From Flavobacteriales bacterium (lineage in GTDB: Bacteria > Bacteroidota > Bacteroidia > Flavobacteriales_F > PHOS-HE28), in NCBI GenBank assembly GCA_016788205.1, contig JAEUTA010000026.1, positions 62,001 to 126,000 of the forward strand: 64,000 bases of DNA. The letters run 5' to 3'. The notes beneath the pieces are model-generated. The model had not been told where the DNA came from. It made no database searches and saw only the letters and a list, made by a program, of their open reading frames with translations. Position 1 is the first letter of the stretch. Each line of letters begins with the position of its first letter. Position numbers and translations under genes: made by a program. Positions 1 to 64,000 of the stretch are shown in pieces.

Positions 1-578
1 TCGTCCTTCGCCTGTGCGCTGTTAACGAACACGCTTTTCTTCACCAGGTTGGTGTATTTCGCATAGAGGCGGTTCTCGGTGATGCGACGTTTCTGGATCT
101 CGTGGTACACGGGCGCGTTCAGCTGAACGCTTTGGAAGTACTGCTGCAGCTTCTCCTTGCTCGGCTTGCCATCGTCCCCTTGGAAGTTGGGCTGGCTGCG
201 GAAGTCGGGCATGATGTTATCACCGAAGCGCACATCGTCGTATTCAGCCTTGGTGAGCGTGAAACCGGCTTCTTCCACCTGTGGCAACATCACCTTCGCC
301 TTCAGCATCTCCTGCCATACGCTGTTGCGCACCTGATCGGTCATCTGCGCATTCACCTGCTGGCCGAAGTCGTTGCGGTAGCTCTCCACCTCATCGTTCA
401 CACGACGCTCGTACTCCACGCCACTGATCTCTTCACCACCAACGGTGCCGATCACTTGTTGCTGCCGGGTGTTACCGCGACCAGCGAGCCAATCGCCCAG
501 AATGAAAAGGGCGAGCGAAACCAGCGTGATGCCGACCAACAATCCTCCGCGTTCGCGGATCTTACCGATGACTGCCAT
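1..578 (-). CDS. PpiD/SurA-like periplasmic peptidyl-prolyl isomerase, N-terminal part
   Basis: The first 192 codons are present; the 3' end lies beyond the left window edge. The protein begins MAVIGKIRERGG, then one hydrophobic anchor (about residues 13-30, LLVGITLVSLALFILGDWLA), then an acidic, helical SurA_N-like chaperone segment (VIGTVGGEEISGVEYERRV). This is the usual start of the membrane-anchored PpiD-type foldases that help outer-membrane proteins fold in the periplasm. The catalytic PPIC domains would lie in the missing part, so isomerase activity is assumed from the family. A TATATTTG promoter element lies 22 bases upstream, which supports this start. It is the last gene of the coaX-lptC-CNNM cluster but may have its own promoter. 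Confidence 0.85.
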   Translation of the reverse strand, partial: MAVIGKIRERGGLLVGITLVSLALFILGDWLAGRGNTRQQQVIGTVGGEEISGVEYERRVNDEVESYRNDFGQQVNAQMTDQVRNSVWQEMLKAKVMLPQVEEAGFTLTKAEYDDVRFGDNIMPDFRSQPNFQGDDGKPSKEKLQQYFQSVQLNAPVYHEIQKRRITENRLYAKYTNLVKKSVFVNSAQAKD

Positions 579-599
579 TGCCTTTTAGGAATAGGGGTG

Positions 600-607
600 C
601 AAATATA
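600..607 (-). promoter_or_regulatory. Bacteroidota -7 promoter element (TATATTTG)
   Basis: On the minus strand this reads TATATTTG, a perfect match to TAnnTTTG, the -7 element of the Bacteroidota housekeeping sigma factor. It lies 22 bases upstream of the ATG of the PpiD-like gene, giving a predicted leader of roughly 15 bases. No clear -33 TTG was identified. Confidence 0.55.
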
Positions 608-682
608 GGAGGCTACCCGGTACGGCGCCCAGAGGTCGGAATATTCTGTACTTCAGCTAGTTGGGCCCCTCACAACCCCTCA

Positions 683-1972
683 TCAGGAGCGACTCAGGAA
701 TCCTACTTCCGGGTCCAGCACTTCAAGGCGCACGAGGTCTATCCGGCCGTGGATGACCTGTGCGATCGTGAAGCGAAAGGGTGCCAGGTCGATCACCTGA
801 CCCTGCTCGGGGATGCCGCCGGTGCTGTGCAGGATGTACCCGGCCAGGGTGTCGTACGCTTCGCCTTCGGGCAATGCTAGGTGATGGGCCTCTATCAGGT
901 ACGTTACCTCCATACGCGCACTGAAGAGGAATTCGTTCGGTCCGAGGCGCTCCTCGACCTCTTCCGGGGTATCGTGCTCGTCGTCGATGTCGCCCACGAT
1001 GGTCTCCACCACATCCTCCATGGTGAGCATGCCTGCCGTACCACCGAACTCATCCACCACAACGGCCACATGCGTGCGCTGCTTGATGAACATCTGCAAC
1101 ACTTCATCGGCCGGCATGGTGCCGGGAATGAAGTTGACGGGACGCATGACAGCACGGATGGACCTGGGCTGGCGGAAGAGCTCGTAACCGTGCACGTAGC
1201 CGATGATATTGTCGATGCTCTCCTTGTAGACCAGCAGCTTGCTCATGCCGCTCTCCACGAATCGTTCATGCAACGCGCTCACCGGCAGATCCACTTCGAT
1301 CGCTTCGATCTCGGCACGCGGCACCATCAACTCGCGCACCTTGGTATCGCTCAACTCCAAGGTGTTGCGGAAATACTCCACCTCGGCGTCCATGGCCTCT
1401 TCGTTGTTCTGGTTGTTGGTGACCTCCTTGAGGAATTCGTTGAGGTCCACCCGACCGAAGGCGATGGTGCCCGGCTTGCTGCGCACACCAACGAGGCGCA
1501 GGATCAGCTCGCTCAAACCGGTCATCACCATCATGGGCAACCAGAGGATCACGAACAGGATCTGCAACGGCAGCGCAAAAACGCTGAGCGATGCATTGGG
1601 ATCGATGCGGAACACCGCTTTGGGGAGGAATTCGCCTACCACGAGTATGAGCAACGTGCTCAGGATTGTCTGCGCAACAACCACGAAAACATCCCCATGA
1701 CCCAAACCGGACAACCAAGGTTGCAGGAGCCGGGCCATGAGAAGCCCGTAAAGCACCAGCGCGAGGTTGTTGCCAACAAGCAATGCCCCTATCACGCGGG
1801 CCGGACGCTTCAACAGTACCGACACCAAGCGCGCCCAAATAGCACCGCGCTTGCGTTCCAGTTCGATGTACAGTTTGTTGCTGCTCACGAACGCGATCTC
1901 CAGACCGGAGCATAGCGCCGAAACCGCGATCGCCGCGATGAGCAGGATGAAGTCCGATCCGTTGAACGACAA
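683..1972 (-). CDS. CNNM/CorC-family membrane protein (DUF21 + CBS pair + transporter-associated domain)
   Basis: This 429-residue protein has the hemolysin-family layout. An N-terminal DUF21 membrane domain (residues about 1-190) contains SALCSGLEIAFVSS, several membrane spans and VVGEFLPKAVFR. A CBS pair (about 205-335) includes ELMVPRAEIEAI and VVVDEFGGTAGMLTMEDVVE. A CorC/HlyC C-terminal domain (about 345-429) follows. Members transport or regulate divalent cations such as Mg2+ in the inner membrane. In gliding Bacteroidota a member of this family is called GldE, but I cannot tell the paralogs apart here. Its neighbours (LptC upstream, PpiD-like downstream) match a conserved flavobacterial order. 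Confidence 0.9.
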   Translation of the reverse strand: MSFNGSDFILLIAAIAVSALCSGLEIAFVSSNKLYIELERKRGAIWARLVSVLLKRPARVIGALLVGNNLALVLYGLLMARLLQPWLSGLGHGDVFVVVAQTILSTLLILVVGEFLPKAVFRIDPNASLSVFALPLQILFVILWLPMMVMTGLSELILRLVGVRSKPGTIAFGRVDLNEFLKEVTNNQNNEEAMDAEVEYFRNTLELSDTKVRELMVPRAEIEAIEVDLPVSALHERFVESGMSKLLVYKESIDNIIGYVHGYELFRQPRSIRAVMRPVNFIPGTMPADEVLQMFIKQRTHVAVVVDEFGGTAGMLTMEDVVETIVGDIDDEHDTPEEVEERLGPNEFLFSARMEVTYLIEAHHLALPEGEAYDTLAGYILHSTGGIPEQGQVIDLAPFRFTIAQVIHGRIDLVRLEVLDPEVGFLSRS

Positions 1973-2020
1973 AGCCAGTGGCGGTCAGCGCCGCGTGGAC
2001 GAAGATAGGTCGACGCTCCG

Positions 2021-2212
2021 CTAGCCTTTTCCGTTGTGCCGGTCGTCCAATGCTTCCAGCTTACCCCGCATGAAACGCCGGAAGAAGTACATGGCCAACG
2101 CGATGCCCGGGAACCACGACCAGTTGCGCGCCGCATCGAAGCCATCGGTAACAACCACCCAGACCGCCGCAAGGGCCGTTCCGATCGCGACCGCCAACCA
2201 GAAATGCTCCAT
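2021..2212 (-). CDS. Small two-span membrane protein of unknown function
   Basis: A protein of about 63 residues starting MEHFWLAVAIGTALAAVW. It has two hydrophobic stretches (about residues 4-20 and 33-46) and a basic/acidic tail ending DDRHNGKG. I chose the ATG five bases after the lptC stop. An upstream ATG at 2233 would overlap lptC by 17 bases and is also possible. I do not recognise a family. The position between lptC and the CNNM-type gene, with no room for a separate promoter, suggests co-transcription with envelope genes. Confidence 0.6.
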   Translation of the reverse strand: MEHFWLAVAIGTALAAVWVVVTDGFDAARNWSWFPGIALAMYFFRRFMRGKLEALDDRHNGKG

Positions 2213-2216
2213 GAAC

Positions 2217-2810
2217 CTATTGACCTTCCGCATCGGTGGCTAAGGTATCATCCTGTACGTAGACCTCGCCGGTGATACGGTGGATCACATAATGGCTGAA
2301 GTCCTCCGCCGCATCCAGGCCCATGCCGTGGATCACATCCGGCCCGCGTTGGACACGCACGGCCTTTTCCGTGAACACCCGCCCGCTGTCCTGTTCCCAG
2401 GTAAGCTGTTCGGTCTCCAAGCGTTCACCCTTCACATTCACGAACACCACCTGTTCGTAGACCTCCATGCGCTTCTCCTTCTCCAGGATGCGACCACGGC
2501 GGGCAGTGAGCACGCTCTGCTGCACACCTTCCTCATCGAAGAACACCAGTTCCAACCCATCGGAGAGCTCCCTGCGCGCCGGCCCAGTGGCCCACTCGTC
2601 AATGCGGCCCGCGCGTAGACGGTTCCGCACATGGCCGGAATCCGTGTAGAAATACTCGGCATTGTGCGTGATACGGTCCGGCGATGCACTGGCCACCTCA
2701 ATGGCTGCAACACGATCAAGATCGTTCTTGCATGAAAGGAACGCAGCGAGCAGACAGGGAGTGACCGCACGTACGAACCGTCCTGCCGAAAAAGCACCAG
2801 CGCGTAGCAT
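2217..2810 (-). CDS. lptC: LPS export protein LptC (lipoprotein form)
   Basis: 197 residues. The N-terminus has a lipoprotein-type signal (LLAAFLSC, Cys about 27) instead of the single transmembrane anchor of E. coli LptC. The rest is one LptC/OstA-like beta-jellyroll: DRITHNAEYFYTDSGHVRNR, GLELVFFDEEGVQQSVLTAR, MEVYEQVVFVNVKGERLETE, and a last repeat ending EVYVQD. LptC passes LPS from the LptBFG ABC exporter to the LptA bridge. It lies 12 bases downstream of the FadL-like barrel gene in a shared operon. The function is assigned from these motifs plus the conserved context. Confidence 0.85.
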   Translation of the reverse strand: MLRAGAFSAGRFVRAVTPCLLAAFLSCKNDLDRVAAIEVASASPDRITHNAEYFYTDSGHVRNRLRAGRIDEWATGPARRELSDGLELVFFDEEGVQQSVLTARRGRILEKEKRMEVYEQVVFVNVKGERLETEQLTWEQDSGRVFTEKAVRVQRGPDVIHGMGLDAAEDFSHYVIHRITGEVYVQDDTLATDAEGQ

Positions 2811-2822
2811 GTGCCGTTAGTT

Positions 2823-4190
2823 TCAGTCGATAGGGCGCTTCTTGAACCAGTTCTCGCCCAGGCTCGGTGTGATCGAGATGCCCACGAACAGCATCGCGAA
2901 GCGCTCCCGCACCAGGCCATCGCTCACCGTGCCACGCTCCCCGAACTCGCCACCCAGGTTGATGCGACTACGTGTGATGCTTCCCAACACCGGCAGTGAC
3001 AAGCCGACGGAAACGGCTTTCTCCTGCAGTTGATTGCCACCAACGACCAGATAATCGTTGGTGTAGCGCAGACCGGCTCGGTAGATGGAACGTTGCCACA
3101 AGTTGCCAACACCCTCGTTCGCCGGGCGATAGCTGGCACCCACGATGAACGTGGCGTTGGCGGCCAACTCGCTGGGAGCGCTGTATCCTTCCACGTTCAC
3201 CTTCAGGCGACGCCAATCGCGCTGGCGCACCTCGGCGGAAACGGTCCAGTGCTGGTCGTAAACGGTGAATCCGAACCCATATCCCAACGGCAGATCAAGA
3301 CTGCCCTTGGTACCATCGGCGAAGAAGCTGGTATCGATGGGCACTTCAACGCCGGATGCGTTGAAGCCGTACGAGTTCACGACATCGGTGCGGCGCGCGC
3401 CCAAGCTAGCGGGCAGTTCCAGCGACGCTCCGGCCAGGAAACGAAGACCATCATCAGCGCTGTCCTTCTTTCTTTTCCGCAGATCGCCTTGGTATTGTAG
3501 GCCGATCGTTGCAGTAGGATCGCGCACGATCAACGAGGAGAAGACACTGGTGTTATAGAAGCCCACCTGGGTAGGATAGACCGTCTTGCGCGACTCTTCG
3601 ATGCTACCGAAGACATACCCTAGGTTGGCACCTATCGAAAGCCTGCGGCCATTGTACAGGGAATCGCGCTTCTCAACAAGCACGTAGGACGCTCCCAAAA
3701 GCGCTTGGTTGAGGCCCCCTTCTCCCGTGTAGCGGTAGGTGACGTTCCCTTCACCCCCTGGAAGCGTGCGGGTATCCATCAACAAATAGCCCACGCGGCT
3801 CTGGGGATTCAGCCCGACGGCCAAACCCCAGCGTCCGCTACCAAAGGGAATGCCTATGGTGAGGCCGAGCAGGTCCGTCCGGCGCCCATTGCTCTCATCC
3901 GCAGCGCTGGCGTACTGACTGGAGCGTACACGAAGGCCGGTCTCGAATACGGTGGTCCGAAGGGACGCATAGGATGCCGGGTTGATGGTGACCGTGCTCG
4001 CGTTGTCCACTACGGCGACACCCAAGCCACCCATCAACGCCTGCGCGATCTGGGAACCGCCGGTGAACTCGCCCAACCCGTAGGCCGAATACGGCGAACC
4101 ACTACCCTGTTGCCCCTGGGCCCACGCCCCCGCCGATACCAGCAGAGAGGGGACCGCCAGTGAGCGAACGATGGTGCTGAAGAAGCGCAT
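2823..4190 (-). CDS. FadL-like outer-membrane beta-barrel protein
   Basis: 455 residues starting MRFFSTIVRSLAVPSLLVSA, with a clear signal peptide cut after GAWAQ. The mature start (SGSPYSAYGLGEF...ALMGGLGVAVVDNASTVTI) is the small-residue-rich N-terminus typical of FadL/OmpP1-like barrels that take up hydrophobic molecules. Alternating beta-strand patterns run to the C-terminus (ENWFKKRPID). I chose the ATG at 4190 because it gives the signal peptide; the open frame continues upstream. The first 89 bases lie inside the 3' end of coaX in another frame. The ligand is unknown. Confidence 0.8.
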   Translation of the reverse strand: MRFFSTIVRSLAVPSLLVSAGAWAQGQQGSGSPYSAYGLGEFTGGSQIAQALMGGLGVAVVDNASTVTINPASYASLRTTVFETGLRVRSSQYASAADESNGRRTDLLGLTIGIPFGSGRWGLAVGLNPQSRVGYLLMDTRTLPGGEGNVTYRYTGEGGLNQALLGASYVLVEKRDSLYNGRRLSIGANLGYVFGSIEESRKTVYPTQVGFYNTSVFSSLIVRDPTATIGLQYQGDLRKRKKDSADDGLRFLAGASLELPASLGARRTDVVNSYGFNASGVEVPIDTSFFADGTKGSLDLPLGYGFGFTVYDQHWTVSAEVRQRDWRRLKVNVEGYSAPSELAANATFIVGASYRPANEGVGNLWQRSIYRAGLRYTNDYLVVGGNQLQEKAVSVGLSLPVLGSITRSRINLGGEFGERGTVSDGLVRERFAMLFVGISITPSLGENWFKKRPID

Positions 4191-4899
4191 GATAACCTTC
4201 CAGGGTGTGCAATGGGAGCGCAAAGATGCCACTTTCCAACCCGCCTGCGATCCGCGGCGCATCTCCACCGGTGAGAAGAACGGCAAGGCCAGGTCTACCA
4301 TGTTGATAACGGCGAATGAAGCTCTCCACCTCGCCAAGGAGTCCGTAGTGAACGCCGGACGCCAAGCTCTGTTGTGTAGTGGTCCCGATCAGCGCGGGCC
4401 GCAGCTCAGGCTCCACCAAGGGCAACCGCGCACTGTAGGCGTTCATGGCTTTCCCGCGCATACGAAAGCCCGGACTTATGGCCCCTCCGGCGTAGGTGCC
4501 ATCGGCCTCGCAGAGGTCGTACGTTACGCAGGTGCCCAGATCGATGCACAGGCTGGCCCGGCCCGGAAAACGCTTCACGGCGGCCACCGCGTTGGCCAAT
4601 CGGTCGGCACCAAGGGTAGGGCGGGTGCCATACCGCGTGCGGATAGGGGCATCGGAGGCCCCCGTCATCTCCAGCACCGGAGCGCTGGACCGCAGGGTGT
4701 CCAACAGCATTCCGTCCACCGCAGCCGTTGCGCCCAAAGCGATGGCACCGACCGTGAAAGTCGCCAGCATTCCCGCCAGCTCTTTTTCCTCGCCGCGCTG
4801 GAATGACCCGTTCGCGACGACCTCTCCACCGTTGAACACGGCCCACTTTACACGGGTGTTACCCACGTCCAACACAAGGTCTTGCTTCTCCATTAGCAT
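4102..4899 (-). CDS. coaX: Type III pantothenate kinase
   Basis: CoaX phosphorylates pantothenate in the first step of coenzyme A synthesis and belongs to the ASKHA fold. Visible motifs are the phosphate loop LVLDVGNTRVKWAVF near the start, GADRLANAVAA, IDLGTCVTYDLCEADGTY (the second metal/ATP site) and GGAISPGFRMRGKAM. The length, about 265 residues, is normal. The start is MLMEK or MEKQ. The glycine-rich C-terminal tail (SAGIGGGVGPGATG) is encoded in the region that also encodes the signal peptide of the next gene, so it may be shaped by that overlap. It is the first gene of the minus-strand envelope cluster. Confidence 0.95.
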   Translation of the reverse strand: MLMEKQDLVLDVGNTRVKWAVFNGGEVVANGSFQRGEEKELAGMLATFTVGAIALGATAAVDGMLLDTLRSSAPVLEMTGASDAPIRTRYGTRPTLGADRLANAVAAVKRFPGRASLCIDLGTCVTYDLCEADGTYAGGAISPGFRMRGKAMNAYSARLPLVEPELRPALIGTTTQQSLASGVHYGLLGEVESFIRRYQHGRPGLAVLLTGGDAPRIAGGLESGIFALPLHTLEGYHALLQHHRSLTGGPLSAGIGGGVGPGATG

Positions 4900-4915
4900 G
4901 GTTCGCTGACTTGTC

Positions 4916-4923
4916 TATCTTTG
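4916..4923 (+). promoter_or_regulatory. -7 promoter element (TATCTTTG) of tRNA-Phe
   Basis: TATCTTTG matches the Bacteroidota consensus TAnnTTTG perfectly. It lies 45 bases upstream of the mature tRNA 5' end in the gap between the divergent coaX gene and the tRNA, so it probably drives the tRNA transcript. No good -33 element was found. Confidence 0.6.
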
Positions 4924-4968
4924 CCGCCCTGTTCACCGGAATCCTTCCAGCGGTGGTGGACAAAGTTC

Positions 4969-5041
4969 GGTGCCTTAGCTCAGCTGGTAGAGCAATGGAT
5001 TGAAAATCCATGTGTCCCCAGTTCGATTCTGGGAGGCACCA
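4969..5041 (+). tRNA. tRNA-Phe (GAA anticodon)
   Basis: The acceptor stem pairs GGTGCCT (4969-4975) with AGGCACC (5034-5040), followed by discriminator A. The D-arm is AGCTCAGCTGGTAGAGC. The anticodon stem ATGGA/TCCAT encloses loop TTGAAAA with anticodon GAA, so it decodes UUC/UUU. The T-arm is CCCAG-TTCGATT-CTGGG. Total length is 73 bases. The CCA end is not encoded: the next bases after the discriminator are CG. Confidence 0.97.
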
Positions 5042-5045
5042 CGAA

Positions 5046-5074
5046 AAGAACCCCGCCCTGCAGGCGGGGTTCTT
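5046..5074 (+). terminator. Rho-independent terminator after tRNA-Phe
   Basis: A perfect 12-bp stem, AAGAACCCCGCC / GGCGGGGTTCTT, with a five-base loop (CTGCA) begins five bases after the tRNA. Its arms provide an A-run before and a T-rich tract after the GC core, as in intrinsic terminators. It separates the tRNA from the porin operon that starts at 5169. Confidence 0.85.
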
Positions 5075-5168
5075 CCGTTATGCCCTGCCCCTTCCCGCCG
5101 GGGAGAAGGCATTTACCCCAATTGGGCTATTCCAGCTGTGGTGTGGCAAGGGTTGTTTCGCGGCCCCA

Positions 5169-6383
5169 ATGCGCAAGCTCTTCCTCGGCCTTCTAGCCAC
5201 TCTGGCGACCATTTCCCACGCGCAGGTCCTTACCAAAGAGGATTCGCTGAACGCAGGCCTCGTTAAAAGCGACCGCACCACCCTGGTCAGCGGCTACGGT
5301 GAGCTGAAGGTGTCTTACGACCAGAAGCTCGGCACAGGCCAGGCCAACCTCACCCGTAACGTGCTGTTCCTAGGGCACCGTTTCAACAGCCGCATCACTT
5401 TCTTCAGTGAAATGGAGTTGGAGAACGCCGGTGTGGAAGGTGGCAAAACGCGCGGCGAGCTGAACATGGAGCAGCTCTTCATCAAATTCGACATCAACAA
5501 GGACATCTACCTCACCGGAGGGTTATTCATCCCGCGGTTCGGCATCATCAACGAGAACCACCTGCCCACGACCTTCAACGGGAACGACCGCCCTTTCGTG
5601 GAGCAGCTCATCATCCCCAGCACCTGGCGGGAGATCGGCGTCGGCCTGTACGGGCGCAGCACGCGCATTCCCGGCCTTAACTGGAGCGTGGCGCTCCAGA
5701 ACGGATTGAACGCTGGCGCCTTTCAACACGGTAGCGGCTTGCGCGAAGGGCGTGGTGGTGGAAGTCAGGCGAGCGCCGCGAACCTCGGCGTCAGCGGCGC
5801 ACTGCTCTACTACATCGGCGACTTCCGGCTACAGGCGAGCGGGTACTATGGTGGAGCGGCGGGGTTGACGCAACGTGAGGCGGACAGTCTCCAACTGGAC
5901 TACGGGGCTTTCGGAACGCCCGTGCGGCTACTGGAAGCCAACGTACAATATCTGGGTGAGACCTGGCGCGTGAAGCTCCTCGCTGCGCAGGTGGACGTAC
6001 GCGATGCGGCGCGCGTGAACAGAGCTTACGCCAACAATACACCGGAACGCATGGTGGGGGCGTATGCCGAGATCGGATGCGACATCTGGTCCTTGATCAA
6101 GCCCGCCCAACAGCGCGACCTGATGCTTTTCACACGCCTGGAAACATTGGACATGAATGCAGTCCTTCCGAAGAACGGCATAGACGACCCCACGCTGAAG
6201 CGTACGTACGTGGTGTCGGGGATAACCTACGTACCGGCGGGGGGCATCAGTATCAAAGCGGACTACGCGTTGAGGATCACCGGAGAGCCCAACCCATCGC
6301 TCTACATCAACCCGTATCCACAGGCGCTGCCCTATTTCACCAGCAACGGCTTCTTCAACCTGGGCCTGGCCTACAGCTTCTGA
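5169..6383 (+). CDS. Porin-like outer-membrane beta-barrel (OprO/OprP-like)
   Basis: 404 residues starting MRKLFLGLLATLATISHAQ, a signal peptide cut after HAQ. The mature protein shows porin strands: VSGYGELKVSYDQ, FLGHRFNSRITFFSEMELENA, DIYLTGGLFIPRFGIINENHL, a ring of barrel strands, and a terminal aromatic strand NLGLAYSF. The pattern resembles the phosphate-selective porin O/P group found widely in Bacteroidota, but the solute is not predictable. I chose the ATG at 5169 for its signal peptide. Upstream in-frame codons run into the tRNA and its terminator. It is the first gene of a four-gene operon; its TGA overlaps the next ATG (TGATG). Confidence 0.75.
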   Translation: MRKLFLGLLATLATISHAQVLTKEDSLNAGLVKSDRTTLVSGYGELKVSYDQKLGTGQANLTRNVLFLGHRFNSRITFFSEMELENAGVEGGKTRGELNMEQLFIKFDINKDIYLTGGLFIPRFGIINENHLPTTFNGNDRPFVEQLIIPSTWREIGVGLYGRSTRIPGLNWSVALQNGLNAGAFQHGSGLREGRGGGSQASAANLGVSGALLYYIGDFRLQASGYYGGAAGLTQREADSLQLDYGAFGTPVRLLEANVQYLGETWRVKLLAAQVDVRDAARVNRAYANNTPERMVGAYAEIGCDIWSLIKPAQQRDLMLFTRLETLDMNAVLPKNGIDDPTLKRTYVVSGITYVPAGGISIKADYALRITGEPNPSLYINPYPQALPYFTSNGFFNLGLAYSF

Positions 6384-6811
6384 TGCAACGTCGTGAATTC
6401 CTGCGCAACTCGTGCATGGCCTGCGCCGGATCGGCCTTGGGACTTTCGGCCTTCTCGCTCGCGGGATGCGCCTCCCTCCCACTGGTGAAAGCCACGCACG
6501 AGAACGGAGGTCTCTCCTTCCCGAGAAGCGCCTTCGCTGAGGCGACCCAAGTGATCGTACGTCACCCCGAACTGAGCTACGACCTGCTCGTGGTGAAAAG
6601 CGCGGATGGCACCCATCGTGCCTTGTACATGCGATGCACGCACGAAGACCAACCGCTCTCCGCTACCGCCAAGGGCCTGCACTGCACATCGCACGGCAGC
6701 CGCTTCGCGCTGGATGGAACGGTCATGACCGGTCCCGCAACGGAACCCCTCCTCTCCTTCCCTGTAACCAGCGCAGGGGAATTCCTGACCATACGTACCA
6801 ACACACCTTGA
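6383..6811 (+). CDS. Exported Rieske [2Fe-2S] protein with a Tat-type signal
   Basis: 142 residues. The start MQRREFLRNSCMACAGSALG has a twin-arginine signal (RREFL) followed by a hydrophobic stretch and LAGC, so it may also be lipidated. The Rieske cluster ligands are present: C-x-H in MRCTHEDQPL and C-x2-H in LHCTSHGSRFALDG, 13 residues apart. Such proteins pass single electrons in the periplasm. The ATG overlaps the porin stop codon and three bases separate it from the imelysin gene. Its redox partner is unknown; the di-heme protein two genes downstream is the obvious candidate. Confidence 0.85.
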   Translation: MQRREFLRNSCMACAGSALGLSAFSLAGCASLPLVKATHENGGLSFPRSAFAEATQVIVRHPELSYDLLVVKSADGTHRALYMRCTHEDQPLSATAKGLHCTSHGSRFALDGTVMTGPATEPLLSFPVTSAGEFLTIRTNTP

Positions 6812-6814
6812 ACG

Positions 6815-7885
6815 ATGCAGAAGATCCTCATCCTCGCCGTAGTCGCCACCACACTGATAGCCTGTAAGAAGGAAAGCTCCGAACCTTCCGGTGGAGGAAC
6901 GCAGGTCGCTTTTGAGAACCACCAGGTATTGCACGCCTTCGCCGAGAACGTGGCACAGGACAATTACACGGATCTCGCCGCGAAAAGCAGTGCGCTTCGC
7001 GATGCGATCCAAACGTTCAACACATCGCTGAGCGATGCCGACCTGGCCAACTGCCGCCAGCAATGGCGCGATACCCGTACCAGCTGGGAACGCTCGGAAG
7101 CCTTGCTCTTCGGCCCGGTGGCCACCGAGAACATCGACCCCAGGATCGATACATGGCCGGTGAACTTCACTGATCTGGAGGCGCAACTTTCCAGCGGAAA
7201 CGCCTTCACTCCTGAATACATCACGGCGTTGGAAGATGCGTTGAAGGGTTTCCACCCGATCGAGTATCTCCTCTTCGGCCTCAACGGCGACAAGACCGCG
7301 GACCAATTCACGGCGCGCGAGCGCGAGTATATCGTAGCGCTGGCAGAAGACCTCGCTGAACTCACCGGTTCACTGCGCACGAGTTGGGACCCCACTGGCA
7401 GCGGTAACTACAGCGCAGTATTCGCACAGGCTGGTGATGGCAGCGCCGTATACCCCACTGAGCGTGCCGCGTACGAGGAGGTGGTGAACGCCATGGCGGG
7501 CATCTGCGATGAGGTCGCGAACGGCAAGATGGGCGAGGTGTTGCTCGCGCAGGACGCCTCCATGGAGGAGTCCCCGTACTCGCAGAACTCGATCACCGAT
7601 TTCACCAACAACATCCGCGGCGTTGAGAACGTGTACCTGGGCCGCTATACCGCTGACGGCACAGGCATGGAGAACTTCGTACGCGAGCATTCCCTGCAAC
7701 TGGACAACACGATCAAGCTACAGATCTCCGCTTCCATCACGGCGCTCAATAACATCACCGTCCCATTCGGTCAAGCCATCACGGAACAACCCGTGCAGGT
7801 GCAGCAGGCCATTGACGCCATAAATGCGCTGGCGACCACGCTGAACGACGAGCTTTTGCCCTTGGTGCAGCAGCACGTGCATTGA
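6815..7885 (+). CDS. Imelysin (peptidase M75-like) lipoprotein
   Basis: 356 residues with a lipoprotein signal (VVATTLIAC, Cys 17). The body is the imelysin two-bundle helical fold. It includes the family GxHxxE signature as KGFHPIEYLLFG (Gly145, His147, Glu150) and an upstream ARDTRTSWE-like helix (RQQWRDTRTSWERSEALLFG). Imelysins such as EfeO/IrpA are linked to iron handling and bind metal rather than cleave peptides. The gene sits three bases after the Rieske gene and touches the di-heme oxidoreductase gene, so the three are probably made together. Iron is the likely metal, by family analogy only. Confidence 0.88.
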   Translation: MQKILILAVVATTLIACKKESSEPSGGGTQVAFENHQVLHAFAENVAQDNYTDLAAKSSALRDAIQTFNTSLSDADLANCRQQWRDTRTSWERSEALLFGPVATENIDPRIDTWPVNFTDLEAQLSSGNAFTPEYITALEDALKGFHPIEYLLFGLNGDKTADQFTAREREYIVALAEDLAELTGSLRTSWDPTGSGNYSAVFAQAGDGSAVYPTERAAYEEVVNAMAGICDEVANGKMGEVLLAQDASMEESPYSQNSITDFTNNIRGVENVYLGRYTADGTGMENFVREHSLQLDNTIKLQISASITALNNITVPFGQAITEQPVQVQQAIDAINALATTLNDELLPLVQQHVH

Positions 7886-7890
7886 TCGCG

Positions 7891-9282
7891 ATGATCACCC
7901 GGCGGCATATCATGTGGAACAGCGGACAGCTTCTACTGTGCGTTGTTCTTTTCTCCGCATGCCGTAAGGAGCCAGCGGAATGGGATGCCAATGAACGTCA
8001 CCCATGGCTAAGCGGTGGACGACAAACGGTGTTCGACGCCGGAACGGGGGCCTTCAGCCACGGCTTTCCGGAGATGAGCGCTACCGCGCAGACGCTGCAT
8101 GGGATCGGCGATATACAGTTCGAGCAGACGTTCGTGAGCGCTCCCGCTCCGATCAACCCCGGACTCGGTCCTGTGTTCAACAGCGTCAGCTGCACAAGCT
8201 GCCACATCGGCGATGGACGGGGAAAGCCTCCCAGTGGAAGTGAGCCGCTCCTGAGCATGTTGATCCGCATCAGTGTGCCCGGAACCGATGCCCACGGTGG
8301 GCCCGCGGTCGTGCCCGGCTTCGGTGGCCAACTGCAACAACGTGCTGTTTTCGGCACCGCACCCGAAGCGAACGTCACTTTAACGTGGACCACCACTACC
8401 GAAACGCTGAATGACGGTACCACCATCGACCTTCGCACTCCATCGTACACTTTTTCCAACGCTTACGCACCCTTGCCGGGTGACATGATGTGGTCTGCGC
8501 GCGTCGCTCCACCGGTCTTCGGTCTGGGTCTGCTCGAAGCGATCGATGAGAACACGATCCGCAGCGGGAGTGACGAGAACGATGCCAATGGCGATGGCAT
8601 CAGCGGCAGAACGAACGAGGTGTGGGATGTGGAAGGCCAACGCATAGCCCTGGGTCGGTTCGGCTGGAAGGCCGAGCAGCCTACCCTGTTGCAGCAGAGC
8701 GCCGCCGCCTACAACGAGGACATGGGCATTACCAACCTTCTGTTCCCTAGCGAAAGCTCCTTGGGACAACCGCAGTACGACGGCCGCAACGATGACATCG
8801 AACTAACCGACAGCATCCTTCACGCTGTGGCTTTCTACGTTAGAACACTGGCCGTGCCTGCACGACGCAATACCGATGCCCCGGTCATTCGGCAAGGTGA
8901 GATCCTCTTCAACGAGGCCGGTTGTTCCAGTTGCCACGTGCCCGAGCAACGCACACATGTGGATGTGGCCTTCGCTGCCGCTAGCAACCAGCGCATATTC
9001 CCTTACACCGATCTGCTCTTGCATGACATGGGGCCCGGCCTCACGGATGGACGACCCAGCTTCCGTGCCGACGGGACAGAATGGCGCACGCCTCCGCTTT
9101 GGGGTATCGGCCTCACGCAAGTCGTGAACGGGCACCAGAATTTCCTTCACGATGGCCGTGCACGCTCGCTCTTGGAAGCCATACTCTGGCATGGAGGAGA
9201 AGCGCAGAACAGTTCGGATGCCGTACGTGCCATGAGCACGGAGGAGCGAACCGCATTGCTCGCCTTCCTCGGCTCGCTGTGA
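7891..9282 (+). CDS. Di-heme oxidoreductase family (DUF1111) c-type cytochrome lipoprotein
   Basis: About 463 residues with a lipoprotein signal (LCVVLFSAC). Two haem-c attachment sites are visible: CTSCH (about residue 101-105) and CSSCH (about 345-349). These match the di-heme oxidoredictase family, formerly annotated thiol oxidoreductase, which is distantly related to MauG-type peroxidases. Family-like segments include NPGLGPVFNSVSCTSCH, GDGISGRTNEVWD and HDGRARSLLEAILWHGGEA. I chose the ATG at 7891; a TTG at 7882 and an ATG at 7912 are alternatives. Members frequently sit beside imelysin genes, as here. Confidence 0.88.
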   Translation: MITRRHIMWNSGQLLLCVVLFSACRKEPAEWDANERHPWLSGGRQTVFDAGTGAFSHGFPEMSATAQTLHGIGDIQFEQTFVSAPAPINPGLGPVFNSVSCTSCHIGDGRGKPPSGSEPLLSMLIRISVPGTDAHGGPAVVPGFGGQLQQRAVFGTAPEANVTLTWTTTTETLNDGTTIDLRTPSYTFSNAYAPLPGDMMWSARVAPPVFGLGLLEAIDENTIRSGSDENDANGDGISGRTNEVWDVEGQRIALGRFGWKAEQPTLLQQSAAAYNEDMGITNLLFPSESSLGQPQYDGRNDDIELTDSILHAVAFYVRTLAVPARRNTDAPVIRQGEILFNEAGCSSCHVPEQRTHVDVAFAAASNQRIFPYTDLLLHDMGPGLTDGRPSFRADGTEWRTPPLWGIGLTQVVNGHQNFLHDGRARSLLEAILWHGGEAQNSSDAVRAMSTEERTALLAFLGSL

Positions 9283-9286
9283 TCGA

Positions 9287-9874
9287 TCACGGGTTATCGC
9301 GCAACCAGGCTTTCACCTTCAAAAGGTGCTGCTGCTTCACCGGTTCTCGGGAGCGTTTATTCGTCCCGGTGAAGTACTTGTGCCGTTCCAGGAACCTCTC
9401 CTGTAGTTCGTTCCACTGGCGCTCGGTACTTAACACACCATAATGGCGCATCTCCTGGAACAGCGTGCTACCGATGCGTTCGAAATCACCGCGCCCCAGG
9501 TAATCGAGATCGGCATCGCATAGGATGCGAGCCAACTTGTTCCGCGGAGCCTGTGGTATGCGGGTGGACATGATCATATCGCAGACGCGTTCCACCTGAT
9601 CGGATGAAAAACCGAACCCCGGTAGTTTTTCCCGGACCAACGCACAACCGGCCGTTTCATGATCGAGGTCCTGAACGGTGAAGCCGGAGTCGTGGTAGAG
9701 CGCGGCAACCTTCAACAAGGTCAACCCTTCACCGGTCACGCCTTCTTGTTCGGCGATATCGACCACACTGGCATAAACGTCCAACGTGTGCTCCAGCGAA
9801 TGGTAGGTGCGCGCCTTGGGTAGCTCGTTGCGGAGCTTGGTAAGGATGAACGTCCGTGCCGCCTGTGGATCCAT
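9287..9874 (-). CDS. HD-domain phosphohydrolase-like protein
   Basis: 195 residues starting MDPQAARTFILTKLRNELP. The metal-binding HD signature is spread as YHSLEHT (first His), LYHDSGF (His-Asp pair) and CDADLDYLG (last Asp), as in small HD proteins that hydrolyse nucleotide phosphates. Substrate is unknown. It converges on the di-heme gene with four bases between stops and is divergent from the histidine kinase. The ATG at 9874 was preferred to a longer frame that would extend into the kinase promoter region. Confidence 0.8.
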   Translation of the reverse strand: MDPQAARTFILTKLRNELPKARTYHSLEHTLDVYASVVDIAEQEGVTGEGLTLLKVAALYHDSGFTVQDLDHETAGCALVREKLPGFGFSSDQVERVCDMIMSTRIPQAPRNKLARILCDADLDYLGRGDFERIGSTLFQEMRHYGVLSTERQWNELQERFLERHKYFTGTNKRSREPVKQQHLLKVKAWLRDNP

Positions 9875-9936
9875 CGCGCTTGGCGAGCAAGATAAGCAGG
9901 CTCCCGTTGCCCATCCCTCTAACTTTACCGAACACC

Positions 9937-10887
9937 ATGCCCCGCAACACGCGCCGTACATACCTGCTATTCGGAGCCCTTACGCTGTACATCCTGCTCC
10001 AATTCCTCTGGTGGGCCATCCTGTTGGTGCGCAAGGAAACGGAGATGGCTCACCTTGCCATCCAGGTGAAAGCGCTCGGGGGCAGTACGGACCATCCGCT
10101 TGACGCGTCCCGGGCCATGCGGATGATCGTGGGCGAAGGGCTCGTATTCCTCATCCTGTTGCTCGGCATGCTCTTCCTCACCTTCCGCGCCATCCGGCGT
10201 GAGCTGCGCCTGACCCGTAGCCAGCGGAACTTCCTGATGGCCGTTACGCACGAGCTGCGGACACCCATAGCCGCCATCAAGCTTCAGCTCCAGACGCTTT
10301 CGCGGAAAGGACTGGCCGAAGAACAGCGCAATATGCTGCATGATCAAGCGCTTTCTGAAGCGGACCGCTTGGCTGTGCTGGCAGAGAAAGTACTGCTGGC
10401 CACCAGTGCAGAAGAGGGGGTGCTCTCCTTGGAGCTGAAGCAAGTGGACGTGATGGAAATGATGCGGTCCGTTGTGGAACGCGCACAGGTGCAGATCGCC
10501 CCGGGACACCGGATCGTACTCGATGGCCCGAAGCAGTTCAGTGCGCTTACCGATGCACAGGCGCTGCGGAGCATCGCCGACAACCTGATCGAGAACGCTG
10601 CGAAGTACGCCCCGGCGGGAAGCCGTATCAGCCTGGCGATCGAAAAGGGAGAGCAAGGGTGGCGCTTGATCGTGAGCGATGAAGGACCGGGGATACCACC
10701 TTCGGACCAGGAACGCATCTTCGAGAAATTCTATCGCGGCGGCAACGAGGAAACGCGCAAGGCCAAAGGAACAGGGCTTGGACTTTACATCGTTCAGCGC
10801 CTGGCACAACGTTTGGGTGGCGCGGTGCACGTCAGGCAGGGCACTACGGGCGGGGCTATCTTCGCGGCCTCGTTCCCAGATCGCTGA
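9937..10887 (+). CDS. Orphan sensor histidine kinase
   Basis: 316 residues. Two membrane helices (about 8-30 and 65-85) bracket a short periplasmic loop of about 35 residues, so the sensor is minimal. The HisKA domain carries the phospho-accepting His in AVTHELRTPIAAIK (about residue 105). The ATPase domain shows an N box (NLIENAAKYAP), G1 (DEGPGIPP) and G2 (GTGLGLYIVQ). No HAMP domain is evident and no response regulator is adjacent. Its TGA overlaps the gpmI ATG (TGATG), so the two are probably translationally coupled. The start at 9937 lies after a TAACTTTA sequence that resembles a -7 element. Confidence 0.92.
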   Translation: MPRNTRRTYLLFGALTLYILLQFLWWAILLVRKETEMAHLAIQVKALGGSTDHPLDASRAMRMIVGEGLVFLILLLGMLFLTFRAIRRELRLTRSQRNFLMAVTHELRTPIAAIKLQLQTLSRKGLAEEQRNMLHDQALSEADRLAVLAEKVLLATSAEEGVLSLELKQVDVMEMMRSVVERAQVQIAPGHRIVLDGPKQFSALTDAQALRSIADNLIENAAKYAPAGSRISLAIEKGEQGWRLIVSDEGPGIPPSDQERIFEKFYRGGNEETRKAKGTGLGLYIVQRLAQRLGGAVHVRQGTTGGAIFAASFPDR

Positions 10888-12410
10888 TGCATACGCACAA
10901 AGTCGTCCTCATCATCATGGATGGATGGGGGCTCGGAGCCGGTGACCATACCGATGCCGTGGCCAACGCCCGTACACCCTTCATCGATGCGCTGTACAGC
11001 ACCGCACCTCACTCCACCTTGCTCACCGATGGTGAGCACGTAGGGCTGCCACCAGGCCAGATGGGCAATAGCGAGGTGGGGCACCTGAACATCGGGGCCG
11101 GACGCATCGTTTACCAGGACCTGATGCGCGTGAACAACGCGATCGCTGACGGCTCCCTCGAGCACAACGCAACGTTGCGCAAGGCTTTCGCAGCGGCATG
11201 CGCACCGGGTAAACGCCTGCACCTGTTGGGCCTACTTTCGGATGGCGGGGTGCATGCCATGCGCACCCACGCCGAGGCCCTTTGCCATATGGCGTACCGG
11301 GCCGGCGTGCGGGACATCTACGTTCATGCTTTCACGGACGGGCGTGATGCCGATCCACGCAGCGGAATGGGGTACATGGAGAATTTCCTGCGCAACATAG
11401 AAGGTACCGGAGCGCGTGTGGCCAGCGTGATAGGCAGGTATTACGCCATGGACCGTGATAAACGTTGGGAACGCGTGGCCAGAGCCTATGATACACTGGT
11501 GCATGGGAAAGGCATCCGCGTGGATGACCCACTGGCCGCATTCGCCGGTAGCTATGCCAATGGCCGGACCGATGAGTTCATCGACCCGCACGTGGTGGTC
11601 GATGCTGCTGGCGAAGCGCTAGCCACGATACGACCGGACGACGTGGTGATCTGCTTCAACTTCCGCACCGACCGTTGCCGCGAGATAACACAAGCGCTTA
11701 CGCAACAGGCCTTTCCAGAGCAGGGAATGGAACCTCTGTCCCTGCACTACGTGACCATGACGCAGTACGATCACACGTACCGGAACGTGGACGTTCTTTT
11801 CCGAAAGGATGACCTGGTCATGACCATCGGGGAGGTGGTATCCCAAGCTGGCAAAAGACAGATCCGCATAGCGGAAACGGAGAAATACCCCCATGTGACC
11901 TTCTTCTTCAGCGGTGGTCGCGAAGAACCTTTCAACGGAGAGTCGCGCATCATGCTGCCTTCACCCAAGGTAGCCACCTATGATCTACAGCCCGAGATGA
12001 GCGCACAAGGCATCACGGACGCGATCACCGCCGAACTGCGCAAGGGAGAAGTCGACTTCGTGGCGCTCAACTTCGCGAACCCGGACATGGTCGGGCATAC
12101 TGGTGTGTTCGACGCCATCGTGAAAGCCGTTGAGATCACGGATGATTGCGTGCGCCAGGTCGTGGAGACCGGCAGAGACCTCGGCTATTCCTTCGTGATC
12201 ATCGCCGACCATGGCAATGCGGACAACGCATTGAACCCTGATGGCAGCCCGAACACGGCGCACAGCACGAATCCTGTACCCATCATCGTAGTGGATGAAC
12301 GTCCTTGGCGGTTACGCAACGGCATATTGGCCGATGTTGCCCCGACCATCCTGCACCTGATGGATATGGAAAAGCCCGCCGAGATGACGGGCTCTTCGTT
12401 GCTGTCTTAA
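10887..12410 (+). CDS. gpmI: 2,3-bisphosphoglycerate-independent phosphoglycerate mutase
   Basis: 507 residues, normal for GpmI, which interconverts 3- and 2-phosphoglycerate using two manganese ions. Motifs are MDGWGLGAGD (metal site), GQMGNSEVGHLNIGAGR (with the catalytic Ser in GNSEVGH), TDGRDADPRSG, CFNFRTDRCREITQ, NPDMVGHTG and IADHGNAD. It ends LMDMEKPAEMTGSSLL. It overlaps the upstream sensor kinase by one base, an unusual partnership for a glycolytic enzyme. Its stop faces the end of the first choice-of-anchor-L gene, six bases away. Confidence 0.97.
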   Translation: MHTHKVVLIIMDGWGLGAGDHTDAVANARTPFIDALYSTAPHSTLLTDGEHVGLPPGQMGNSEVGHLNIGAGRIVYQDLMRVNNAIADGSLEHNATLRKAFAAACAPGKRLHLLGLLSDGGVHAMRTHAEALCHMAYRAGVRDIYVHAFTDGRDADPRSGMGYMENFLRNIEGTGARVASVIGRYYAMDRDKRWERVARAYDTLVHGKGIRVDDPLAAFAGSYANGRTDEFIDPHVVVDAAGEALATIRPDDVVICFNFRTDRCREITQALTQQAFPEQGMEPLSLHYVTMTQYDHTYRNVDVLFRKDDLVMTIGEVVSQAGKRQIRIAETEKYPHVTFFFSGGREEPFNGESRIMLPSPKVATYDLQPEMSAQGITDAITAELRKGEVDFVALNFANPDMVGHTGVFDAIVKAVEITDDCVRQVVETGRDLGYSFVIIADHGNADNALNPDGSPNTAHSTNPVPIIVVDERPWRLRNGILADVAPTILHLMDMEKPAEMTGSSLLS

Positions 12411-12416
12411 GAGACT

Positions 12417-15212
12417 TCAGTATTTCCGAAGAATGGTCACGTGGCCTGTGAGGGCCTCCGTCGCACGTGCCGTGAGCACCTCGTAGAAGTAGGTGCCGTC
12501 CGGCACATCCGTGGCATTCCACGTATTGCGATAGTTCTTCGCCTCGAAGACGACCTGCCCCCAGCGGTTGAAGACCTTCACCGTGTTCTCCGTGCTCACG
12601 ATACCCTCGATGAAGAACCGATCGTTCTGACCATCACCGTTCGGGGTGAACACGTTCGGGACGATGATCTCGCAATCGATGTTGACCACGGACTGCGCGG
12701 TGGCCGTGCGGCCGCAGGCATCGGTGGCCGTTACCGAATAGGTACCTCCCACCTGCATGGGAACGTAGGTGATGGATCCGACATCACCGGTGCTCCACAG
12801 AAGGTCCAATCCACCGAAGCCACCACTTGCATCCACCGATACGGGGAGCGAGTCCTCGCTGCATTCCAAGGTGATGTCCGTGGTGCCGAGCACGATCGCT
12901 GGCGCGTCATTGATGGTGAGGTTGACGGAAGCAGTGACCGTGCGTGCGCAGGCATCCGTGTAACTGGCCGTGATGGTCACCGTTTCGCCGTCATCGGCGA
13001 CTCCATCCTCCAGGGGCTCGAACGGCACAATGGTATTGAGCAGCCCAGTGGGAATGGTGCGGGTGGCCGGCCAGACGTAATCAGCCCCATTGGTGGCCGT
13101 GCCCGCGTAAGCCATGTCCAACACCAATTCTCCGGGAACGCCATTAGGCCTGATGATGTTGATGGAACCCGGTTGACAGGCTTCCGTGGTGATGGGAGAA
13201 CCCATCACGGACATGTTGATCGGCGCGGGTGGTGTCAAACTCACGTTGAACACGGCCTGCATGGAGGTATTGCACGCGTCGGTGACGATGGCCGTGTACG
13301 TCGTCGCGACGATCGGATCCACCGTAAGTGTAGCCGCCACCGTACCGCCGGTCCATTCGTATGAATAGGGCGCATACCCTCCGCTGGCCGCCGGTGAAAG
13401 CACCGTACTACCCAGACAGGCGATCGTAGGCGATCCTCCGACCACCGTGAGGTCCGGAGCGTCGTTGATGGAGAACTGGTAATCCAGTTCCGAGAACCCA
13501 CCATTGCAGATGGATACATCGCCCAGGGTGAGGATCATTTGTTCGAACCCATCCGCATCGATGGGGAAAGTCACGGGAACGCTCACGGTGGATACACCGA
13601 CCGGGAAGATCACTTGCGTGGGCATGCCGATGAAATCCTCGTCGATGAGCGCCGCTCCGCCGGAGGAGATATAGACCGTATCCTCGAAAGCAGTGCCACC
13701 GAAGCGCTCGAAGACCACATTCACCTCGAAACAACTTTCGCTAACGGTCTCGAAATCAACAGTGGGGCCCTCTTCCAGATAAACATAGAATGGATTGGTG
13801 GTGGGTGTAACAGAGACCGGCACCGAGCCGCTGACCGTGAGTCCGCAATTGTCGGTGACGGTGACCGGGTAACTCGTATCCGACAATGGCGCTACGACCA
13901 GCGTTGCATCCGTGTTGCCTCCTCCCCAGTCGTACACGTAGGCACCGAAACCACCGCTAGCACCCGCGCTGATCTCCACTTCGCCGCCGCAGTCGACGAA
14001 GAACTCTTCCGCCTCCAGCTCCAGCGGAGGAGCTTCACCGATGACGAACGTGAACACGTTCTCGATGATCTCTCCCGTGCACTCGGAGAAGCTCTCCACC
14101 GTCATGATCAACGATTCCAGTACATCGCCATCCACCGGCGCATTGAAAACGATGGGAACCGCGGTCTCCCCAGCAGCGAACTGCACCACCGTTGGCAGCG
14201 CGGGTACGATATCCACCCCGTTCGTGAAATCGCCGGTATACAGCACATCGAACGTGGCCGCTTCAGAAGCATCCCCGAGGCGGATGAAGGATAGTCCCAT
14301 GGAGAAGCAGCTCTCGAACATGACATTGCCGACGATGCCGGGACCCGGAGTGAGCGTTGGAACGAACGGCGCACTGGTAAAGCTACCGGCCTCCAGGAAC
14401 ACGCCAGAATCCAGGATCTCGTCCAAACCGGAAGGCCCGCCAGCATCACCTACGGCCAGCTTGATGTGATAGGTCTGTCCGCACTGCACTTGTGCAACGG
14501 CCTCCATCACCACCGTGAAGCCGTCGTATGCGATGGTGGTGCCACTTTCGTTGTCCACATAGTATTCCGGATTCACCGGAGGACACGTGGGGTCATCCGG
14601 ATCACCATTGTTGTTGAGCCCGTTGTTCACGTTATCGATCGTGACGGGCGTGGTGGAATTCGGTACCAAAGCGATGTTGACAGCGCCGTTCGAATAAGGG
14701 CCTGAGAAACCCGGGCCACTGAGGAAGAAACCGAACGCATCGTTGAACGAGCAGACGTATTCGGGGTACTCATCGGATCCGAAAACGTAGCGGAACTTTA
14801 TGGAATCGCCGACGGGCACGAAGTCGAACTCGAGTACGGCGCGGTCATTGATGGCACCGTTGGAGATGGCCACCAAATCCGGATCGCTGCCCGTTCCGTT
14901 GCCGGTACTAGCGAAGTCCGAAGCAGGACCTGCTGCATCCCCTGCCAAACCCGTGGAAAGGATGATGCCGGCCGGTAGGCCCAGGTTACCGCCACTGTTG
15001 GTGAAGGAACCACTTCCGACCTGCGCCGTGGCCGGGCTGAGCACGCCGTTGTACTGGACGTTCGACACGGTTACACCACTGCCAAGCAGGACGTCCTGCA
15101 CGAGCTGTTCCGGTGTCATGGCCGTATTCACCAGCACCTGCGCCCATGCTCCTGTTGCTGCGAACAACAGGCCAGCAAGCAAGCCCCCACGTCGTGTATC
15201 GTTCAAGTTCAT
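12417..15212 (-). CDS. Choice-of-anchor-L secreted protein with type B T9SS (gliding-associated) C-terminus
   Basis: 931 residues. There is a signal peptide (LLAGLLFAATGAWA). A choice-of-anchor-L domain covers about 25-290 (MTPEQLVQDVLLGSGVTVSN, FRYVFGSDEYPEYVCSFNDA, YHIKLAVGDAG). Several Ig-like beta repeats of the PKD/SprB-like kind follow (YDWGGGNTDATLVV, YSYEWTGGTVAATLTV). The C-terminus is the TIGR04131-type domain (VPNVFTPNGDGQNDRFFIEG, VKVFNRWGQVVFEA, GHVTILRKY) that targets proteins through the type IX secretion system. The role is probably surface adhesion or matrix; the ligand is unknown. A paralog lies four bases upstream. Confidence 0.9.
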   Translation of the reverse strand: MNLNDTRRGGLLAGLLFAATGAWAQVLVNTAMTPEQLVQDVLLGSGVTVSNVQYNGVLSPATAQVGSGSFTNSGGNLGLPAGIILSTGLAGDAAGPASDFASTGNGTGSDPDLVAISNGAINDRAVLEFDFVPVGDSIKFRYVFGSDEYPEYVCSFNDAFGFFLSGPGFSGPYSNGAVNIALVPNSTTPVTIDNVNNGLNNNGDPDDPTCPPVNPEYYVDNESGTTIAYDGFTVVMEAVAQVQCGQTYHIKLAVGDAGGPSGLDEILDSGVFLEAGSFTSAPFVPTLTPGPGIVGNVMFESCFSMGLSFIRLGDASEAATFDVLYTGDFTNGVDIVPALPTVVQFAAGETAVPIVFNAPVDGDVLESLIMTVESFSECTGEIIENVFTFVIGEAPPLELEAEEFFVDCGGEVEISAGASGGFGAYVYDWGGGNTDATLVVAPLSDTSYPVTVTDNCGLTVSGSVPVSVTPTTNPFYVYLEEGPTVDFETVSESCFEVNVVFERFGGTAFEDTVYISSGGAALIDEDFIGMPTQVIFPVGVSTVSVPVTFPIDADGFEQMILTLGDVSICNGGFSELDYQFSINDAPDLTVVGGSPTIACLGSTVLSPAASGGYAPYSYEWTGGTVAATLTVDPIVATTYTAIVTDACNTSMQAVFNVSLTPPAPINMSVMGSPITTEACQPGSINIIRPNGVPGELVLDMAYAGTATNGADYVWPATRTIPTGLLNTIVPFEPLEDGVADDGETVTITASYTDACARTVTASVNLTINDAPAIVLGTTDITLECSEDSLPVSVDASGGFGGLDLLWSTGDVGSITYVPMQVGGTYSVTATDACGRTATAQSVVNIDCEIIVPNVFTPNGDGQNDRFFIEGIVSTENTVKVFNRWGQVVFEAKNYRNTWNATDVPDGTYFYEVLTARATEALTGHVTILRKY

Positions 15213-15216
15213 GTTC

Positions 15217-17874
15217 TTAGTCCTGGGTTCCTTTCAACAATGTTACAGATCCATACCCCTCCACCGCCGGGAAATAATGGCCCTTCGCTTTGTACTTGTA
15301 GACATAGACTCCGGTGGTCGCTTCATCACCTCCATTCACGTCCCCTTTCCAAGGGAACGCCATATTATCCGTGCTGTAGATCGCCTCACCCCAGCGGTCG
15401 AAGATGATCATCTCGAACTCGTCGATGTAATGACCCACAGGGCCGAAGGTCTCATTGATGCCATCCCCGTCCGGCGTGAACGCCGAAGGGAAATAGATGT
15501 GTGCCGGGACCTTCAGCTCCACCGAATCGGTGCCGACGCAACCATTGAAGGTGGTGATGCTGAGGGTGACCCAATGATCCTCTAGGTTCAGGTAGCTGTG
15601 GTAAGCCTCATTGGTCCGGTACAAGGTGCCATCACCCATGTCCCATTTGTGCGTGAAGGCCGGTGGAACGGTAGCCGCTTTCACGTGCCAGTCATCCTGA
15701 CCCAAGTTCTCCTGTACGATATCCATGTATACGGCTTCCACTGCTACCGTTACCTCTTCCGTAAGCACCACACCACAGCGATCGCTCACGTTCACGACAT
15801 AGGTCTGGTCCTCGATCGGGATCACCTTCAGGATAGGGTCGGTCCACCCGCGGTCCACCCATTCTATCGTGTAGTAACCGGAACCGCCCAAGACCTCCAC
15901 CTGCACGTTCGAGCTATCGCCGAAGCAGATCACGTGGTCATCGGTCACTACGAGCTGGAAGGGGGAGTAATGAGGCAGGAGCGTTCGCACCTGTGCATCG
16001 CCGGAGTAGCCACACTGGTCATTCACGGTCACGGTATAGGTCTCGTCCTGTGGAACGGCCACATCCATATCATACGCGTTGGATAACACCTGACCCGCGG
16101 CGTTCATCCACGTAAGCTCATACACGCCATTACCGCCAGTGATGTCCACCACGCTGACCGATGCCGTATCACCAGCACATATCACCGTGACGTCGTCGCT
16201 GACCGTGACCACAACAGGGTCCAGCGGCTCAGTGCTCACCATCACGCTATCCTGCACGACCTCTCCACAACCCTCTGTGACGGTGACCACATAATGAACC
16301 GGCTCACTCGCTGGCACAGTCACCGTTGCCGTGCTGCCTACAACATCCCCGGCACGTGTCCACGTGTAAGTGTACACCCCATTTCCCCCTACCGTGCTGG
16401 TAACACTGATCTGATCCGTACCCAGGCAAGGGATCTGGATATCCGGTGATACGACCACTTCCAACGGATCGTACACCGGCAGTGTGACCGTGAATGAGCC
16501 GGAGATGGGCTCCACGCTGCAACCGTCGGTAACGGTAAGGTCATATGTAGTGGTCACTTCCGGCGATACCGTGATGGTCGGTGTGGTCTCCCCGGTGCTC
16601 CACTGATAACCGTAGTATCCGACACCACCACCGATCTGTGGGTCCAGCACGTTCACATCGCCGCATGTGGCGTCGATGTTCGTAAGGCCGTTCAACTGCA
16701 AAGGGAGCGGACTATCGATCACGAACTCGAACACGGTCTCCACGTTCGCGTTGGCACAAACGATGAGCTGACTGATGGTGATGACCAGATCCTCCGGACC
16801 ATCAGCATCCAGCGGGATGTCCAATTCGAATGAAACGGTGCTGTCTTCGGCAGCGAAAGTCAGCTGCGAAGGCAATGCTGGCGAATAATCCACCCCTGCC
16901 GTAGCCGCGCCGCTGATGGCGATATCCACCGTTTCCTGAAGCGAAACATCACCTTGGCGAGTGAACACCAGTTCGACGGGAACGCATCCTTCATTCATGG
17001 TATTGCCGATGACACCTGGGCCGGTTACCAGTTGTGGTATCACCTGCCCCGTGCTGGTGAAGCTGCCCGCCTCCAGGAAGACCGCCGAATCGTAGGCCGT
17101 ATCACTATCGAAATCATTGCCTGCATCACCCACTGCCAACTTGATGTGATAGGTCTCGCCGCATTGCACCAGCGCGAAGGCCGTGAGCACCGTAGTGAAC
17201 CCCCCGAAGCAGAGGGTCTGGCCGTCGGTATTGTTCACGTAATAATCCGGGTTCACGGCCGGGCAATCCGGATCCTCAGGGTCGTTCCCGGCACCGCTGT
17301 TCACGTTGGCGATCGTCACCGGTGTTACGCCATCCGGCAACACGGCGATATTGATGGCACCACCTGAATACGGACCTGCAATGCCTGGGCCGCTCAGGAA
17401 AAAGCCGAACGCATCATTAAAGCTGCAAACGAAGGAGGGATACTCCTCCGACCCGAATACGTAGCGGAACTTGAGCGAATCGCCCGTGGGCACGAAATCG
17501 AATTCGAGAATGGAATAATTGGTGATGGGACCGCCGACGATGGCCTCCAAGTCGGGATCATTGCCATTGTTCTCCAGGTCGTCCGACGAAAAGTTGGTTT
17601 CGGGCCCTACGACCGATGCTGCGAAGCCCGAGGAGAGTATCACACCAGCATCCAGACCCAAATCGCCTGTCTGCGTGAAAGAAGCCGCCCCCTGCTCGAT
17701 GGTATTGGGCACGGCCACACCGTTGTAAACGATGTTACTTACTGATACCCCACCGCCAAGCAGGACATTCTGAAGCAACTCCGCCGGGGTCATGCTCTCG
17801 TCCACGGCCAATTGGGCCATCGCGCCGAACGACAAGGAAGAAGCGACCAAGAGTGATAAGGCTCGAAAGCGCAT
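15217..17874 (-). CDS. Second choice-of-anchor-L secreted protein with type B T9SS C-terminus
   Basis: 885 residues, a tandem paralog of the next gene with the same plan. The signal peptide is RALSLLVASSLSFGAMAQ. The choice-of-anchor-L domain (about 20-290) includes MTPAELLQNVLLGGGVSVSN, FRYVFGSEEYPSFVCSFNDA and YHIKLAVGDAGND. A series of beta-sandwich repeats follows (GGNGVYTYTW, GGNGVYELTW, GGSGYYTIEW), then a PKD-like segment (FTHKWDMGDGT) and a TIGR04131-type end (YFPSAFTPDGDGINETF, IIFDRWGEAIYS). I chose the ATG at 17874 for its signal peptide. The middle repeats differ from the sister gene, as expected after duplication followed by repeat turnover. Confidence 0.9.
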   Translation of the reverse strand: MRFRALSLLVASSLSFGAMAQLAVDESMTPAELLQNVLLGGGVSVSNIVYNGVAVPNTIEQGAASFTQTGDLGLDAGVILSSGFAASVVGPETNFSSDDLENNGNDPDLEAIVGGPITNYSILEFDFVPTGDSLKFRYVFGSEEYPSFVCSFNDAFGFFLSGPGIAGPYSGGAINIAVLPDGVTPVTIANVNSGAGNDPEDPDCPAVNPDYYVNNTDGQTLCFGGFTTVLTAFALVQCGETYHIKLAVGDAGNDFDSDTAYDSAVFLEAGSFTSTGQVIPQLVTGPGVIGNTMNEGCVPVELVFTRQGDVSLQETVDIAISGAATAGVDYSPALPSQLTFAAEDSTVSFELDIPLDADGPEDLVITISQLIVCANANVETVFEFVIDSPLPLQLNGLTNIDATCGDVNVLDPQIGGGVGYYGYQWSTGETTPTITVSPEVTTTYDLTVTDGCSVEPISGSFTVTLPVYDPLEVVVSPDIQIPCLGTDQISVTSTVGGNGVYTYTWTRAGDVVGSTATVTVPASEPVHYVVTVTEGCGEVVQDSVMVSTEPLDPVVVTVSDDVTVICAGDTASVSVVDITGGNGVYELTWMNAAGQVLSNAYDMDVAVPQDETYTVTVNDQCGYSGDAQVRTLLPHYSPFQLVVTDDHVICFGDSSNVQVEVLGGSGYYTIEWVDRGWTDPILKVIPIEDQTYVVNVSDRCGVVLTEEVTVAVEAVYMDIVQENLGQDDWHVKAATVPPAFTHKWDMGDGTLYRTNEAYHSYLNLEDHWVTLSITTFNGCVGTDSVELKVPAHIYFPSAFTPDGDGINETFGPVGHYIDEFEMIIFDRWGEAIYSTDNMAFPWKGDVNGGDEATTGVYVYKYKAKGHYFPAVEGYGSVTLLKGTQD

Positions 17875-17983
17875 CCGGGAGCGGTAAGAGTGGTGAAAAT
17901 ACAGGTTCGTCGCTTTGTTTGACCCCCCGATCGGCAAAATGGTTGCCTAGCCGTGGGAGCCCTAACCCTCCCGAACGCCCGGC

Positions 17984-17991
17984 TATCTTTG
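17984..17991 (+). promoter_or_regulatory. -7 promoter element (TATCTTTG) of the M20 peptidase gene
   Basis: Perfect TAnnTTTG match, 24 bases upstream of the GTG at 18016. Transcription would start downstream of the only in-frame ATG (17953), so the element argues for the GTG start. Confidence 0.6.
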
Positions 17992-18015
17992 GCCACCCTA
18001 AACCCCGCATCACCC

Positions 18016-19386
18016 GTGCAAGCCATCGACAGCTACATCAAGGCCAACGAGGACCGCTTCCTGAACGAACTGCTGGACCTGCTCCGCATCCCCAGCGTGA
18101 GCGCGGACCCCAAGTACAAGGCCGATGTGGCCCGCTGCGCACAGGAAGTGAAGAAGCGCATGGAGGAAGCCGGTCTGGACAAGGTGGAGGTGTGCCCCAC
18201 CGCAGGGCACCCTATCGTGTACGGTGAAAAGATCATCGATCCTTCGAAACCTACCGTGCTCGTCTATGGCCACTACGACGTGCAGCCGCCCGATCCTCTG
18301 GACCTCTGGCACAGCGGACCCTTCGAGCCGGTGATCAAAGACGGCATGATCTACGCTCGTGGCAGCGCCGACGACAAAGGCCAGTTCTACATGCACATCA
18401 AGGCGGTGGAGAGTATGGTGAAGAACAACGGCCTGCCTTGCAACGTGAAGGTGATGATCGAAGGCGAAGAGGAGGTCGGCAGCGACAACCTCGGCACCTT
18501 CGTGAAGAACAACAAGGAACGCCTGAAGGCTGATGTGGTGCTTATCAGTGATACGGCCATGATCGCCAACGATGTGCCCAGCATCAACACCGGATTACGG
18601 GGCCTCAGCTACGTGGAAGTGGAAGTGACCGGCCCGAACCGCGACCTGCACAGCGGGGTGTACGGTGGTGCTGTGGCGAACCCCATCAACGCCTTGTGCG
18701 AGATGATCGCCAGCCTGCACGATAAAGACCGGAAGATCACCGTGCCCGGTTTCTACGAGGCGGTGAAGGAGTTGAGCAAGGCCGAGCGCGATGCCCTGGC
18801 CGAAGCGCCCTTCGATCTGGAGGCCTACAAGAAAGATCTGGAAGTGAACGACGTGCGTGGCGAGACCGGCTACACCAGTGAGGAACGCAGCAGCATCCGC
18901 CCCACCTTGGATGTTAACGGCATCTGGGGCGGCTACATCGGCGAGGGAGCCAAGACCGTGCTCCCCAGCAAGGCCTACGCGAAACTGAGCATGCGTCTGG
19001 TGCCGAACCAAAAGAGCGATGCCATCACCAAGCTCTTCAAGGACCACTTCGAGAAGATCGCGCCTCCGGGCATCAGGGTGGTGGTGAAACCGCACCACGG
19101 CGGCGAAGCAGCGGTGACGCCGATCGACAGCGCAGCCTACCAAGCGGCCAGCAAGGCCATGGAGGAGACCTTTGGCAAGAAGCCCATCCCTACGCGTGGC
19201 GGTGGAAGCATCCCGATCGTGGCCCTCTTCGAAGCGGAGCTAGGCCTGAAGACGGTGCTCTTCGGTTTCGGTCTGGATAGCGACAACATCCACAGCCCGA
19301 ACGAGAAGTACGGCGTGTTCAACTATTTTCAGGGGATCAAGACCATCCCGCGCTTCTTCCAGCACTATGCGGCTTCGGGGAAGTAG
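18016..19386 (+). CDS. M20-family dipeptidase
   Basis: 456 residues. Binuclear zinc peptidase motifs are in order: VLVYGHYDVQPPDPLDLW (first metal His and catalytic Asp), RGSADDKGQ (bridging Asp) and MIEGEEEVGSDNL (Glu-Glu base/metal). A dimerisation domain and C-terminal metal His (GLDSDNIHSPNEKYG) follow. This matches the CNDP-like/PepV-like dipeptidase group, and the lack of a signal peptide fits a cytoplasmic enzyme. I chose GTG 18016 (VQAIDSYIKANEDRFLNEL) because the family N-terminus begins there and a promoter element sits between it and the upstream ATG at 17953. The 3' end overlaps the next gene by 20 bases. Confidence 0.92.
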   Translation: MQAIDSYIKANEDRFLNELLDLLRIPSVSADPKYKADVARCAQEVKKRMEEAGLDKVEVCPTAGHPIVYGEKIIDPSKPTVLVYGHYDVQPPDPLDLWHSGPFEPVIKDGMIYARGSADDKGQFYMHIKAVESMVKNNGLPCNVKVMIEGEEEVGSDNLGTFVKNNKERLKADVVLISDTAMIANDVPSINTGLRGLSYVEVEVTGPNRDLHSGVYGGAVANPINALCEMIASLHDKDRKITVPGFYEAVKELSKAERDALAEAPFDLEAYKKDLEVNDVRGETGYTSEERSSIRPTLDVNGIWGGYIGEGAKTVLPSKAYAKLSMRLVPNQKSDAITKLFKDHFEKIAPPGIRVVVKPHHGGEAAVTPIDSAAYQAASKAMEETFGKKPIPTRGGGSIPIVALFEAELGLKTVLFGFGLDSDNIHSPNEKYGVFNYFQGIKTIPRFFQHYAASGK

Positions 19387-19864
19387 GGTGCTGGGATCAG
19401 GGGCAAGGGCAGGCGCAGGGGCATTGCTCCTGGCCCTGCTCCTGCCCCTTTCTTCCTGCTTCAGCTACAAACAAGTTGAACTGAAGGATGTGACCAACAT
19501 CCAAGTGGAGCGCATGGATGCGCAGGGCATCGCGGTGCGCGTGGATGCCTATCTCGACAACCCGAACGGCTACAAGATCCATGTGCTGGACCCCGATGTG
19601 GACCTGTTCGTGAACGACAAGTTCATCGGCAAAGGGTTGCTGGATACGGCGCTGGTACTGGAGAAGAAGAAGGCGCAGATCTATACCATACCGATGCATG
19701 CCGAACTGGAGGGTGGTGCTTTGTTGATGCTCTTGCTTTCCGGTGCGCTCAATGGCGATGACGTGAAGCTGAAGGCCACCGGGACCGTGGTGGGCAAGGC
19801 TTCGTTCCTGCGGAAACGGTTCCCGTTCGAGCTGGAGGAGACGATCAGCTTGGGCGATCAGTAG
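19367..19864 (+). CDS. LEA type 2 (WHy-domain) lipoprotein
   Basis: 165 residues with a lipoprotein signal (LLLALLLPLSSC, Cys about 31). The body is a single LEA-14/WHy-like beta sandwich with family marks VRVDAYLDNPNGYKIHVLDPDVD (in part), a small-residue-rich middle (ELEGGALLMLLLSGALNG) and KATGTVVGKASFLRKRFPF. WHy-domain proteins are linked to desiccation or stress tolerance, but the role in Bacteroidota is unclear. The start lies inside the last codons of the dipeptidase gene. Bases around 19385-19446 encoding the signal are low-complexity purine/GC repeats (AGGGGCAAGGGCAGGCGC). Confidence 0.75.
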   Translation: MRLRGSRVLGSGARAGAGALLLALLLPLSSCFSYKQVELKDVTNIQVERMDAQGIAVRVDAYLDNPNGYKIHVLDPDVDLFVNDKFIGKGLLDTALVLEKKKAQIYTIPMHAELEGGALLMLLLSGALNGDDVKLKATGTVVGKASFLRKRFPFELEETISLGDQ

Positions 19865-19869
19865 GGGGG

Positions 19870-19942
19870 CTTTTCACCGCAGAGGCGCTGAGACGCAGAG
19901 GTTCGCAGAGTTCTGGTCTCTGGGAAAGAGAGGCGCTGAGGA
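19870..19942. repeat. CAGAG-rich dispersed intergenic repeat
   Basis: The gap between two convergent genes holds irregular copies of a CGCAGAGG/CGCTGAG word (ACCGCAGAGGCGCTGAGACG, GCAGAGGTTCGCAGAG, AGAGAGGCGCTGAGG). A related CACAGAGGCACAGAGG block lies at 31785-31817. From memory, such CAGAG words occur in intergenic DNA of many environmental bacteria; I know no function. Confidence 0.6.
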
Positions 19943-19971
19943 TCCGCTTGCGCGGATGGAATGTGCAAGCT

Positions 19972-20550
19972 CTAATGCTCGATCACGATCGGTTCCCGCG
20001 CCACCACTACCGGAACACCGAAAAGTCCGTTCGCCTCGGTGATGCTCATGCCGTTGCCGATGATCGGGTACTGATCGCGGTAGACCGCGCGAGCAAATGG
20101 GTAGGCTTGTAGGTGATCGTCCTTGAACTCGTAGTGAACAAAGCTGCCTGCCTGTTCGACGCGGCGCACGATGTGTTCCGCAGTGGTCTCTGGTCCATGG
20201 AACAGGAAATTCAACCAGAGGAACAGAGCCGTCAAGATCGGGCCGACCGCGAGCAGGTTGAAGAGGAACCACTCCAAGCGCTCCATGCCCAACCACAGTC
20301 CTGAGCGTAGATAAGGGAGCAGGTTACCCACGAAGCACAGGAACAGGAATACGCGGAGCAGGACCGTAGGATCCATCAACGTCCATGTGACCACCGTGAA
20401 GAGCGAGCCGATCGTGCTGAACACACCCACGACCATCAGCGTGCCGGGCCACGACTGGTCACGCACCCGCGCTTCCACGGTGCGCTGTTGATGCTCGCCG
20501 CCAGCACCGGGCCTGTAGCGTTGCGGGCTGGTGTTGTTTTGAAGTGGCAT
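19972..20550 (-). CDS. Three-helix membrane protein of unknown function
   Basis: 192 residues. A basic, hydrophilic N-terminus ([20 protein letters not shown]) is followed by three hydrophobic segments (about 38-60, 63-82, 95-115). A soluble C-terminal half (about 120-192) ends [13 protein letters not shown] do not recognise a family. The start codon shares bases with the start of the divergent DUF255 gene (CATG at 20548-20551), which leaves no room for a promoter between them, so an internal start such as MVVGVF at about 20436 is possible. Confidence 0.6.
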
Positions 20551-22684
20551 GTGGAGGGCTCTTCGGGTGGTCGTCGTTGCGGCACTGGTCGCAGCGGGTT
20601 GCGCACCACGCGGCGATCAGCGTTCCACCGCGCCGAAGCTAGACAGCATGACCACACACACCAATCGCCTCGTGCACGAAAGCAGCCCCTACCTGCTGCA
20701 ACATGCGCACAATCCGGTGGATTGGTACCCGTGGGGTGAAGAGGCTTTCGCGAAAGCGCGCGCCGAGAACAAGCTGGTGCTGGTGAGCGTGGGCTACAGC
20801 AGCTGCCACTGGTGCCACGTGATGGAACGCGAGTGCTTCGAGAACGAAGCTGTAGCCCAGGTGATGAACGAGCGGTTCGTCTGCATCAAGGTGGATCGCG
20901 AAGAGCGGCCCGACGTGGACAACGTGTACATGACCGCCGTGCAGTTGATGACCCAACGTGGTGGCTGGCCGCTGAACTGTTTCACCCTGCCCGATGGACG
21001 GCCGGTGTATGGAGGCACTTACTTCCCCGCACCGCAATGGATCCAAGTGCTGAACCAGCTCGCGGACACGTACGCCAACGATCCCGAGCGTACCATGGAG
21101 TACGCCACGCAGCTGCACCGGGGCGTGGTGGCACAAAGCCTCGTTCGTTCTTCGGTAGATGGCGATGACCCCGGTCGCGAGGACCTGCGCCGCATGGTGG
21201 ATGCCTGGTCGAAGCAGATCGACAACGTGGATGGTGGACCGGACAAGGTGCCGAAGTTCCCGATGCCGAACAACTACCAGTTCCTGCTGCGCTACGCGTG
21301 GCTCACGAACGATCCGGCCTGGAAGCGGCATGTGGAGCTCACCCTCGACAAGATGGCGCTCGGCGGGATCTTCGATCAGGTGGGTGGAGGCTTCGCGCGA
21401 TACAGCACCGATGGCATCTGGAAAGCGCCGCACTTCGAGAAGATGCTCTACGACAACGCACAGCTCGTATCGCTTTACAGTCAGGCGTATCAGGCATTCG
21501 GAAAGCCGCTCTACAAAGCGACGATCGAACGCACACTCGCTTTCATCGAACGTGAGATGGCATCGGCGGAAGGTGCGTTCTACAGCGCGCTCGATGCCGA
21601 TACGGAAGGCGAAGAGGGCCGCTTCTATGTGTGGACAGAAGATGAACTGCAAACCACGCTCGGTGATGACTTCGACTTCGCCGCGAAGTACTACAATGTG
21701 AATTCGCGCGGGCTGTGGGAACACGGCCGATACATCCTGCTGCGCCAACACGACGATGCCACGTTCGCGGCACAGAACGGCATCGCGCAAGAAGAGCTCG
21801 CAAAGCGTGTCGAGCGAATCAATGCTACGTTGCTCGCTGCACGTGAACAGCGCGAACGCCCCGGTCTCGACGACAAATCGTTGACCTCGTGGAACGCGCT
21901 GATGGTTCAGGCGTACTGCGATGCGTACGAAGTGCTGGGTGATGAAAAGCAACTCGCCAAAGCGGTTCGCGCGATGGAACTCATCCTCGCGAAATGCAAA
22001 CGCACCAACGGCGGACTGTGGCATCTCTACAAATTGCAGACCCCGGGTCAAGGCCCGGGGGGCAAAGCCAGCATCAACGGGTACCTGGAAGATTACTGCT
22101 TCACCATTGAGGCGTTGATCGCATTGTACAGCATCACCTTCGAAGAACGGTGGTTACACGAAGCACGCGCACTGGCCGAACATGCGATCCGCCATTTCCA
22201 CGATGAGGAGACCGGCATGTTCCACTTCACCAGTGATCTTGATCCCGCATTGATCGCGCGGCCGACCGAGTTGCACGACAACGTGATCCCGGCCTCCAAC
22301 AGCAGCATGGCCAAAGGGCTCTTCCTCCTCGGCCAGCTCTTCGACGATGAACGCTACCAGGCGATGAGCGACCGTATGCTCCGCGCCATGACCGCTCAAT
22401 TCCCCACCTACCCTACCGGCCATTCCAACTGGGCGCAACTGCTGCTGATGCACGCCTTCCCATTCAACGAGATCGCCATCACCGGACCGGAAGCGCGCAC
22501 GCTTCGCCGCGGATTCGCATCGCACTTCCTGCCGAACCGTCTCTTCCTCGGATGCACCACGCCGAGCGAATTGCCGTTGTTGAAGGACAAGACCCTCCCA
22601 GCCAGTACGATCTTTGTCTGCGTAGAGAAGGCCTGTCAATTGCCTGTGACCACCGTGGATGCCGCCTTGAACCTGATCGAATGA
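20549..22684 (+). CDS. DUF255 (YyaL/SPATA20-like) thioredoxin-fold protein, exported lipoprotein form
   Basis: 711 residues. The N-terminal thioredoxin-like domain opens [21 protein letters not shown] in part and carries the CHWC motif in [13 protein letters not shown] long (alpha/alpha)6-barrel region like N-acylglucosamine epimerases follows ([20 protein letters not shown] in part, [23 protein letters not shown]). This start adds a lipoprotein signal, [12 protein letters not shown]; without it the protein would begin at the ATG at 20648. The biochemical role of the family is unsettled. An extra LQTPGQGPG (encoded around 22032-22062) interrupts the usual [16 protein letters not shown] spacing and coincides with a GC palindrome. 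Its stop overlaps the next start (ATGA). Confidence 0.85.
22041..22060. repeat. GC-rich palindromic repeat inside the DUF255 coding sequence
   Basis: CCCCGGGTCAAGGCCCGGGG forms a 9-bp stem (one G-T pair) with a two-base loop. It encodes part of LQTPGQGPG, about nine residues that do not belong to the family consensus, and it keeps the reading frame. It looks like an inserted palindromic element. Confidence 0.6.
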
Positions 22685-23583
22685 TCCGCGCCTCCCTCCT
22701 TTTCCTCATCGCCCTGCTGTGCCCCACCACGCACGGCCAGGCCCTGCTCATCCTGCCCGAACCCAGCGATGTGCACGACCTACATTTCAACCCGCTCTTC
22801 ATCCAGCGCAACAACATCGCCACCATCATCGGCCAACGCATGGTGAAGCGCGACGGCGAACCGATGCGCGAGCGCAACGAGAAGTACCTCTACCGTTTCA
22901 ATCCGAGCGGCCTGCCCGTCTACAGCAACAACTCGTTCGGCAAACCCGGCACCGGTCACGACACGGCCAGCACCACCTACACTTACGATACTGCAGGTCG
23001 CATCCGCCGTCGGTTGCGCAACGACCTGAACGGTCATTATGCCTACGATGTGGAACTGGACGATCAGGGCCGCGCGATCCGCGAGACGTACACGCGCGTG
23101 GAGAACCTTGGTACCGATCGCTACAACCTGATCCCGGGAAAGGTGACCGAGATCAGCGATGAGCACTTCCGCTACGAAGCGGTGAACGACAGCACCGCGC
23201 GCAAGCTCTTCACCAACAACCACGGTCTGCCCTTCCGCGAGCAGGTGTTCGCGAAGAACAAGCTGGGCTACCTCAAGAGCATCGAAGACCGCTACCTCAT
23301 CAGCAACCGCCGCTCGCGCATCACGTTCCGCTACGACGAGAAGGGCCGCCTTACCGAGCGCGTTGAACAACCCGACCTCGACAAGCCGAACACCACTAAG
23401 CGCACTTGGGCGTATGACCAGGCCGGCAACGTGATCACCGGTTTCCTCTGGCACGATGAACGCCAGATCGAGCGCGACGAATACCTCTACGACGACCACA
23501 CCATGGAACTCACCGCACGGCTGACGAAGGACCTGGCTTCCGGCGTGATCCATGTGGTACGCTTCACCACCGAACGGCGATGA
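22681..23583 (+). CDS. Exported RHS/YD-repeat-like protein of unknown function
   Basis: 300 residues with a signal peptide ([15 protein letters not shown]). The body contains several YxYDxxGR-type strands reminiscent of RHS/YD repeats: [47 protein letters not shown] and [14 protein letters not shown] short stack of such beta-hairpins binds carbohydrate or forms a small shell in other systems, but no toxin or cage domain is present. Start and stop codons overlap both neighbours (ATGA), so it is co-translated with the DUF255 lipoprotein and the repeat protein downstream. Confidence 0.65.
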
Positions 23584-24080
23584 GGACGTTGATCGCACTT
23601 GCCCTATTCGTGAACAGCGCGATGGCGTTCGCACAACAGAGCGTGGTGCGTTTCGCCTACGGCCCGTTCGGCAACATCGGCGACGCGGCGTACGTGGTGG
23701 AGAAGGACCGCATCTACCAAGCCTGCGGACCCTTCGGCACCAAAGGCCCGTGCATCTATGTGTTCACGGCCGATGAAGTGTTCCATAGCGCCGATGCCTT
23801 CGGCACACGCGGCCAATGCGCGTACAAACTCGAAGGCGACAAATTCACGCGCAGCAGCGGCAGCTTCTGCACCAAAGGCTCGTGCGAGTTGATGCTGGAG
23901 AAGCAGAAGATCTTCCGCGGCGATGGTGCGTTCTGCAACAAGGCCGAAGGTGCCTTCGTGCTGGACGGCAACACCATCTTCCTCGCCGAAGGCCCGTTCT
24001 GCAACAAGACGGACGCCATCTTCCAGGCGCAGGGCGATGTGCCGATGATCGCGCTGCTGGCGATCTTGGCGGGGTGGTGA
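23580..24080 (+). CDS. Secreted protein of five GPFGTKG-type repeats
   Basis: 166 residues with a signal peptide (ALALFVNSAMAFAQ). The mature part is built of about five 20-22-residue repeats with core (G/S)xF(G/C)(T/N)Kxxx: ACGPFGTKGPCIYVF, ADAFGTRGQCAYKL, SGSFCTKGSCELML, DGAFCNKAEGAFVL, EGPFCNKTDAIF. Each is followed by a short strand ending in IF or VF. Cysteines move through the repeats in register, suggesting a beta-solenoid with a Cys ladder. The C-terminal end (MIALLAILAGW) is hydrophobic. I know no named family. Confidence 0.65.
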   Translation: MRTLIALALFVNSAMAFAQQSVVRFAYGPFGNIGDAAYVVEKDRIYQACGPFGTKGPCIYVFTADEVFHSADAFGTRGQCAYKLEGDKFTRSSGSFCTKGSCELMLEKQKIFRGDGAFCNKAEGAFVLDGNTIFLAEGPFCNKTDAIFQAQGDVPMIALLAILAGW

Positions 24081-24186
24081 TCCGCCTCGTGGAGAAGCAC
24101 TCGAGAACGAGTAGCTTTAGTGAAGGTCCAGAATGATCGACCGGATCGGTAGTGGCCCAGTGCACGACCAACAGTTCATCGAACAC

Positions 24187-24759
24187 ATGCGGTCCCTTGT
24201 AGCGATCATCGCGCTGCTGTGCAGTGTCCAGACCCAAGCGCAAGTCCACTATTGGAGCTACGCAGGTCACGGATCCGTCGGTTTGGGTATCGGCAAGGTG
24301 AGTGTGGTGGAACCATTTGGCTATTCCAAGAAATTCAGGCCTACCGGCACGATCGCTGGACTCTCAGGAGCCACTTATTACCACACGGACAACGTCGAGT
24401 TCGGTTTGCGGTGCGGTGCAGAACTGCTCCACGAAAAGATCATCGGCGTGAGTGTAGCTGAACTACGGGTCGGTCTGCACGATGGTCAGTTCTTCGATCA
24501 ATTCAGCATCGGCTTTGGTAAGGGCTGGGGGAGCATTCGGAACAACCTGCCGCTCAAAGCGCAGTTCGCGTTCATTGGAGGGTTCCGCGTAGCATGGCTG
24601 GACGATCGACATGAATGGTCACTCCGATTGGAGGAGCGGCTCCAGATGTTCCATGTCAAGTTCATGTCGACCGACCCCTTCCGGACCGAACCGATCGAGG
24701 CTTACCACGGATACAATTTCATCGGCTTGACCTTGAGCCGAGACTTCGGACTAAGATGA
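24187..24759 (+). CDS. Exported beta-barrel-like protein of unknown function
   Basis: 190 residues starting MRSLVAIIALLCSVQTQAQ, a clear signal peptide. The mature protein alternates strands and ends in the aromatic-rich strand YHGYNFIGLTLSRDFGLR, in keeping with a small outer-membrane barrel of eight or so strands. It carries no recognised domain. An ATG at 24187 gives the signal; the frame extends upstream to 24133. It is 106 bases downstream of the repeat protein, less GC-rich than the neighbours, and may be a separate unit. Confidence 0.6.
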   Translation: MRSLVAIIALLCSVQTQAQVHYWSYAGHGSVGLGIGKVSVVEPFGYSKKFRPTGTIAGLSGATYYHTDNVEFGLRCGAELLHEKIIGVSVAELRVGLHDGQFFDQFSIGFGKGWGSIRNNLPLKAQFAFIGGFRVAWLDDRHEWSLRLEERLQMFHVKFMSTDPFRTEPIEAYHGYNFIGLTLSRDFGLR

Positions 24760-24812
24760 TCTATTGCGACTAGACACCTGTGCGATCCTTCCGGCAACCC
24801 CTTCAAGCGATC

Positions 24813-25505
24813 ATGTATTCGCCCCTTCGATACACCATGCTGATCGTGATGCTGGTCCATTTTACGACACATGCATCTGCCCAAACCACTCGTCTTGGCA
24901 TGGCCTTCACAGCTGAGCACATTAAGTATGCTTCTGCAGAGAACCTTCAAGCGTCGTCACCTTGGCTTTCTCCCGGGGCTTGCCTTCGTTATGGCTTCGA
25001 TCCTGGACAAGCGGTCCGCGTCAACTTCGCGCTTGGCTGGGTTCAACGAAGTGCCACCGGTACAGTGCGCTTCGCACAAAGCCCTCCTGGCTCGTTCGCT
25101 TCCATCACCACCATCGATTCGAGGTCGATCTACTTGGACGCAGGTATCGCGGTGCGCGGTGTAGAGCGCGAGAAGTGGGAGATGCGCTACTTGCTCAACG
25201 TGCAACTTTCCGGAGTACAACGAGCCAAGGTGCAGGTACAAGGCATGAACGGCCCAGTTGCATTCTTCGAGAAAGGTTCTCAAGGCGCTCCGGGGATATC
25301 CATTCGGCCCGGCCTCCGGTTCGCCCGTTCGTTCAGCGGGTTCAGGTTCTTCTCCGAAGCAGGCTATGGCTTCGTGCTCAAGGATGATGACCTCGGCGAA
25401 GAGGGGCTTGGACAACCCGTGCGTTCCTATGTACCCGAGCGGAAGAGCATGGTCACGCTATGCATCGGCGCTGAGATCGTGCTGGGAACGGTTGCAAAGA
25501 AGTGA
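24813..25505 (+). CDS. Exported beta-barrel-like protein of unknown function
   Basis: About 230 residues. The N-terminal signal is MYSPLRYTMLIVMLVHFTTHASAQ; a start 33 bases earlier (GTG, 24780) is also open. The mature protein shows barrel strands (RVNFALGWVQRSATGTVRFA, SIYLDAGIAVRGVE, FRFFSEAGYGFVLKDDDLG) and ends VTLCIGAEIVLGTVAKK, typical of porin-family small barrels. It resembles the gene before it only in general plan. It converges on tsaB. Confidence 0.6.
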   Translation: MYSPLRYTMLIVMLVHFTTHASAQTTRLGMAFTAEHIKYASAENLQASSPWLSPGACLRYGFDPGQAVRVNFALGWVQRSATGTVRFAQSPPGSFASITTIDSRSIYLDAGIAVRGVEREKWEMRYLLNVQLSGVQRAKVQVQGMNGPVAFFEKGSQGAPGISIRPGLRFARSFSGFRFFSEAGYGFVLKDDDLGEEGLGQPVRSYVPERKSMVTLCIGAEIVLGTVAKK

Positions 25506-25522
25506 CCGTTCAGGCCGACGGT

Positions 25523-26203
25523 TCAAGCCATACGCTTCTTCGGCTGCGTCACATTCGCCGCTTTGCCGTAGGCTGGCACGAGGTAGGCGAGGTCGTCGAA
25601 CTCCCCGCTCGCGAAACGTCGTTGCGCCTCTCCTGCCATGGCCGATGCATTAGGACGTACACCCTCCACGACGGCTAAGCCGGAACTCTTCCACAGTTCC
25701 AGCGCCTTTTCGGCACCATCTCCGAAGACCGTTGCGCTTGCATTCGACTCAGCCCAAGCCGCATCCAGCACAACAGCTTCTACATCGCCGACCGCCCTTC
25801 CCCCTGCATCGTATCGTTGCGTGAACACCTCCATGCGTCGCGCATCGATCATGGGCAAGCACACAGCTGTCAATTCCCCACGTTCGCGCGCGGCGGCGAC
25901 CAACGTGTGCAAGGTGCTGATGCCGATGACGGGGATCTCCAACGCGTAGCACAAGCCCTTCGCCGCGCTTAGACCGATGCGCAGGCCGGTGTACGAACCC
26001 GGCCCGATGCCCACGGCCACGGCGCTCAATTCCTTCAATGGAAGCCCGGCTTCCTTCATCACCTCATCTATGAAGACGTTCACCTTCTCGGCATGGACGT
26101 GCTTGTCGCTTTCGAAATCACGCGACGCGAGGACGGAACCGTTGCGGGTCAAGGCCACGGAGCAGAGCTTGGTGGCGGTCTCGATGCAGAGGATGAGGGG
26201 CAC
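25523..26203 (-). CDS. tsaB: tRNA threonylcarbamoyladenosine biosynthesis protein TsaB
   Basis: About 226 residues. It is an ASKHA-fold, catalytically inactive partner of TsaD in making the t6A37 base of ANN-decoding tRNAs. The family signatures are ILCIETATKLCSVAL at the start and AVGIGPGSYTGLRIGLSAAK, then LCYALEIPVIGISTL. I chose the GTG at 26203 (VPLILCIETAT), which places the usual four residues before CIETAT. The open frame continues to 26251 but that extension (MLHCSIDPLVFLFFRP) is not like the family. Confidence 0.92.
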   Translation of the reverse strand: MPLILCIETATKLCSVALTRNGSVLASRDFESDKHVHAEKVNVFIDEVMKEAGLPLKELSAVAVGIGPGSYTGLRIGLSAAKGLCYALEIPVIGISTLHTLVAAARERGELTAVCLPMIDARRMEVFTQRYDAGGRAVGDVEAVVLDAAWAESNASATVFGDGAEKALELWKSSGLAVVEGVRPNASAMAGEAQRRFASGEFDDLAYLVPAYGKAANVTQPKKRMA

Positions 26204-26303
26204 GGGTCGAAAGAAAAGGAATACCAATGGGTCAATGGAGCAATGAAGCAAAGACTGCCTTCAGGGCGGCGACTGCCCACGGATAAAGTCGCGTTCCGAC
26301 TAC

Positions 26304-27722
26304 CTAGAGCGTCACCGGTATGCCTTGCAGGATGTCCAGGTATTTGCTGGCCATGAGGTACTGGTACTTCGCGTTGATCAGGTTGGCGGTGGAGGTGTTG
26401 AGCGAGGTCTTCGCGGTGTTCAACTCGATGGAGGTGATCACGCCTTGATCATAGCGCTCTTGCGCGTACTCCAAGGCCAATGTTCCGCTGTCCACGGCTT
26501 TCGAAGCAGCGAGGAACTGGCGGTGCGCGGAACGTTGTTGCACCAGGGCATCGAGCACGTTCTTCTGCAGGTCGTTGCGCAGGCTGCCAAGTCCGTTCTT
26601 CGTCTTCTCGTACTGTACACGCGCCTGTTGCACGCTGTAGCGGTTACGCATGTTATTGAAGATCGGGATGTTCAGTGTGAAGCCGATGGACTCGTTCAAG
26701 TTCTGATCGAGCTGATCATTGAATGGCGTGAGCTCGGTGTTGTAGTTGATGTTCGGCGCATACACCGCTTCACCACCCTCCGTAGCCCCGATGAGGATGG
26801 GATCGCCGATCACCGGACCACCGACCGTTCGAATATCCCGGCCGCTATAGCCGGTGCCCAGCGACCCGTTCAGTGAGAGCGATGGCATGCGACCCGCCTG
26901 GGCGATGGCCACGGTCTTCTCAGCGCTCTTCACCTGCAATTCGGCCTGTGCATAAGCCGGATGCGTACGCACCACGTTCTCCAGCACCTGGTCCACATTG
27001 GCCGTGGGGGCGATCACATCGAGGTCACTGATCGCAGGGCCATTGATATCGAAGGTCTGCATCTCCTGCGCATCGAGTTGCATGGTGCGTCCCAGTGTGA
27101 GCATCTCCTGGTCGTGCTGATTGCGCACATCGGTGATGTTGAACTCCTCCTGTGCGAGTTGTGCCTCGAGCGTGAGCAACTCGGCGCGTGCGACACGGCC
27201 TGCATCCACCAGCACCTGGGTGCGCGCGATCTGCTCGCGCGTATTCGCGGCCTGTGCTTCCGTGGCCGCAATGCGTTCGCGCAGGCCCAGCACGTTCAGG
27301 AACGAACTCACCACCGCCACACGCACATCGTTGCGAGCTGCATCCATACCGCGCATGGCCGCCTCGGCATCGAAAGCAGCCTGCTTGATGCTGTGTTGCT
27401 TGCTGAAACCGCGGAACAGATCCACCTGACTGCTCAGATAGAAGTTGTTGGTGCGCACACGGTCCGTGGCGAAGGTGTTGGTGAAGCGGTCGATGACCCG
27501 GCCATAGTTGTAGCCGTGCGTGGCCACGCCGTTCAGGTCTGGAAGCAGGTCCCAATACGTCCGGTCCTGGTTCTGCTGGGCCAGTTGGGCATCCAACGCC
27601 GCGTTGAGCACGGCGAGGTTCCGCTCATCCGCACGGGCGATGCACTGTTGAAGGGTCCACTTTTCCTGGGCGAAGGCGAACTGGGTGGCAATGACCAGCA
27701 CGCTGGCGAGCACGATGCGCAT
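26304..27722 (-). CDS. TolC-family outer-membrane efflux protein
   Basis: 472 residues starting MRIVLASVLVIATQFAFAQ (signal peptide). It shows the two-repeat TolC layout of long coiled coils and short barrel strands: KWTLQQCIARADERNLAVLN, EAQAANTREQIARTQVLVDA, and TPFNDQLDQNLNESIGFTLN followed by IPIFNNMRNRYSVQQARVQY. It would form the outer-membrane tunnel for an RND or ABC exporter, but no pump or adaptor gene is adjacent. The start is fixed by the signal peptide and by a TATTTTTG promoter element 33 bases upstream. Confidence 0.9.
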   Translation of the reverse strand: MRIVLASVLVIATQFAFAQEKWTLQQCIARADERNLAVLNAALDAQLAQQNQDRTYWDLLPDLNGVATHGYNYGRVIDRFTNTFATDRVRTNNFYLSSQVDLFRGFSKQHSIKQAAFDAEAAMRGMDAARNDVRVAVVSSFLNVLGLRERIAATEAQAANTREQIARTQVLVDAGRVARAELLTLEAQLAQEEFNITDVRNQHDQEMLTLGRTMQLDAQEMQTFDINGPAISDLDVIAPTANVDQVLENVVRTHPAYAQAELQVKSAEKTVAIAQAGRMPSLSLNGSLGTGYSGRDIRTVGGPVIGDPILIGATEGGEAVYAPNINYNTELTPFNDQLDQNLNESIGFTLNIPIFNNMRNRYSVQQARVQYEKTKNGLGSLRNDLQKNVLDALVQQRSAHRQFLAASKAVDSGTLALEYAQERYDQGVITSIELNTAKTSLNTSTANLINAKYQYLMASKYLDILQGIPVTL

Positions 27723-27755
27723 GGGTTCCGGCACCGGTGATGGACCGGTGGTGCC

Positions 27756-27763
27756 CAAAAATA
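27756..27763 (-). promoter_or_regulatory. -7 promoter element (TATTTTTG) of the TolC-like gene
   Basis: Minus-strand TATTTTTG matches TAnnTTTG exactly. It lies 33 bases upstream of the ATG at 27722, predicting a leader of about 27 bases, and overlaps the alternative upstream start at 27758, which it rules out. Confidence 0.6.
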
Positions 27764-27829
27764 CCGGACCCTGTCCCGGGGCACGGTCGGTTATGACGAA
27801 CGGTGGATGTACGGGCCGAAAGGTGGGCT

Positions 27830-29056
27830 CTAGGTGCCCAGCACTTTCACCTCTACGCGGCGGTTGGCCTCGCTTTGCTCTTTGTTCTTAGGCTCGGGGT
27901 AGATCATCTGGCTGTTCCCCAAGCCTTGGTAGGAGATCCGCTCCGGATCGACGTCGTTCACGAGCAGGAAGTCATAGACCGTCTTGGCTCGCGAGGTACT
28001 GAGGTCGATGAACTCCTTCTTGTTCTTAAAGGTGGGACCGTTCACGTGGCCCTGTACCTCGATCTTCACTTTCGGGTTCTCCTGCATGAAGCGGAGGAGC
28101 AAGAGCAACGAAGCTTCTGACTGACGCATCACCTTATCCTCGTTGCCCACGAAGCGGATATCGTCCAGCACCACCTTCTCACCGGCCATGATGGGGGCCA
28201 GTTTGATGTCGATAGTGACCACCTTCTCCGTATTGCCTTTCATGCGCACGGTGGTGAACATGTAGCCCTTGTGCGTGCAACCGATCTTCAGGTTGCGGTA
28301 CATGTCCATGTCGTACTCGTAGGTGCTTTTGCCTTTCGCTTCGACCACCTGGTCGAACACCATGCCGTCGATCGTAAGGGTGGCACCCACGGGTTTGCCC
28401 GTCTTCGCATCGGTGATGTTCACCACCAGATGTTGCTTCTCCTTCGACTCATCCTCGACCGGCGGCGGCGGTGGCGGAGGATCATAGTGGAAGCGGATTT
28501 CGTAGCCACCACGTGGCGGATCCTGATGGTCGATCACCAGGTAGAAGAGTTGATTCGCCTCCACCTCCATGGAACGGCTGTAGCTGGAACCCACCCCGGA
28601 ACGCACGAACTCATCTGCGGACTCCTTGCTCAGGCCGCAACGCGAGCCAAGAGCTGGATCGTTGCGCGAGATATTGGAACGTATCGGCTCCACCTGCTTC
28701 GTCGCGATCTTGTCGCAGATCCCTGGGATGGCGCCTTCGAAGATGACGAAGTCGATATCATCCGTAGTGTTCACCGGAGTGATGTCCATGGTGAGGTTGC
28801 ACTTCACAGGCACCCGGAACTTGTACCAGGTGGTGTGGTGCTCCCGCTCGAACCACTGCTTATGGTCAGATGAATTCTCCTTGATCTCCAGCTTGTTGCC
28901 GAAGCCACGTACCGCCTGCTCCGTGCGGAACACGGAATCGGTTATGAAGATGGCTCCGGTGCAGTCACCATTGTCCTGCGTGAAACGCGCCGGGGCTTGG
29001 GCCCATGCGGAGTTCAACAGGACGATCGCTGCCAGGGAGAGCAGTAAACGGTTCAT
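27830..29056 (-). CDS. OmpA-family surface protein with proline linker
   Basis: 408 residues with a signal peptide (SLAAIVLLNSAWAQ). A beta-rich N-terminal domain (about 25-195: FTQDNGDCTGAIFITDSV, TTDDIDFVIFEGAIPGICDK) is joined by the linker DPPPPPPPVEDES to a carboxypeptidase-regulatory-like sandwich (LVVNITDAKTGKPVGATLT). A C-terminal OmpA peptidoglycan-binding domain follows (EVQGHVNGPTFKNKKEF, LSTSRAKTVYDFLL, SEANRRVEVKVLGT). This layout is common in Bacteroidota and ties an exported domain to the cell wall. The N-terminal domain, which looks like a pre-peptidase-type sandwich, is unassigned. Confidence 0.85.
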   Translation of the reverse strand: MNRLLLSLAAIVLLNSAWAQAPARFTQDNGDCTGAIFITDSVFRTEQAVRGFGNKLEIKENSSDHKQWFEREHHTTWYKFRVPVKCNLTMDITPVNTTDDIDFVIFEGAIPGICDKIATKQVEPIRSNISRNDPALGSRCGLSKESADEFVRSGVGSSYSRSMEVEANQLFYLVIDHQDPPRGGYEIRFHYDPPPPPPPVEDESKEKQHLVVNITDAKTGKPVGATLTIDGMVFDQVVEAKGKSTYEYDMDMYRNLKIGCTHKGYMFTTVRMKGNTEKVVTIDIKLAPIMAGEKVVLDDIRFVGNEDKVMRQSEASLLLLLRFMQENPKVKIEVQGHVNGPTFKNKKEFIDLSTSRAKTVYDFLLVNDVDPERISYQGLGNSQMIYPEPKNKEQSEANRRVEVKVLGT

Positions 29057-29092
29057 CTCGGCCCGTGCATACGCAAAGGCGGGGTCCAGGGT

Positions 29093-31774
<2,682 letters not shown>

Positions 31775-31784
31775 ATCAAGGGTG

Positions 31785-31817
31785 GTTCACCACAGAGGCA
31801 CAGAGGGCACGGAGGAA
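31785..31817. repeat. CAGAG-rich dispersed repeat, second copy
   Basis: TTCACCACAGAGGCACAGAG followed by GGCACGGAGG, immediately upstream of the C-terminal metH part. It shares the CACCRCAGAGGC opening with the block at 19870-19942. Confidence 0.55.
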
Positions 31818-31858
31818 GAACTCATTTCGCAGAACTGGGTGAATGGATGATGCGATAC

Positions 31859-32368
31859 TCATTGTGCCTTCAGTTCTACGAATCTTGAAACCTCCATCCT
31901 GAAGTGCGTTCCATCGTCCAAGCTCTCTGTGTATGCCGTATCACACCTGACAACTTTCGATGTGTCGAAGACCATCGGCAATACGTAATGGATACTTGTC
32001 GAATCCGTGAACTCGTATTCAGTATATGTGAATGTTGTGTCCGAAGTCCGGACAAGTGAACCGCGAGGGTCCGACTTCACCAACTTGTATACATAGCCGC
32101 CTGAGCTTCCTCCGAATGGCAGGAGGCGATAGGTCTCTTCAGCACAATCGCATCGCTTCATTCGAGCGAAGTCGGTATCGAACCAGTCAAAACCTGTTGA
32201 CCCATCCAAGTAGGAACAACGCCAAACAACGTTGGGCGACTGAAAGAGGAGGGTGCTATCAAGGACCAGAGGCCGGTACGTCACCTTTGGCACGAGGTGA
32301 AGCGGTATGATTTCGGCGACTACCGTTTGAGCCGAGGCGAACGTGACAGATCCAATTGCTAGCACCAT
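31859..32368 (-). CDS. Orphan exported protein lying between the two metH parts
   Basis: About 169 residues from the ATG at 32368, whose N-terminus MVLAIGSVTFASAQ acts as a short signal peptide. The mature part (EIIPLHLVPKVTYRPLVLDS, WRCSYLDGSTGFDWFDTDFA, TFTYTEYEFTDSTSIHYVLP) is beta-rich and matches no family I know. The frame is open further upstream to 32584, but that part encodes repeat DNA (SLGVPPRKASGSRFPLQVRT). The gene is less GC-rich than metH and has no link to methionine metabolism, so it looks like a later insertion. Confidence 0.6.
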   Translation of the reverse strand: MVLAIGSVTFASAQTVVAEIIPLHLVPKVTYRPLVLDSTLLFQSPNVVWRCSYLDGSTGFDWFDTDFARMKRCDCAEETYRLLPFGGSSGGYVYKLVKSDPRGSLVRTSDTTFTYTEYEFTDSTSIHYVLPMVFDTSKVVRCDTAYTESLDDGTHFRMEVSRFVELKAQ

Positions 32369-32390
32369 GAGTGCAAGCCGCGTGAGCGAT

Positions 32391-32488
32391 TGAAGCGGAA
32401 AGCCCGCAAGCGAGGAGGAACGACGAGTGCGGACTTGTAGCGGAAAGCGCGACCCCGAGGCTTTGCGAGGGGGCACGCCCAAAGAACG
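32391..32488. repeat. GGGCGTGCCCCC...TTTCCGCT dispersed repeat element
   Basis: On the minus strand the block starts near GGGCGTGCCCCC, runs through GGTCGCGCTTTCCGCT and ends CGGGCTTTCCGCTTCA. AGCGGAAAGC is repeated directly on the plus strand at 32394-32403 and 32439-32448. I recall very similar GGGCGT(T/G)CCCC...GGGTCGGGCT-TCCGCT elements scattered through Bacteroidota genomes; no search was run. It explains the spurious N-terminal extension of the neighbouring gene. Confidence 0.6.
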
Positions 32489-32511
32489 ACCACCACTGCC
32501 GTTCGTTTGAT

Positions 32512-32624
32512 CAACCGCAACGACGCGGCGACGCAACGGATGCGCGACGTTCAAATTCGCTGTGACCAAAAAGCTCGCTTTCATGCGTTGCGTTATCGTC
32601 GCGTCGTTGCGTCGTCGCGGTTCA
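32512..32624. repeat. Large imperfect inverted repeat of GACGCAACG words
   Basis: The left arm (32514-32545, AACCGCAACGACGCGGCGAC...) and right arm (about 32586-32621, ending GTCGTCGCGGTT) are imperfect reverse complements separated by roughly 40 bases. GACGCAAC words repeat within both arms. It ends three bases before the stop codon of the N-terminal metH gene, so it can fold in the transcript just after that gene. Confidence 0.55.
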
Positions 32625-32626
32625 AC

Positions 32627-33628
32627 TCAGATGAGCGCGGGCTGCTTCCGTGGTGCGTGCCGCTTGGCTTCTGCTGCCAGTGCCGCGATATGCTCCGGCG
32701 TCGTTCCACAACACCCGCCCACCACGTTCACCCAGCCGTTGGCCATGAACTCGCCCACGAGCTTAGCGGTGACCTCCGGTGTTTCGCGGTACTCGCCCAT
32801 CTGATCGGGCAGGCCGGCGTTGGGGTAGATGCTGACGCGGCAGGTGCTCTGCTCGGCGATCACTTCGAGGTACGGACGCATCTGCGCCGCGCCCAGCGCG
32901 CAGTTGAGGCCCATGCTGAAGAGCTGCACATGCTGCATGCTGATGAGGAAGGCTTCGATGGTCTGGCCGCTGAGGGTGCGCCCGCTGGCATCGGTGATGG
33001 TGACGCTGCACATGAGCGGCACGCGCGCGTTGCGCGCTTCGAACACCTCGTCGATGGCGAAGAAGGCGGCCTTGGCGTTGAGCGTGTCGAAGATGGTCTC
33101 CACCAGCAGGATGTCTGCGCCGGCATCGAGCAGGGCTTCCACTTGTTCCTTGTAAGCGGTGACGAGTTGATCGAAGGTGACGGCGCGGAAGCCGGGATCG
33201 TTCACATCGGGACTGAGCGATGCAGTCTTGTTCATCGGCCCGATGGCACCGGCCACGAAGCGCGGCTTGCTCGGGTCCATGGCGGTGTACTTCGCGCAAG
33301 CCTCTTTCGCCAGGCGCACGGATTCGAGGTTGATCTCGCGTGCGAGGTGGCTGCACTCGTGCTCGGCCTGTGCGATGCTGGTGGCGGAGAAGGTGTTCGT
33401 TTCCACGATGTCGGCGCCGGCCGCGAGGTACTGCTCGTGGATGGTGCGGATGGCATCGGGCCGCGAGAGCGAGAGCAGCTCGTTGTTGCCCTTCAGCAGG
33501 ATCTTGTGGTCCTCCATGCCTTTCGGATGGAAGTCCTCCTCGGTGAGGCCGAGCTTCTGGATCATGGTGCCCATGGCACCATCGAGGACGAGGATGCGCT
33601 CCTGGGCGAGTTGTTCGAGTGTCTTCAT
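32627..33628 (-). CDS. metH: Methionine synthase, N-terminal homocysteine S-methyltransferase module
   Basis: 333 residues starting MKTLEQLAQERILVLDGAMG. The (beta/alpha)8 barrel holds the zinc ligands that bind homocysteine: the GGCCGT pair in VNVVGGCCGTTPEHI and an upstream Cys in the barrel (MCSVTI). Other marks are GTMIQKLGLTEEDF and VETNTFSATSIAQ. As in other flavobacteria this module is a separate gene from the folate/B12/activation part, but here a foreign gene and repeats lie between them. The start follows a SAM riboswitch. A TTG at 33658 is in frame but only extends the protein by ten atypical residues. Confidence 0.95.
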   Translation of the reverse strand: MKTLEQLAQERILVLDGAMGTMIQKLGLTEEDFHPKGMEDHKILLKGNNELLSLSRPDAIRTIHEQYLAAGADIVETNTFSATSIAQAEHECSHLAREINLESVRLAKEACAKYTAMDPSKPRFVAGAIGPMNKTASLSPDVNDPGFRAVTFDQLVTAYKEQVEALLDAGADILLVETIFDTLNAKAAFFAIDEVFEARNARVPLMCSVTITDASGRTLSGQTIEAFLISMQHVQLFSMGLNCALGAAQMRPYLEVIAEQSTCRVSIYPNAGLPDQMGEYRETPEVTAKLVGEFMANGWVNVVGGCCGTTPEHIAALAAEAKRHAPRKQPALI

Positions 33629-33683
33629 AGCGTTCCTTCGATCAAGTCCTTCCTGCAACGTTCATCGAGCAGGATAAGGAGAG

Positions 33684-33708
33684 ACGGAGCGCATACCCTG
33701 CGTTCCGT
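33684..33708 (-). promoter_or_regulatory. Hairpin between SAM riboswitch and metH (possible expression platform)
   Basis: On the minus strand ACGGA-A-CGCA / TGCG-C-TCCGT forms a two-part stem around loop GGGTA, about 56 bases before the metH start. It lacks a strong U-run (CTCTCCTTATCC follows), so control could be on transcription or on access to the start region. The assignment is structural only. Confidence 0.4.
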
Positions 33709-33723
33709 GCGGACCTGATCACA

Positions 33724-33832
33724 GCTCATCTGTGGCCCTCTTGCGAGCGCCGGATTTGGCACCTGTCCGCATCGCTGCGGGTGGTTGTCAAGGTTTCATC
33801 GGGCCATAACCCCTCCACCTTTCTTGATAAGC
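33724..33832 (-). promoter_or_regulatory. SAM-I (S-box) riboswitch upstream of metH
   Basis: The minus strand holds the S-box core in order: GCTTATC (P1 5' arm, 33826-33832), AAGAAAGGTGGAGGG, GGCCCGATGAAACC, CAACC, GGTGCCAAATCC, then AGATGAGC whose GATGAGC (33724-33730) closes P1 by seven pairs including one G-U. These are the conserved SAM-binding positions of the aptamer. Binding of S-adenosylmethionine should repress the methionine synthase genes downstream. It lies between a TAACTTTG promoter element and the metH start. Confidence 0.93.
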
Positions 33833-33852
33833 GTTACCGGAAAGAACTAGCG

Positions 33853-33860
33853 CAAAGTTA
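33853..33860 (-). promoter_or_regulatory. -7 promoter element (TAACTTTG) of the riboswitch-metH transcript
   Basis: Minus-strand TAACTTTG matches TAnnTTTG exactly and ends 20 bases before the first base of the SAM-I aptamer, so the transcript would begin just ahead of the riboswitch. Confidence 0.65.
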
Positions 33861-33893
33861 GGGCGCGCATGCGTTCGGTGCTAGCTTCATCCA

Positions 33894-36020
33894 ATGCGCG
33901 CGCACTGCCTGGGCCTGTGTCTTGTCATCGCCACCGGCGTAGTGGCCCAATTGCCCACCGATGGGCTGGTCTGCTTCCTTCCGTTCCAGGGCTCGTTGCA
34001 AGACTCCAGCGGCTTGGGGAATCACGCTTTCGCCAGCGGCACCTCCTATTGTCCGGATCGTTTCCACGTTCCTGCTTCGGCGCTCGAGCTTCACGGTGGC
34101 GATGACTCACTGCGCATCCCGATCCCCGGCTTCACACCGCTCAGTGGCGACTTCACCATCTCGTTCTGGCTGAAGACGAACTCACCGGAAGCGATGAACA
34201 TCATCTCTCTGAAGGATACGCCGGAAGACACGGTCCAGAATTTCGAGATGCAATTGAACAGCATCTATCGTTCGCAGACGATCCTCGAACTCTATTACGC
34301 CTCGTTCACCTACTGGAACGGTTCGGGACTTGGCACCGATCATCTTTCCGAAGGCGCGGTGGGCCAGTACTACAATGGGACATGGCAACACTATGCCTTG
34401 CGCAGAAGTGGTGACAGTCTTCAGTTCTGGCATGATCGCTATATGCTTGTTGAAACGATGTTCGCGGGACCTCTTGGTGATGATGGCGACCTGGTGATCT
34501 CCGCCGCACCGTTCCGGTTCGAAGGCATGATCGACGACATCGCCTGCTATGATCGGGCGTTGACACTGGCCGAGATGACGCGACTGCATCACGATCGCGC
34601 ACCATTCGAGCTGCGGAGCCCGGCCGATACCGATGCCTATGTGCAAGGTGATACCGCGGAGGTGTTCTGGCGCTGGGACCCGAGCCTGGTGAGCGATTCC
34701 GTGGACCTCGACTACCGCGTGGACAACGGCCCATGGCAGCCAACGGAACAGAACCATCTTGTGGATTGGATACCGTACCGATTCGTGGTGGACTTTCCGA
34801 TCGGCAGCACGGTGGAGATCCGTTTGCGCGATCACCTTGACACGACCATCGCGGTGAGCAGTGGAGCCTTCATCGTAAGTGAATACAAGTGGGAGCTGAT
34901 GACCGATGACCTGCCGTTCACCAACCGCGATGGATCAGGTCTGCTCACGTTGAATGATCGACTGTGGCTTCTTGGTGGGTGGGACCCTCCATTCCACGAG
35001 CCGAATTACACGAACAGCGAAGTCTGGAGCAGTGCGGATGGGATCCTGTGGACCGCACATGGTGAGGCGCCTTGGCCGGGTCGGCATTGCAGTGGTTGGC
35101 TCGAACACGATGACGCCTTGTGGGTGATCGGCGGCGATGTGCAGTCCGGCAACCTACGCGATGTGTGGCGCAGCGAGGATGGGACCAACTGGGTGAACGT
35201 GCTGGACACCATCCCGAACTTCTCGCCGTTGCGCAACTCCCACATGGTCGCCGGCCTAGACGCACATCTGTTCAATTTCGGTGGGCAGCCCGCCGCCTAT
35301 GTGCCGGAGAATCTTGCGCAGGTATGGCGCAGTGTGGATGGCATCGTTTGGGAACAACTGCCTGATGCACCATGGAAGCCACGAGGCTTGGTGCTCAACT
35401 CCTGCGTTGATGATGACGGGGACCTCTGGCTGCTGGGCGGTGGCCGGTTGAACGATCGTCGATGCTACAACGACGTATGGAAGACCAGCGATGGTGTGGA
35501 TTGGGAACTGGTGAATGCCGCAGCGCCTTGGGCTTCCCGCTATTGGCACAACGTGGCCTGGTTCGATGACAAGATGTGGGTCGTGTGCGGTGTGGTGGAC
35601 CAGACGGACAACGATGAAACATGGTACTCCGATGATGGTATCGTGTGGCACGAACTGAAGAACCCGCGTTACGCAGCACGCCATGCCGCATCGCTCACTG
35701 TGTTCGATGATGCCCTTTGGCACATGGCAGGCATCCACACCGGTGATGTATGGCGGCTGCGCAATTTGACCAACACCACCGGGATCGAGCCAGCGACGCG
35801 AACTTCCAGCGTTCTGATCCACCCGAACCCCACCACTGATCAGATATGGGTGAACGAGGACTTCATCCGCGCGAGCATCCACTCATCATCCGGTTCGGAG
35901 ACCACGCTTATCCGGAATGGGAACGTATTGTTGCTTTCCGGACTTCCTTCGGGCGTGTATGTTCTGCGCTTGGAGTTGCGCGATGGCGGTCTCCTCACAC
36001 AACGGATCGTCAAGCTATGA
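33894..36020 (+). CDS. LamG + kelch-like secreted protein with type A T9SS sorting domain
   Basis: 708 residues with a signal peptide (LGLCLVIATGVVAQ). A LamG/concanavalin-like domain covers about 20-230 (GDDSLRIPIPGFTPLSGDFT, FRFEGMIDDIACYDRALT). A beta-sandwich follows (about 235-325), then a kelch-like propeller (LWLLGGWDPPF, WVIGGDVQSGNLRDVWRSED, LWLLGGGRLNDRRCYNDVW). The C-terminal T9SS type A domain (VLIHPNPTTDQIWVN...GLPSGVYVLRLE) directs secretion through the outer membrane. It probably binds carbohydrate or another surface; ligand unknown. It diverges from the riboswitch-metH unit and converges on the next gene with a six-base overlap. Confidence 0.88.
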   Translation: MRAHCLGLCLVIATGVVAQLPTDGLVCFLPFQGSLQDSSGLGNHAFASGTSYCPDRFHVPASALELHGGDDSLRIPIPGFTPLSGDFTISFWLKTNSPEAMNIISLKDTPEDTVQNFEMQLNSIYRSQTILELYYASFTYWNGSGLGTDHLSEGAVGQYYNGTWQHYALRRSGDSLQFWHDRYMLVETMFAGPLGDDGDLVISAAPFRFEGMIDDIACYDRALTLAEMTRLHHDRAPFELRSPADTDAYVQGDTAEVFWRWDPSLVSDSVDLDYRVDNGPWQPTEQNHLVDWIPYRFVVDFPIGSTVEIRLRDHLDTTIAVSSGAFIVSEYKWELMTDDLPFTNRDGSGLLTLNDRLWLLGGWDPPFHEPNYTNSEVWSSADGILWTAHGEAPWPGRHCSGWLEHDDALWVIGGDVQSGNLRDVWRSEDGTNWVNVLDTIPNFSPLRNSHMVAGLDAHLFNFGGQPAAYVPENLAQVWRSVDGIVWEQLPDAPWKPRGLVLNSCVDDDGDLWLLGGGRLNDRRCYNDVWKTSDGVDWELVNAAAPWASRYWHNVAWFDDKMWVVCGVVDQTDNDETWYSDDGIVWHELKNPRYAARHAASLTVFDDALWHMAGIHTGDVWRLRNLTNTTGIEPATRTSSVLIHPNPTTDQIWVNEDFIRASIHSSSGSETTLIRNGNVLLLSGLPSGVYVLRLELRDGGLLTQRIVKL

Positions 36021-36884
36021 GCGCGCGTTGGCCTGAAGCCACGTTGCAGCTTTAGCTTCCTCTTGATCATACACAGCTCGATCGGACAGCGCCGCATGCC
36101 CACCTCCCGTTCCACTCGCCCAGGCGTGTGTGGCGAACGGAGCGATGTCGAAATGCTCCACAGTGGCACCGGCGTTCAAGACATCATGGAACCATTGTGT
36201 ACCGATGTCCAGGCCGTACAGCGCGCCGAGCGGAACGGCTTTGCCATGGGGCATCGTCAATGGCCGTGCGCGTTGCAGATCAACGAGCATGCTCCATTCG
36301 TTGATGCGGCATTCGGGTAAGGGCCATGGTCGCTTCGGATCGACGACCTGTTCATAATGCGCGGCACGTGGACCGGGATGCTCTTGCACAAGCTTCTGCC
36401 ATTCCGAATGGGAAGGGCGATAGTTCATGAACCGTTCCGGCGAACAACGCTGCGCGAACGATGCCGGGCAATTCCAGCATTGACCGACCGGCCCCACAGC
36501 CACGTGACCATTAATGCGCTGCAGCATGGCGCCAATGATGTCGCTCTCGTAGAGCACATCGTTGTGGGTGATGAAGAGGTGGGAAGCCTTGCTCGTTTCC
36601 CAAGCGTGCTGGTAACGTAGCGAGCGGCGGTAGGCCCCGAAGTGCGTCAACCACTTGCTCCGTTGTGGGCGCACACCGAACCAGAACCTAGGCACGTGCA
36701 ACACGACACGATCACCGAGGTGTTTCAGCAGTGGTTCGAAGTCCGCTTGAAAGGGTTGTTGTCGTTCCAGCGTGATGTGGATGCGGCCGATATGTTCACC
36801 GGAATTTTCCAGCAACGACAATAGCGTGACCGCGGTTTGTTGCGGTTTGCCGTAGACGTTGATGGCGATGTCGACCTGCGACAT
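36015..36884 (-). CDS. Glycosyltransferase-like protein of unknown specificity
   Basis: 289 residues from MSQVDIAINVYGKPQQTAVT. The start resembles the Rossmann-like opening of GT-A glycosyltransferases (VDIAINVYGKPQQTAVTLLS), and FITHNDVLYESDIIGAM may carry an acidic metal/nucleotide site, although a canonical DxD is not clear. A Cys/Trp-rich middle (GQCWNCPASFAQRCSPERF) is unusual. I chose the ATG at 36884; the open frame continues upstream with atypical sequence. The assignment is tentative. Confidence 0.55.
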   Translation of the reverse strand: MSQVDIAINVYGKPQQTAVTLLSLLENSGEHIGRIHITLERQQPFQADFEPLLKHLGDRVVLHVPRFWFGVRPQRSKWLTHFGAYRRSLRYQHAWETSKASHLFITHNDVLYESDIIGAMLQRINGHVAVGPVGQCWNCPASFAQRCSPERFMNYRPSHSEWQKLVQEHPGPRAAHYEQVVDPKRPWPLPECRINEWSMLVDLQRARPLTMPHGKAVPLGALYGLDIGTQWFHDVLNAGATVEHFDIAPFATHAWASGTGGGHAALSDRAVYDQEEAKAATWLQANARS

Positions 36885-37031
36885 GAGGCAAGCTGGACCC
36901 GAGAGGACTCTCTGATCCTTAGTGTTGCAAAAAGCAAGTTGCGCAGAGCATGAGCAACCTATGGTATTCAATCCATGCAGCGTACTCGGGAGAGCGCGCA
37001 GGTATAGGCCTGTGATTCCCGAAGAGGGCCA

Positions 37032-37688
37032 TCACCTTGTGACCTTCATCTTAATCAGCCCTGTGTAGATGGCATTGTCGAGGCATTGTCTCAAAGAGAC
37101 GTAGCCATATCCCTTCTTTTGTTTTTCCCTTACGCAATCACGCAACCAATGGAGATCTGCGTTATCCTCGAAGAATTTATCCAATACCGTGATCGTAGCC
37201 TTATCCTCCGTAAACTTCTCGACCATGGGGACCATATCACCAGTGACCGTACGTGAGAAAAAGAACGGAACAGAAGAACTAGGTACTCCCTGAGCCTCCG
37301 AGCTCTCGCTGCCAGCCATGGTGTAAACAGTAGTTCCATTCAGCCACTTACAAATATCACCGTCCCACCAAAGCAACATCGGACGACCAAGGAATTGGTC
37401 ATATCCATATTTGTTGGCGCTCAGGTTCCGCAGTAAATTCCCCTTGTAAGTGAACCCCCAAACGCGCGAACAGTCGATCACGAACTCCTCTTTTGTAGAC
37501 TTTTTCCTGATCGTGATCTGAACATCCGTAATTCCCTTGGCCTTCACGAACTCAAATTCAGCATAGTCTTTTGGCGTGCCGTTCACGAAATCATCAAGTG
37601 TCTCGAACACTTGGAACTGGCACCAGGCAGGAAGCGAGAGTACAACGGCGAACATCGCCGTTAAGCAAAAGCGACTTGAGTTTTTCAT
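37032..37688 (-). CDS. AT-rich secreted orphan protein
   Basis: 218 residues with a signal peptide (LTAMFAVVLSLPAWCQ). The mature part (FETLDDFVNGTPKDYAEFEF, VWGFTYKGNLLRNLSANKYG, DMVPMVEKFTEDKATITV) resembles no family I recognise. Its base composition and use of AAA/AAT/TTT codons differ visibly from neighbours, suggesting acquisition by transfer. It follows the small CxxC protein gene by 18 bases. The 147 bases after it (36885-37031) hold no gene I can support. Confidence 0.65.
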   Translation of the reverse strand: MKNSSRFCLTAMFAVVLSLPAWCQFQVFETLDDFVNGTPKDYAEFEFVKAKGITDVQITIRKKSTKEEFVIDCSRVWGFTYKGNLLRNLSANKYGYDQFLGRPMLLWWDGDICKWLNGTTVYTMAGSESSEAQGVPSSSVPFFFSRTVTGDMVPMVEKFTEDKATITVLDKFFEDNADLHWLRDCVREKQKKGYGYVSLRQCLDNAIYTGLIKMKVTR

Positions 37689-37706
37689 AAGAAACGAATT
37701 GAAGCT

Positions 37707-37973
37707 TCACCCCTGCGCTCCCGCGAACTCCTTGAAGAAGCCTACGATGCGCTTGCGGAAGAGGAGGAACAGCAACACGTAGGGCACCGCCATCAGGTAG
37801 AGGATGCCCATGTTGAGGCCTTTACCGATGGCTTGTTCGCCACCGAAGATGTTGCCCGAACCCTCGCCGTTCTGCACCACGGCCTTGCACATGGCGCACC
37901 CTTGGGCCAATGCGAACTCAGGCAATGCGAGGGCAAGCAACAGCACGGCAGCGATGATCAGCTTGGAACGCAT
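37707..37973 (-). CDS. Small exported CxxC membrane protein of the oxidase cluster
   Basis: 88 residues starting MRSKLIIAAVLLLALALPEFALA (signal or membrane helix), then the motif QGCAMCKAVVQN with a CxxC, then a second membrane helix (GILYLMAVPYVLLFLLF) and a basic tail. Such small CxxC proteins sit near SCO and DUF420 genes in Bacteroidota oxidase clusters. A role in copper delivery or oxidase assembly is plausible from position and Cys pair but unproven. Confidence 0.7.
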   Translation of the reverse strand: MRSKLIIAAVLLLALALPEFALAQGCAMCKAVVQNGEGSGNIFGGEQAIGKGLNMGILYLMAVPYVLLFLLFRKRIVGFFKEFAGAQG

Positions 37974-38074
37974 GGTAGGTGAAGGTAGGTCCGGGAACGA
38001 TTCGTCACGCTTGCAGGCGTACAAAGGTCACATTCCGCCCGGCATATCCTAATCCACTGTCGACGAGCGACCGA

Positions 38075-38632
38075 TCAGTAGTAGGGGCTGATCAACAAGT
38101 AGACCACTACCCCGGTAACGCTCACGTAGAACCATACGGGCCATAGGCGCTTGGCCATCTTCCGGTGTGCGGGATAGTGAGCGGAAAGCCCCCGATAGGC
38201 CGTGAGCAGAATGAAAGGCAACGAGCCACCCGCCAGGATGATGTGCGTGAAGAGGATCAGGTAGTAGATCACCTTGATCGCGCCTTCGCCGCCGAAACGC
38301 GTGTCACCAGCGAAGAGGTGGTGGAGGATGTACGAGACCAAGAACAGCACCGAGAGTACCATCGCCGCCAGCATGGTGTTCTTGTGCGCTTTCCATCGGC
38401 CCGCCTTCGCTGTGAAGAGGCCACGCAGCAACAGCAGGCTCACCAAGCTGTTGATCACCGCGTTGATCTTGGCGAAGACGTGGATGTCCCACGTACCGGA
38501 AGTAGGGACTTGAACACGGTTAAGCACCACGACGGCGAAGAAGACCACGCTCGACAGGATCCAGATCCAGCGTTTCGCCGGTTTCTCGGCAACGGAGATC
38601 GCCTTGGCGGGATAGGCTTCGCGCGCGTTCAT
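38075..38632 (-). CDS. DUF420 (CtaM-like) membrane protein
   Basis: 185 residues with four to five membrane helices. It carries DUF420 hallmarks: conserved histidines in HKNTMLAAMVLSVLFLVSYI (in part) and ILHHLFAGDTRFGGEG, and HIILAGGSLPFILLTAYRGL in part. DUF420 proteins relate to CtaM, an oxidase assembly factor in Gram-positives. The start overlaps the SCO gene stop (ATGA), indicating coupled translation and a role in oxidase maturation. Confidence 0.85.
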   Translation of the reverse strand: MNAREAYPAKAISVAEKPAKRWIWILSSVVFFAVVVLNRVQVPTSGTWDIHVFAKINAVINSLVSLLLLRGLFTAKAGRWKAHKNTMLAAMVLSVLFLVSYILHHLFAGDTRFGGEGAIKVIYYLILFTHIILAGGSLPFILLTAYRGLSAHYPAHRKMAKRLWPVWFYVSVTGVVVYLLISPYY

Positions 38633-39369
38633 TGTTCAGCGGCTTCGCGTACCTCCTTGGCTTTGATGCGCTCTTCCTTCAACAGCATCTTCAGATCGGC
38701 CGCCAGCGCATTCATGCCTGTAGCCGTGGTGCCATCGTAGTAGCCACGGATGTGCTTCTGCCTATCCACGAGCACGAAGCGGCCATCGTGGACGAACTGC
38801 TCGGCGCTGGTGCTGTCCTCCAGCGCGCTGAGCAAATAGCCGGTGTTGCCCATGCGGTAAATGTCCACCGCGTTGCCGGTAAGGAATTTCCAGCGCGAAG
38901 GATCGGCCTCGAGCTTCTTCGCATATGCATCTAGCACCGCTGGCGTGTCGTTCTCGGGATCCACGGTATGGCTCAGGAACACAACGTCCTCATATGCTTC
39001 ATCGTTCAGCTTCAACTGCAGCTGTTGCATGTTGATGCTCATGCGCGGGCAGATGGTGGTGCAGCGCGTGAAGAAGAAATCAGCGATGATGATCTTCCCG
39101 TCGACGTCCCGATCGGTGAAGGGCTTGCCGTACCGATCGATGAAACTGAACGGTGGTATCTCGGCATAAATGGTGTCCACCACGTTCTTACCACCGCGCT
39201 GAACGAGCACCGTTTCCTTCTGGCCGTAGTAAGGCAGGTAGTTGAAGGTGTGCTTCACCAACCCCACCATGGGCGAGAAGAAGATGAAAAGCGAGAGGAC
39301 GAAGACCGCTATGCCACCCAGGACCAGCCATTTGGTCCGCTTGCTGCTTGGAGTGGCCGAACCGTTCAC
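38629..39369 (-). CDS. SCO1/SenC copper chaperone
   Basis: 246 residues. One N-terminal membrane anchor (VLGGIAVFVLSLFIFFSPMV) precedes a thioredoxin-fold SCO domain. The copper-binding CxxxC is in FFTRCTTICPRMS, and the third ligand His is in EQFVHDGRFVLVD. SCO proteins deliver copper to the CuA site of cytochrome oxidase subunit II. It overlaps the subunit IV gene upstream and DUF420 downstream by four bases each. Confidence 0.93.
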   Translation of the reverse strand: MNGSATPSSKRTKWLVLGGIAVFVLSLFIFFSPMVGLVKHTFNYLPYYGQKETVLVQRGGKNVVDTIYAEIPPFSFIDRYGKPFTDRDVDGKIIIADFFFTRCTTICPRMSINMQQLQLKLNDEAYEDVVFLSHTVDPENDTPAVLDAYAKKLEADPSRWKFLTGNAVDIYRMGNTGYLLSALEDSTSAEQFVHDGRFVLVDRQKHIRGYYDGTTATGMNALAADLKMLLKEERIKAKEVREAAEQ

Positions 39370-39737
39370 AGGAAGCGCACCCAGATCTGGTGCACGTAAT
39401 TCGATTCGAAGATGGCGATGAAGACCAGGTAGAGGATGAACAACGCGTAAGGCAACAGGATGATCGCGCGGATGTTGCGACGCTCGTCACCCAAGTGCAT
39501 GAAACTCATCACGATGTACGTGGCCTTCACCAAGGTCAGCACCACGTAGGTCCATTTGATCGCATTCCAGGCGCTCGCATCGAACCACTCCTTCCAGTAA
39601 GCACCCAAGGTTACCTCCACCGTGGTGACCACGGCCAGGAACAAGGTCACCATCCAGATCTTCCGGCGGATCCGGCGGCCTTCCTCCTCGCTATGATGTG
39701 CGTCAAGGCTGTATTCGATGATGTCGTCGCGCTCCAT
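39366..39737 (-). CDS. Cytochrome c oxidase subunit IV (caa3-type)
   Basis: 123 residues with three membrane helices: KIWMVTLFLAVVTTVEVTLG, WTYVVLTLVKATYIVMSFM and IILLPYALFILYLVFIAIF. The MSFMHLGDE motif between helices is the signature of the prokaryotic COX4 family, the small subunit that stabilises heme-copper oxidases. It is two bases downstream of subunit III and overlaps the SCO gene. Confidence 0.88.
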   Translation of the reverse strand: MERDDIIEYSLDAHHSEEEGRRIRRKIWMVTLFLAVVTTVEVTLGAYWKEWFDASAWNAIKWTYVVLTLVKATYIVMSFMHLGDERRNIRAIILLPYALFILYLVFIAIFESNYVHQIWVRFL

Positions 39738-39738
39738 A

Positions 39739-40605
39739 TCAGAGGAGATAGAAGAAGGTGAATACGAAGACCCACACCAGATCCACGAAGTGCCAGTACA
39801 GACCGGCCTTCTCCACCATTTCGTAGTGACCGCGGCGGTGGAACACCCCTTGGATCACCATGATGAGGACGATGAGGTTGATGATGACACCGCTGAACAC
39901 GTGGAAGCCGTGGAAGCCGGTGATGAAGAAGAAGAAGTTGGCGTACTGGGGTGGGCCATACTCGTTGTGGATCATGTTGGCGCCGTCCACGTAGTTGGCA
40001 CGTTCGCTCCACAACTTGAGCGACTCGGCATGATCCAGGTGGTGTGCCCCTTCCGCAGGGATGAGGTAATGTCGTGGATCCGCCTGAACCAGGTGGAACC
40101 CTGGCGCGTTGGACGGGTCGTGCGTATCGTGGGTATCGTTATGCACCCAATACTTCACGCCCGCGTTGGTGGTGATGTAACCGCCGCCACCGTGGATGAA
40201 GTGGCTCCACTCCCACGCCTGGCTGCCCACGAAGAAGGCACCACCCAGAACGGTCAGGAACAACCATTTGATCACCCCTTTCTTGTCCATGCGGTGACCG
40301 GCTTCCACCGCCAGCACCATCGTCACGGAACTGAAGATGAGGATGGCCGTCATCAAGGCCACGTAGACCAAGGGATAACTACCGGTAAGACCCGGCAGCG
40401 CGCGGAACACCTCTTCCCCGATGGGCCAGGCCTCCGTGGTACTGTGTCGTACGAATCCGTAGGCGGTCAACAGGCCAGAGAACGTCAGCGCGTCCGAGAC
40501 CAGGAAGAACCACATCATCATCTTCCCGTAGCTGATGCTGAACGGGGAGCGGCCGCCGCCCCAAAGGACGTCGTTGCTCAATGCCTTGCTAGCGTCTCCT
40601 GCCAT
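39739..40605 (-). CDS. Cytochrome c oxidase subunit III
   Basis: 288 residues. Seven-helix COX3 features include MMMWFFLVSDALTFSGLLTA, YPLVYVALMTAILIFSSVTM and FFFITGFHGFHVFSGVIINL, ending GLYWHFVDLVWVFVFTFFYL. A hydrophilic insertion of about 60 residues (WVHNDTHDTHDPSNAPGFHL...) lies in a loop, a feature of the Bacteroidota caa3-like enzyme. I chose the ATG at 40605 (MAGDASKALSND). It stabilises the proton-pumping oxidase core. Confidence 0.92.
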   Translation of the reverse strand: MAGDASKALSNDVLWGGGRSPFSISYGKMMMWFFLVSDALTFSGLLTAYGFVRHSTTEAWPIGEEVFRALPGLTGSYPLVYVALMTAILIFSSVTMVLAVEAGHRMDKKGVIKWLFLTVLGGAFFVGSQAWEWSHFIHGGGGYITTNAGVKYWVHNDTHDTHDPSNAPGFHLVQADPRHYLIPAEGAHHLDHAESLKLWSERANYVDGANMIHNEYGPPQYANFFFFITGFHGFHVFSGVIINLIVLIMVIQGVFHRRGHYEMVEKAGLYWHFVDLVWVFVFTFFYLL

Positions 40606-40627
40606 GGTGGGGTTTGCGGCCGCAATG

Positions 40628-41353
40628 TTAGTGAACAAAGACCAAGAACAAAAGGAGGTATATCCACAGCGCACCGAGGAAATGCCAGTACATCACGCCG
40701 CTCCAGAGACCGGCATTGTCCGTTGGTGTGTAGCGTTTCTGCAGAGCCATCGCCACCATCACCAGCAAGCTCAGGAGCCCGAAAAGGAGGTGGGCCAAGT
40801 GGGCACCGGTAAGGGCGAAGAAGAAGGAACTCGACGTGTTCTTCTGCTCGTCCAGGTCGGCGTTCAGGGGCTTGGCACGGGCCACGTCATCGGGATGGTA
40901 GAACTGGTCGCCCTCGAGGATCAAGGGAACGCCTTGGTAACGGACCGTATAGTCCTCCCCATAGACACCTTGGTTATCCAACACCTTGCTCACCAGGAAG
41001 TTGCCTTTGCTCGTCAACTCCTTCCAGCCTTGGAACTGGCTCCAGGTGAAGACAAGGCCAAGAACCAGGGTGATCAGCAAGAACTGGGCGATAGCACCGG
41101 ACTTCCCTTGGGTCGAAGCGTTCAACGCCAATTGCGCGAAAACACTGCTAACGGCGATGGCCACCGTACTGATGATGAACGGCTGCGGCACCTTGATGTC
41201 CACCCAGTAGCCACCGCTCATGCTCACCACATAGGCGCTGGTGAGCCCCGCGAAGAACATCACGATGGCGATGAGGATGAAACGGGTGACTTGCTTGCGC
41301 ACCCGAATGGCGCGCTCCTGAAGCTCTTGTTCGGTGAAGGATGCCTGTGTCAT
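40628..41353 (-). CDS. Second subunit-III-like heme-copper oxidase protein
   Basis: 241 residues with five helices starting MTQASFTEQELQERAIRVRK. COX3-like marks are VTRFILIAIVMFFAGLTSAY, FFALTGAHLAHLLFGLLSLL and GLWSGVMYWHFLGALWIYLL. Bacteroidota oxidase clusters usually carry two consecutive subunit-III genes, as here. An acidic insertion (EGDQFYHPDDVARAKPLNAD) sits before the last two helices. The start overlaps the ctaB stop (ATGA). Confidence 0.9.
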   Translation of the reverse strand: MTQASFTEQELQERAIRVRKQVTRFILIAIVMFFAGLTSAYVVSMSGGYWVDIKVPQPFIISTVAIAVSSVFAQLALNASTQGKSGAIAQFLLITLVLGLVFTWSQFQGWKELTSKGNFLVSKVLDNQGVYGEDYTVRYQGVPLILEGDQFYHPDDVARAKPLNADLDEQKNTSSSFFFALTGAHLAHLLFGLLSLLVMVAMALQKRYTPTDNAGLWSGVMYWHFLGALWIYLLLFLVFVH

Positions 41354-42186
41354 AACGTATCCAGCACGTAGGCGATCTGCACCAAAGGCAGGTAGATGAA
41401 GCTGGCGAACATCAACCGGCGCGCATCCTTCTTGTCCTCGGAAAGGAAGAGGCGCACGGCCGGTACCACCATGATGAGACCACCGATCACCGAAACGGCC
41501 ATCGCGATGGGCCCAACGAAACCGAAGACCCATGGCAGCATACCCACCGGTATAACGAAGAGCGAGTAGAGCAAGGTGGTAGCTGCCGCGGCACGATCGG
41601 GCGTTCGCCCTCCAGGAAGCAGGCGGAATCCGGCCCTGGCATAGTCCTCGTCCAGCACCCAGGCGATGGCCCAGAAGTGCGGGAACTGCCAGATGAACTG
41701 CATGGCGAAGAGCAACCCGGCGCCAAGGTCGAACCGGCCCGTAGCCGCCACATAGCCCAGCATGGGTGGGAAAGCCCCCGGGAATGCGCCGATGAACACC
41801 GCCCAGGAACTGAACTTCTTCATGGGCGTGTACAAGGCCACGTACATGAACAGGGAAATGAAGCCGAGTATGCTGGTAAGCGGCCCGAACTGCAGCCAAA
41901 GCATCAAGGTGGCGATCCCGGCCGCCACGAACGCGGCTACGACCGCTTCCGTGGTCGACAGCACACCGCGCACCAAGGGGCGGTCCGCTGTACGCTTCAT
42001 CAGTCCATCCTCACGCACTTCGAGCACTTGGTTGAAGGCGTTGGACGCACCCGTGAGCAGGGTGCCGGCCACGCTCAAGCCCACTAACGCGCCCCAGGTC
42101 CATGCCCCATCCGGGGTGGCGAAGAGGTAACCCAGCACCGCACTGAAGACCACCAACGAGGCCAGCCGCAGCTTGAACAGGACCAT
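41350..42186 (-). CDS. ctaB: Protoheme IX farnesyltransferase (heme O synthase)
   Basis: About 278 residues from the ATG at 42186. This is a UbiA-superfamily membrane enzyme that adds a farnesyl chain to heme B to make heme O for the oxidase. The prenyl-diphosphate site appears as NAFNQVLEVREDGLMKRTAD, followed by RPLVRG, and a second site as LDEDYARAGFRLLPGG. Eight or nine membrane helices are visible. In-frame TTG codons at 42243 and 42288 would add N-terminal residues; the latter lies inside a promoter element, so it is unlikely. First gene of the oxidase cluster. Confidence 0.93.
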   Translation of the reverse strand: MVLFKLRLASLVVFSAVLGYLFATPDGAWTWGALVGLSVAGTLLTGASNAFNQVLEVREDGLMKRTADRPLVRGVLSTTEAVVAAFVAAGIATLMLWLQFGPLTSILGFISLFMYVALYTPMKKFSSWAVFIGAFPGAFPPMLGYVAATGRFDLGAGLLFAMQFIWQFPHFWAIAWVLDEDYARAGFRLLPGGRTPDRAAAATTLLYSLFVIPVGMLPWVFGFVGPIAMAVSVIGGLIMVVPAVRLFLSEDKKDARRLMFASFIYLPLVQIAYVLDTL

Positions 42187-42285
42187 GATGCCGCGCAGCT
42201 TGGTGCCGAAAGAGACCGAGGTGAGCGTGCCGGTGCGTTGCAAAATCCTTCCTCCGTTGGTCTGGACCGACCCCCGAAGGCGCGG

Positions 42286-42293
42286 CAAAAGTA
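42286..42293 (-). promoter_or_regulatory. -7 promoter element (TACTTTTG) of the oxidase cluster
   Basis: Minus-strand TACTTTTG matches TAnnTTTG and lies upstream of ctaB, the first gene of a seven-gene unit without internal gaps large enough for strong promoters. Confidence 0.55.
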
Positions 42294-42354
42294 CCGATCG
42301 TCACGGAACAGCAACGGTACAGCGTGCAGAATACCCCCGATCGGCCGGTCAGGC

Positions 42355-43953
42355 TTACCTGAGCACGTAGCGGACGGCCTGCTCCGGATGGCGATCCCGG
42401 AAGTAGCACATGAGCCCTACCCGCACGTAATTGGTGGTGTACGTCGGGGTCCACACCGGTGTATGCACCCGGAAGGTGTAGCCGACCTCCAGACGGGTAG
42501 CACTGCGCGGGTCAAGGGTGTAGCCTGCCCGTACTTCGGTATGGAACACCTCCTGCTGGCGGTACCGGCCTATGACGTAGTTGAAGTTGTAGTAGCCGTA
42601 GCCCTGAAGTATGGGGCGCTCATCCTCCGGGCGGAAGATGTTGTTGCCGTAGCTGTCCACACTGTCCGAACCCATCCAGGCCATGCTCGCGTGCAGGCTC
42701 AGGTTCCACGGTCCACGGCACAGATCCGCCTGTACCAGAGCTTCCTGCAGGTTGGAACCATACGGATGCGCCAGCGGCTGACCCATGTGGGCGTAGTTCT
42801 GGCGCGTGTCGCTGTGGGTGTACATGAAGGGCCGCACCAGGTTCCATTCGGCGCGTAGCTGCAGGCCTCGCACACCGAACGCTTCGTAGGCGTTCACCCC
42901 GAGCTGCCCAGCCTGCTTGTTGCCCCACCAGCCATACCCGTTACGCACCTGCTCGGCCAGGAACTCGTCCAGCATGAACTGGCCGTAGAACAACACGTGC
43001 TTACCGGCCTTCACGTTCACCGCGAAACCGAGCAAGGCATTGTCCGGAGAACCGATCCTGTATTCCGCCGGGCGATAGAACAATACCGGATTCAGGTAGT
43101 TCACATCGAAGCCGCGCGGATACCGCTCATCGCCGGAGGACCACATGATGGCTTCGAAAACGGCCACGTTGATACGCTTCGTGGCGTTCCACGAGAGGTA
43201 GTGCATGCTGGAATACTTCCGCTGGAAATCCGAGGACACGCCTTTCGCCCCACGGATGTCGTTCATCATGGAGAAGAGGTTCACGTATTTGATGCGCCAG
43301 ATGGTGGTGCTGATGCGCAAATAGGGATAGCTGTACGCCTCGTCCGACAGGAATAGGGAACGGTAGCCTTCGCCAAAGGAATTCTTGCCACGCCCCAGTG
43401 TGATGTTGATGTACTTGTGCGCATCCCAGCTCAGGTGCGCGTTCCAATCGTAGTGCGTCACGTTGGGGGCACTGCCGAACGCATAACCCTCCCCGGGGCT
43501 TACCTGCGTGGCGCGTGCGAGCGAATCCAGGTAGCCGGGCAATCGCTCACCCCAGCCTTGTGCATCCAGGTGGAAGTTGAGCTTCGCCCCCGCGTCGATA
43601 TCGGCCCAGAGACCAGCACCGCCACGGTAGCGTGAACCGGACGCGCTGCCAGCTTCGTAGCCGCCATTGGCCTCCAGCAAGGGGCCCCAACGGAACTTAC
43701 GGCCATTCCCCTTTCCGGCCCAACGGTCCAACGTGGTCCAACGCGCCTTGGGAAGCAGGCTGTCCACGGGCATGGCCGTGCGCAGAGACACGGTGGAATA
43801 GGGACGTACCGCCGTATGCGCATCCGAGCCATAGGCCTGCAGGTACTTCGCGTAGGGCCGTTCCACTTCACGGCTCAGCGGGGACCAGCCCGTCTGCGCT
43901 GCTGCCATGGCAACACAGCACATGAGCAAGAGCAGGGAACCCGCACGCTTCAT
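42355..43953 (-). CDS. Wzi-like outer-membrane beta-barrel (capsule/surface polysaccharide attachment)
   Basis: 532 residues with a signal peptide (LLLLMCCVAMAAAQ). The body resembles the capsule-assembly Wzi barrel family: ITLGRGKNSFGEGYRSLFLS in part, YPYLRISTTIWRIKYVNLFS, YLNPVLFYRPAEYRIGSPDN, FYGQFMLDEFLAEQV, and the closing strand YVRVGLMCYFRDRHPEQ. Wzi binds capsular polysaccharide at the cell surface. A paralog lies two genes away on the same transcript. The start at 43953 overlaps the stop of the MraY-like gene. Confidence 0.72.
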   Translation of the reverse strand: MKRAGSLLLLMCCVAMAAAQTGWSPLSREVERPYAKYLQAYGSDAHTAVRPYSTVSLRTAMPVDSLLPKARWTTLDRWAGKGNGRKFRWGPLLEANGGYEAGSASGSRYRGGAGLWADIDAGAKLNFHLDAQGWGERLPGYLDSLARATQVSPGEGYAFGSAPNVTHYDWNAHLSWDAHKYINITLGRGKNSFGEGYRSLFLSDEAYSYPYLRISTTIWRIKYVNLFSMMNDIRGAKGVSSDFQRKYSSMHYLSWNATKRINVAVFEAIMWSSGDERYPRGFDVNYLNPVLFYRPAEYRIGSPDNALLGFAVNVKAGKHVLFYGQFMLDEFLAEQVRNGYGWWGNKQAGQLGVNAYEAFGVRGLQLRAEWNLVRPFMYTHSDTRQNYAHMGQPLAHPYGSNLQEALVQADLCRGPWNLSLHASMAWMGSDSVDSYGNNIFRPEDERPILQGYGYYNFNYVIGRYRQQEVFHTEVRAGYTLDPRSATRLEVGYTFRVHTPVWTPTYTTNYVRVGLMCYFRDRHPEQAVRYVLR

Positions 43954-45065
43954 GCACCGTTCCGCTTGGGCCATACGAAAGGCAGCATCGCCATGGCGAA
44001 GGCGGACGTGCCCAGGACCATGAGGCCGATGTTCGGGTGCCAGGCCCGGGTGACCAGACTGAGGGCGATCACCGCGAGTGCGTAGAGGTAGAGCAGCCCG
44101 GTGGTCTTGCGGTGGCCCAGCTTCATGTCCATCAACCGGTGGTGGATGTGGTTGCGGTCCGCCGCGAAGGGCGATACACCGCGTGACATGCGGTACACGA
44201 AGATGCGCAACGTATCCACCAGCGGATAGGCGATAACGGCCATGGCGAAGATGGGCGTGGGTATCTGCTTCAGGTAAGTGGGCAGACGCGAGGTGTCATG
44301 ATCCACCACCTTCATGGCCAGCACCGAGATGATGGCGCCGATGATGAGCGAGCCGCTATCGCCCATGAAAATGCGCGCCGGATGCCAGTTGAAGACCAGG
44401 AAACCCACCAGGGAACCGGCCAGCACGAAGGCCAGCAGTGAGAGCGCCACGTCACCGGCCAGGTAGAGCCACATGCCGTAGGTCACCGCCGCGATGAGGC
44501 CTATGCCGCCCGCGAGACCATCCACGCCATCGATCAGGTTGAAGGCGTTCACCAGCACCACATACACGAAGAATGAGAGGGCGATGCTGATGTACTCCGG
44601 CATCTCGTAGATCCCGAAGAGCCCGTGCATGTCCCTGATGCGGATGTCGGCCATCATCACCAGGATGTAGCCCACCACCATATGGCCCACCAGCTTCTTC
44701 ACCGGCGAGAAGCCGATGATGTCGTCCTTGACCCCGATGAAGAACAACAGCACCATGGCGGCGATAACGAACTTGAAATCCTTGTAGGCATCACCCATGG
44801 CATAGTACATCTCCACGTGGTTCGATGTGTCGGGCCCCAGCACCGCAGCCTTCGGGAACCACAGCGCGTAGCTGAATATGACCGAAGCGAAGATGATGAT
44901 GCCGCCGATCGTGGGCACGCTGCGGTGATGCACCTTGCGCTGCTCGCTGGGCTCGTCCACCAAGTGCTTCATGCGCGCCACCTTGATGAGGGACGGCATG
45001 GTGAAGAGCACCACGAGAAAGGAGGTGATGCAGCCCAGCAGCAGTATGTATCCGTGTTCCTTCAC
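43950..45065 (-). CDS. MraY/WecA-type undecaprenyl-phosphate sugar-1-phosphate transferase
   Basis: About 371 residues from a GTG at 45065, 13 bases after the upstream stop. The PNPT family motifs are all present: SVPTIGGIIIF, DDIIGFSPVKKL, NAFNLIDGVDGLAGG, NWHPARIFMGDSGSL and ADRNHIHHRLMDM. The long cytoplasmic HIHHRL loop places it with WecA/TagO-type enzymes rather than MraY. It starts lipid-linked sugar chains, usually by moving GlcNAc-1-P to undecaprenyl phosphate. The longer frame to 45188 would overlap the preceding gene and is not family-like. Confidence 0.9.
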   Translation of the reverse strand: MKEHGYILLLGCITSFLVVLFTMPSLIKVARMKHLVDEPSEQRKVHHRSVPTIGGIIIFASVIFSYALWFPKAAVLGPDTSNHVEMYYAMGDAYKDFKFVIAAMVLLFFIGVKDDIIGFSPVKKLVGHMVVGYILVMMADIRIRDMHGLFGIYEMPEYISIALSFFVYVVLVNAFNLIDGVDGLAGGIGLIAAVTYGMWLYLAGDVALSLLAFVLAGSLVGFLVFNWHPARIFMGDSGSLIIGAIISVLAMKVVDHDTSRLPTYLKQIPTPIFAMAVIAYPLVDTLRIFVYRMSRGVSPFAADRNHIHHRLMDMKLGHRKTTGLLYLYALAVIALSLVTRAWHPNIGLMVLGTSAFAMAMLPFVWPKRNGA

Positions 45066-45078
45066 TTCGGGCGAACGT

Positions 45079-46659
45079 TCAAAGATCGTAATACCGGTTG
45101 AAGAGGTTGGTGCGGATGCCGAAGTACACGAAGGTGCTCTGTTGCCCGTCCGTGCTATGGGTGAGGCTGTGCCGCTGCACACCTGCATACAGCCGCAGGT
45201 TGGTATGGTGGTTCAACTGGTAGCTCACGTTCGCATCCACGTAAGCCAGTTCCTGGGTCAGCGTGCCCGCGGGAGTCCCAGCATCGGGCTTCAGCAGGTC
45301 GCTGCCGTTGTTGCCTGCGGCGGTACTATCCCGCTGGTACTGGCCTACCACCATCTTCACCTGTGCGATAACACGATCGAAACCGGCATCCACGATGGCC
45401 ACCGCCTCGCTGAAGTTGGCACCGAACGGATGCGCCAGCGGAAGCCCAGCATGCTTGTATGCCAGTTTCGCAGGGTCGTGCATGTACATGAACGGAGCCG
45501 CCGCATTGTACTCCAACTGCACGTGCAGGTCTTTGCGAACCACATCGAACCACCGGATGCCGGCCTGGTAGGCGAACCGCTCCGAGCCGGGGTCGTCGGT
45601 GGCGTACTGGCCATAGAAGTAACCCTTGTCGGTGATCTTCACACGCAGGTCAAGACCGAGCAGGCTCTTCTCCTTGCCGTGGAAGCCGCGCACGATGGAG
45701 TTGACACCGATCACCGGGTTCAGCTCCAGGCAGTCGAACGGCCGAACACCGTTGCTGTCGATGTTCTGGAACAAGGTCGCCTCGAACAAGCCCACCTGAA
45801 CGGGGCCCAAGTTCACGCTGGCGTGGTTGAACCGGCCATGCATCCAGTAGAACATGGATTCGCTGGACTCCCCGGTGGGCAGGCGATCGGAAGGCTGTAC
45901 ACCGCTCTGCAATTTGCTCACCCACGTGGTGTACTGGAAACGCTTGTTCCTGGTGAGCGCGCTGAATTTCAGGTAGGGCGCGCTTACGGCATGGTCACTG
46001 AGGAGCACCGAACGGTAACCGTGCCCCACGAAGTGCCGGCCTTGTCCGAATTGAACGTTCAACCATTGTACCGGCGCGAACGACACATGGCCTTGTGACC
46101 AGCCGTAATCCAACACGCGGGCCTGTTTCAACTTGGCACGGCCCTGGCCGGACATGACGCCCGTGGACGCAGCCTGTAGGAAAATGTACTGGGGTAGAAC
46201 GGCTTGGTGCTCCTGGACGAGGGTCTGGAAAGAGATCTTCGACCCGATGTCCCCGGTGAAGTACACACCGCGCACGTTGCTGTAGTAGTTGTTCGTGTCC
46301 CGGTAGGCCGTGCGATCGCCGAAGTCCTGGCCGTACTCGAACTGGAACAACGGATCGGCCGTCAGCTTGAAATCCTCCCCCTTGATCTCCAGGAAATGAT
46401 CCTTGAAGATCTTCTCGGTGATCCAGTAGTAGTACTTGGTGCTGTCCACACGATGGCCCATGACATGAGTGAGGTCGGCGCGTTCCTGAAGCACCGGCTT
46501 CAGGCCACTATGCACACGGGCCTCTCGCGCCGCCGCATTGCGTTCCACATCGATGTAGAAGTCCCGCTGCAGGGGCACCTCCTGCTGTTGCGCAGCGGCT
46601 CGCGACCCGCACAGGACCAGCGCGCACAAGACGAACAGCATCAAAGCCCGATACACCAT
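45079..46659 (-). CDS. Second Wzi-like outer-membrane beta-barrel
   Basis: 526 residues with a signal peptide (LMLFVLCALVLCGSRAAAQ). It shares plan and phrases with the barrel at 42355: VQFGQGRHFVGHGYRSVLLS, APYLKFSALTRNKRFQYTTW, ELNPVIGVNSIVRGFHG, and LAYKHAGLPLAHPFGANFSE matching QNYAHMGQPLAHPYGSNLQE in the sister. It is likely a surface polysaccharide-binding barrel. The tandem pair brackets the lipid-carrier transferase gene. A terminator separates it from fcl upstream. Confidence 0.72.
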   Translation of the reverse strand: MVYRALMLFVLCALVLCGSRAAAQQQEVPLQRDFYIDVERNAAAREARVHSGLKPVLQERADLTHVMGHRVDSTKYYYWITEKIFKDHFLEIKGEDFKLTADPLFQFEYGQDFGDRTAYRDTNNYYSNVRGVYFTGDIGSKISFQTLVQEHQAVLPQYIFLQAASTGVMSGQGRAKLKQARVLDYGWSQGHVSFAPVQWLNVQFGQGRHFVGHGYRSVLLSDHAVSAPYLKFSALTRNKRFQYTTWVSKLQSGVQPSDRLPTGESSESMFYWMHGRFNHASVNLGPVQVGLFEATLFQNIDSNGVRPFDCLELNPVIGVNSIVRGFHGKEKSLLGLDLRVKITDKGYFYGQYATDDPGSERFAYQAGIRWFDVVRKDLHVQLEYNAAAPFMYMHDPAKLAYKHAGLPLAHPFGANFSEAVAIVDAGFDRVIAQVKMVVGQYQRDSTAAGNNGSDLLKPDAGTPAGTLTQELAYVDANVSYQLNHHTNLRLYAGVQRHSLTHSTDGQQSTFVYFGIRTNLFNRYYDL

Positions 46660-46700
46660 GACCGGCCGAAGGTAGTTGGATGGGATGGATGGAAAAGAGA

Positions 46701-46722
46701 ACGCCCGGCAAGGGCCGGGCGT
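46701..46722 (-). terminator. Rho-independent terminator after fcl
   Basis: ACGCCCGGC / GCCGGGCGT forms a perfect nine-bp stem with a four-base loop. On the minus strand it is followed by TCTCTTTTCC, a T-rich tract. It lies 22 bases after the fcl stop codon and before the Wzi-like barrel gene, so it probably ends the gmd-fcl transcript. Confidence 0.8.
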
Positions 46723-46744
46723 CTTGTCGATCAGGGTGAATGGC

Positions 46745-47683
46745 TCACACCTTCGCCATCTCGCTCTTCGCGAACTCGGCGTACACGCTGGTGATGCCCT
46801 CGCGCAGGCCGATGCGGTGTTTCCAGCCCATGTTGTGCAGGCGGGACACGTCCATCAGTTTGCGGGGCGTGCCATCGGGCTTCTCGGTGTTCCACTTGAT
46901 CACGCCGGTGTAGCCCACCACATCCTGGATCAGCTCGGCGAGCTCCTTGATGGTGAGGTCTTCTCCGGTGCCGATGTTCACGAACATCTCCTCGTCATAA
47001 TGCTGCATCAGGTGGAAGCAGGCGTCGGCAAGATCATCCACGTGCAGGAACTCGCGGCGCGGGCTGCCACTGCCCCAGACTTCCACGGCAGGAGCGTTGG
47101 TCACCTTGGCCGTATGGAACTTACGGATCAGCGCAGGCAGCACGTGGCTGTTATTGAGGTCGTAGTTGTCGTTGGGCCCGTAGAGGTTGGTGGGCATGGC
47201 ACTGATGAAGTTGCTGCCGTACTGGCGACGATAGCTCTCGGCCAGCTTGATGCCCGCGATCTTGGCGATGGCGTACGGCTCGTTGGTTTGCTCCAGGAAA
47301 CCGCTCAACAGTGTCTCCTCCTTCAGCGGCTGTGGCGCCATCTTCGGGTAAATGCACGAGGAGCCGAGGAACAACAGCTTCTTCACCCCGTTCTCGTGCG
47401 CGTGGTGGATCACGTTGCTCTCGATCATCAGGTTCTCGTAGAGGAACTGCGCGCGGTAGACATTGTTGGCGTGGATGCCGCCCACCTTCGCTGCTGCCAG
47501 CACCACATGATCGGGCTTCTCCTTGGCGAAGAAGTCACGCACGGCGCCCTGCTCTTTCAGGTCGAGCTCCTTGCTGGTGCGGGTGATGATGTTGGTGTAG
47601 CCATCCTTCTGCAGCCGGCGCACGATGGCGCTGCCTACCATGCCGCGGTGGCCTGCGATGTAGATCTTGTCGGTCTTGTTCAT
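46745..47683 (-). CDS. fcl: GDP-L-fucose synthase
   Basis: 312 residues. This short-chain dehydrogenase epimerises and reduces GDP-4-keto-6-deoxy-mannose to GDP-L-fucose with NADPH. Visible marks are the Rossmann loop [12 protein letters not shown], the catalytic Ser in [19 protein letters not shown], and the Tyr-Lys pair in [10 protein letters not shown], with [14 protein letters not shown] later. It works directly after Gmd, whose gene lies 64 bases upstream. Together they supply L-fucose for surface glycans. Confidence 0.95.
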
Positions 47684-47700
47684 TTCGTTAGGGATTGTCG

Positions 47701-47756
47701 GGGCGGGAAATTTCCCGCCCTTCCCGCAAGAGCGATCGCATCCGCGATCACTCTTG
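47701..47756. repeat. Two adjacent inverted repeats between gmd and fcl
   Basis: A perfect 20-base palindrome, GGGCGGGAAATTTCCCGCCC (47701-47720), is followed by a hairpin CAAGAGCGATCGC / GCGATCACTCTTG (47727-47739 / 47744-47756, one mismatch) that overlaps the last codons of gmd. Such structures may attenuate transcription or protect mRNA between the two genes. No T-run follows, so they are not simple terminators. Confidence 0.6.
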
Positions 47757-48941
47757 CTCGTGCAGGATCTTGTGGCCGCCTTTCTTCAGGTATACATCGC
47801 GCTTGAAGAGCTCAAGATCGCTCTGCACCATCTCGTTCACCAGCGCCCTCAGGTCGTACTTGTGTTTCCAGCCCAATACACGCTTGGCTTTCGAGGGGTC
47901 GCCCTCCAAGTGGTCCACTTCGGCCGGGCGGTAGTAGCGCGGGTCGATGGCCACGAGCACCTTGCCCGTCTTCTTGTCGATGCCCTGCTCCTTCACGCCT
48001 TTACCTTTCCAATCGAGCTTGATGCCTACTTCGGCGAAGGCCAGGTCGATGAAGTGGCGCACGGTGTAGGTTTTGCCCGTGGCCAGTACGAAGTCATCGG
48101 CTTTCTTGGCTTGCAGCATCAGCCACATGCCTTCCACGTAATCCTTGGCATGGCCCCAGTCACGCTTGGCGTCAAGGTTGCCGAGGTACAAGGTCTTCTG
48201 CAGACCCAGCTTGATCTTAGCAACGGCGCGCGTGATCTTGCGCGTCACGAAGGTCTCACCACGCAGCGGGCTCTCATGGTTGAAGAGGATGCCGTTGCAC
48301 GCGAAGATGTTGTAGCTCTCGCGGTAGTTCTTGGTGATCCAGAAGCCGTAGAGCTTGGCCACGCCATAGGGGCTCTTCGGATAGAAAGGCGTTTCCTCGT
48401 TCTGCGCGCGGGGCAATACACCACCGTACAGCTCCGACGTGGAGGCCTGGTAGAACTTGGTCTTCTTCTCCATGCCCAGGATGCGGATGGCTTCCAGGAA
48501 ACGAAGCGTGCCGATACCGTCGGCGTTGGCCGTGTATTCGGGCATCTCGAAACTCACCGCCACGTGGCTCATCGCCGCGAGGTTGTAGATCTCGTCCGGC
48601 TGGATCTCCTTCACCAGGCGGAGGCAATTGACACTGTCGGTGAGGTCGCCGTAGTGCAGGTGGAAGGGACGGCCCTTCTCGTGCATGTCGTGGTAGAGGT
48701 GGTCGATACGATCGGTGTTGAACAGCGAACTGCGCCGTTTCACGCCGTGTACCTCGTAGCCTTTGCTCAGCAACAGTTCGCTCAGGTACGCTCCATCCTG
48801 GCCGGTTACGCCGGTGATCAGGGCCACCTTGCGCTTGCCTTTCGCAGGGACCTTGGTGGCTTTCGGCTTCTTGGCAGCGGCCACTTTGCCGCGGGCAGGG
48901 GCGGCTTTCTTGCTCGTGGAGCGAGTGCTTGTCTTTGTCAT
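47748..48941 (-). CDS. gmd: GDP-mannose 4,6-dehydratase with Lys/Ala-rich N-terminal tail
   Basis: 397 residues. From about residue 37 it is a normal Gmd: [39 protein letters not shown] in part, the catalytic Thr region [11 protein letters not shown], and Tyr-Lys in [12 protein letters not shown]. It converts GDP-mannose to the 4-keto-6-deoxy intermediate used by Fcl. The extra 36 residues ([20 protein letters not shown] then [15 protein letters not shown]) are basic and low in complexity like histone H1-type tails and are not part of the family. The ATG is the only start in range, six bases after the cysQ stop. Confidence 0.95.
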
Positions 48942-48947
48942 CAGTGG

Positions 48948-49784
48948 TTATTGGACGATGAACCAGTTGTTCACCAATTCGTGCTTGTTGTAACGCATGG
49001 GCTCGCCGGTGGTCACATCGGTGAGCTGTTCGCCGGCCTCTGAACAGATGATCTGTCCGGCAGCGGTATCCCACTCCATGGTGGGGGCATAGCGCGGATA
49101 GACATCGGCAGCACCTTCGGCCATGAGCCCGAACTTGAGCGCACTACCGAGGAATGCGAACACCACCTGGCCGTGCTCTTCCTTCTTGCGTTGGATGAAG
49201 GCCTCCGTTTCCGGGCTGCGGTGCGAGCGGCTGGCCAATATGGTATAAGCGGCGCGGGGTTCCGCAACGGGCAAACGGGTGGACATGGCGACGCGTTCAT
49301 ACGCCGGAAGTGCCTTGCGGGTTGCCGCCTCTTCCTGGCGGAAAGCACCCTCTCCCTGCCACGCGAAGTAGAGCAGGTCCTTCACCGGACCGTAGATCAC
49401 TCCGGCGATGGGCTTCGCGTTACCCAGCGGACCTCCGGGCAGTTCATCGCGCTCCATCAAAGCGATGTTCACAGCGAACTCCCCGTTGCGCTTCACGAAC
49501 TCCTTGGTGCCGTCCAAGGGATCAACGAGCCAGTAACGCCCCCAAGCCTGGCGTTGTGCGAACGGAAGATGGGCGCCTTCTTCACTGAGCACGGGGAGCC
49601 CTGTGCAGGCGAGTTCCCGTTCGATGGCCGTGTGCGCCCGGCGATCCGCCAGGGTCACCGGTGAACGATCGCTCTTCAGCTCCACATCGAACTCGCCCGC
49701 ATAGACCTCCATGATGGCCCGCCCTCCGGCGAATGCGGCGTTGATGGCCACTTCAACGAGGGAAGGCAGGGCGACGTCCGTCAT
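48948..49784 (-). CDS. cysQ: 3'(2'),5'-bisphosphate nucleotidase CysQ
   Basis: 278 residues of the inositol-monophosphatase fold, which removes the 3' phosphate from PAP formed during sulfation or sulfate assimilation. Metal-binding motifs are VLSEEGAHLPFAQRQAWG (Glu-Glu), WLVDPLDGTKEFVKRNGEFA (DPLDGT) and PTMEWDTAAGQIIC (Trp-Asp). I chose the ATG at 49784 (MTDVALPSLVEVAI). It is first in a run with gmd and fcl, which might tie nucleotide clearance to sulfated or fucosylated surface sugars. Confidence 0.93.
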   Translation of the reverse strand: MTDVALPSLVEVAINAAFAGGRAIMEVYAGEFDVELKSDRSPVTLADRRAHTAIERELACTGLPVLSEEGAHLPFAQRQAWGRYWLVDPLDGTKEFVKRNGEFAVNIALMERDELPGGPLGNAKPIAGVIYGPVKDLLYFAWQGEGAFRQEEAATRKALPAYERVAMSTRLPVAEPRAAYTILASRSHRSPETEAFIQRKKEEHGQVVFAFLGSALKFGLMAEGAADVYPRYAPTMEWDTAAGQIICSEAGEQLTDVTTGEPMRYNKHELVNNWFIVQ

Positions 49785-49861
49785 TCGGCGTAAAGGTAAC
49801 CGTGCACGAGAGGGGGCCTGCCTGAAGCTCAACGAGCTATCAACCGGTGCTTCGTGATGGC

Positions 49862-49908
49862 GCAAAAAGCGAACGGACCCATCCCGGAACATGCCGGAAG
49901 GGTCCGTT
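49862..49908 (-). terminator. Rho-independent terminator after the DUF5679-type gene
   Basis: AACGGACCC / GGGTCCGTT (49872-49880 / 49900-49908) forms a perfect outer stem, with CCGG/CCGG pairs inside. On the minus strand it is followed by CGCTTTTTGCG, a T-run. It lies 20 bases past the stop of the small zinc-ribbon gene. Confidence 0.75.
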
Positions 49909-49927
49909 GGACCAGCGCGGTGCGCTA

Positions 49928-50083
49928 TCAGGCTTTACCCATGATCTTGAACATCCCGGTGCCGCAGGTAGGGCAGGTGCCCTTCATGGCTTTCCGGCCA
50001 TTGGCCATGATGTTCTCCTTGGGGTCTTTCATGTTGCGCTTCGCCTTGCATTTCACGCAATAAGCTTCAACTGCTGCTGCCAT
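49928..50083 (-). CDS. Small DUF5679-like zinc-ribbon protein
   Basis: 51 residues: MAAAVEAYCVKCKAKRNMKD and then ENIMANGRKAMKGTCPTCGT ending MFKIMGKA. The two CxxC knuckles (CVKC and CPTC) bind one zinc. DUF5679 proteins are short and widespread in bacteria and archaea, with no settled role. It stands alone with its own terminator. The upstream 110 bases (50084-50194) show only a TACCTTGT promoter-like word. Confidence 0.8.
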   Translation of the reverse strand: MAAAVEAYCVKCKAKRNMKDPKENIMANGRKAMKGTCPTCGTGMFKIMGKA

Positions 50084-50194
50084 CGTTTCCGGGATTGGGG
50101 GGTTTGACGAGGACAAGGTAGCCCCGCCAAGGGCGCGTGTCCTCCGCTTTGCCTCAACAGGTTTTCAACAAATGACCCGTGGGAAGGCCCTTGC

Positions 50195-50695
50195 CTAGGG
50201 GTTGATCAGCTCAACACGGCTCACGTTCCGCACGTTGCGCGAGTGGCGCAGATCCTCCGGAACGATCAACTGGAAGGGCCCGAAATGACCATCAAGGGGT
50301 GCTCCATCGCGCTCCCACGCCAGTAGAACGGGTCGTGCTTTGAAGGTGCTGTCCAATTCCATGGCACCCAGCACGGCAGTGAAATCGTCGCTCGCCGTGA
50401 CCTTGACGGCGGCCCGGGTGCGTGCGTGCTTGTCCATCGCGGCGATGGAGGGACAGGCATCGCTCAATACCCGCTGAAGCAACGCCCCCCGGTAGTGGTG
50501 GGTCTCCCCGTCCTTGGAAGTGACGGTGGCGGTGTGCTGCGGAAGGCTGCGCATGCGTTCCAACGAGAACCAGGCATCGCAGTCAGCGCCATGCATGATA
50601 TGGACCGTGGCTGTGTCCGATTGTGCCCTGACCAGACCGATGTTAAGGACCAGGAGGAGAGCGGTACCAAGAGAACGCATGGCGCGAAGATGCAT
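50195..50695 (-). CDS. Secreted protein with a small molybdopterin-oxidoreductase-like fold
   Basis: About 166 residues with a signal peptide (SLGTALLLVLNIGLVRAQ). The rest follows the sulfite-oxidase-type Mo-binding domain in outline: ERMRSLPQHTATVTSKDGET, YRGALLQRVLSDACPS, AVLGAMELDSTF, and FQLIVPEDLRHSRNVRNVSR. It is shorter than catalytic members, and I cannot point to a clear molybdenum-ligand Cys. It may bind a small ligand without redox activity. ATG 50695 overlaps the previous stop (TGATG); ATG 50680 also fits. Confidence 0.55.
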   Translation of the reverse strand: MHLRAMRSLGTALLLVLNIGLVRAQSDTATVHIMHGADCDAWFSLERMRSLPQHTATVTSKDGETHHYRGALLQRVLSDACPSIAAMDKHARTRAAVKVTASDDFTAVLGAMELDSTFKARPVLLAWERDGAPLDGHFGPFQLIVPEDLRHSRNVRNVSRVELINP

Positions 50696-51243
50696 CACTT
50701 CGCCCTACGCGTCGCGTTGATCGCCGCCACATGGATCTTCCGGATGCTGTTCTTCTCCTCGCGCACCGCGATGGCTTCCAAGGCGGGGATCAGTGTGCGG
50801 TTCAGCGGAAGAGCCATGGCCGCGATGCGCGACAAGGCGTAGGCCGCGCTCCAGCGCACTACCGTTCCTTCATGCTCCGTGTTGTCGAGCAAGGCGCTCA
50901 CCGCTTCGTTCACCTTCTTCGGGTGAAGGTGTATGCAATGCCCGATCACCTTGGCGGATTCCCATTTGATGCGTGGGGCCTTGTCGCTCAATGATGCGAT
51001 GCAAAAGTCCATGGCAGCTGCTGGAACATGCTCGGGTGCGTTCGATGCGAGGCGCTCTATGGCTTCGATGCACGAGGCTTTCACCGGGTCCTTGGCGGTG
51101 GATGCGAAGGTCACCACCTCACCCACCGCCACCTTGCCCGACACGATCAGGGCCGCAAGTGCATCGATCTTCTCCTTCGGCTTCAGGTCGCGATCCGCGA
51201 ACAGCGTCGCAAGCTGTTGGAGCGGAGCCAGAGCTTCAGCCAC
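50695..51243 (-). CDS. HEAT-repeat-like helical protein
   Basis: 182 residues made of about five helical pairs in a HEAT/armadillo pattern: DPVKASCIEAIERLASNAPE, DKAPRIKWESAKVIGHCIHL, EGTVVRWSAAYALSRIAAMA, NSIRKIHVAAINATRRAK. It has no signal and no enzyme motif, so a protein-binding scaffold is likely. It is co-transcribed with the secreted Mo-fold protein (TGATG overlap) and follows a barrel gene by two bases. Confidence 0.7.
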   Translation of the reverse strand: MAEALAPLQQLATLFADRDLKPKEKIDALAALIVSGKVAVGEVVTFASTAKDPVKASCIEAIERLASNAPEHVPAAAMDFCIASLSDKAPRIKWESAKVIGHCIHLHPKKVNEAVSALLDNTEHEGTVVRWSAAYALSRIAAMALPLNRTLIPALEAIAVREEKNSIRKIHVAAINATRRAK

Positions 51244-51245
51244 GT

Positions 51246-51941
51246 TCAGAAAAAGTAGTTCACGGAGAAGGTGCGTACCGGATCGATGATCACCTCCGTT
51301 CGGTCCGCACGATGCAGACCATCGTCAGGTTCGATGCGCCGGGAAATGACATAGGAAAAGCTCGCATCAGCCGCGATGCTGAAATGTTCAGCGAAGCGAT
51401 ACGTCAACCCCACGATCGGGGAGATGCGATGCTGGCGGTAGGTGACATCGGTCGTTCCGGCATATTCGTACGGGGGGAAGTCGCCCCTACCCTCATACGT
51501 CCCCAGCTTCCTTGTCCGATGATAGGCCAGATCGATCCCGACGAAGGGTTGCACCCTCCCCTTCGACAGGCGACGCTCGTAGCCTACCCGGAGTGCGAGA
51601 TCCTGAAAACGCCCCTGCTCGTACGAATACCAAGGGTAGTGGTCATCGGGCGATGGACGTTTTCCCTCCTCATACCGGTAACGGGACAGGTCCGCTCCAG
51701 CACGAAAGACGTTGCGGCCGCAATGGAACTTGTAGATCACACCGTTGCCAACCGTCTTTTCGCCGTCGCGGTGGATGACATCATCGGGGGAGAGCAGGAG
51801 CCAACTGAAAAGGTTGAACCCTAGTTCGTGCTGCGCGCACACGGGCTCGTGCATCCAGATCGGGCAATTCACCTGTTGGGCGGAGGTGGACCCTTGCATC
51901 GCTAAGGCAGCCGCCAAGAGGAGGGTACGCATGCGTTCCAT
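51246..51941 (-). CDS. Exported outer-membrane beta-barrel of unknown function
   Basis: About 231 residues with signal MERMRTLLLAAALAMQGSTSAQ (the start may be the second Met, 51932). Strands in the mature part (FHCGRNVFRAGADLSRYRYE, DLALRVGYERRLSKGRVQPF, YRQHRISPIVGLTYRFAEHF, FSVNYFF at the end) resemble small OprF/OmpX-like barrels. No family is named. It is followed directly by the HEAT-like gene. Confidence 0.65.
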   Translation of the reverse strand: MERMRTLLLAAALAMQGSTSAQQVNCPIWMHEPVCAQHELGFNLFSWLLLSPDDVIHRDGEKTVGNGVIYKFHCGRNVFRAGADLSRYRYEEGKRPSPDDHYPWYSYEQGRFQDLALRVGYERRLSKGRVQPFVGIDLAYHRTRKLGTYEGRGDFPPYEYAGTTDVTYRQHRISPIVGLTYRFAEHFSIAADASFSYVISRRIEPDDGLHRADRTEVIIDPVRTFSVNYFF

Positions 51942-51973
51942 ACCAACCAAGATACAGGTTCGTGATGGAACAC

Positions 51974-52309
51974 TTACCGCAAGCGGCTGCCGTTCGGCAC
52001 AGGACGGTCAAGAGCGGTCAGGACGATGTCCCCGTTCGCATCGGCGAAACCCGTCACCAGGCATTGGCTCATCACATTGCCGATCTGCTTCTCCGGGAAG
52101 TTGATCACCGCCACCACCTGCCGACCGATAAGCTCCTCCTTCGTGTAGTGCTTCGTGATCTGCGCGCTGCTGCGTTTGATCCCGTAAGGACCGAAGTCGA
52201 TGGCGAGCACGTAGGCCGCTTTACGCGCGTTGGGCAGGTCATCGACCTCCAGCACCGTGCCCGCGCAGAGGTGTACTTGCTCGAAGTCGCTCCACGTGAT
52301 CACGTCCAT
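51974..52309 (-). CDS. tRNA-binding (CsaA/EMAP-type OB-fold) protein
   Basis: 111 residues starting MDVITWSDFEQVHLCAGTVL. The OB-fold family marks are VDDLPNARKAAYVLAIDFGP, RSSAQITKHYTKEELIG and VVAVINFPEKQIGNVMSQCL. This matches CsaA, a small dimer with tRNA-binding and export-related chaperone activity. The name rests on family similarity. It lies 31 bases after the SRPBCC gene. Confidence 0.88.
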   Translation of the reverse strand: MDVITWSDFEQVHLCAGTVLEVDDLPNARKAAYVLAIDFGPYGIKRSSAQITKHYTKEELIGRQVVAVINFPEKQIGNVMSQCLVTGFADANGDIVLTALDRPVPNGSRLR

Positions 52310-52340
52310 GCCCACAAAGGAACGAGCCGAACGGCGACAT

Positions 52341-52883
52341 CTATTCACTCGCCTTCATGCGCTCCTCATAAACGCTCCGTGCGGCGACGTGCGAACTCCA
52401 GAAGCCCGGTGCAGTGCGGCCGTTCAGGTGCTCCACGAGGATGTCCAGGTGCGTGTGCCAGCCGCCGGAAACACCGAGGAGATCGTTGCGGTTCGGCAGG
52501 CGTTCGTGCGTCAGCACCAGCAGCACATCGTTGCCGCGCTCGCTCAGTTCGATCACGACTTCGGAAAGCCGCTCGGGATCGGCTCCCCAGGTGAAGCCCA
52601 ACAGACGAGGTGCCTCGCAGCGCGTGACGGTCGCATCCATACTGTGTCCCTTCTCGTAGCGCTTGAAGGCTTCGGGAATGGGCTCGCTGGCGGCATCCAG
52701 ATCGCTGTGCAACCAAGTGAGGCGTGCTGCTCCACCGACTCGCGGCTCAAGTGGACCGCTCGCGAGCCACTTCGCGCGTTTCTCCGGATCGATCAAATAG
52801 GACCATACCCGTTCGATGGGCCCGGGCAACGAACGCTCGAAACGGATGGTGTTCGGCGCGATGAGGGTTCCATACTTCTCCAT
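52341..52883 (-). CDS. SRPBCC (AHSA1-like) domain protein
   Basis: 180 residues. The START/AHSA1-like helix-grip fold is shown by RFERSLPGPIERVWSYLIDP, KRAKWLASGPLEPRVGG, LLGFTWGADPERLSEVVIEL and WHTHLDILVEHLNGR. Such proteins bind hydrophobic ligands; they are often paired with ArsR regulators, as here (15 bases downstream of the ArsR stop). Substrate unknown. Confidence 0.87.
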   Translation of the reverse strand: MEKYGTLIAPNTIRFERSLPGPIERVWSYLIDPEKRAKWLASGPLEPRVGGAARLTWLHSDLDAASEPIPEAFKRYEKGHSMDATVTRCEAPRLLGFTWGADPERLSEVVIELSERGNDVLLVLTHERLPNRNDLLGVSGGWHTHLDILVEHLNGRTAPGFWSSHVAARSVYEERMKASE

Positions 52884-52898
52884 GGTGTTGTGTGTTGA

Positions 52899-53231
52899 TC
52901 AACGTTGGTCGTCTTCTTCGCGCAGCAACATCTCCAGCGTATCCAGTCGCGAAGCCCAGAAGTTCCGTGTATGCTCGATCCATTGTGCCGCCTCATCCAA
53001 CGGCTCGGGCCGATAGCTGAGGTAGTGGTCGCGGCCTTCCTTCCTGCGGCGAACCAGCTTGGCACGCTCCAGCACGAGGATGTGTTTACTTACCGCATTG
53101 AGCGACATGGCGAACGGTCTCGCCACATCCGTGACCCTTGCTTCGCCCGCGGAAAGGCGTCGAAGGATCGCACGGCGTGTCGGATCGGCCAACGCGAGCA
53201 GGGTGGTATCAAGTGTTCTTGGTGTGGACAT
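52899..53231 (-). CDS. ArsR-type winged-helix regulator
   Basis: 110 residues starting MSTPRTLDTTLLALADPTRR. The winged-helix DNA-binding core is LADPTRRAILRRLSAGEARV, VTDVARPFAMSLNAVSKHIL and LVRRRKEGRDHYLSYR. It lacks the Cys metal sites of ArsR/SmtB sensors, matching the subfamily that controls adjacent SRPBCC genes. Its start lies inside the end of the first SRPBCC gene (23-base overlap). A perfect dyad at 53745-53764 upstream of the operon is the likely operator. Confidence 0.92.
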   Translation of the reverse strand: MSTPRTLDTTLLALADPTRRAILRRLSAGEARVTDVARPFAMSLNAVSKHILVLERAKLVRRRKEGRDHYLSYRPEPLDEAAQWIEHTRNFWASRLDTLEMLLREEDDQR

Positions 53232-53718
53232 GACCAATGGTATCCATGTGGTTGCGCCCGCTGGTGTCCGGACGACCCTCCCCCGTACTGATCAATTCCT
53301 GCAAGCTCTCGATCAGGAAGTACGCCCAGCCGCGTTCGCATTGCTCGAAGCACTCAACCTCCGCCGTTAGGCCGATGTGCACGAACTCGATGCGTGAACC
53401 TTCCACCACAGGAGCGATCTCGAACACCATGGTGGTTCCCTTCCATTCCTCCTTGTCCTCCAGCCACGGCATGTGGCATTCGGTCACCGTCCAGGCAAGG
53501 CGCCGGCCGGGAACGGCCTCTATGACGCGCTGCGCGGTGCGGTGTATGAGTCGCCCTGTAACGGGATCGTTGAACTGGATGATGAACGCATCACCCACCT
53601 TCTCCGCAGAGCCTTCCACGTTGATGGTCCACCACGCCGCTATGTCGGCAATGGCCCGGTAGACGTCTTCCGGTGCACGTGGCACGATGAGCGTGCGGGC
53701 GTAATTCAGTTGAGTCAT
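53209..53718 (-). CDS. SRPBCC (AHSA1-like) domain protein, first gene of the ArsR operon
   Basis: 169 residues starting MTQLNYARTLIVPRAPEDVY. Helix-grip fold motifs are RAIADIAAWWTINVEGSAEK, VIEAVPGRRLAWTVTECHMP, MVFEIAPVVEGSRIEFVHIG and CFEQCERGWAYFLIESLQEL. The C-terminal tail (TGEGRPDTSGRNHMDTIG) overlaps the ArsR start. A TATATTCG -7-like element and operator sit 20-46 bases upstream, so this is the regulated promoter-proximal gene. Confidence 0.88.
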   Translation of the reverse strand: MTQLNYARTLIVPRAPEDVYRAIADIAAWWTINVEGSAEKVGDAFIIQFNDPVTGRLIHRTAQRVIEAVPGRRLAWTVTECHMPWLEDKEEWKGTTMVFEIAPVVEGSRIEFVHIGLTAEVECFEQCERGWAYFLIESLQELISTGEGRPDTSGRNHMDTIGHVHTKNT

Positions 53719-53744
53719 TCTCGGTCCGTTGTGGGCACGAATAT

Positions 53745-53764
53745 ATTCAACCATTTGGTTGAAT
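53745..53764. promoter_or_regulatory. Perfect 20-bp dyad, probable ArsR operator
   Basis: ATTCAACCATTTGGTTGAAT is two perfect 9-base arms around TT. On the minus strand the adjacent TATATTCG (53738-53745) resembles a -7 promoter element, so a repressor bound here would block the ArsR/SRPBCC operon. I recall AACCATTTGGTT-like sites with ArsR/SRPBCC pairs in other phyla. Confidence 0.75.
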
Positions 53765-53811
53765 GTCAAAAAAGGATACTGCGAATGGAACGTGGGCCCT
53801 TCCTTTACGCC

Positions 53812-54701
53812 ATGAAGTTCGGCGCCGTGTCCTCCGTGAAAGGCCTTGATCTTTCGCTTCCTCCCGACCATGTGGACACCGCACGTGCGTTGGCGGCGGA
53901 CAAGGAAAGGGCGTACCGCGGATCTACATCGGCTGTGCGAAATGGAACAAGGCGGACCTGGCGAACTTCTACCCACGCGGTACGAAGGACGAACTGGCCT
54001 ACTACGCCACGCAGTTCAACAGCATCGAACTGAACGCGACGTTCTACCGCTTCTTCCCACCCGCGCAGTTCGCCACTTGGGCGAAGAAGGTGCCTACCGG
54101 ATTCCAGTTCTCCCCGAAGGTGACACAGGACATCAGCCATTTCAAGCGGCTGCTTGGAACGGACGAAATGGTGGAAGGCTACGTCGAAGCCGTACGCGAA
54201 CTCGGTGATCGCCTCGGACCGGTTTTCCTGCAGATGCACGAGAATTTCGCGCCAAAAGACATGCCTCGTGTGGCCGCTTTCCTTGAGAGCTGGCCGAAGG
54301 ACATTCCGCTTGCCGTGGATTTCCGACACACGGATTGGTACAACAACGCCGTGGTAGCTGACCAGCTGTTCATGTTGTTGGAACGACGCCGTGTGATGAA
54401 CATCATCACCGATACCGCCGGCCGCCGAGACCTGCTTCACATGCGGCTCACCACACCGTCGGCCTTCGTGCGCTATGTGGGCGCGAACGACCCGAAGAGC
54501 GACCGGTCACGCCTGGATGAATGGGTGAAGCGCCTGAAGACCTGGGTGGAACTGGGTGTCGAGGACATCCGCTTCTTCGTTCACCAGAACCACGAATTGG
54601 AATCGCCGTTGCTCGCTGCGGAGTTCATCCGCAATTTGAACAAGGCGCTAGGCACCAAGTTGAAGGTACCACACACCTTGGACGGCGACTTGTTCGACTA
54701 A
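53812..54701 (+). pseudogene. DUF72 family protein, frameshifted
   Basis: The N-terminal part reads MKFGAVSSVKGLDLSLPPDH in one frame up to about 53911. The rest, from VPRIYIGCAKWNKADL onward, is in another frame through YYATQFNSIELNATFYRFFP and HQNHELESPLLAAEFIRN to the stop at 54701. A missing G in the run at 53909-53911 (AAAGGG) would restore one intact DUF72 protein (DKERGVPRIYIG) of about 295 residues. This is a TIM-barrel family of unknown activity. The defect is either a true frameshift or a homopolymer sequencing error. A GTG at 54090 could give only a truncated protein. Confidence 0.8.
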
Positions 54702-55783
54702 GCGGTGATCCGTTGGATCGATCGCATGTGATGTTGCGCGTGAAGCACCGTGAACATCACCATCTCGCGTGCAGTGAGCGGACCCATGGCCGGGTGCGGA
54801 CACATGTAGCGGTCCAGTTCCGCCTCCGTCCATTGCGCGAGACCACCGGACATGCGCTCAAGCAGCGTCGGACCTTCGCTCAGTAGACGCGGTGCTTCAT
54901 CCGCCACGATGGCGCGGGGCACGAAGCGGTCCGGCGGCACCACACCCTGCGCGAGGCGGTCGTAATACCTGGCGGTCAACTCCGCCATGTCCATGCTCGG
55001 ACGATCCATGCGGCCGAACTTCTCTTCCACCGCGGATTTCGGCAAAGCGAGATAACCGGCCATCGCCTTCACGCCAAAGTGGATGTGCTCCAGGTGCTGC
55101 AGCGCGTTCCACTTACCCGGCACGGCCTTCACACGTTGCGCTTCCGTCAGTTCGCGCACCGTTCGCCAGAGGTCATTGTGCGCCTCGTTCAATTGCGCCA
55201 GCAGAAGCGGGATGGTGTGCGCATGCGCGAACACGCCATCGGTGAAATGACCGCGGTGCTTCGGCTGGTTGAACTTCTCCGCGTTGTGATCCGCTGACCG
55301 GCCACGGGGGATCGACAGGCTCTGCCATGCTTCGCCGCGCAACATCTTGCCGATGTGCACGATCTGCCCGACGTGATAGGGATAATGCGCCAGTTGCCGG
55401 TTGATCGCCTCCATCACCGTGTGGCCTTGGTTGCGGATGTAGATGATCCGTTCAAGATCCGCCTCGGTGAGACCATCCAACGCGCTGAACAGGCAAGCCC
55501 AGCCCTCCTCCCATTTCGCGACCATCGCCTCGCGCGTACCCAAGTCGTTCTCGAACTCGGCTTCCCGATCGCGCCACTCCTTCTCGCCGTCGCTGGTTAG
55601 GAAGTCCGTCCACCGCGAGCGCATGTTGCCCGCGAGGTGCTTCACGATGGTGGCCACGCTGTTGGTGTCTTCATTGTGTTGCCAATGCAATTCATCATCC
55701 GCAAGCTGTGCGAAGGTCTTTTCGCCGAGCAGCTTGTAGTAAGCGAACTGCTTGCGCACACTGTCAAGGTATCCAACGCTCAT
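54698..55783 (-). CDS. Double DinB-like protein (DUF1572 + DinB)
   Basis: 361 residues from MSVGYLDSVRKQFAYYKLLG. The first half (about 1-165) is a DUF1572-type DinB bundle with SVATIVKHLAGNMRSRWTDF and QLAHYPYHVGQIVHIGKML. The second (about 185-360) is another DinB bundle with WNALQHLEHIHFGVKAMAGY and VMFTVLHAQHHMRSIQRI. Conserved metal-binding histidines appear in both halves (KHLAGN, HVGQIVH; HLEHIH, HAQHH). These folds bind metal and often act on small thiols. The fused pair is uncommon but coherent. The stop overlaps the DUF72 stop. Confidence 0.82.
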   Translation of the reverse strand: MSVGYLDSVRKQFAYYKLLGEKTFAQLADDELHWQHNEDTNSVATIVKHLAGNMRSRWTDFLTSDGEKEWRDREAEFENDLGTREAMVAKWEEGWACLFSALDGLTEADLERIIYIRNQGHTVMEAINRQLAHYPYHVGQIVHIGKMLRGEAWQSLSIPRGRSADHNAEKFNQPKHRGHFTDGVFAHAHTIPLLLAQLNEAHNDLWRTVRELTEAQRVKAVPGKWNALQHLEHIHFGVKAMAGYLALPKSAVEEKFGRMDRPSMDMAELTARYYDRLAQGVVPPDRFVPRAIVADEAPRLLSEGPTLLERMSGGLAQWTEAELDRYMCPHPAMGPLTAREMVMFTVLHAQHHMRSIQRITA

Positions 55784-55857
55784 CGTATCGCGGCTTTTTA
55801 CGCGCAGCAAAGTTGAAGTGCGTATCCGCTGCGGTGTTGCGCAGAACGGTCAAAGGC

Positions 55858-56754
55858 TTACGCCAATGGTCCAACCTGTACCTCGAAGCACTTCGGGGCC
55901 ACCCCGAAGTGCTTCTTGAACTCGGTGCTGAAGGCGGACAAACTGGCGTAGCCGAGTTCATGGTAGATGTCGTTCGGCCGCAACTGCCGCGCGAGCATCG
56001 TTCGGGCCCGCTCCATGCGGCGGCCGTGCAAATACCTGCCAGGTGTGGTCCCGTAGACTTCATGGAACCTGCGCTTGAAGGTGGAGACGCTCATGTGGCA
56101 GAGGAACGCCAGCTCAGGAACGCTCACGCCCGCATCCTGGTGCTTTGAAACGACGAAGCGCAAGGAGAGCGCGGCCTTGTCCTGAACGGATGCTGCGAGA
56201 AGGGCCGCGAGAACCTCTGGATACCGTACATGCAGATAGAGCAGGATCTCTTCTGCCTTCGTACGGGCCAGCGAACCATCCTTCACCGCAAGGGGACCAA
56301 GCAATTCAATGGACCGAGCGAAGTGCCGCGTAAAGTCGTCTTGCGGAAGAGAAATGATCTCCATGGCCTGCCGAGCGACCGAGACCCGATGGCGTGCGCA
56401 AAAGTCCACCAGGAACGCGGGTGAGAAGAACAGCAACGAACTGCGCATGGGGCTACCCTGCAAGCTGTGCTCACTCATGATGCTGGCCGTGGCGGAAAGA
56501 AGCACGAGCCGTGATGCATCCACCCGTTCTCGTTTCGATGCCACCAACACTTCCTTCTCCCCTTCCTGCAGCAGGCTCAGCAGGTGATGGGTGAGCATGA
56601 CCTGCGTGCGCACGGCCTTGCCGCCGTTGGCGTAGGCATGGAAGACGACTTCGGCGCCAGGATCAGCGCCGAAACAGGCTGGAACGAGCAAAGGCGCCAC
56701 GACCATCAGGCAAATGAGCGACCATCGGGCGGCCATCGCCGTGTGCGGCGACAT
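55858..56754 (-). CDS. AraC-family transcriptional regulator
   Basis: About 298 residues. The C-terminal AraC HTH is clear: ELAFLCHMSVSTFKRRFHEV, YGTTPGRYLHGRRMERARTM and IYHELGYASLSAFSTEFKKH. The N-terminal half has the ExsA-like cupin-type profile (LLSLLQEGEKEVLVASKRER, LVLLSATASIMSEHSLQGSP). The first 35 residues (MAARWSLICLMVVAPLLVPA) look like a signal or membrane segment, odd for a DNA-binding protein. The true start may be a GTG or TTG further in, between 56706 and about 56660. Target genes are unknown. Confidence 0.85.
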   Translation of the reverse strand: MSPHTAMAARWSLICLMVVAPLLVPACFGADPGAEVVFHAYANGGKAVRTQVMLTHHLLSLLQEGEKEVLVASKRERVDASRLVLLSATASIMSEHSLQGSPMRSSLLFFSPAFLVDFCARHRVSVARQAMEIISLPQDDFTRHFARSIELLGPLAVKDGSLARTKAEEILLYLHVRYPEVLAALLAASVQDKAALSLRFVVSKHQDAGVSVPELAFLCHMSVSTFKRRFHEVYGTTPGRYLHGRRMERARTMLARQLRPNDIYHELGYASLSAFSTEFKKHFGVAPKCFEVQVGPLA

Positions 56755-56775
56755 GGACCGCCCACGCCCCGTCGA

Positions 56776-57138
56776 TCACTTCGTACCCAAGGGCTTCAAC
56801 GTACCCACGGAGAAAGCAGCTTCGCCCTCGCCAGCACGTGGGTCGTAACGGAAGCCGAAGGGCTTGTCCACACTGAGGTCCAGCGTCTCCGCAGAACCCA
56901 TGCCCTGCGACGTCTTCAGCACAAAGGCCAGGACCGTTATGCGCTCGTCCTTGCGCTCGAGGCGCGTGTAGGTCAGCTCCAGCCCATTCGCCTTGGCATC
57001 CTCCTGCGCCTTCGCGAGGGCAGCCTTGTCCATATCAGGCGTGAAGATGACCTCCATGGCGCCACCCTGCGCCGTAGCGCTGAATGCGAGTGCGAGGAAG
57101 AAAGCCAGACCGAGCGTGCGGTGAAGAAGCTGTTTCAT
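56776..57138 (-). CDS. Small secreted protein resembling the BlaR1/M56 extracytoplasmic repeat
   Basis: 120 residues with a signal peptide (LGLAFFLALAFSATAQ). The mature sequence (MEVIFTPDMDKAALAKAQED, GLELTYTRLERKDERITVLA) is a single alpha/beta unit like those found after the M56/BlaR1 peptidase in Bacteroidota proteins. No catalytic motif is present. It stands 21 bases upstream of the AraC-type gene. Function unknown. Confidence 0.6.
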   Translation of the reverse strand: MKQLLHRTLGLAFFLALAFSATAQGGAMEVIFTPDMDKAALAKAQEDAKANGLELTYTRLERKDERITVLAFVLKTSQGMGSAETLDLSVDKPFGFRYDPRAGEGEAAFSVGTLKPLGTK

Positions 57139-57249
57139 GATGTGGTCGTATCGGGGCCTGAAGGTAGCACCTGAGGCCCAATGCTCCAAGCCAGCTGTCG
57201 CCGTAACCATCCGCGAAGTCGTGCGTCTATTCGTGTAACACAAGCCTCC

Positions 57250-58767
57250 ATGCTCCACATCCCACGCGCAACGACTTTCGGCCCGCTGTTGCTGGTCACA
57301 CTCCTCGGTAGTTGCCAAGCACAAAAGCCGGAAACACATGCCGAACAGGTCGAGCGCTTCCTTGCCCAAGCACACGCACGCGGGCAGTTCAATGGTGCCG
57401 CGCTGGTCTACGAAGAGGGCAAGGTCATCCATCAAGCGGCGTTCGGTATCCGTAGCATCGACCCACTCGACTCCCTCGATGTGAATTCGCAGTTCCGCCT
57501 GGCTTCGGTGAGCAAACAGTTCACAGCGATGGCGATCATGCTGCTGAAGGAACAGGGCAAGCTGAAGTACGACCAGGACATCCGTGACCTCCTACCCGAA
57601 CTGCCTTATGAAGGAATGACCATCCGGCACTTGCTCCATCATACCTCCGGCTTGCCCGATTACGAGCCATTGATGGACCAGAACTGGAAACCCGAACTGA
57701 AGTACGACGACCCCGCCCGCTACACCGATGGCAATGCCGACGTGATCAAGATGCTCGTGGAGAAGAAGCCGCCGGTGTACTTCGTGCCGGGCGAAAAATG
57801 GCAATACAGCAACACGGGGTACAACCTGCTCGGCACCATCGTGGCACGCGCTTCGGGCATGTCCTTCGCGGCATATGCACAGCGCCAAATCTTCGAGCCG
57901 GCCGGCATGTCGCACTCCTCCTTCTACGACTTCGTGATCGGAAACGACCCGAAGATGCCGGACCGCGTCTATGGCTTCCAAGTGGGGTGGAACGGGAAGG
58001 ATATGATCCCCGCGGACTCGCACTACCTCAACCGTGGCATGGGCGAGGATGGCGTGTATTCCACCGTGGGCGATCTCTTGAAGTGGGACCGCATCCTCTA
58101 CACCGACAAGCTCGTTCCCAAGGCCACCTTGGAAGAAGCCTTCACCCCGGGTGTGCTCAACAACGGCGACACCACGGACTACGGTTTCGGCTGGCACCTG
58201 GAGCGGTCACCCTCCGGTAAGCGCGTGGTCAGTCACTCGGGCGGCTGGCTCAGCTTCTCCACCTTCATCTACCGCGCCGTCGACGAGGACAAGTGCTTCG
58301 TGGTGCTGATGAACAAGTCCAACGGCGAGTTCTGGGAGATCGTAAAGGGCCTGACGAACATCCTTTACGACGTGCCTTCTGCGTTGCCGTTGTTGTCCAT
58401 CCGTCGCGCGTTGGGAATGGGGCTATTCGACCATGGTGCGGAACATGCTGTGGCACAGTACAGGAAGCTCAAAGACGCGCACACCAAGGAGTTCGACTTT
58501 CAGGAACAGGACCTGAACCTCCTGGGGTATGAGCTGCTCTGGGCTGGCCGCACGGATGACGCGTTGACGATCCTGAAGTTGAACGCTGAAGAATACCCCC
58601 TCTCAGCCAATGTGTACGACAGCTACGGCGATGCCTTGCTTGCGAAAGGCGATACGGTGAACGCGTTGGCGAACTTCAAGAAGGCGTTCGCGATGGATGC
58701 AACGATGGTGGCGACCAAGGAGAAAGTGGATGCGATCGAGAAGGGCATGGTGCCGAGTGGGAAGTAA
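57250..58767 (+). CDS. Beta-lactamase-fold serine hydrolase lipoprotein with C-terminal TPR region
   Basis: 505 residues with a lipoprotein signal (PLLLVTLLGSC). The class C beta-lactamase/DD-peptidase fold has the nucleophile motif S-x-x-K in LASVSKQFTAMA and Y-x-N in WQYSNTGYNLLGT, plus LLHHTSGLPDY. An HSGGWLSF segment supplies the third motif (HxG). The C-terminal 120 residues hold a TPR-like pair (LLGYELLWAGRTDDALTILK, DALLAKGDTVNALANFKKAF). It probably acts on a peptide or ester in the periplasm. The start at 57250 gives the lipobox. Confidence 0.88.
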   Translation: MLHIPRATTFGPLLLVTLLGSCQAQKPETHAEQVERFLAQAHARGQFNGAALVYEEGKVIHQAAFGIRSIDPLDSLDVNSQFRLASVSKQFTAMAIMLLKEQGKLKYDQDIRDLLPELPYEGMTIRHLLHHTSGLPDYEPLMDQNWKPELKYDDPARYTDGNADVIKMLVEKKPPVYFVPGEKWQYSNTGYNLLGTIVARASGMSFAAYAQRQIFEPAGMSHSSFYDFVIGNDPKMPDRVYGFQVGWNGKDMIPADSHYLNRGMGEDGVYSTVGDLLKWDRILYTDKLVPKATLEEAFTPGVLNNGDTTDYGFGWHLERSPSGKRVVSHSGGWLSFSTFIYRAVDEDKCFVVLMNKSNGEFWEIVKGLTNILYDVPSALPLLSIRRALGMGLFDHGAEHAVAQYRKLKDAHTKEFDFQEQDLNLLGYELLWAGRTDDALTILKLNAEEYPLSANVYDSYGDALLAKGDTVNALANFKKAFAMDATMVATKEKVDAIEKGMVPSGK

Positions 58768-58780
58768 GCGCGGCCGGGAT

Positions 58781-58806
58781 GCAGGGTCCACTACGTGAGA
58801 CCCTGC
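58781..58806. terminator. Possible bidirectional terminator between convergent genes
   Basis: GCAGGGTC / GACCCTGC is a perfect eight-bp stem with a ten-base loop, placed between a plus-strand stop (58767) and a minus-strand stop (58813). Neither side has a strong T-run (GGTTTAATG on plus), so activity is uncertain. Confidence 0.45.
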
Positions 58807-58812
58807 ACAGGT

Positions 58813-59997
58813 TTAATGCCTCACCACGCGCGCGGCACGGATGCCGTGCGCATCGCTCACCTGAACGATGTATGCGCCCGATGGCACCCCGGCGCCCAGC
58901 TCCACGCGAACGGAACCCGCTACCGAACGCATGGTGGTGCGGTGGATCGCTCTGCCGTCCAACGTATGCAGTTCGACCCCTATCATGCCGCCTGCACATC
59001 CTTCGATGAGCATACGTTCCTCGAACGGGTTCGGGCTTACCCGGAGCGCGTTCTGTGTCGGCCGCTCGCCGATGGACGTGATCGCACACGCACCCGTGGC
59101 CTTCTGATTCTCCAATGTCCAGAGGCTGCTGCGCTGGGCCAATGTGCTATTGAGCGCCCCTAGCAGACGAACCTTCTGCCCTTCGGTGAACATCTGTTGG
59201 CAGGCGTACAGGTTCATGAAGTTGGGCAGGTACTGATTGGTGGGCGGGGCGCAGGTCGCCACATCGGTAGGACAGTAGATGTCCGGCGATGTGACCGGAG
59301 TATCGTCCACGAGGTCATCGCCGCAATCGCCAAAACCTGTGGGCAGGTCCCACGGATGGTAGAGATCCAGGTAGTGGCCCACCTCGTGGGCGAGCATGTA
59401 GCGCAGGTAGGGTGCACTGGTGCCGATTCCACCCAGGTAGTTGTGCAAGATCACCACGCCGTCCTCCTCCGGCACCGCATCTGCCTCCTCCGGCATGAGC
59501 GCATAACCCCACGTGCTGCCCGCATCATGTACGCCCCACACGTTCAGGTAACGATCGCGCGGCCAGGGATCGAGCTTGGCAGCAGGGTTGAGCCCGTCGT
59601 TCGTAAGCGCGGTCACCAGGCGTTCGATCCCCGTGGTGGGGTTGCCTTCCGGATCGAAGAGCGCAAGGCAGAACTCCACGCCTATGAACGCGGTGACCAC
59701 CGTATTGCCCGGATACACGGCCAGCGTATCACCGGGCTCCATGTTGAACGCCTCGTTCAACGCGGCCATGGCATCTAATACTTGCGCATCGGTGATGTTC
59801 TCAGGACCGTTCTCGTGCAGGATGTGGAAGACCACGGGGATGCGAACCGGTTGGCCGCCCTGAAGCAGGCTTACCGATGCGCCATGCCCTGAAGCCTGCA
59901 ACGGAAGAGTCCCACAGGCCGGCGTTTGAGCGAACGTGGAGGAAATGGTCCACAACAACAGTCCAGCTGTGGCAAGTTGCGAGCGGAAGTGCCCCAT
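58813..59997 (-). CDS. Pappalysin-like (M43) zinc metalloprotease with type A T9SS sorting domain
   Basis: 394 residues. The signal peptide is GLLLWTISSTFAQ. The M43 protease domain has the metzincin site HEVGHYLDLYH (zinc ligands and Glu base) and a later Met-turn in NFMNLYACQQMF. Upstream marks are VVFHILHENGPENITDAQV and YLNVWGVHDAGSTWGYALMP. The C-terminus (LRVSPNPFEERMLIEG...GAYIVQVSDAHGIRAARVVR) is a T9SS type A domain, so it is secreted to the surface or medium. The start at 59997 is chosen for the signal. Confidence 0.93.
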   Translation of the reverse strand: MGHFRSQLATAGLLLWTISSTFAQTPACGTLPLQASGHGASVSLLQGGQPVRIPVVFHILHENGPENITDAQVLDAMAALNEAFNMEPGDTLAVYPGNTVVTAFIGVEFCLALFDPEGNPTTGIERLVTALTNDGLNPAAKLDPWPRDRYLNVWGVHDAGSTWGYALMPEEADAVPEEDGVVILHNYLGGIGTSAPYLRYMLAHEVGHYLDLYHPWDLPTGFGDCGDDLVDDTPVTSPDIYCPTDVATCAPPTNQYLPNFMNLYACQQMFTEGQKVRLLGALNSTLAQRSSLWTLENQKATGACAITSIGERPTQNALRVSPNPFEERMLIEGCAGGMIGVELHTLDGRAIHRTTMRSVAGSVRVELGAGVPSGAYIVQVSDAHGIRAARVVRH

Positions 59998-60010
59998 CGT
60001 TCGATCAGCC

Positions 60011-60958
60011 TCAATACCCCCCACCCCCGCCCTGCCCCTTCTCGATCGGGTGCCAGGTGGTCTTCACCTCTTGGGTGTCGAGGATGAAATAGGGTGACTG
60101 GTCCTCGCCGCCGGCCTTGCGGTACACCATGCGCTTGAGGTTGCAGGTGGCTTCGGTGTCGAGCATCTTGCACTCATCGGCGGTGGCATCGGCAACGACG
60201 AGTGCGTTGATATCCATGTGCGCGACGAGCGGCTTGAGCAGTTCGCTGCGCAGGCCGGTCATCAGGTTCACCACGCCGCCGGGCAGGTCGCTGGTGGCGA
60301 GCACTTCGGTGAAACTCACGGCGGGCAGGGGCATGTTCTCGCTGGCAACGACAACGCACGCGTTGCCACCGGCGATCACCGGTGCGATCATGCGCACCAG
60401 GCCGAGCAGGGCGCTGTCATCCGGGCACATCACGCCAACAACACCGGTGGGTTCGTATACGCTGAAGTTGAAGTGGCTGCTGTTGGTGGGGTTCACGCTG
60501 CTGAAGAGCGCCTGGTACTTGTCGCACCAACCGGCGTAGTGCAGCCAGAGGTCTATGGCGGCAGCGACCTCGGCTTCCGCCTTCGCTTGGGAGACACCGT
60601 GCAACTTCAATTCATGGATGAACTGTACGCTGCGGCCTTCCAGCATCTCACCGATGCGGTAGAGGATCTGGCTGCGGTTGAATCCGCTGCGGCTGGCCCA
60701 GCCGCCCACGGCACCCCGCGCAGCGATAACGGCATCACGCACATCCTTACGGCTGCTGCGGCAGATGTTCGCGAGCGGCTTGCCATCGTTTCCAACGGGT
60801 TGGTAGTAACGGCCGCTTTCTGTACGCGGGAACTTGCCGCCGATGAAGATCTTGTAGGTCTTCATCACCGGAAGGCGTTCACTCTTCTTGGAAGCTCCGT
60901 TGGTGCTGTGTCCGTTCAATTCAGCCTTCACGGTCGGCTTGGTCAACGTCTTGCTCAT
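60011..60958 (-). CDS. Truncated aldehyde dehydrogenase-like protein without a catalytic domain
   Basis: 315 residues against about 490 for active ALDHs. The coenzyme-binding half is clear: FIGGKFPRTESGRYYQPV, ARGAVGGWASRSGFNRSQI, GVVGVMCPDDSALLGLVRM and LPGGVVNLMTGLRSELLKPL. The ELGGK glutamate and the GQxC nucleophile segments are missing, and the protein ends in IEKGQGGGGGY. It therefore cannot be an aldehyde dehydrogenase by itself; short ALDH-like partners are known beside full-length ones in other genomes, but no partner gene lies here. The N-terminal 30 residues are a Lys/Thr/Ser-rich tail. Confidence 0.8.
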   Translation of the reverse strand: MSKTLTKPTVKAELNGHSTNGASKKSERLPVMKTYKIFIGGKFPRTESGRYYQPVGNDGKPLANICRSSRKDVRDAVIAARGAVGGWASRSGFNRSQILYRIGEMLEGRSVQFIHELKLHGVSQAKAEAEVAAAIDLWLHYAGWCDKYQALFSSVNPTNSSHFNFSVYEPTGVVGVMCPDDSALLGLVRMIAPVIAGGNACVVVASENMPLPAVSFTEVLATSDLPGGVVNLMTGLRSELLKPLVAHMDINALVVADATADECKMLDTEATCNLKRMVYRKAGGEDQSPYFILDTQEVKTTWHPIEKGQGGGGGY

Positions 60959-61005
60959 GGGTGTCTGATCAGGTCGACCCCGACGGTCGATGCTGCTATC
61001 GTAGC

Positions 61006-61013
61006 CAAAGCTA
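61006..61013 (-). promoter_or_regulatory. -7 promoter element (TAGCTTTG) of the truncated ALDH gene
   Basis: Minus-strand TAGCTTTG is a perfect TAnnTTTG match, 47 bases upstream of the ATG at 60958. This gene therefore has its own promoter, separate from the kelch gene upstream. Confidence 0.6.
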
Positions 61014-61042
61014 AGGTAGCGGCGCGCATGCCATCGTGGAAC

Positions 61043-62215
61043 TCAGCGCGCCACGACGAAACGCTGCACTGACCGCTCGGGGCCCGCTTCCACCACGAGC
61101 ATGTAGAGGCCTTCGGGAAGCCGGCTCACATCGATGGTGTTCGCGGCACGGCCGGAAGCCACCGTTGCGCCACGGGCATCGCTTATGGTGTAACGGACGT
61201 TCGCAGGAACGTTGATCCAAAGTCGATCGCTGACGGGGTTCGGGTAGGTAACGTTGTTCTCCACCGTTGGCTCAGACACCGCCGTGTTGAGATTCAGGCT
61301 GTAACGCCACACCTCGTCTATGATGGGCAACTGGCCATTGCCTCCGATCACGTAAGCACTATCGGCCATGCTGAAGGCGGCGCCGTTCCGCCGCACCGAT
61401 AATGGGAATGGCGTCACAGGTACCCATGTATCGCTCGCGACATCGTAGCGGTTGAAGTCGTTCCAGTTCTCCACGAAATCCACCCCACCGCCCACGTAAC
61501 CCTGGTCGTTGATGGTGAAGGTGAACGCCTGCCGACGGTTGTTGGAGCCCAAGCTGGCGCGTTGCTCCCACGTGTTGCTCAACGGATCGTACGCGTAGAA
61601 GTCGCGGTAGCGGATGCCGCTGCTCTCGCCGGTACCCACGTAGCCTTTGCCCTCGCTGGCGAAACCCACGGCCCAGCGGCGTTCATGTCCAGGAAAGTCG
61701 GCCTTCTGCTCCCACGTATCGGTCGTGGGGTCGTAGGCATAGAAGTCGTTGTGCCAGGTGGCGTTGGCGGCTCCTGTTCCGAAGTAGCCGATGCCATTCA
61801 TGCTGAAGGCAACACCGGCATTGCGCGGCACGCCCGGCAGCGAAGCCTTCTGTTCCCAGCTGTTCGTTCCGGGGTGATAGGCCCAGAGGTCGTTGTAGTC
61901 GATCTCGTTCACGTTGTCCCAGCCGCACATGACATAACCCGTATCGCCGATGCTGAAGGCGCTGGCGTATTGGCGTGCACCGCCAGGCAATGGGGCTTTC
62001 TCCGTCCACGTGGCCGAAGCGGCATCGTACTCCCACAACGCTGCGGTGTTCTGGCTTCCATTGAACCCGGTGCACACATAGCCCTTGTCGCCGATGCTGA
62101 ACGCGGCTTGGGCATAGCGCTGCCCACCGGGGTGATCCTCCAGTTGGGTCCACGTGCCTTGGCCGAGAACGGAATGGACGACGACAGCGGCCAGGGAAAG
62201 GAGCGAAAGACGCAT
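61043..62215 (-). CDS. Kelch-repeat secreted protein with type A T9SS sorting domain
   Basis: 390 residues with a signal peptide (SLLSLAAVVVHSVLGQ). Six kelch repeats form a propeller, each with GYV-G and W-x-W-E signatures: DKGYVCTGFNGSQNTAALWE, GDTGYVMCGWDNVNEIDYND, GIGYFGTGAANATWHNDFYA, GKGYVGTGESSGIRYRDFYA, DQGYVGGGVDFVENWNDFNR, DSAYVIGGNGQLPIIDEVWR. The C-terminal type A domain is VTYPNPVSDRLWINV...LPEGLYMLVVE. It is probably a surface binding protein; ligand unknown. Confidence 0.92.
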   Translation of the reverse strand: MRLSLLSLAAVVVHSVLGQGTWTQLEDHPGGQRYAQAAFSIGDKGYVCTGFNGSQNTAALWEYDAASATWTEKAPLPGGARQYASAFSIGDTGYVMCGWDNVNEIDYNDLWAYHPGTNSWEQKASLPGVPRNAGVAFSMNGIGYFGTGAANATWHNDFYAYDPTTDTWEQKADFPGHERRWAVGFASEGKGYVGTGESSGIRYRDFYAYDPLSNTWEQRASLGSNNRRQAFTFTINDQGYVGGGVDFVENWNDFNRYDVASDTWVPVTPFPLSVRRNGAAFSMADSAYVIGGNGQLPIIDEVWRYSLNLNTAVSEPTVENNVTYPNPVSDRLWINVPANVRYTISDARGATVASGRAANTIDVSRLPEGLYMLVVEAGPERSVQRFVVAR

Positions 62216-62270
62216 GGAACAAGTTTACGCTGCCGTAACCGCGAAAGCGACGAACGTTCGATCGGAACTG

Positions 62271-62699
62271 CTAGCCGGTGACCATGCCGAGGACATCGCC
62301 ATCGGCGTCCAACTCCAGGAAGGGGTTGTGCGCGATCTCCCACAAGTGGCCGTCGGGATCGGCGAAGTAGCCGCTGTAGCCGCCCCAGAACACTTTCTCC
62401 GGCATCTTGGTGATGGTTGCTGCGTGTTGCTTCAGGTGCGCGAAGAAGGTATCCACCTCTTCCGGTGAGCGCAGGCATTGCGCCAGTGTGAAGCGCGAAC
62501 CCGTCGCCTCCTCGCTTGCTTTGGCGTCTTCCATCAACTCGTGCTGCGGGAAGAGCGAGAGCACCATGCCGTTCAACTTGTACATGACGATGCCGCCGTT
62601 GTCCTGGAAAGGTGACCAGCCGAGCACATCGTTGTAGAACGCCTTTGACCTGTCCAGGTCGGCGACGCCGAGGGTGATGAAGGAGAGGCGGGGTTGCAT
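62271..62699 (-). CDS. VOC (glyoxalase/bleomycin-resistance fold) protein
   Basis: 142 residues starting MQPRLSFITLGVADLDRSKA. The betaalphabetabetabeta repeats show FYNDVLGWSPFQDNGGIVMY, KLNGMVLSLFPQHELMED, FFAHLKQHAATITKMPEK and GYFADPDGHLWEIAHNPF. The last segment carries a Glu typical of the metal site (HLWEIAHNP). Members range from lyases to drug-binding proteins, so the substrate is open. It follows the MarR gene by five bases and is likely co-transcribed. Confidence 0.88.
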   Translation of the reverse strand: MQPRLSFITLGVADLDRSKAFYNDVLGWSPFQDNGGIVMYKLNGMVLSLFPQHELMEDAKASEEATGSRFTLAQCLRSPEEVDTFFAHLKQHAATITKMPEKVFWGGYSGYFADPDGHLWEIAHNPFLELDADGDVLGMVTG

Positions 62700-62704
62700 G
62701 GCGG

Positions 62705-63286
62705 TCAACTGTTGACGTGTTCGGGACAGTCCGTGCGCAATTCAGCAATAGCGAGCTTTCTCTCCAGCAGCAAACAAGCATGCCGCGCCTTCCGGTCACC
62801 TTTGTAGTGCTTGCAGGTCCAGCACATGCGCTGCACTTGCAGCTTGCCTTCGGTGGAAAGCCCGTGCAGCACGTGCATCAAGCCGAGCAACAGCTGCTCT
62901 TTCGTTGCCGGGGCCAGATCGGCCATGGTATCGTCCAACGGCGCGGGGCCTCGCATCATGCGGCGCGCTTTGGCCGTGACGCGCAGTGCATGGCTCCGCC
63001 CATCCCGCGGGTCGGCCATGCGCAGGAGCATGCCCTTGTCCACCAGAAGCGTCACGCTCTCGCTTATGGTGGGCCGCTTGATCTGGAGTTCGTCAGCGAG
63101 GCGCGCCACACCTATGCCCTCGTCCGGATGATCGGCGATGAAACCCATGATGCGCAGTTGCAGCGGCGTAAGATCCGTATCCGATGCCTGCTGCCAACGC
63201 AAGGCGCGCGCGACCTCACCCACCCGCTCCAGCAAAGCGGCCAGGTGCTTATCCAAGTCGGCGTTCGTTCCGGAGGTCCTGGTCAT
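62705..63286 (-). CDS. MarR-type regulator with four-cysteine C-terminal extension
   Basis: 193 residues starting MTRTSGTNADLDKHLAALLE. The MarR winged helix is in DLTPLQLRIMGFIADHPDEG, VARLADELQIKRPTISESVT and LLRMADPRDGRSHALRVT. After it comes a cysteine-rich end (CWTCKHYKGDRKARHACLLL, then DCPEHVNS), with four Cys and two His that could bind zinc or an iron-sulfur cluster. That makes it a candidate redox or metal sensor. It sits between a VOC gene and the CPVC thioredoxin-like gene, with dyads at 63291-63305 and 63624-63644. Confidence 0.88.
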   Translation of the reverse strand: MTRTSGTNADLDKHLAALLERVGEVARALRWQQASDTDLTPLQLRIMGFIADHPDEGIGVARLADELQIKRPTISESVTLLVDKGMLLRMADPRDGRSHALRVTAKARRMMRGPAPLDDTMADLAPATKEQLLLGLMHVLHGLSTEGKLQVQRMCWTCKHYKGDRKARHACLLLERKLAIAELRTDCPEHVNS

Positions 63287-63290
63287 GGGC

Positions 63291-63305
63291 GCACGAAGTT
63301 CGTGC
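63291..63305. promoter_or_regulatory. Operator-like palindrome before the MarR gene
   Basis: GCACGAAGTTCGTGC is a perfect 7+1+7 palindrome ending five bases upstream of the MarR ATG. It could be an auto-regulatory site or an mRNA hairpin around the start. Confidence 0.5.
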
Positions 63306-63355
63306 AAACACGAAGACCCGGAATGACCCGGGCCCTCGTTCCATCCTCGACCCGG

Positions 63356-63592
63356 TCAGCCCTTCACGTCGGCCATGCTCGCACCGAAGTTGATGTGCAG
63401 CACGTCGTCGCCCAGCTTCAACGCCGGCACGCTCTTCACCCCGGCAGCCTCGGCTTCAGCGATACGCCCGCGCTGCTCGCCCAGGTGAACGAACTCCACA
63501 TCGTAGCGGGTCCGATCGACCAGTTCGGTGATCCGGGTCTCAGCGTTCACACAGACAGGACATCCAGCATGGTAGAAAACAGCTTTGTTCAT
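63356..63592 (-). CDS. Glutaredoxin/thioredoxin-like redox protein (CPVC)
   Basis: 78 residues: MNKAVFYHAGCPVCVNAETR then ITELVDRTRYDVEFVHLGEQ, with a cis-Pro near GVKSVPALKLGDDVLHINFG. The CPVC active site lies at about residue 11-14. It is the size of glutaredoxin-like proteins and cytoplasmic. It is the first gene of a unit with a 4-Cys MarR regulator and a VOC protein. Its promoter region holds a TATATTCG element and an inverted repeat. Confidence 0.85.
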   Translation of the reverse strand: MNKAVFYHAGCPVCVNAETRITELVDRTRYDVEFVHLGEQRGRIAEAEAAGVKSVPALKLGDDVLHINFGASMADVKG

Positions 63593-63623
63593 GGTCTTGC
63601 GGCGTTCGGGTGCCGGTGCGAAT

Positions 63624-63644
63624 ATAGTTCGGTTTCCTAACTAT
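63624..63644. promoter_or_regulatory. Inverted repeat ATAGTT-N9-AACTAT at the CPVC gene promoter
   Basis: Six-base arms ATAGTT (63624-63629) and AACTAT (63639-63644) lie 31 bases upstream of the CPVC gene start and overlap a TATATTCG -7-like element on the minus strand (63619-63626). The layout fits a repressor site, most likely for the adjacent MarR-type protein. Confidence 0.55.
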
Positions 63645-63772
63645 GTGCATCAACATCGACGGAGCCGGGGCATCACCCATTCCACGTTCACCCCCAGGCC
63701 ATCCCGGCGGGGCACAACGTCCGTTGCCCGATCCACGGCTTGCTTATCTTGGTGCGAACGACCCGCACCATC

Positions 63773-64000
63773 ATGTCCCGACACGTTACCGGCATCGGCG
63801 GATTCTTCTTCCGCTCGGACGACCACAAGGCCCTCGCCAAGTGGTACAACGATCACTTCGGCATCAACGACCAGGACAACGGCTGGATCTGGCAGCAGGA
63901 TGCCGGGCCCACCGTCTTCTCGCCCTTCAAGCGCGACAGCGACTACTTCGATGCCAAGCAGCAATTCATGCTGAACCTGCGCGTGCAGGACATCGATGGC
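63773..64000 (+). CDS. VOC-family protein, N-terminal part
   Basis: 76 codons are present and the gene runs past the right window edge. The protein starts MSRHVTGIGGFFFRSDDHKA and continues ALAKWYNDHFGINDQDNGWI, the first betaalphabetabetabeta unit of a glyoxalase-fold protein. A TATCTTGG promoter-like word lies 28 bases upstream. The function and metal ligands cannot be judged from this part. Confidence 0.8.
   Translation, partial: MSRHVTGIGGFFFRSDDHKALAKWYNDHFGINDQDNGWIWQQDAGPTVFSPFKRDSDYFDAKQQFMLNLRVQDIDG

Follow-up and report, generated by a model that had tools for sequence, protein, structure and literature searches.

The function of the imelysins and of the DUF1111 (DHOR) proteins has been an open matter since at least 2011, when Xu et al. 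tied imelysins to DUF1111 and to iron; in that study the crystallised imelysins bound neither zinc nor haem nor ferric ions specifically (PMC3143127). The locus BT2473-BT2482 of B. thetaiotaomicron, which contains genes for CcsA, a porin, a thiol oxidoreductase and an M75 protein, was raised 63-324-fold in low iron according to a 2023 study (PMC10434189). The LruB operon of Leptospira, with the order imelysin-peroxidase-imelysin, responds both to iron limitation and to peroxide. In a mliR mutant of Bizionia argentinensis that is itself poor in iron, the transcripts of an adjacent Rieske protein (BZARG_RS03005) and cytochrome c (BZARG_RS03000) fall, and the authors assigned both to complex III (PMC9478572). 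With the exception of this MliR paper, no work joining a Rieske protein with imelysin or DHOR was found in the open-access literature.

Here we describe a porin-Rieske-imelysin-DHOR quartet found in a stretch of 64,000 nucleotides (the window) from a Flavobacteriales bacterium. We have referred to this gene order as type I, to the order DHOR-Rieske-porin as type II and to imelysin-DHOR-imelysin as type III. The quartet belongs to a widely conserved, metal-linked cassette, and the redox pathway that its sequences suggest is plausible. A cassette that carries a porin and usually a Rieske gene, together with a sister that has no imelysin, makes the imelysin/DUF1111 pairing testable, and raises the questions of whether the Rieske protein passes electrons to DHOR, which metal is served by each branch and whether imelysin is the iron-specific part.

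The quartet and its chromosomal site

The quartet occupies positions 5169-9282 on the forward strand (Table 1), as four genes that overlap or are separated by no more than five bases. The original prediction of four adjoining or overlapping genes for a porin, a Rieske protein, an imelysin and a two-haem protein is borne out, with all reading frames open on the same strand and the identities supported as described below. The TGATG overlap of porin and Rieske genes at 6381-6385 and the three-base gap between Rieske and imelysin genes (6812-6814) were also confirmed, whereas the abutment placed at 7885 is approximate because DHOR starts either at the ATG at 7891, leaving a gap of five bases, or at the TTG at 7882, overlapping by four. 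The inverted repeat next to tRNA-Phe is a probable tRNA terminator, so that the operon would need a promoter of its own downstream of it.

Table 1. Features of the cassette and its borders in the window.
Feature	Position	Strand	Basis	Remark
tRNA-Phe(GAA)	4969..5042	+	ARAGORN	Flanks the cassette site on the left
Inverted repeat AGAACCCCGCC...GGCGGGGTTCTT, probable tRNA terminator	5047..5074	+	Sequence inspection	Partly kept in relative G003
Degenerate AATACC-N8-GGTATT palindrome	5112..5131	+	Pattern	3 mismatches; G003 copy also matched by pattern search
Porin, 404 aa, signal peptide, predicted 16-stranded general-porin fold	5169..6383	+	AF2 and Foldseek	Position shared by type I orthologues
Rieske [2Fe-2S] protein, 142 aa	6383..6811	+	Pfam PF00355	Invariant columns
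Imelysin (M75) lipoprotein, 356 aa	6815..7885	+	Pfam PF09375	Invariant columns
DHOR (DUF1111) di-haem lipoprotein, 463 aa	7891..9282	+	Pfam PF06537	Both haem sites invariant
HD-domain protein, outside the cassette	9287..9871	-		Right border of the cassette site

The porin had no match to any Pfam or NCBIfam family, and a profile search of the PDB gave none by sequence. Its AF2 model (pLDDT 76.8) was matched by Foldseek to the 16-stranded porins OmpC, OmpF and OmpK36 with E values of about 1e-12, so that its description as an outer-membrane porin agrees with a predicted model of the OmpC/OmpF general type. The Rieske protein (PF00355, 4e-10) has a twin-arginine signal followed by a lipobox cysteine, Cys29, invariant in the alignment; it is therefore probably a Tat-exported lipoprotein, which retains the Tat-type export first proposed for it and adds a lipid anchor. 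The ligands of its cluster (C85, H87, C101 and H104) are invariant and the pattern CxH...CxxH is found in all 65 type I proteins, none of which has the second cysteine pair that makes the disulfide motif of bc1 complexes. The NCBIfam models for bc/b6f Rieske subunits gave about 22-24 bits, against cut-offs of 97-250.

The imelysin identity, for which the motif GFHPIEY had been cited, was upheld by the Peptidase_M75 profile (PF09375, 1e-63) and by the invariance of G145, H147 and E150 within the motif. All seven residues of the IrpA-type site are kept (R88, E92, E95, D108, D112, H147 and E150), with spacings of 4,3,13,4,35,3 as compared to 4,3,13,4,42,3 in PIBO (PMC3143127). DHOR matched PF06537 at 8e-103 over positions 7-499 of 499 and has two CXXCH sites, C101/C104/H105 and C345/C348/H349, both invariant; its AF2 model had low confidence (pLDDT 43.5) and its sole PDB profile match was a weak one to a c-type cytochrome. 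Compared pairwise over 65 cassettes, the distance matrices of the four proteins showed correlations of 0.73-0.83, as expected for genes evolving together, shared species history also contributing.

The order coaX, tRNA-Phe, HD gene is uninterrupted in the 12 cassette-free relatives of the same genus in which the contig is intact. In the window and in the related genome G003, precisely the quartet lies between tRNA-Phe and the HD gene, and in G015 a different cassette, imelysin-DHOR-imelysin, adjoins the same tRNA-Phe. Since the quartet is at this site either whole or absent, being missing from most of the genus, it is gained or lost as a single unit, and the site accepts alternative imelysin cassettes. 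The genes flanking the cassette are unrelated and vary between genomes; the quartet is a portable unit.

Recurrence of the cassette and a sister without imelysin

We have carried out two surveys of gene neighborhoods. One covered twenty regions, each surrounding an imelysin or long-DHOR gene and annotated with purpose-built profiles, and the type I order was found in 11 of the 197 sampled genomes of the class, every one from a different family. Other arrangements were a Rieske-free porin-imelysin-DHOR order (L054, L066, L071 and L172) and an imelysin-DHOR-imelysin order like that of P. aeruginosa PA4370-4372 (e.g., L053, L065 and L070), while at L067-L069 there was no DHOR near the imelysin. 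The other survey took the best 80 relatives of the window's imelysin in a named genome collection, with genes called by profile. Among the 68 of these loci not labelled Poribacteria, 63 carried a Rieske gene immediately ahead of imelysin and DHOR (in two cases the contig stops short of the porin), four had no Rieske gene and one was cut by the contig end; a Rieske gene was present at that position in none of the 12 Poribacteria-labelled loci. This synteny makes the type I cassette a recurrent one, mostly from Bacteroidota, and a gene order conserved across so many families is not the product of chance. The co-occurrence of Rieske and porin genes with imelysin and DUF1111 in related genomes, on which the original prediction had staked itself, is thus syntenic in both surveys. 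As some cassettes, including all those of Poribacteria, have no Rieske gene, this protein is not essential in every version. Cultured carriers include Chryseolinea serpens, Chitinophaga rupis, Mucilaginibacter, Parapedobacter koreensis and Pelobium manganitolerans.

The window's genome has a second Rieske gene, located elsewhere (G000:C5) and flanked by a short DHOR on one side and a porin-like gene on the other. This DHOR-Rieske-porin order, with no adjacent imelysin, was found in all 39 short-DHOR loci, 30 from the class sample and nine from the genus. The type II proteins form their own clade in the trees of DHOR (support 1.0), porin (0.99) and Rieske (0.79). Porin, Rieske and DHOR hence recur together with or without imelysin, and our search of the open-access literature found no description of the imelysin-free sister.

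Upstream operators

Upstream regions, measured from the start codons, were scanned for palindromic boxes. Among 62 non-redundant type I regions, 29 contained TTTAG-N7-CTAAA with at most one mismatch (1.0 expected); the spacer of seven stood far above all others, and a signal at spacer 11 is taken as a shadow of it. The palindrome agrees with the Fur box of Riemerella anatipestifer, ATTTAGAATTATTCTAAAT (PMC5609570). Two genomes (G099 and G081) have a single perfect extended Fur-type box each, and it stands immediately before the cassette. In many species, therefore, the cassette lies behind a Fur-type operator, from which Fur regulation is predicted and expression in iron shortage would be expected. 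A second palindrome, AATACC-N8-GGTATT, was found in 16 of the 62 type I regions and in no type II region. In one genome (G211) both type I operators are also found upstream of sufA-sufB.

The copy in the window has no spacer-7 Fur-type box upstream, the best candidate having three mismatches at another spacing. Its genome has two good Fur-type boxes, located before sufA/sufB and before a SPOR-like gene. The degenerate second palindrome listed in Table 1 is the best-conserved noncoding block between the window and G003, and the window's copy appears to keep at most this weak candidate operator. The link to iron first drawn for this locus is sustained by the Fur-type boxes of other cassettes and by the low-iron data of B. 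thetaiotaomicron (PMC10434189), but not by a Fur box in the window itself.

Type II cassettes have another palindrome, with a spacing of six (22 of 39 regions at no more than one mismatch, 1.0 expected). Such an even-spaced palindrome resembles the operators of the DtxR/MntR family. Refined to WTTAGNCNNGNCTAAW, the pattern has two sites in the window's genome, one before the sister cassette and the other in the interval that separates pyrD from the divergently oriented gene of a DtxR-family repressor (domains Fe_dep_repress, Fe_dep_repr_C and FeoA), which is followed by a ZIP transporter. The same pair of sites is found in G004. As the sister cassette sits behind this different palindrome, linked to a repressor and a transporter, we infer that porin, Rieske and DHOR recur as a metal-regulated redox unit in which imelysin marks the iron branch.

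Proposed role and comparison with known systems

In these families the porin is a route of entry, imelysin a binding protein, DHOR a redox enzyme and the Rieske protein a one-electron carrier. We consider that the quartet is, with a probability of roughly 60%, a portable cassette for iron acquisition between the outer membrane and the periplasm that includes a step of electron transfer. The metal role is well supported; the action of the four proteins as one pathway, the redox cycling of the metal and the exchange of electrons between Rieske and DHOR are what we infer from their company. Judging from its fold, the porin would let ions or small complexes of iron pass the outer membrane, and the imelysin lipoprotein, from what is known of its family, would bind the iron species in its conserved R/E/E/D/D/H/E pocket. 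Synteny and domains suggest that DHOR could then act on the bound iron by altering its oxidation state or by releasing it from its ligand, with the lipid-anchored Rieske protein as one-electron partner, and the freed Fe(II) would enter through FeoB, which the window's genome has. The reductive direction, from the respiratory chain to Rieske, DHOR and Fe(III), is slightly favoured, oxidation being the alternative; no partner was identified as electron donor to the Rieske protein.

The picture of a single pathway is complicated by the existence of porin, Rieske and DHOR without imelysin (type II) and of porin, imelysin and DHOR without Rieske. Iron acquisition as such has its own counterpoints, namely the window's copy without a Fur box, the failure of the crystallised imelysins to bind zinc, haem or ferric ions specifically (PMC3143127), the cassettes in which Rieske is missing, and the Leptospira operon that is induced by peroxide as well.

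The main rival is defence against peroxide, with DHOR as a CcpA-like envelope peroxidase, Rieske as its donor, imelysin sequestering iron against Fenton chemistry and the control by iron reflecting co-regulation with oxidative stress. Pfam does label DHOR a putative peroxidase, expression of the Leptospira operon rises under lethal H2O2 as well as when perRA and perRB are both mutated, PerR boxes can be difficult to separate from those of the Fur type, and the suf operon of G211 carries both cassette operators. We nevertheless regard this reading as unlikely, since iron limitation also elicits a response from the same Leptospira imelysins and from the locus of B. thetaiotaomicron (PMC10434189). 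Moreover, removal of H2O2 needs no dedicated porin and the operator of the sister cassette is common to a metal repressor and a ZIP transporter. Related two-haem enzymes modify a neighboring metal-binding protein, and DHOR is tightly linked to imelysin in several gene orders, so that a MauG/MbnH-like maturation might be imagined in which DHOR oxidises residues of imelysin (or porin) to make a metal site while Rieske recycles the electrons. The absence of an adjacent imelysin in all type II loci means that imelysin cannot be the general substrate of DHOR, and the excerpts of PMC3143127 mention no modification of the crystallised imelysins; we hold this rival to be improbable.

That Rieske and the two-haem cytochrome are ordinary parts of complex III, as the joint fall of such transcripts in the Bizionia mutant was explained, is very improbable here. 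The flanking genes are unrelated and differ between genomes, most members of the genus have no cassette and the bc/b6f models score far below their cut-offs; a bc1 complex was rejected because the Rieske protein has no disulfide motif and the cassette no membrane cytochrome b. Finally, MEROPS files imelysin as peptidase M75, from which an insulin-cleaving metalloprotease operon could be argued, but the imelysin structures speak against peptidase activity (PMC3143127), and we have rejected this possibility, like that of a chance neighborhood, contradicted by the synteny across families; the two together deserve next to no weight.

Beyond the iron-acquisition reading of the quartet, a broader proposal, more tentative and for us somewhat short of even odds, is that porin, lipid-anchored Rieske and DHOR form a general, hitherto undescribed metal-redox acquisition module of Bacteroidota. 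One of its branches, for iron starvation, would add imelysin and stand behind a Fur-type box; the other, free of imelysin, would stand behind a DtxR/MntR-type box that it shares with a DtxR-family repressor and a ZIP transporter. Both would move electrons across the periplasm to alter a metal's oxidation state at the outer membrane. The Bizionia pair may be such a sister cassette: it falls with iron genes upon deletion of mliR, and its adjacency would fit the DHOR-Rieske order, the difference being that its authors place both proteins in complex III (PMC9478572). Rieske/cytochrome c pairs that iron studies of Bacteroidota assign to complex III may have to be reinterpreted.

EfeUOB resembles the quartet in combining an imelysin-domain protein and a haem peroxidase for iron uptake, but it requires the inner-membrane permease EfeU/Ftr1 and its EfeO carries a cupredoxin domain. 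We have rejected membership in this system, since there was no PF03239 match to Ftr1 in the window's genome (94% complete) and the window's imelysin reached 41 bits against the NCBIfam EfeO cut-off of 270, with no cupredoxin domain found. EfeB is a DyP-type enzyme; Xu et al. (2011; PMC3143127) called it DUF1111. P. aeruginosa PA4370-PA4373 (ICMP), a Fur-regulated operon, and Leptospira LruB share with the quartet an imelysin beside a DUF1111/two-haem or thiol-peroxidase gene and a response to iron; they differ in having two imelysins around DHOR, with no porin or Rieske described, and correspond to type III. Compared by its description in the available part of PMC10434189, the B. thetaiotaomicron locus likewise brings together a porin, a thiol oxidoreductase, which we take to be DHOR, and a peptidase M75; in that part it lists no Rieske protein, has its own genes for CcsA cytochrome c biogenesis and an HTH regulator, and its authors propose no redox pathway. 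The Rieske-bearing cassette is a new variant on the known imelysin-DHOR theme.

Imelysin cassettes at the tRNA-Phe site

Bordered by coaX and the HD gene, the tRNA-Phe site carries a different type of imelysin cassette from species to species: the porin-Rieske-imelysin-DHOR quartet (type I) was found in two species and an imelysin-DHOR-imelysin arrangement in the genus relative G015, with no cassette in 12.

The imelysin-free sister cassette and upstream motifs

The trio of DHOR, Rieske and porin was present in 39/39 short-DHOR loci, one of them being the second cassette of the window's genome (G000). The box GATTTAGGCTTGGCTAAACT lies 36 bp upstream of its ATG, and the same pattern occurs at a single further site of this genome, flanked by pyrD on one side and by a DtxR-family repressor and a ZIP transporter on the other.

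Where type I cassettes lack a Fur-type box (TTTAG-N7-CTAAA), several have in common an upstream motif close to TTTCCGCATTTCGTAA (loci L199, L190, L208, L201, L193, L231 and others, many of them from Chitinophagaceae). In another carrier, G211, an AATACC-N8-GGTATT palindrome adjoining a Fur-type box lies upstream of both the type I cassette and sufA-sufB (L281 and type I upstream regions).

Coordinates of the features described
Feature	Location	Remark
tRNA-Phe site	window 4969-9871; L053	
Sister cassette	G000:C5 (L074:6524-9368)	short DHOR, Rieske, porin; no imelysin
Further box site	G000:C30:292611-292626 (L261)	
Rieske N-terminal coding segment	window 6383-6440	RRxFxxxxCxxC; 59/65 type I Rieske proteins
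Two secreted proteins	window 12417-17937 (-)	

Rieske signal peptide and other exported proteins

In 59/65 type I Rieske proteins RRxFxxxxCxxC is kept within the Tat signal peptide, N-terminal to the lipobox. The two conserved cysteines should be removed with the cleaved signal peptide.

Elsewhere in the window, two large, mutually related secreted proteins are encoded, both with a C-terminal domain of the VFTPNGDGQND / FTPDGDGINE type, which resembles gliding/T9SS-type sorting domains.
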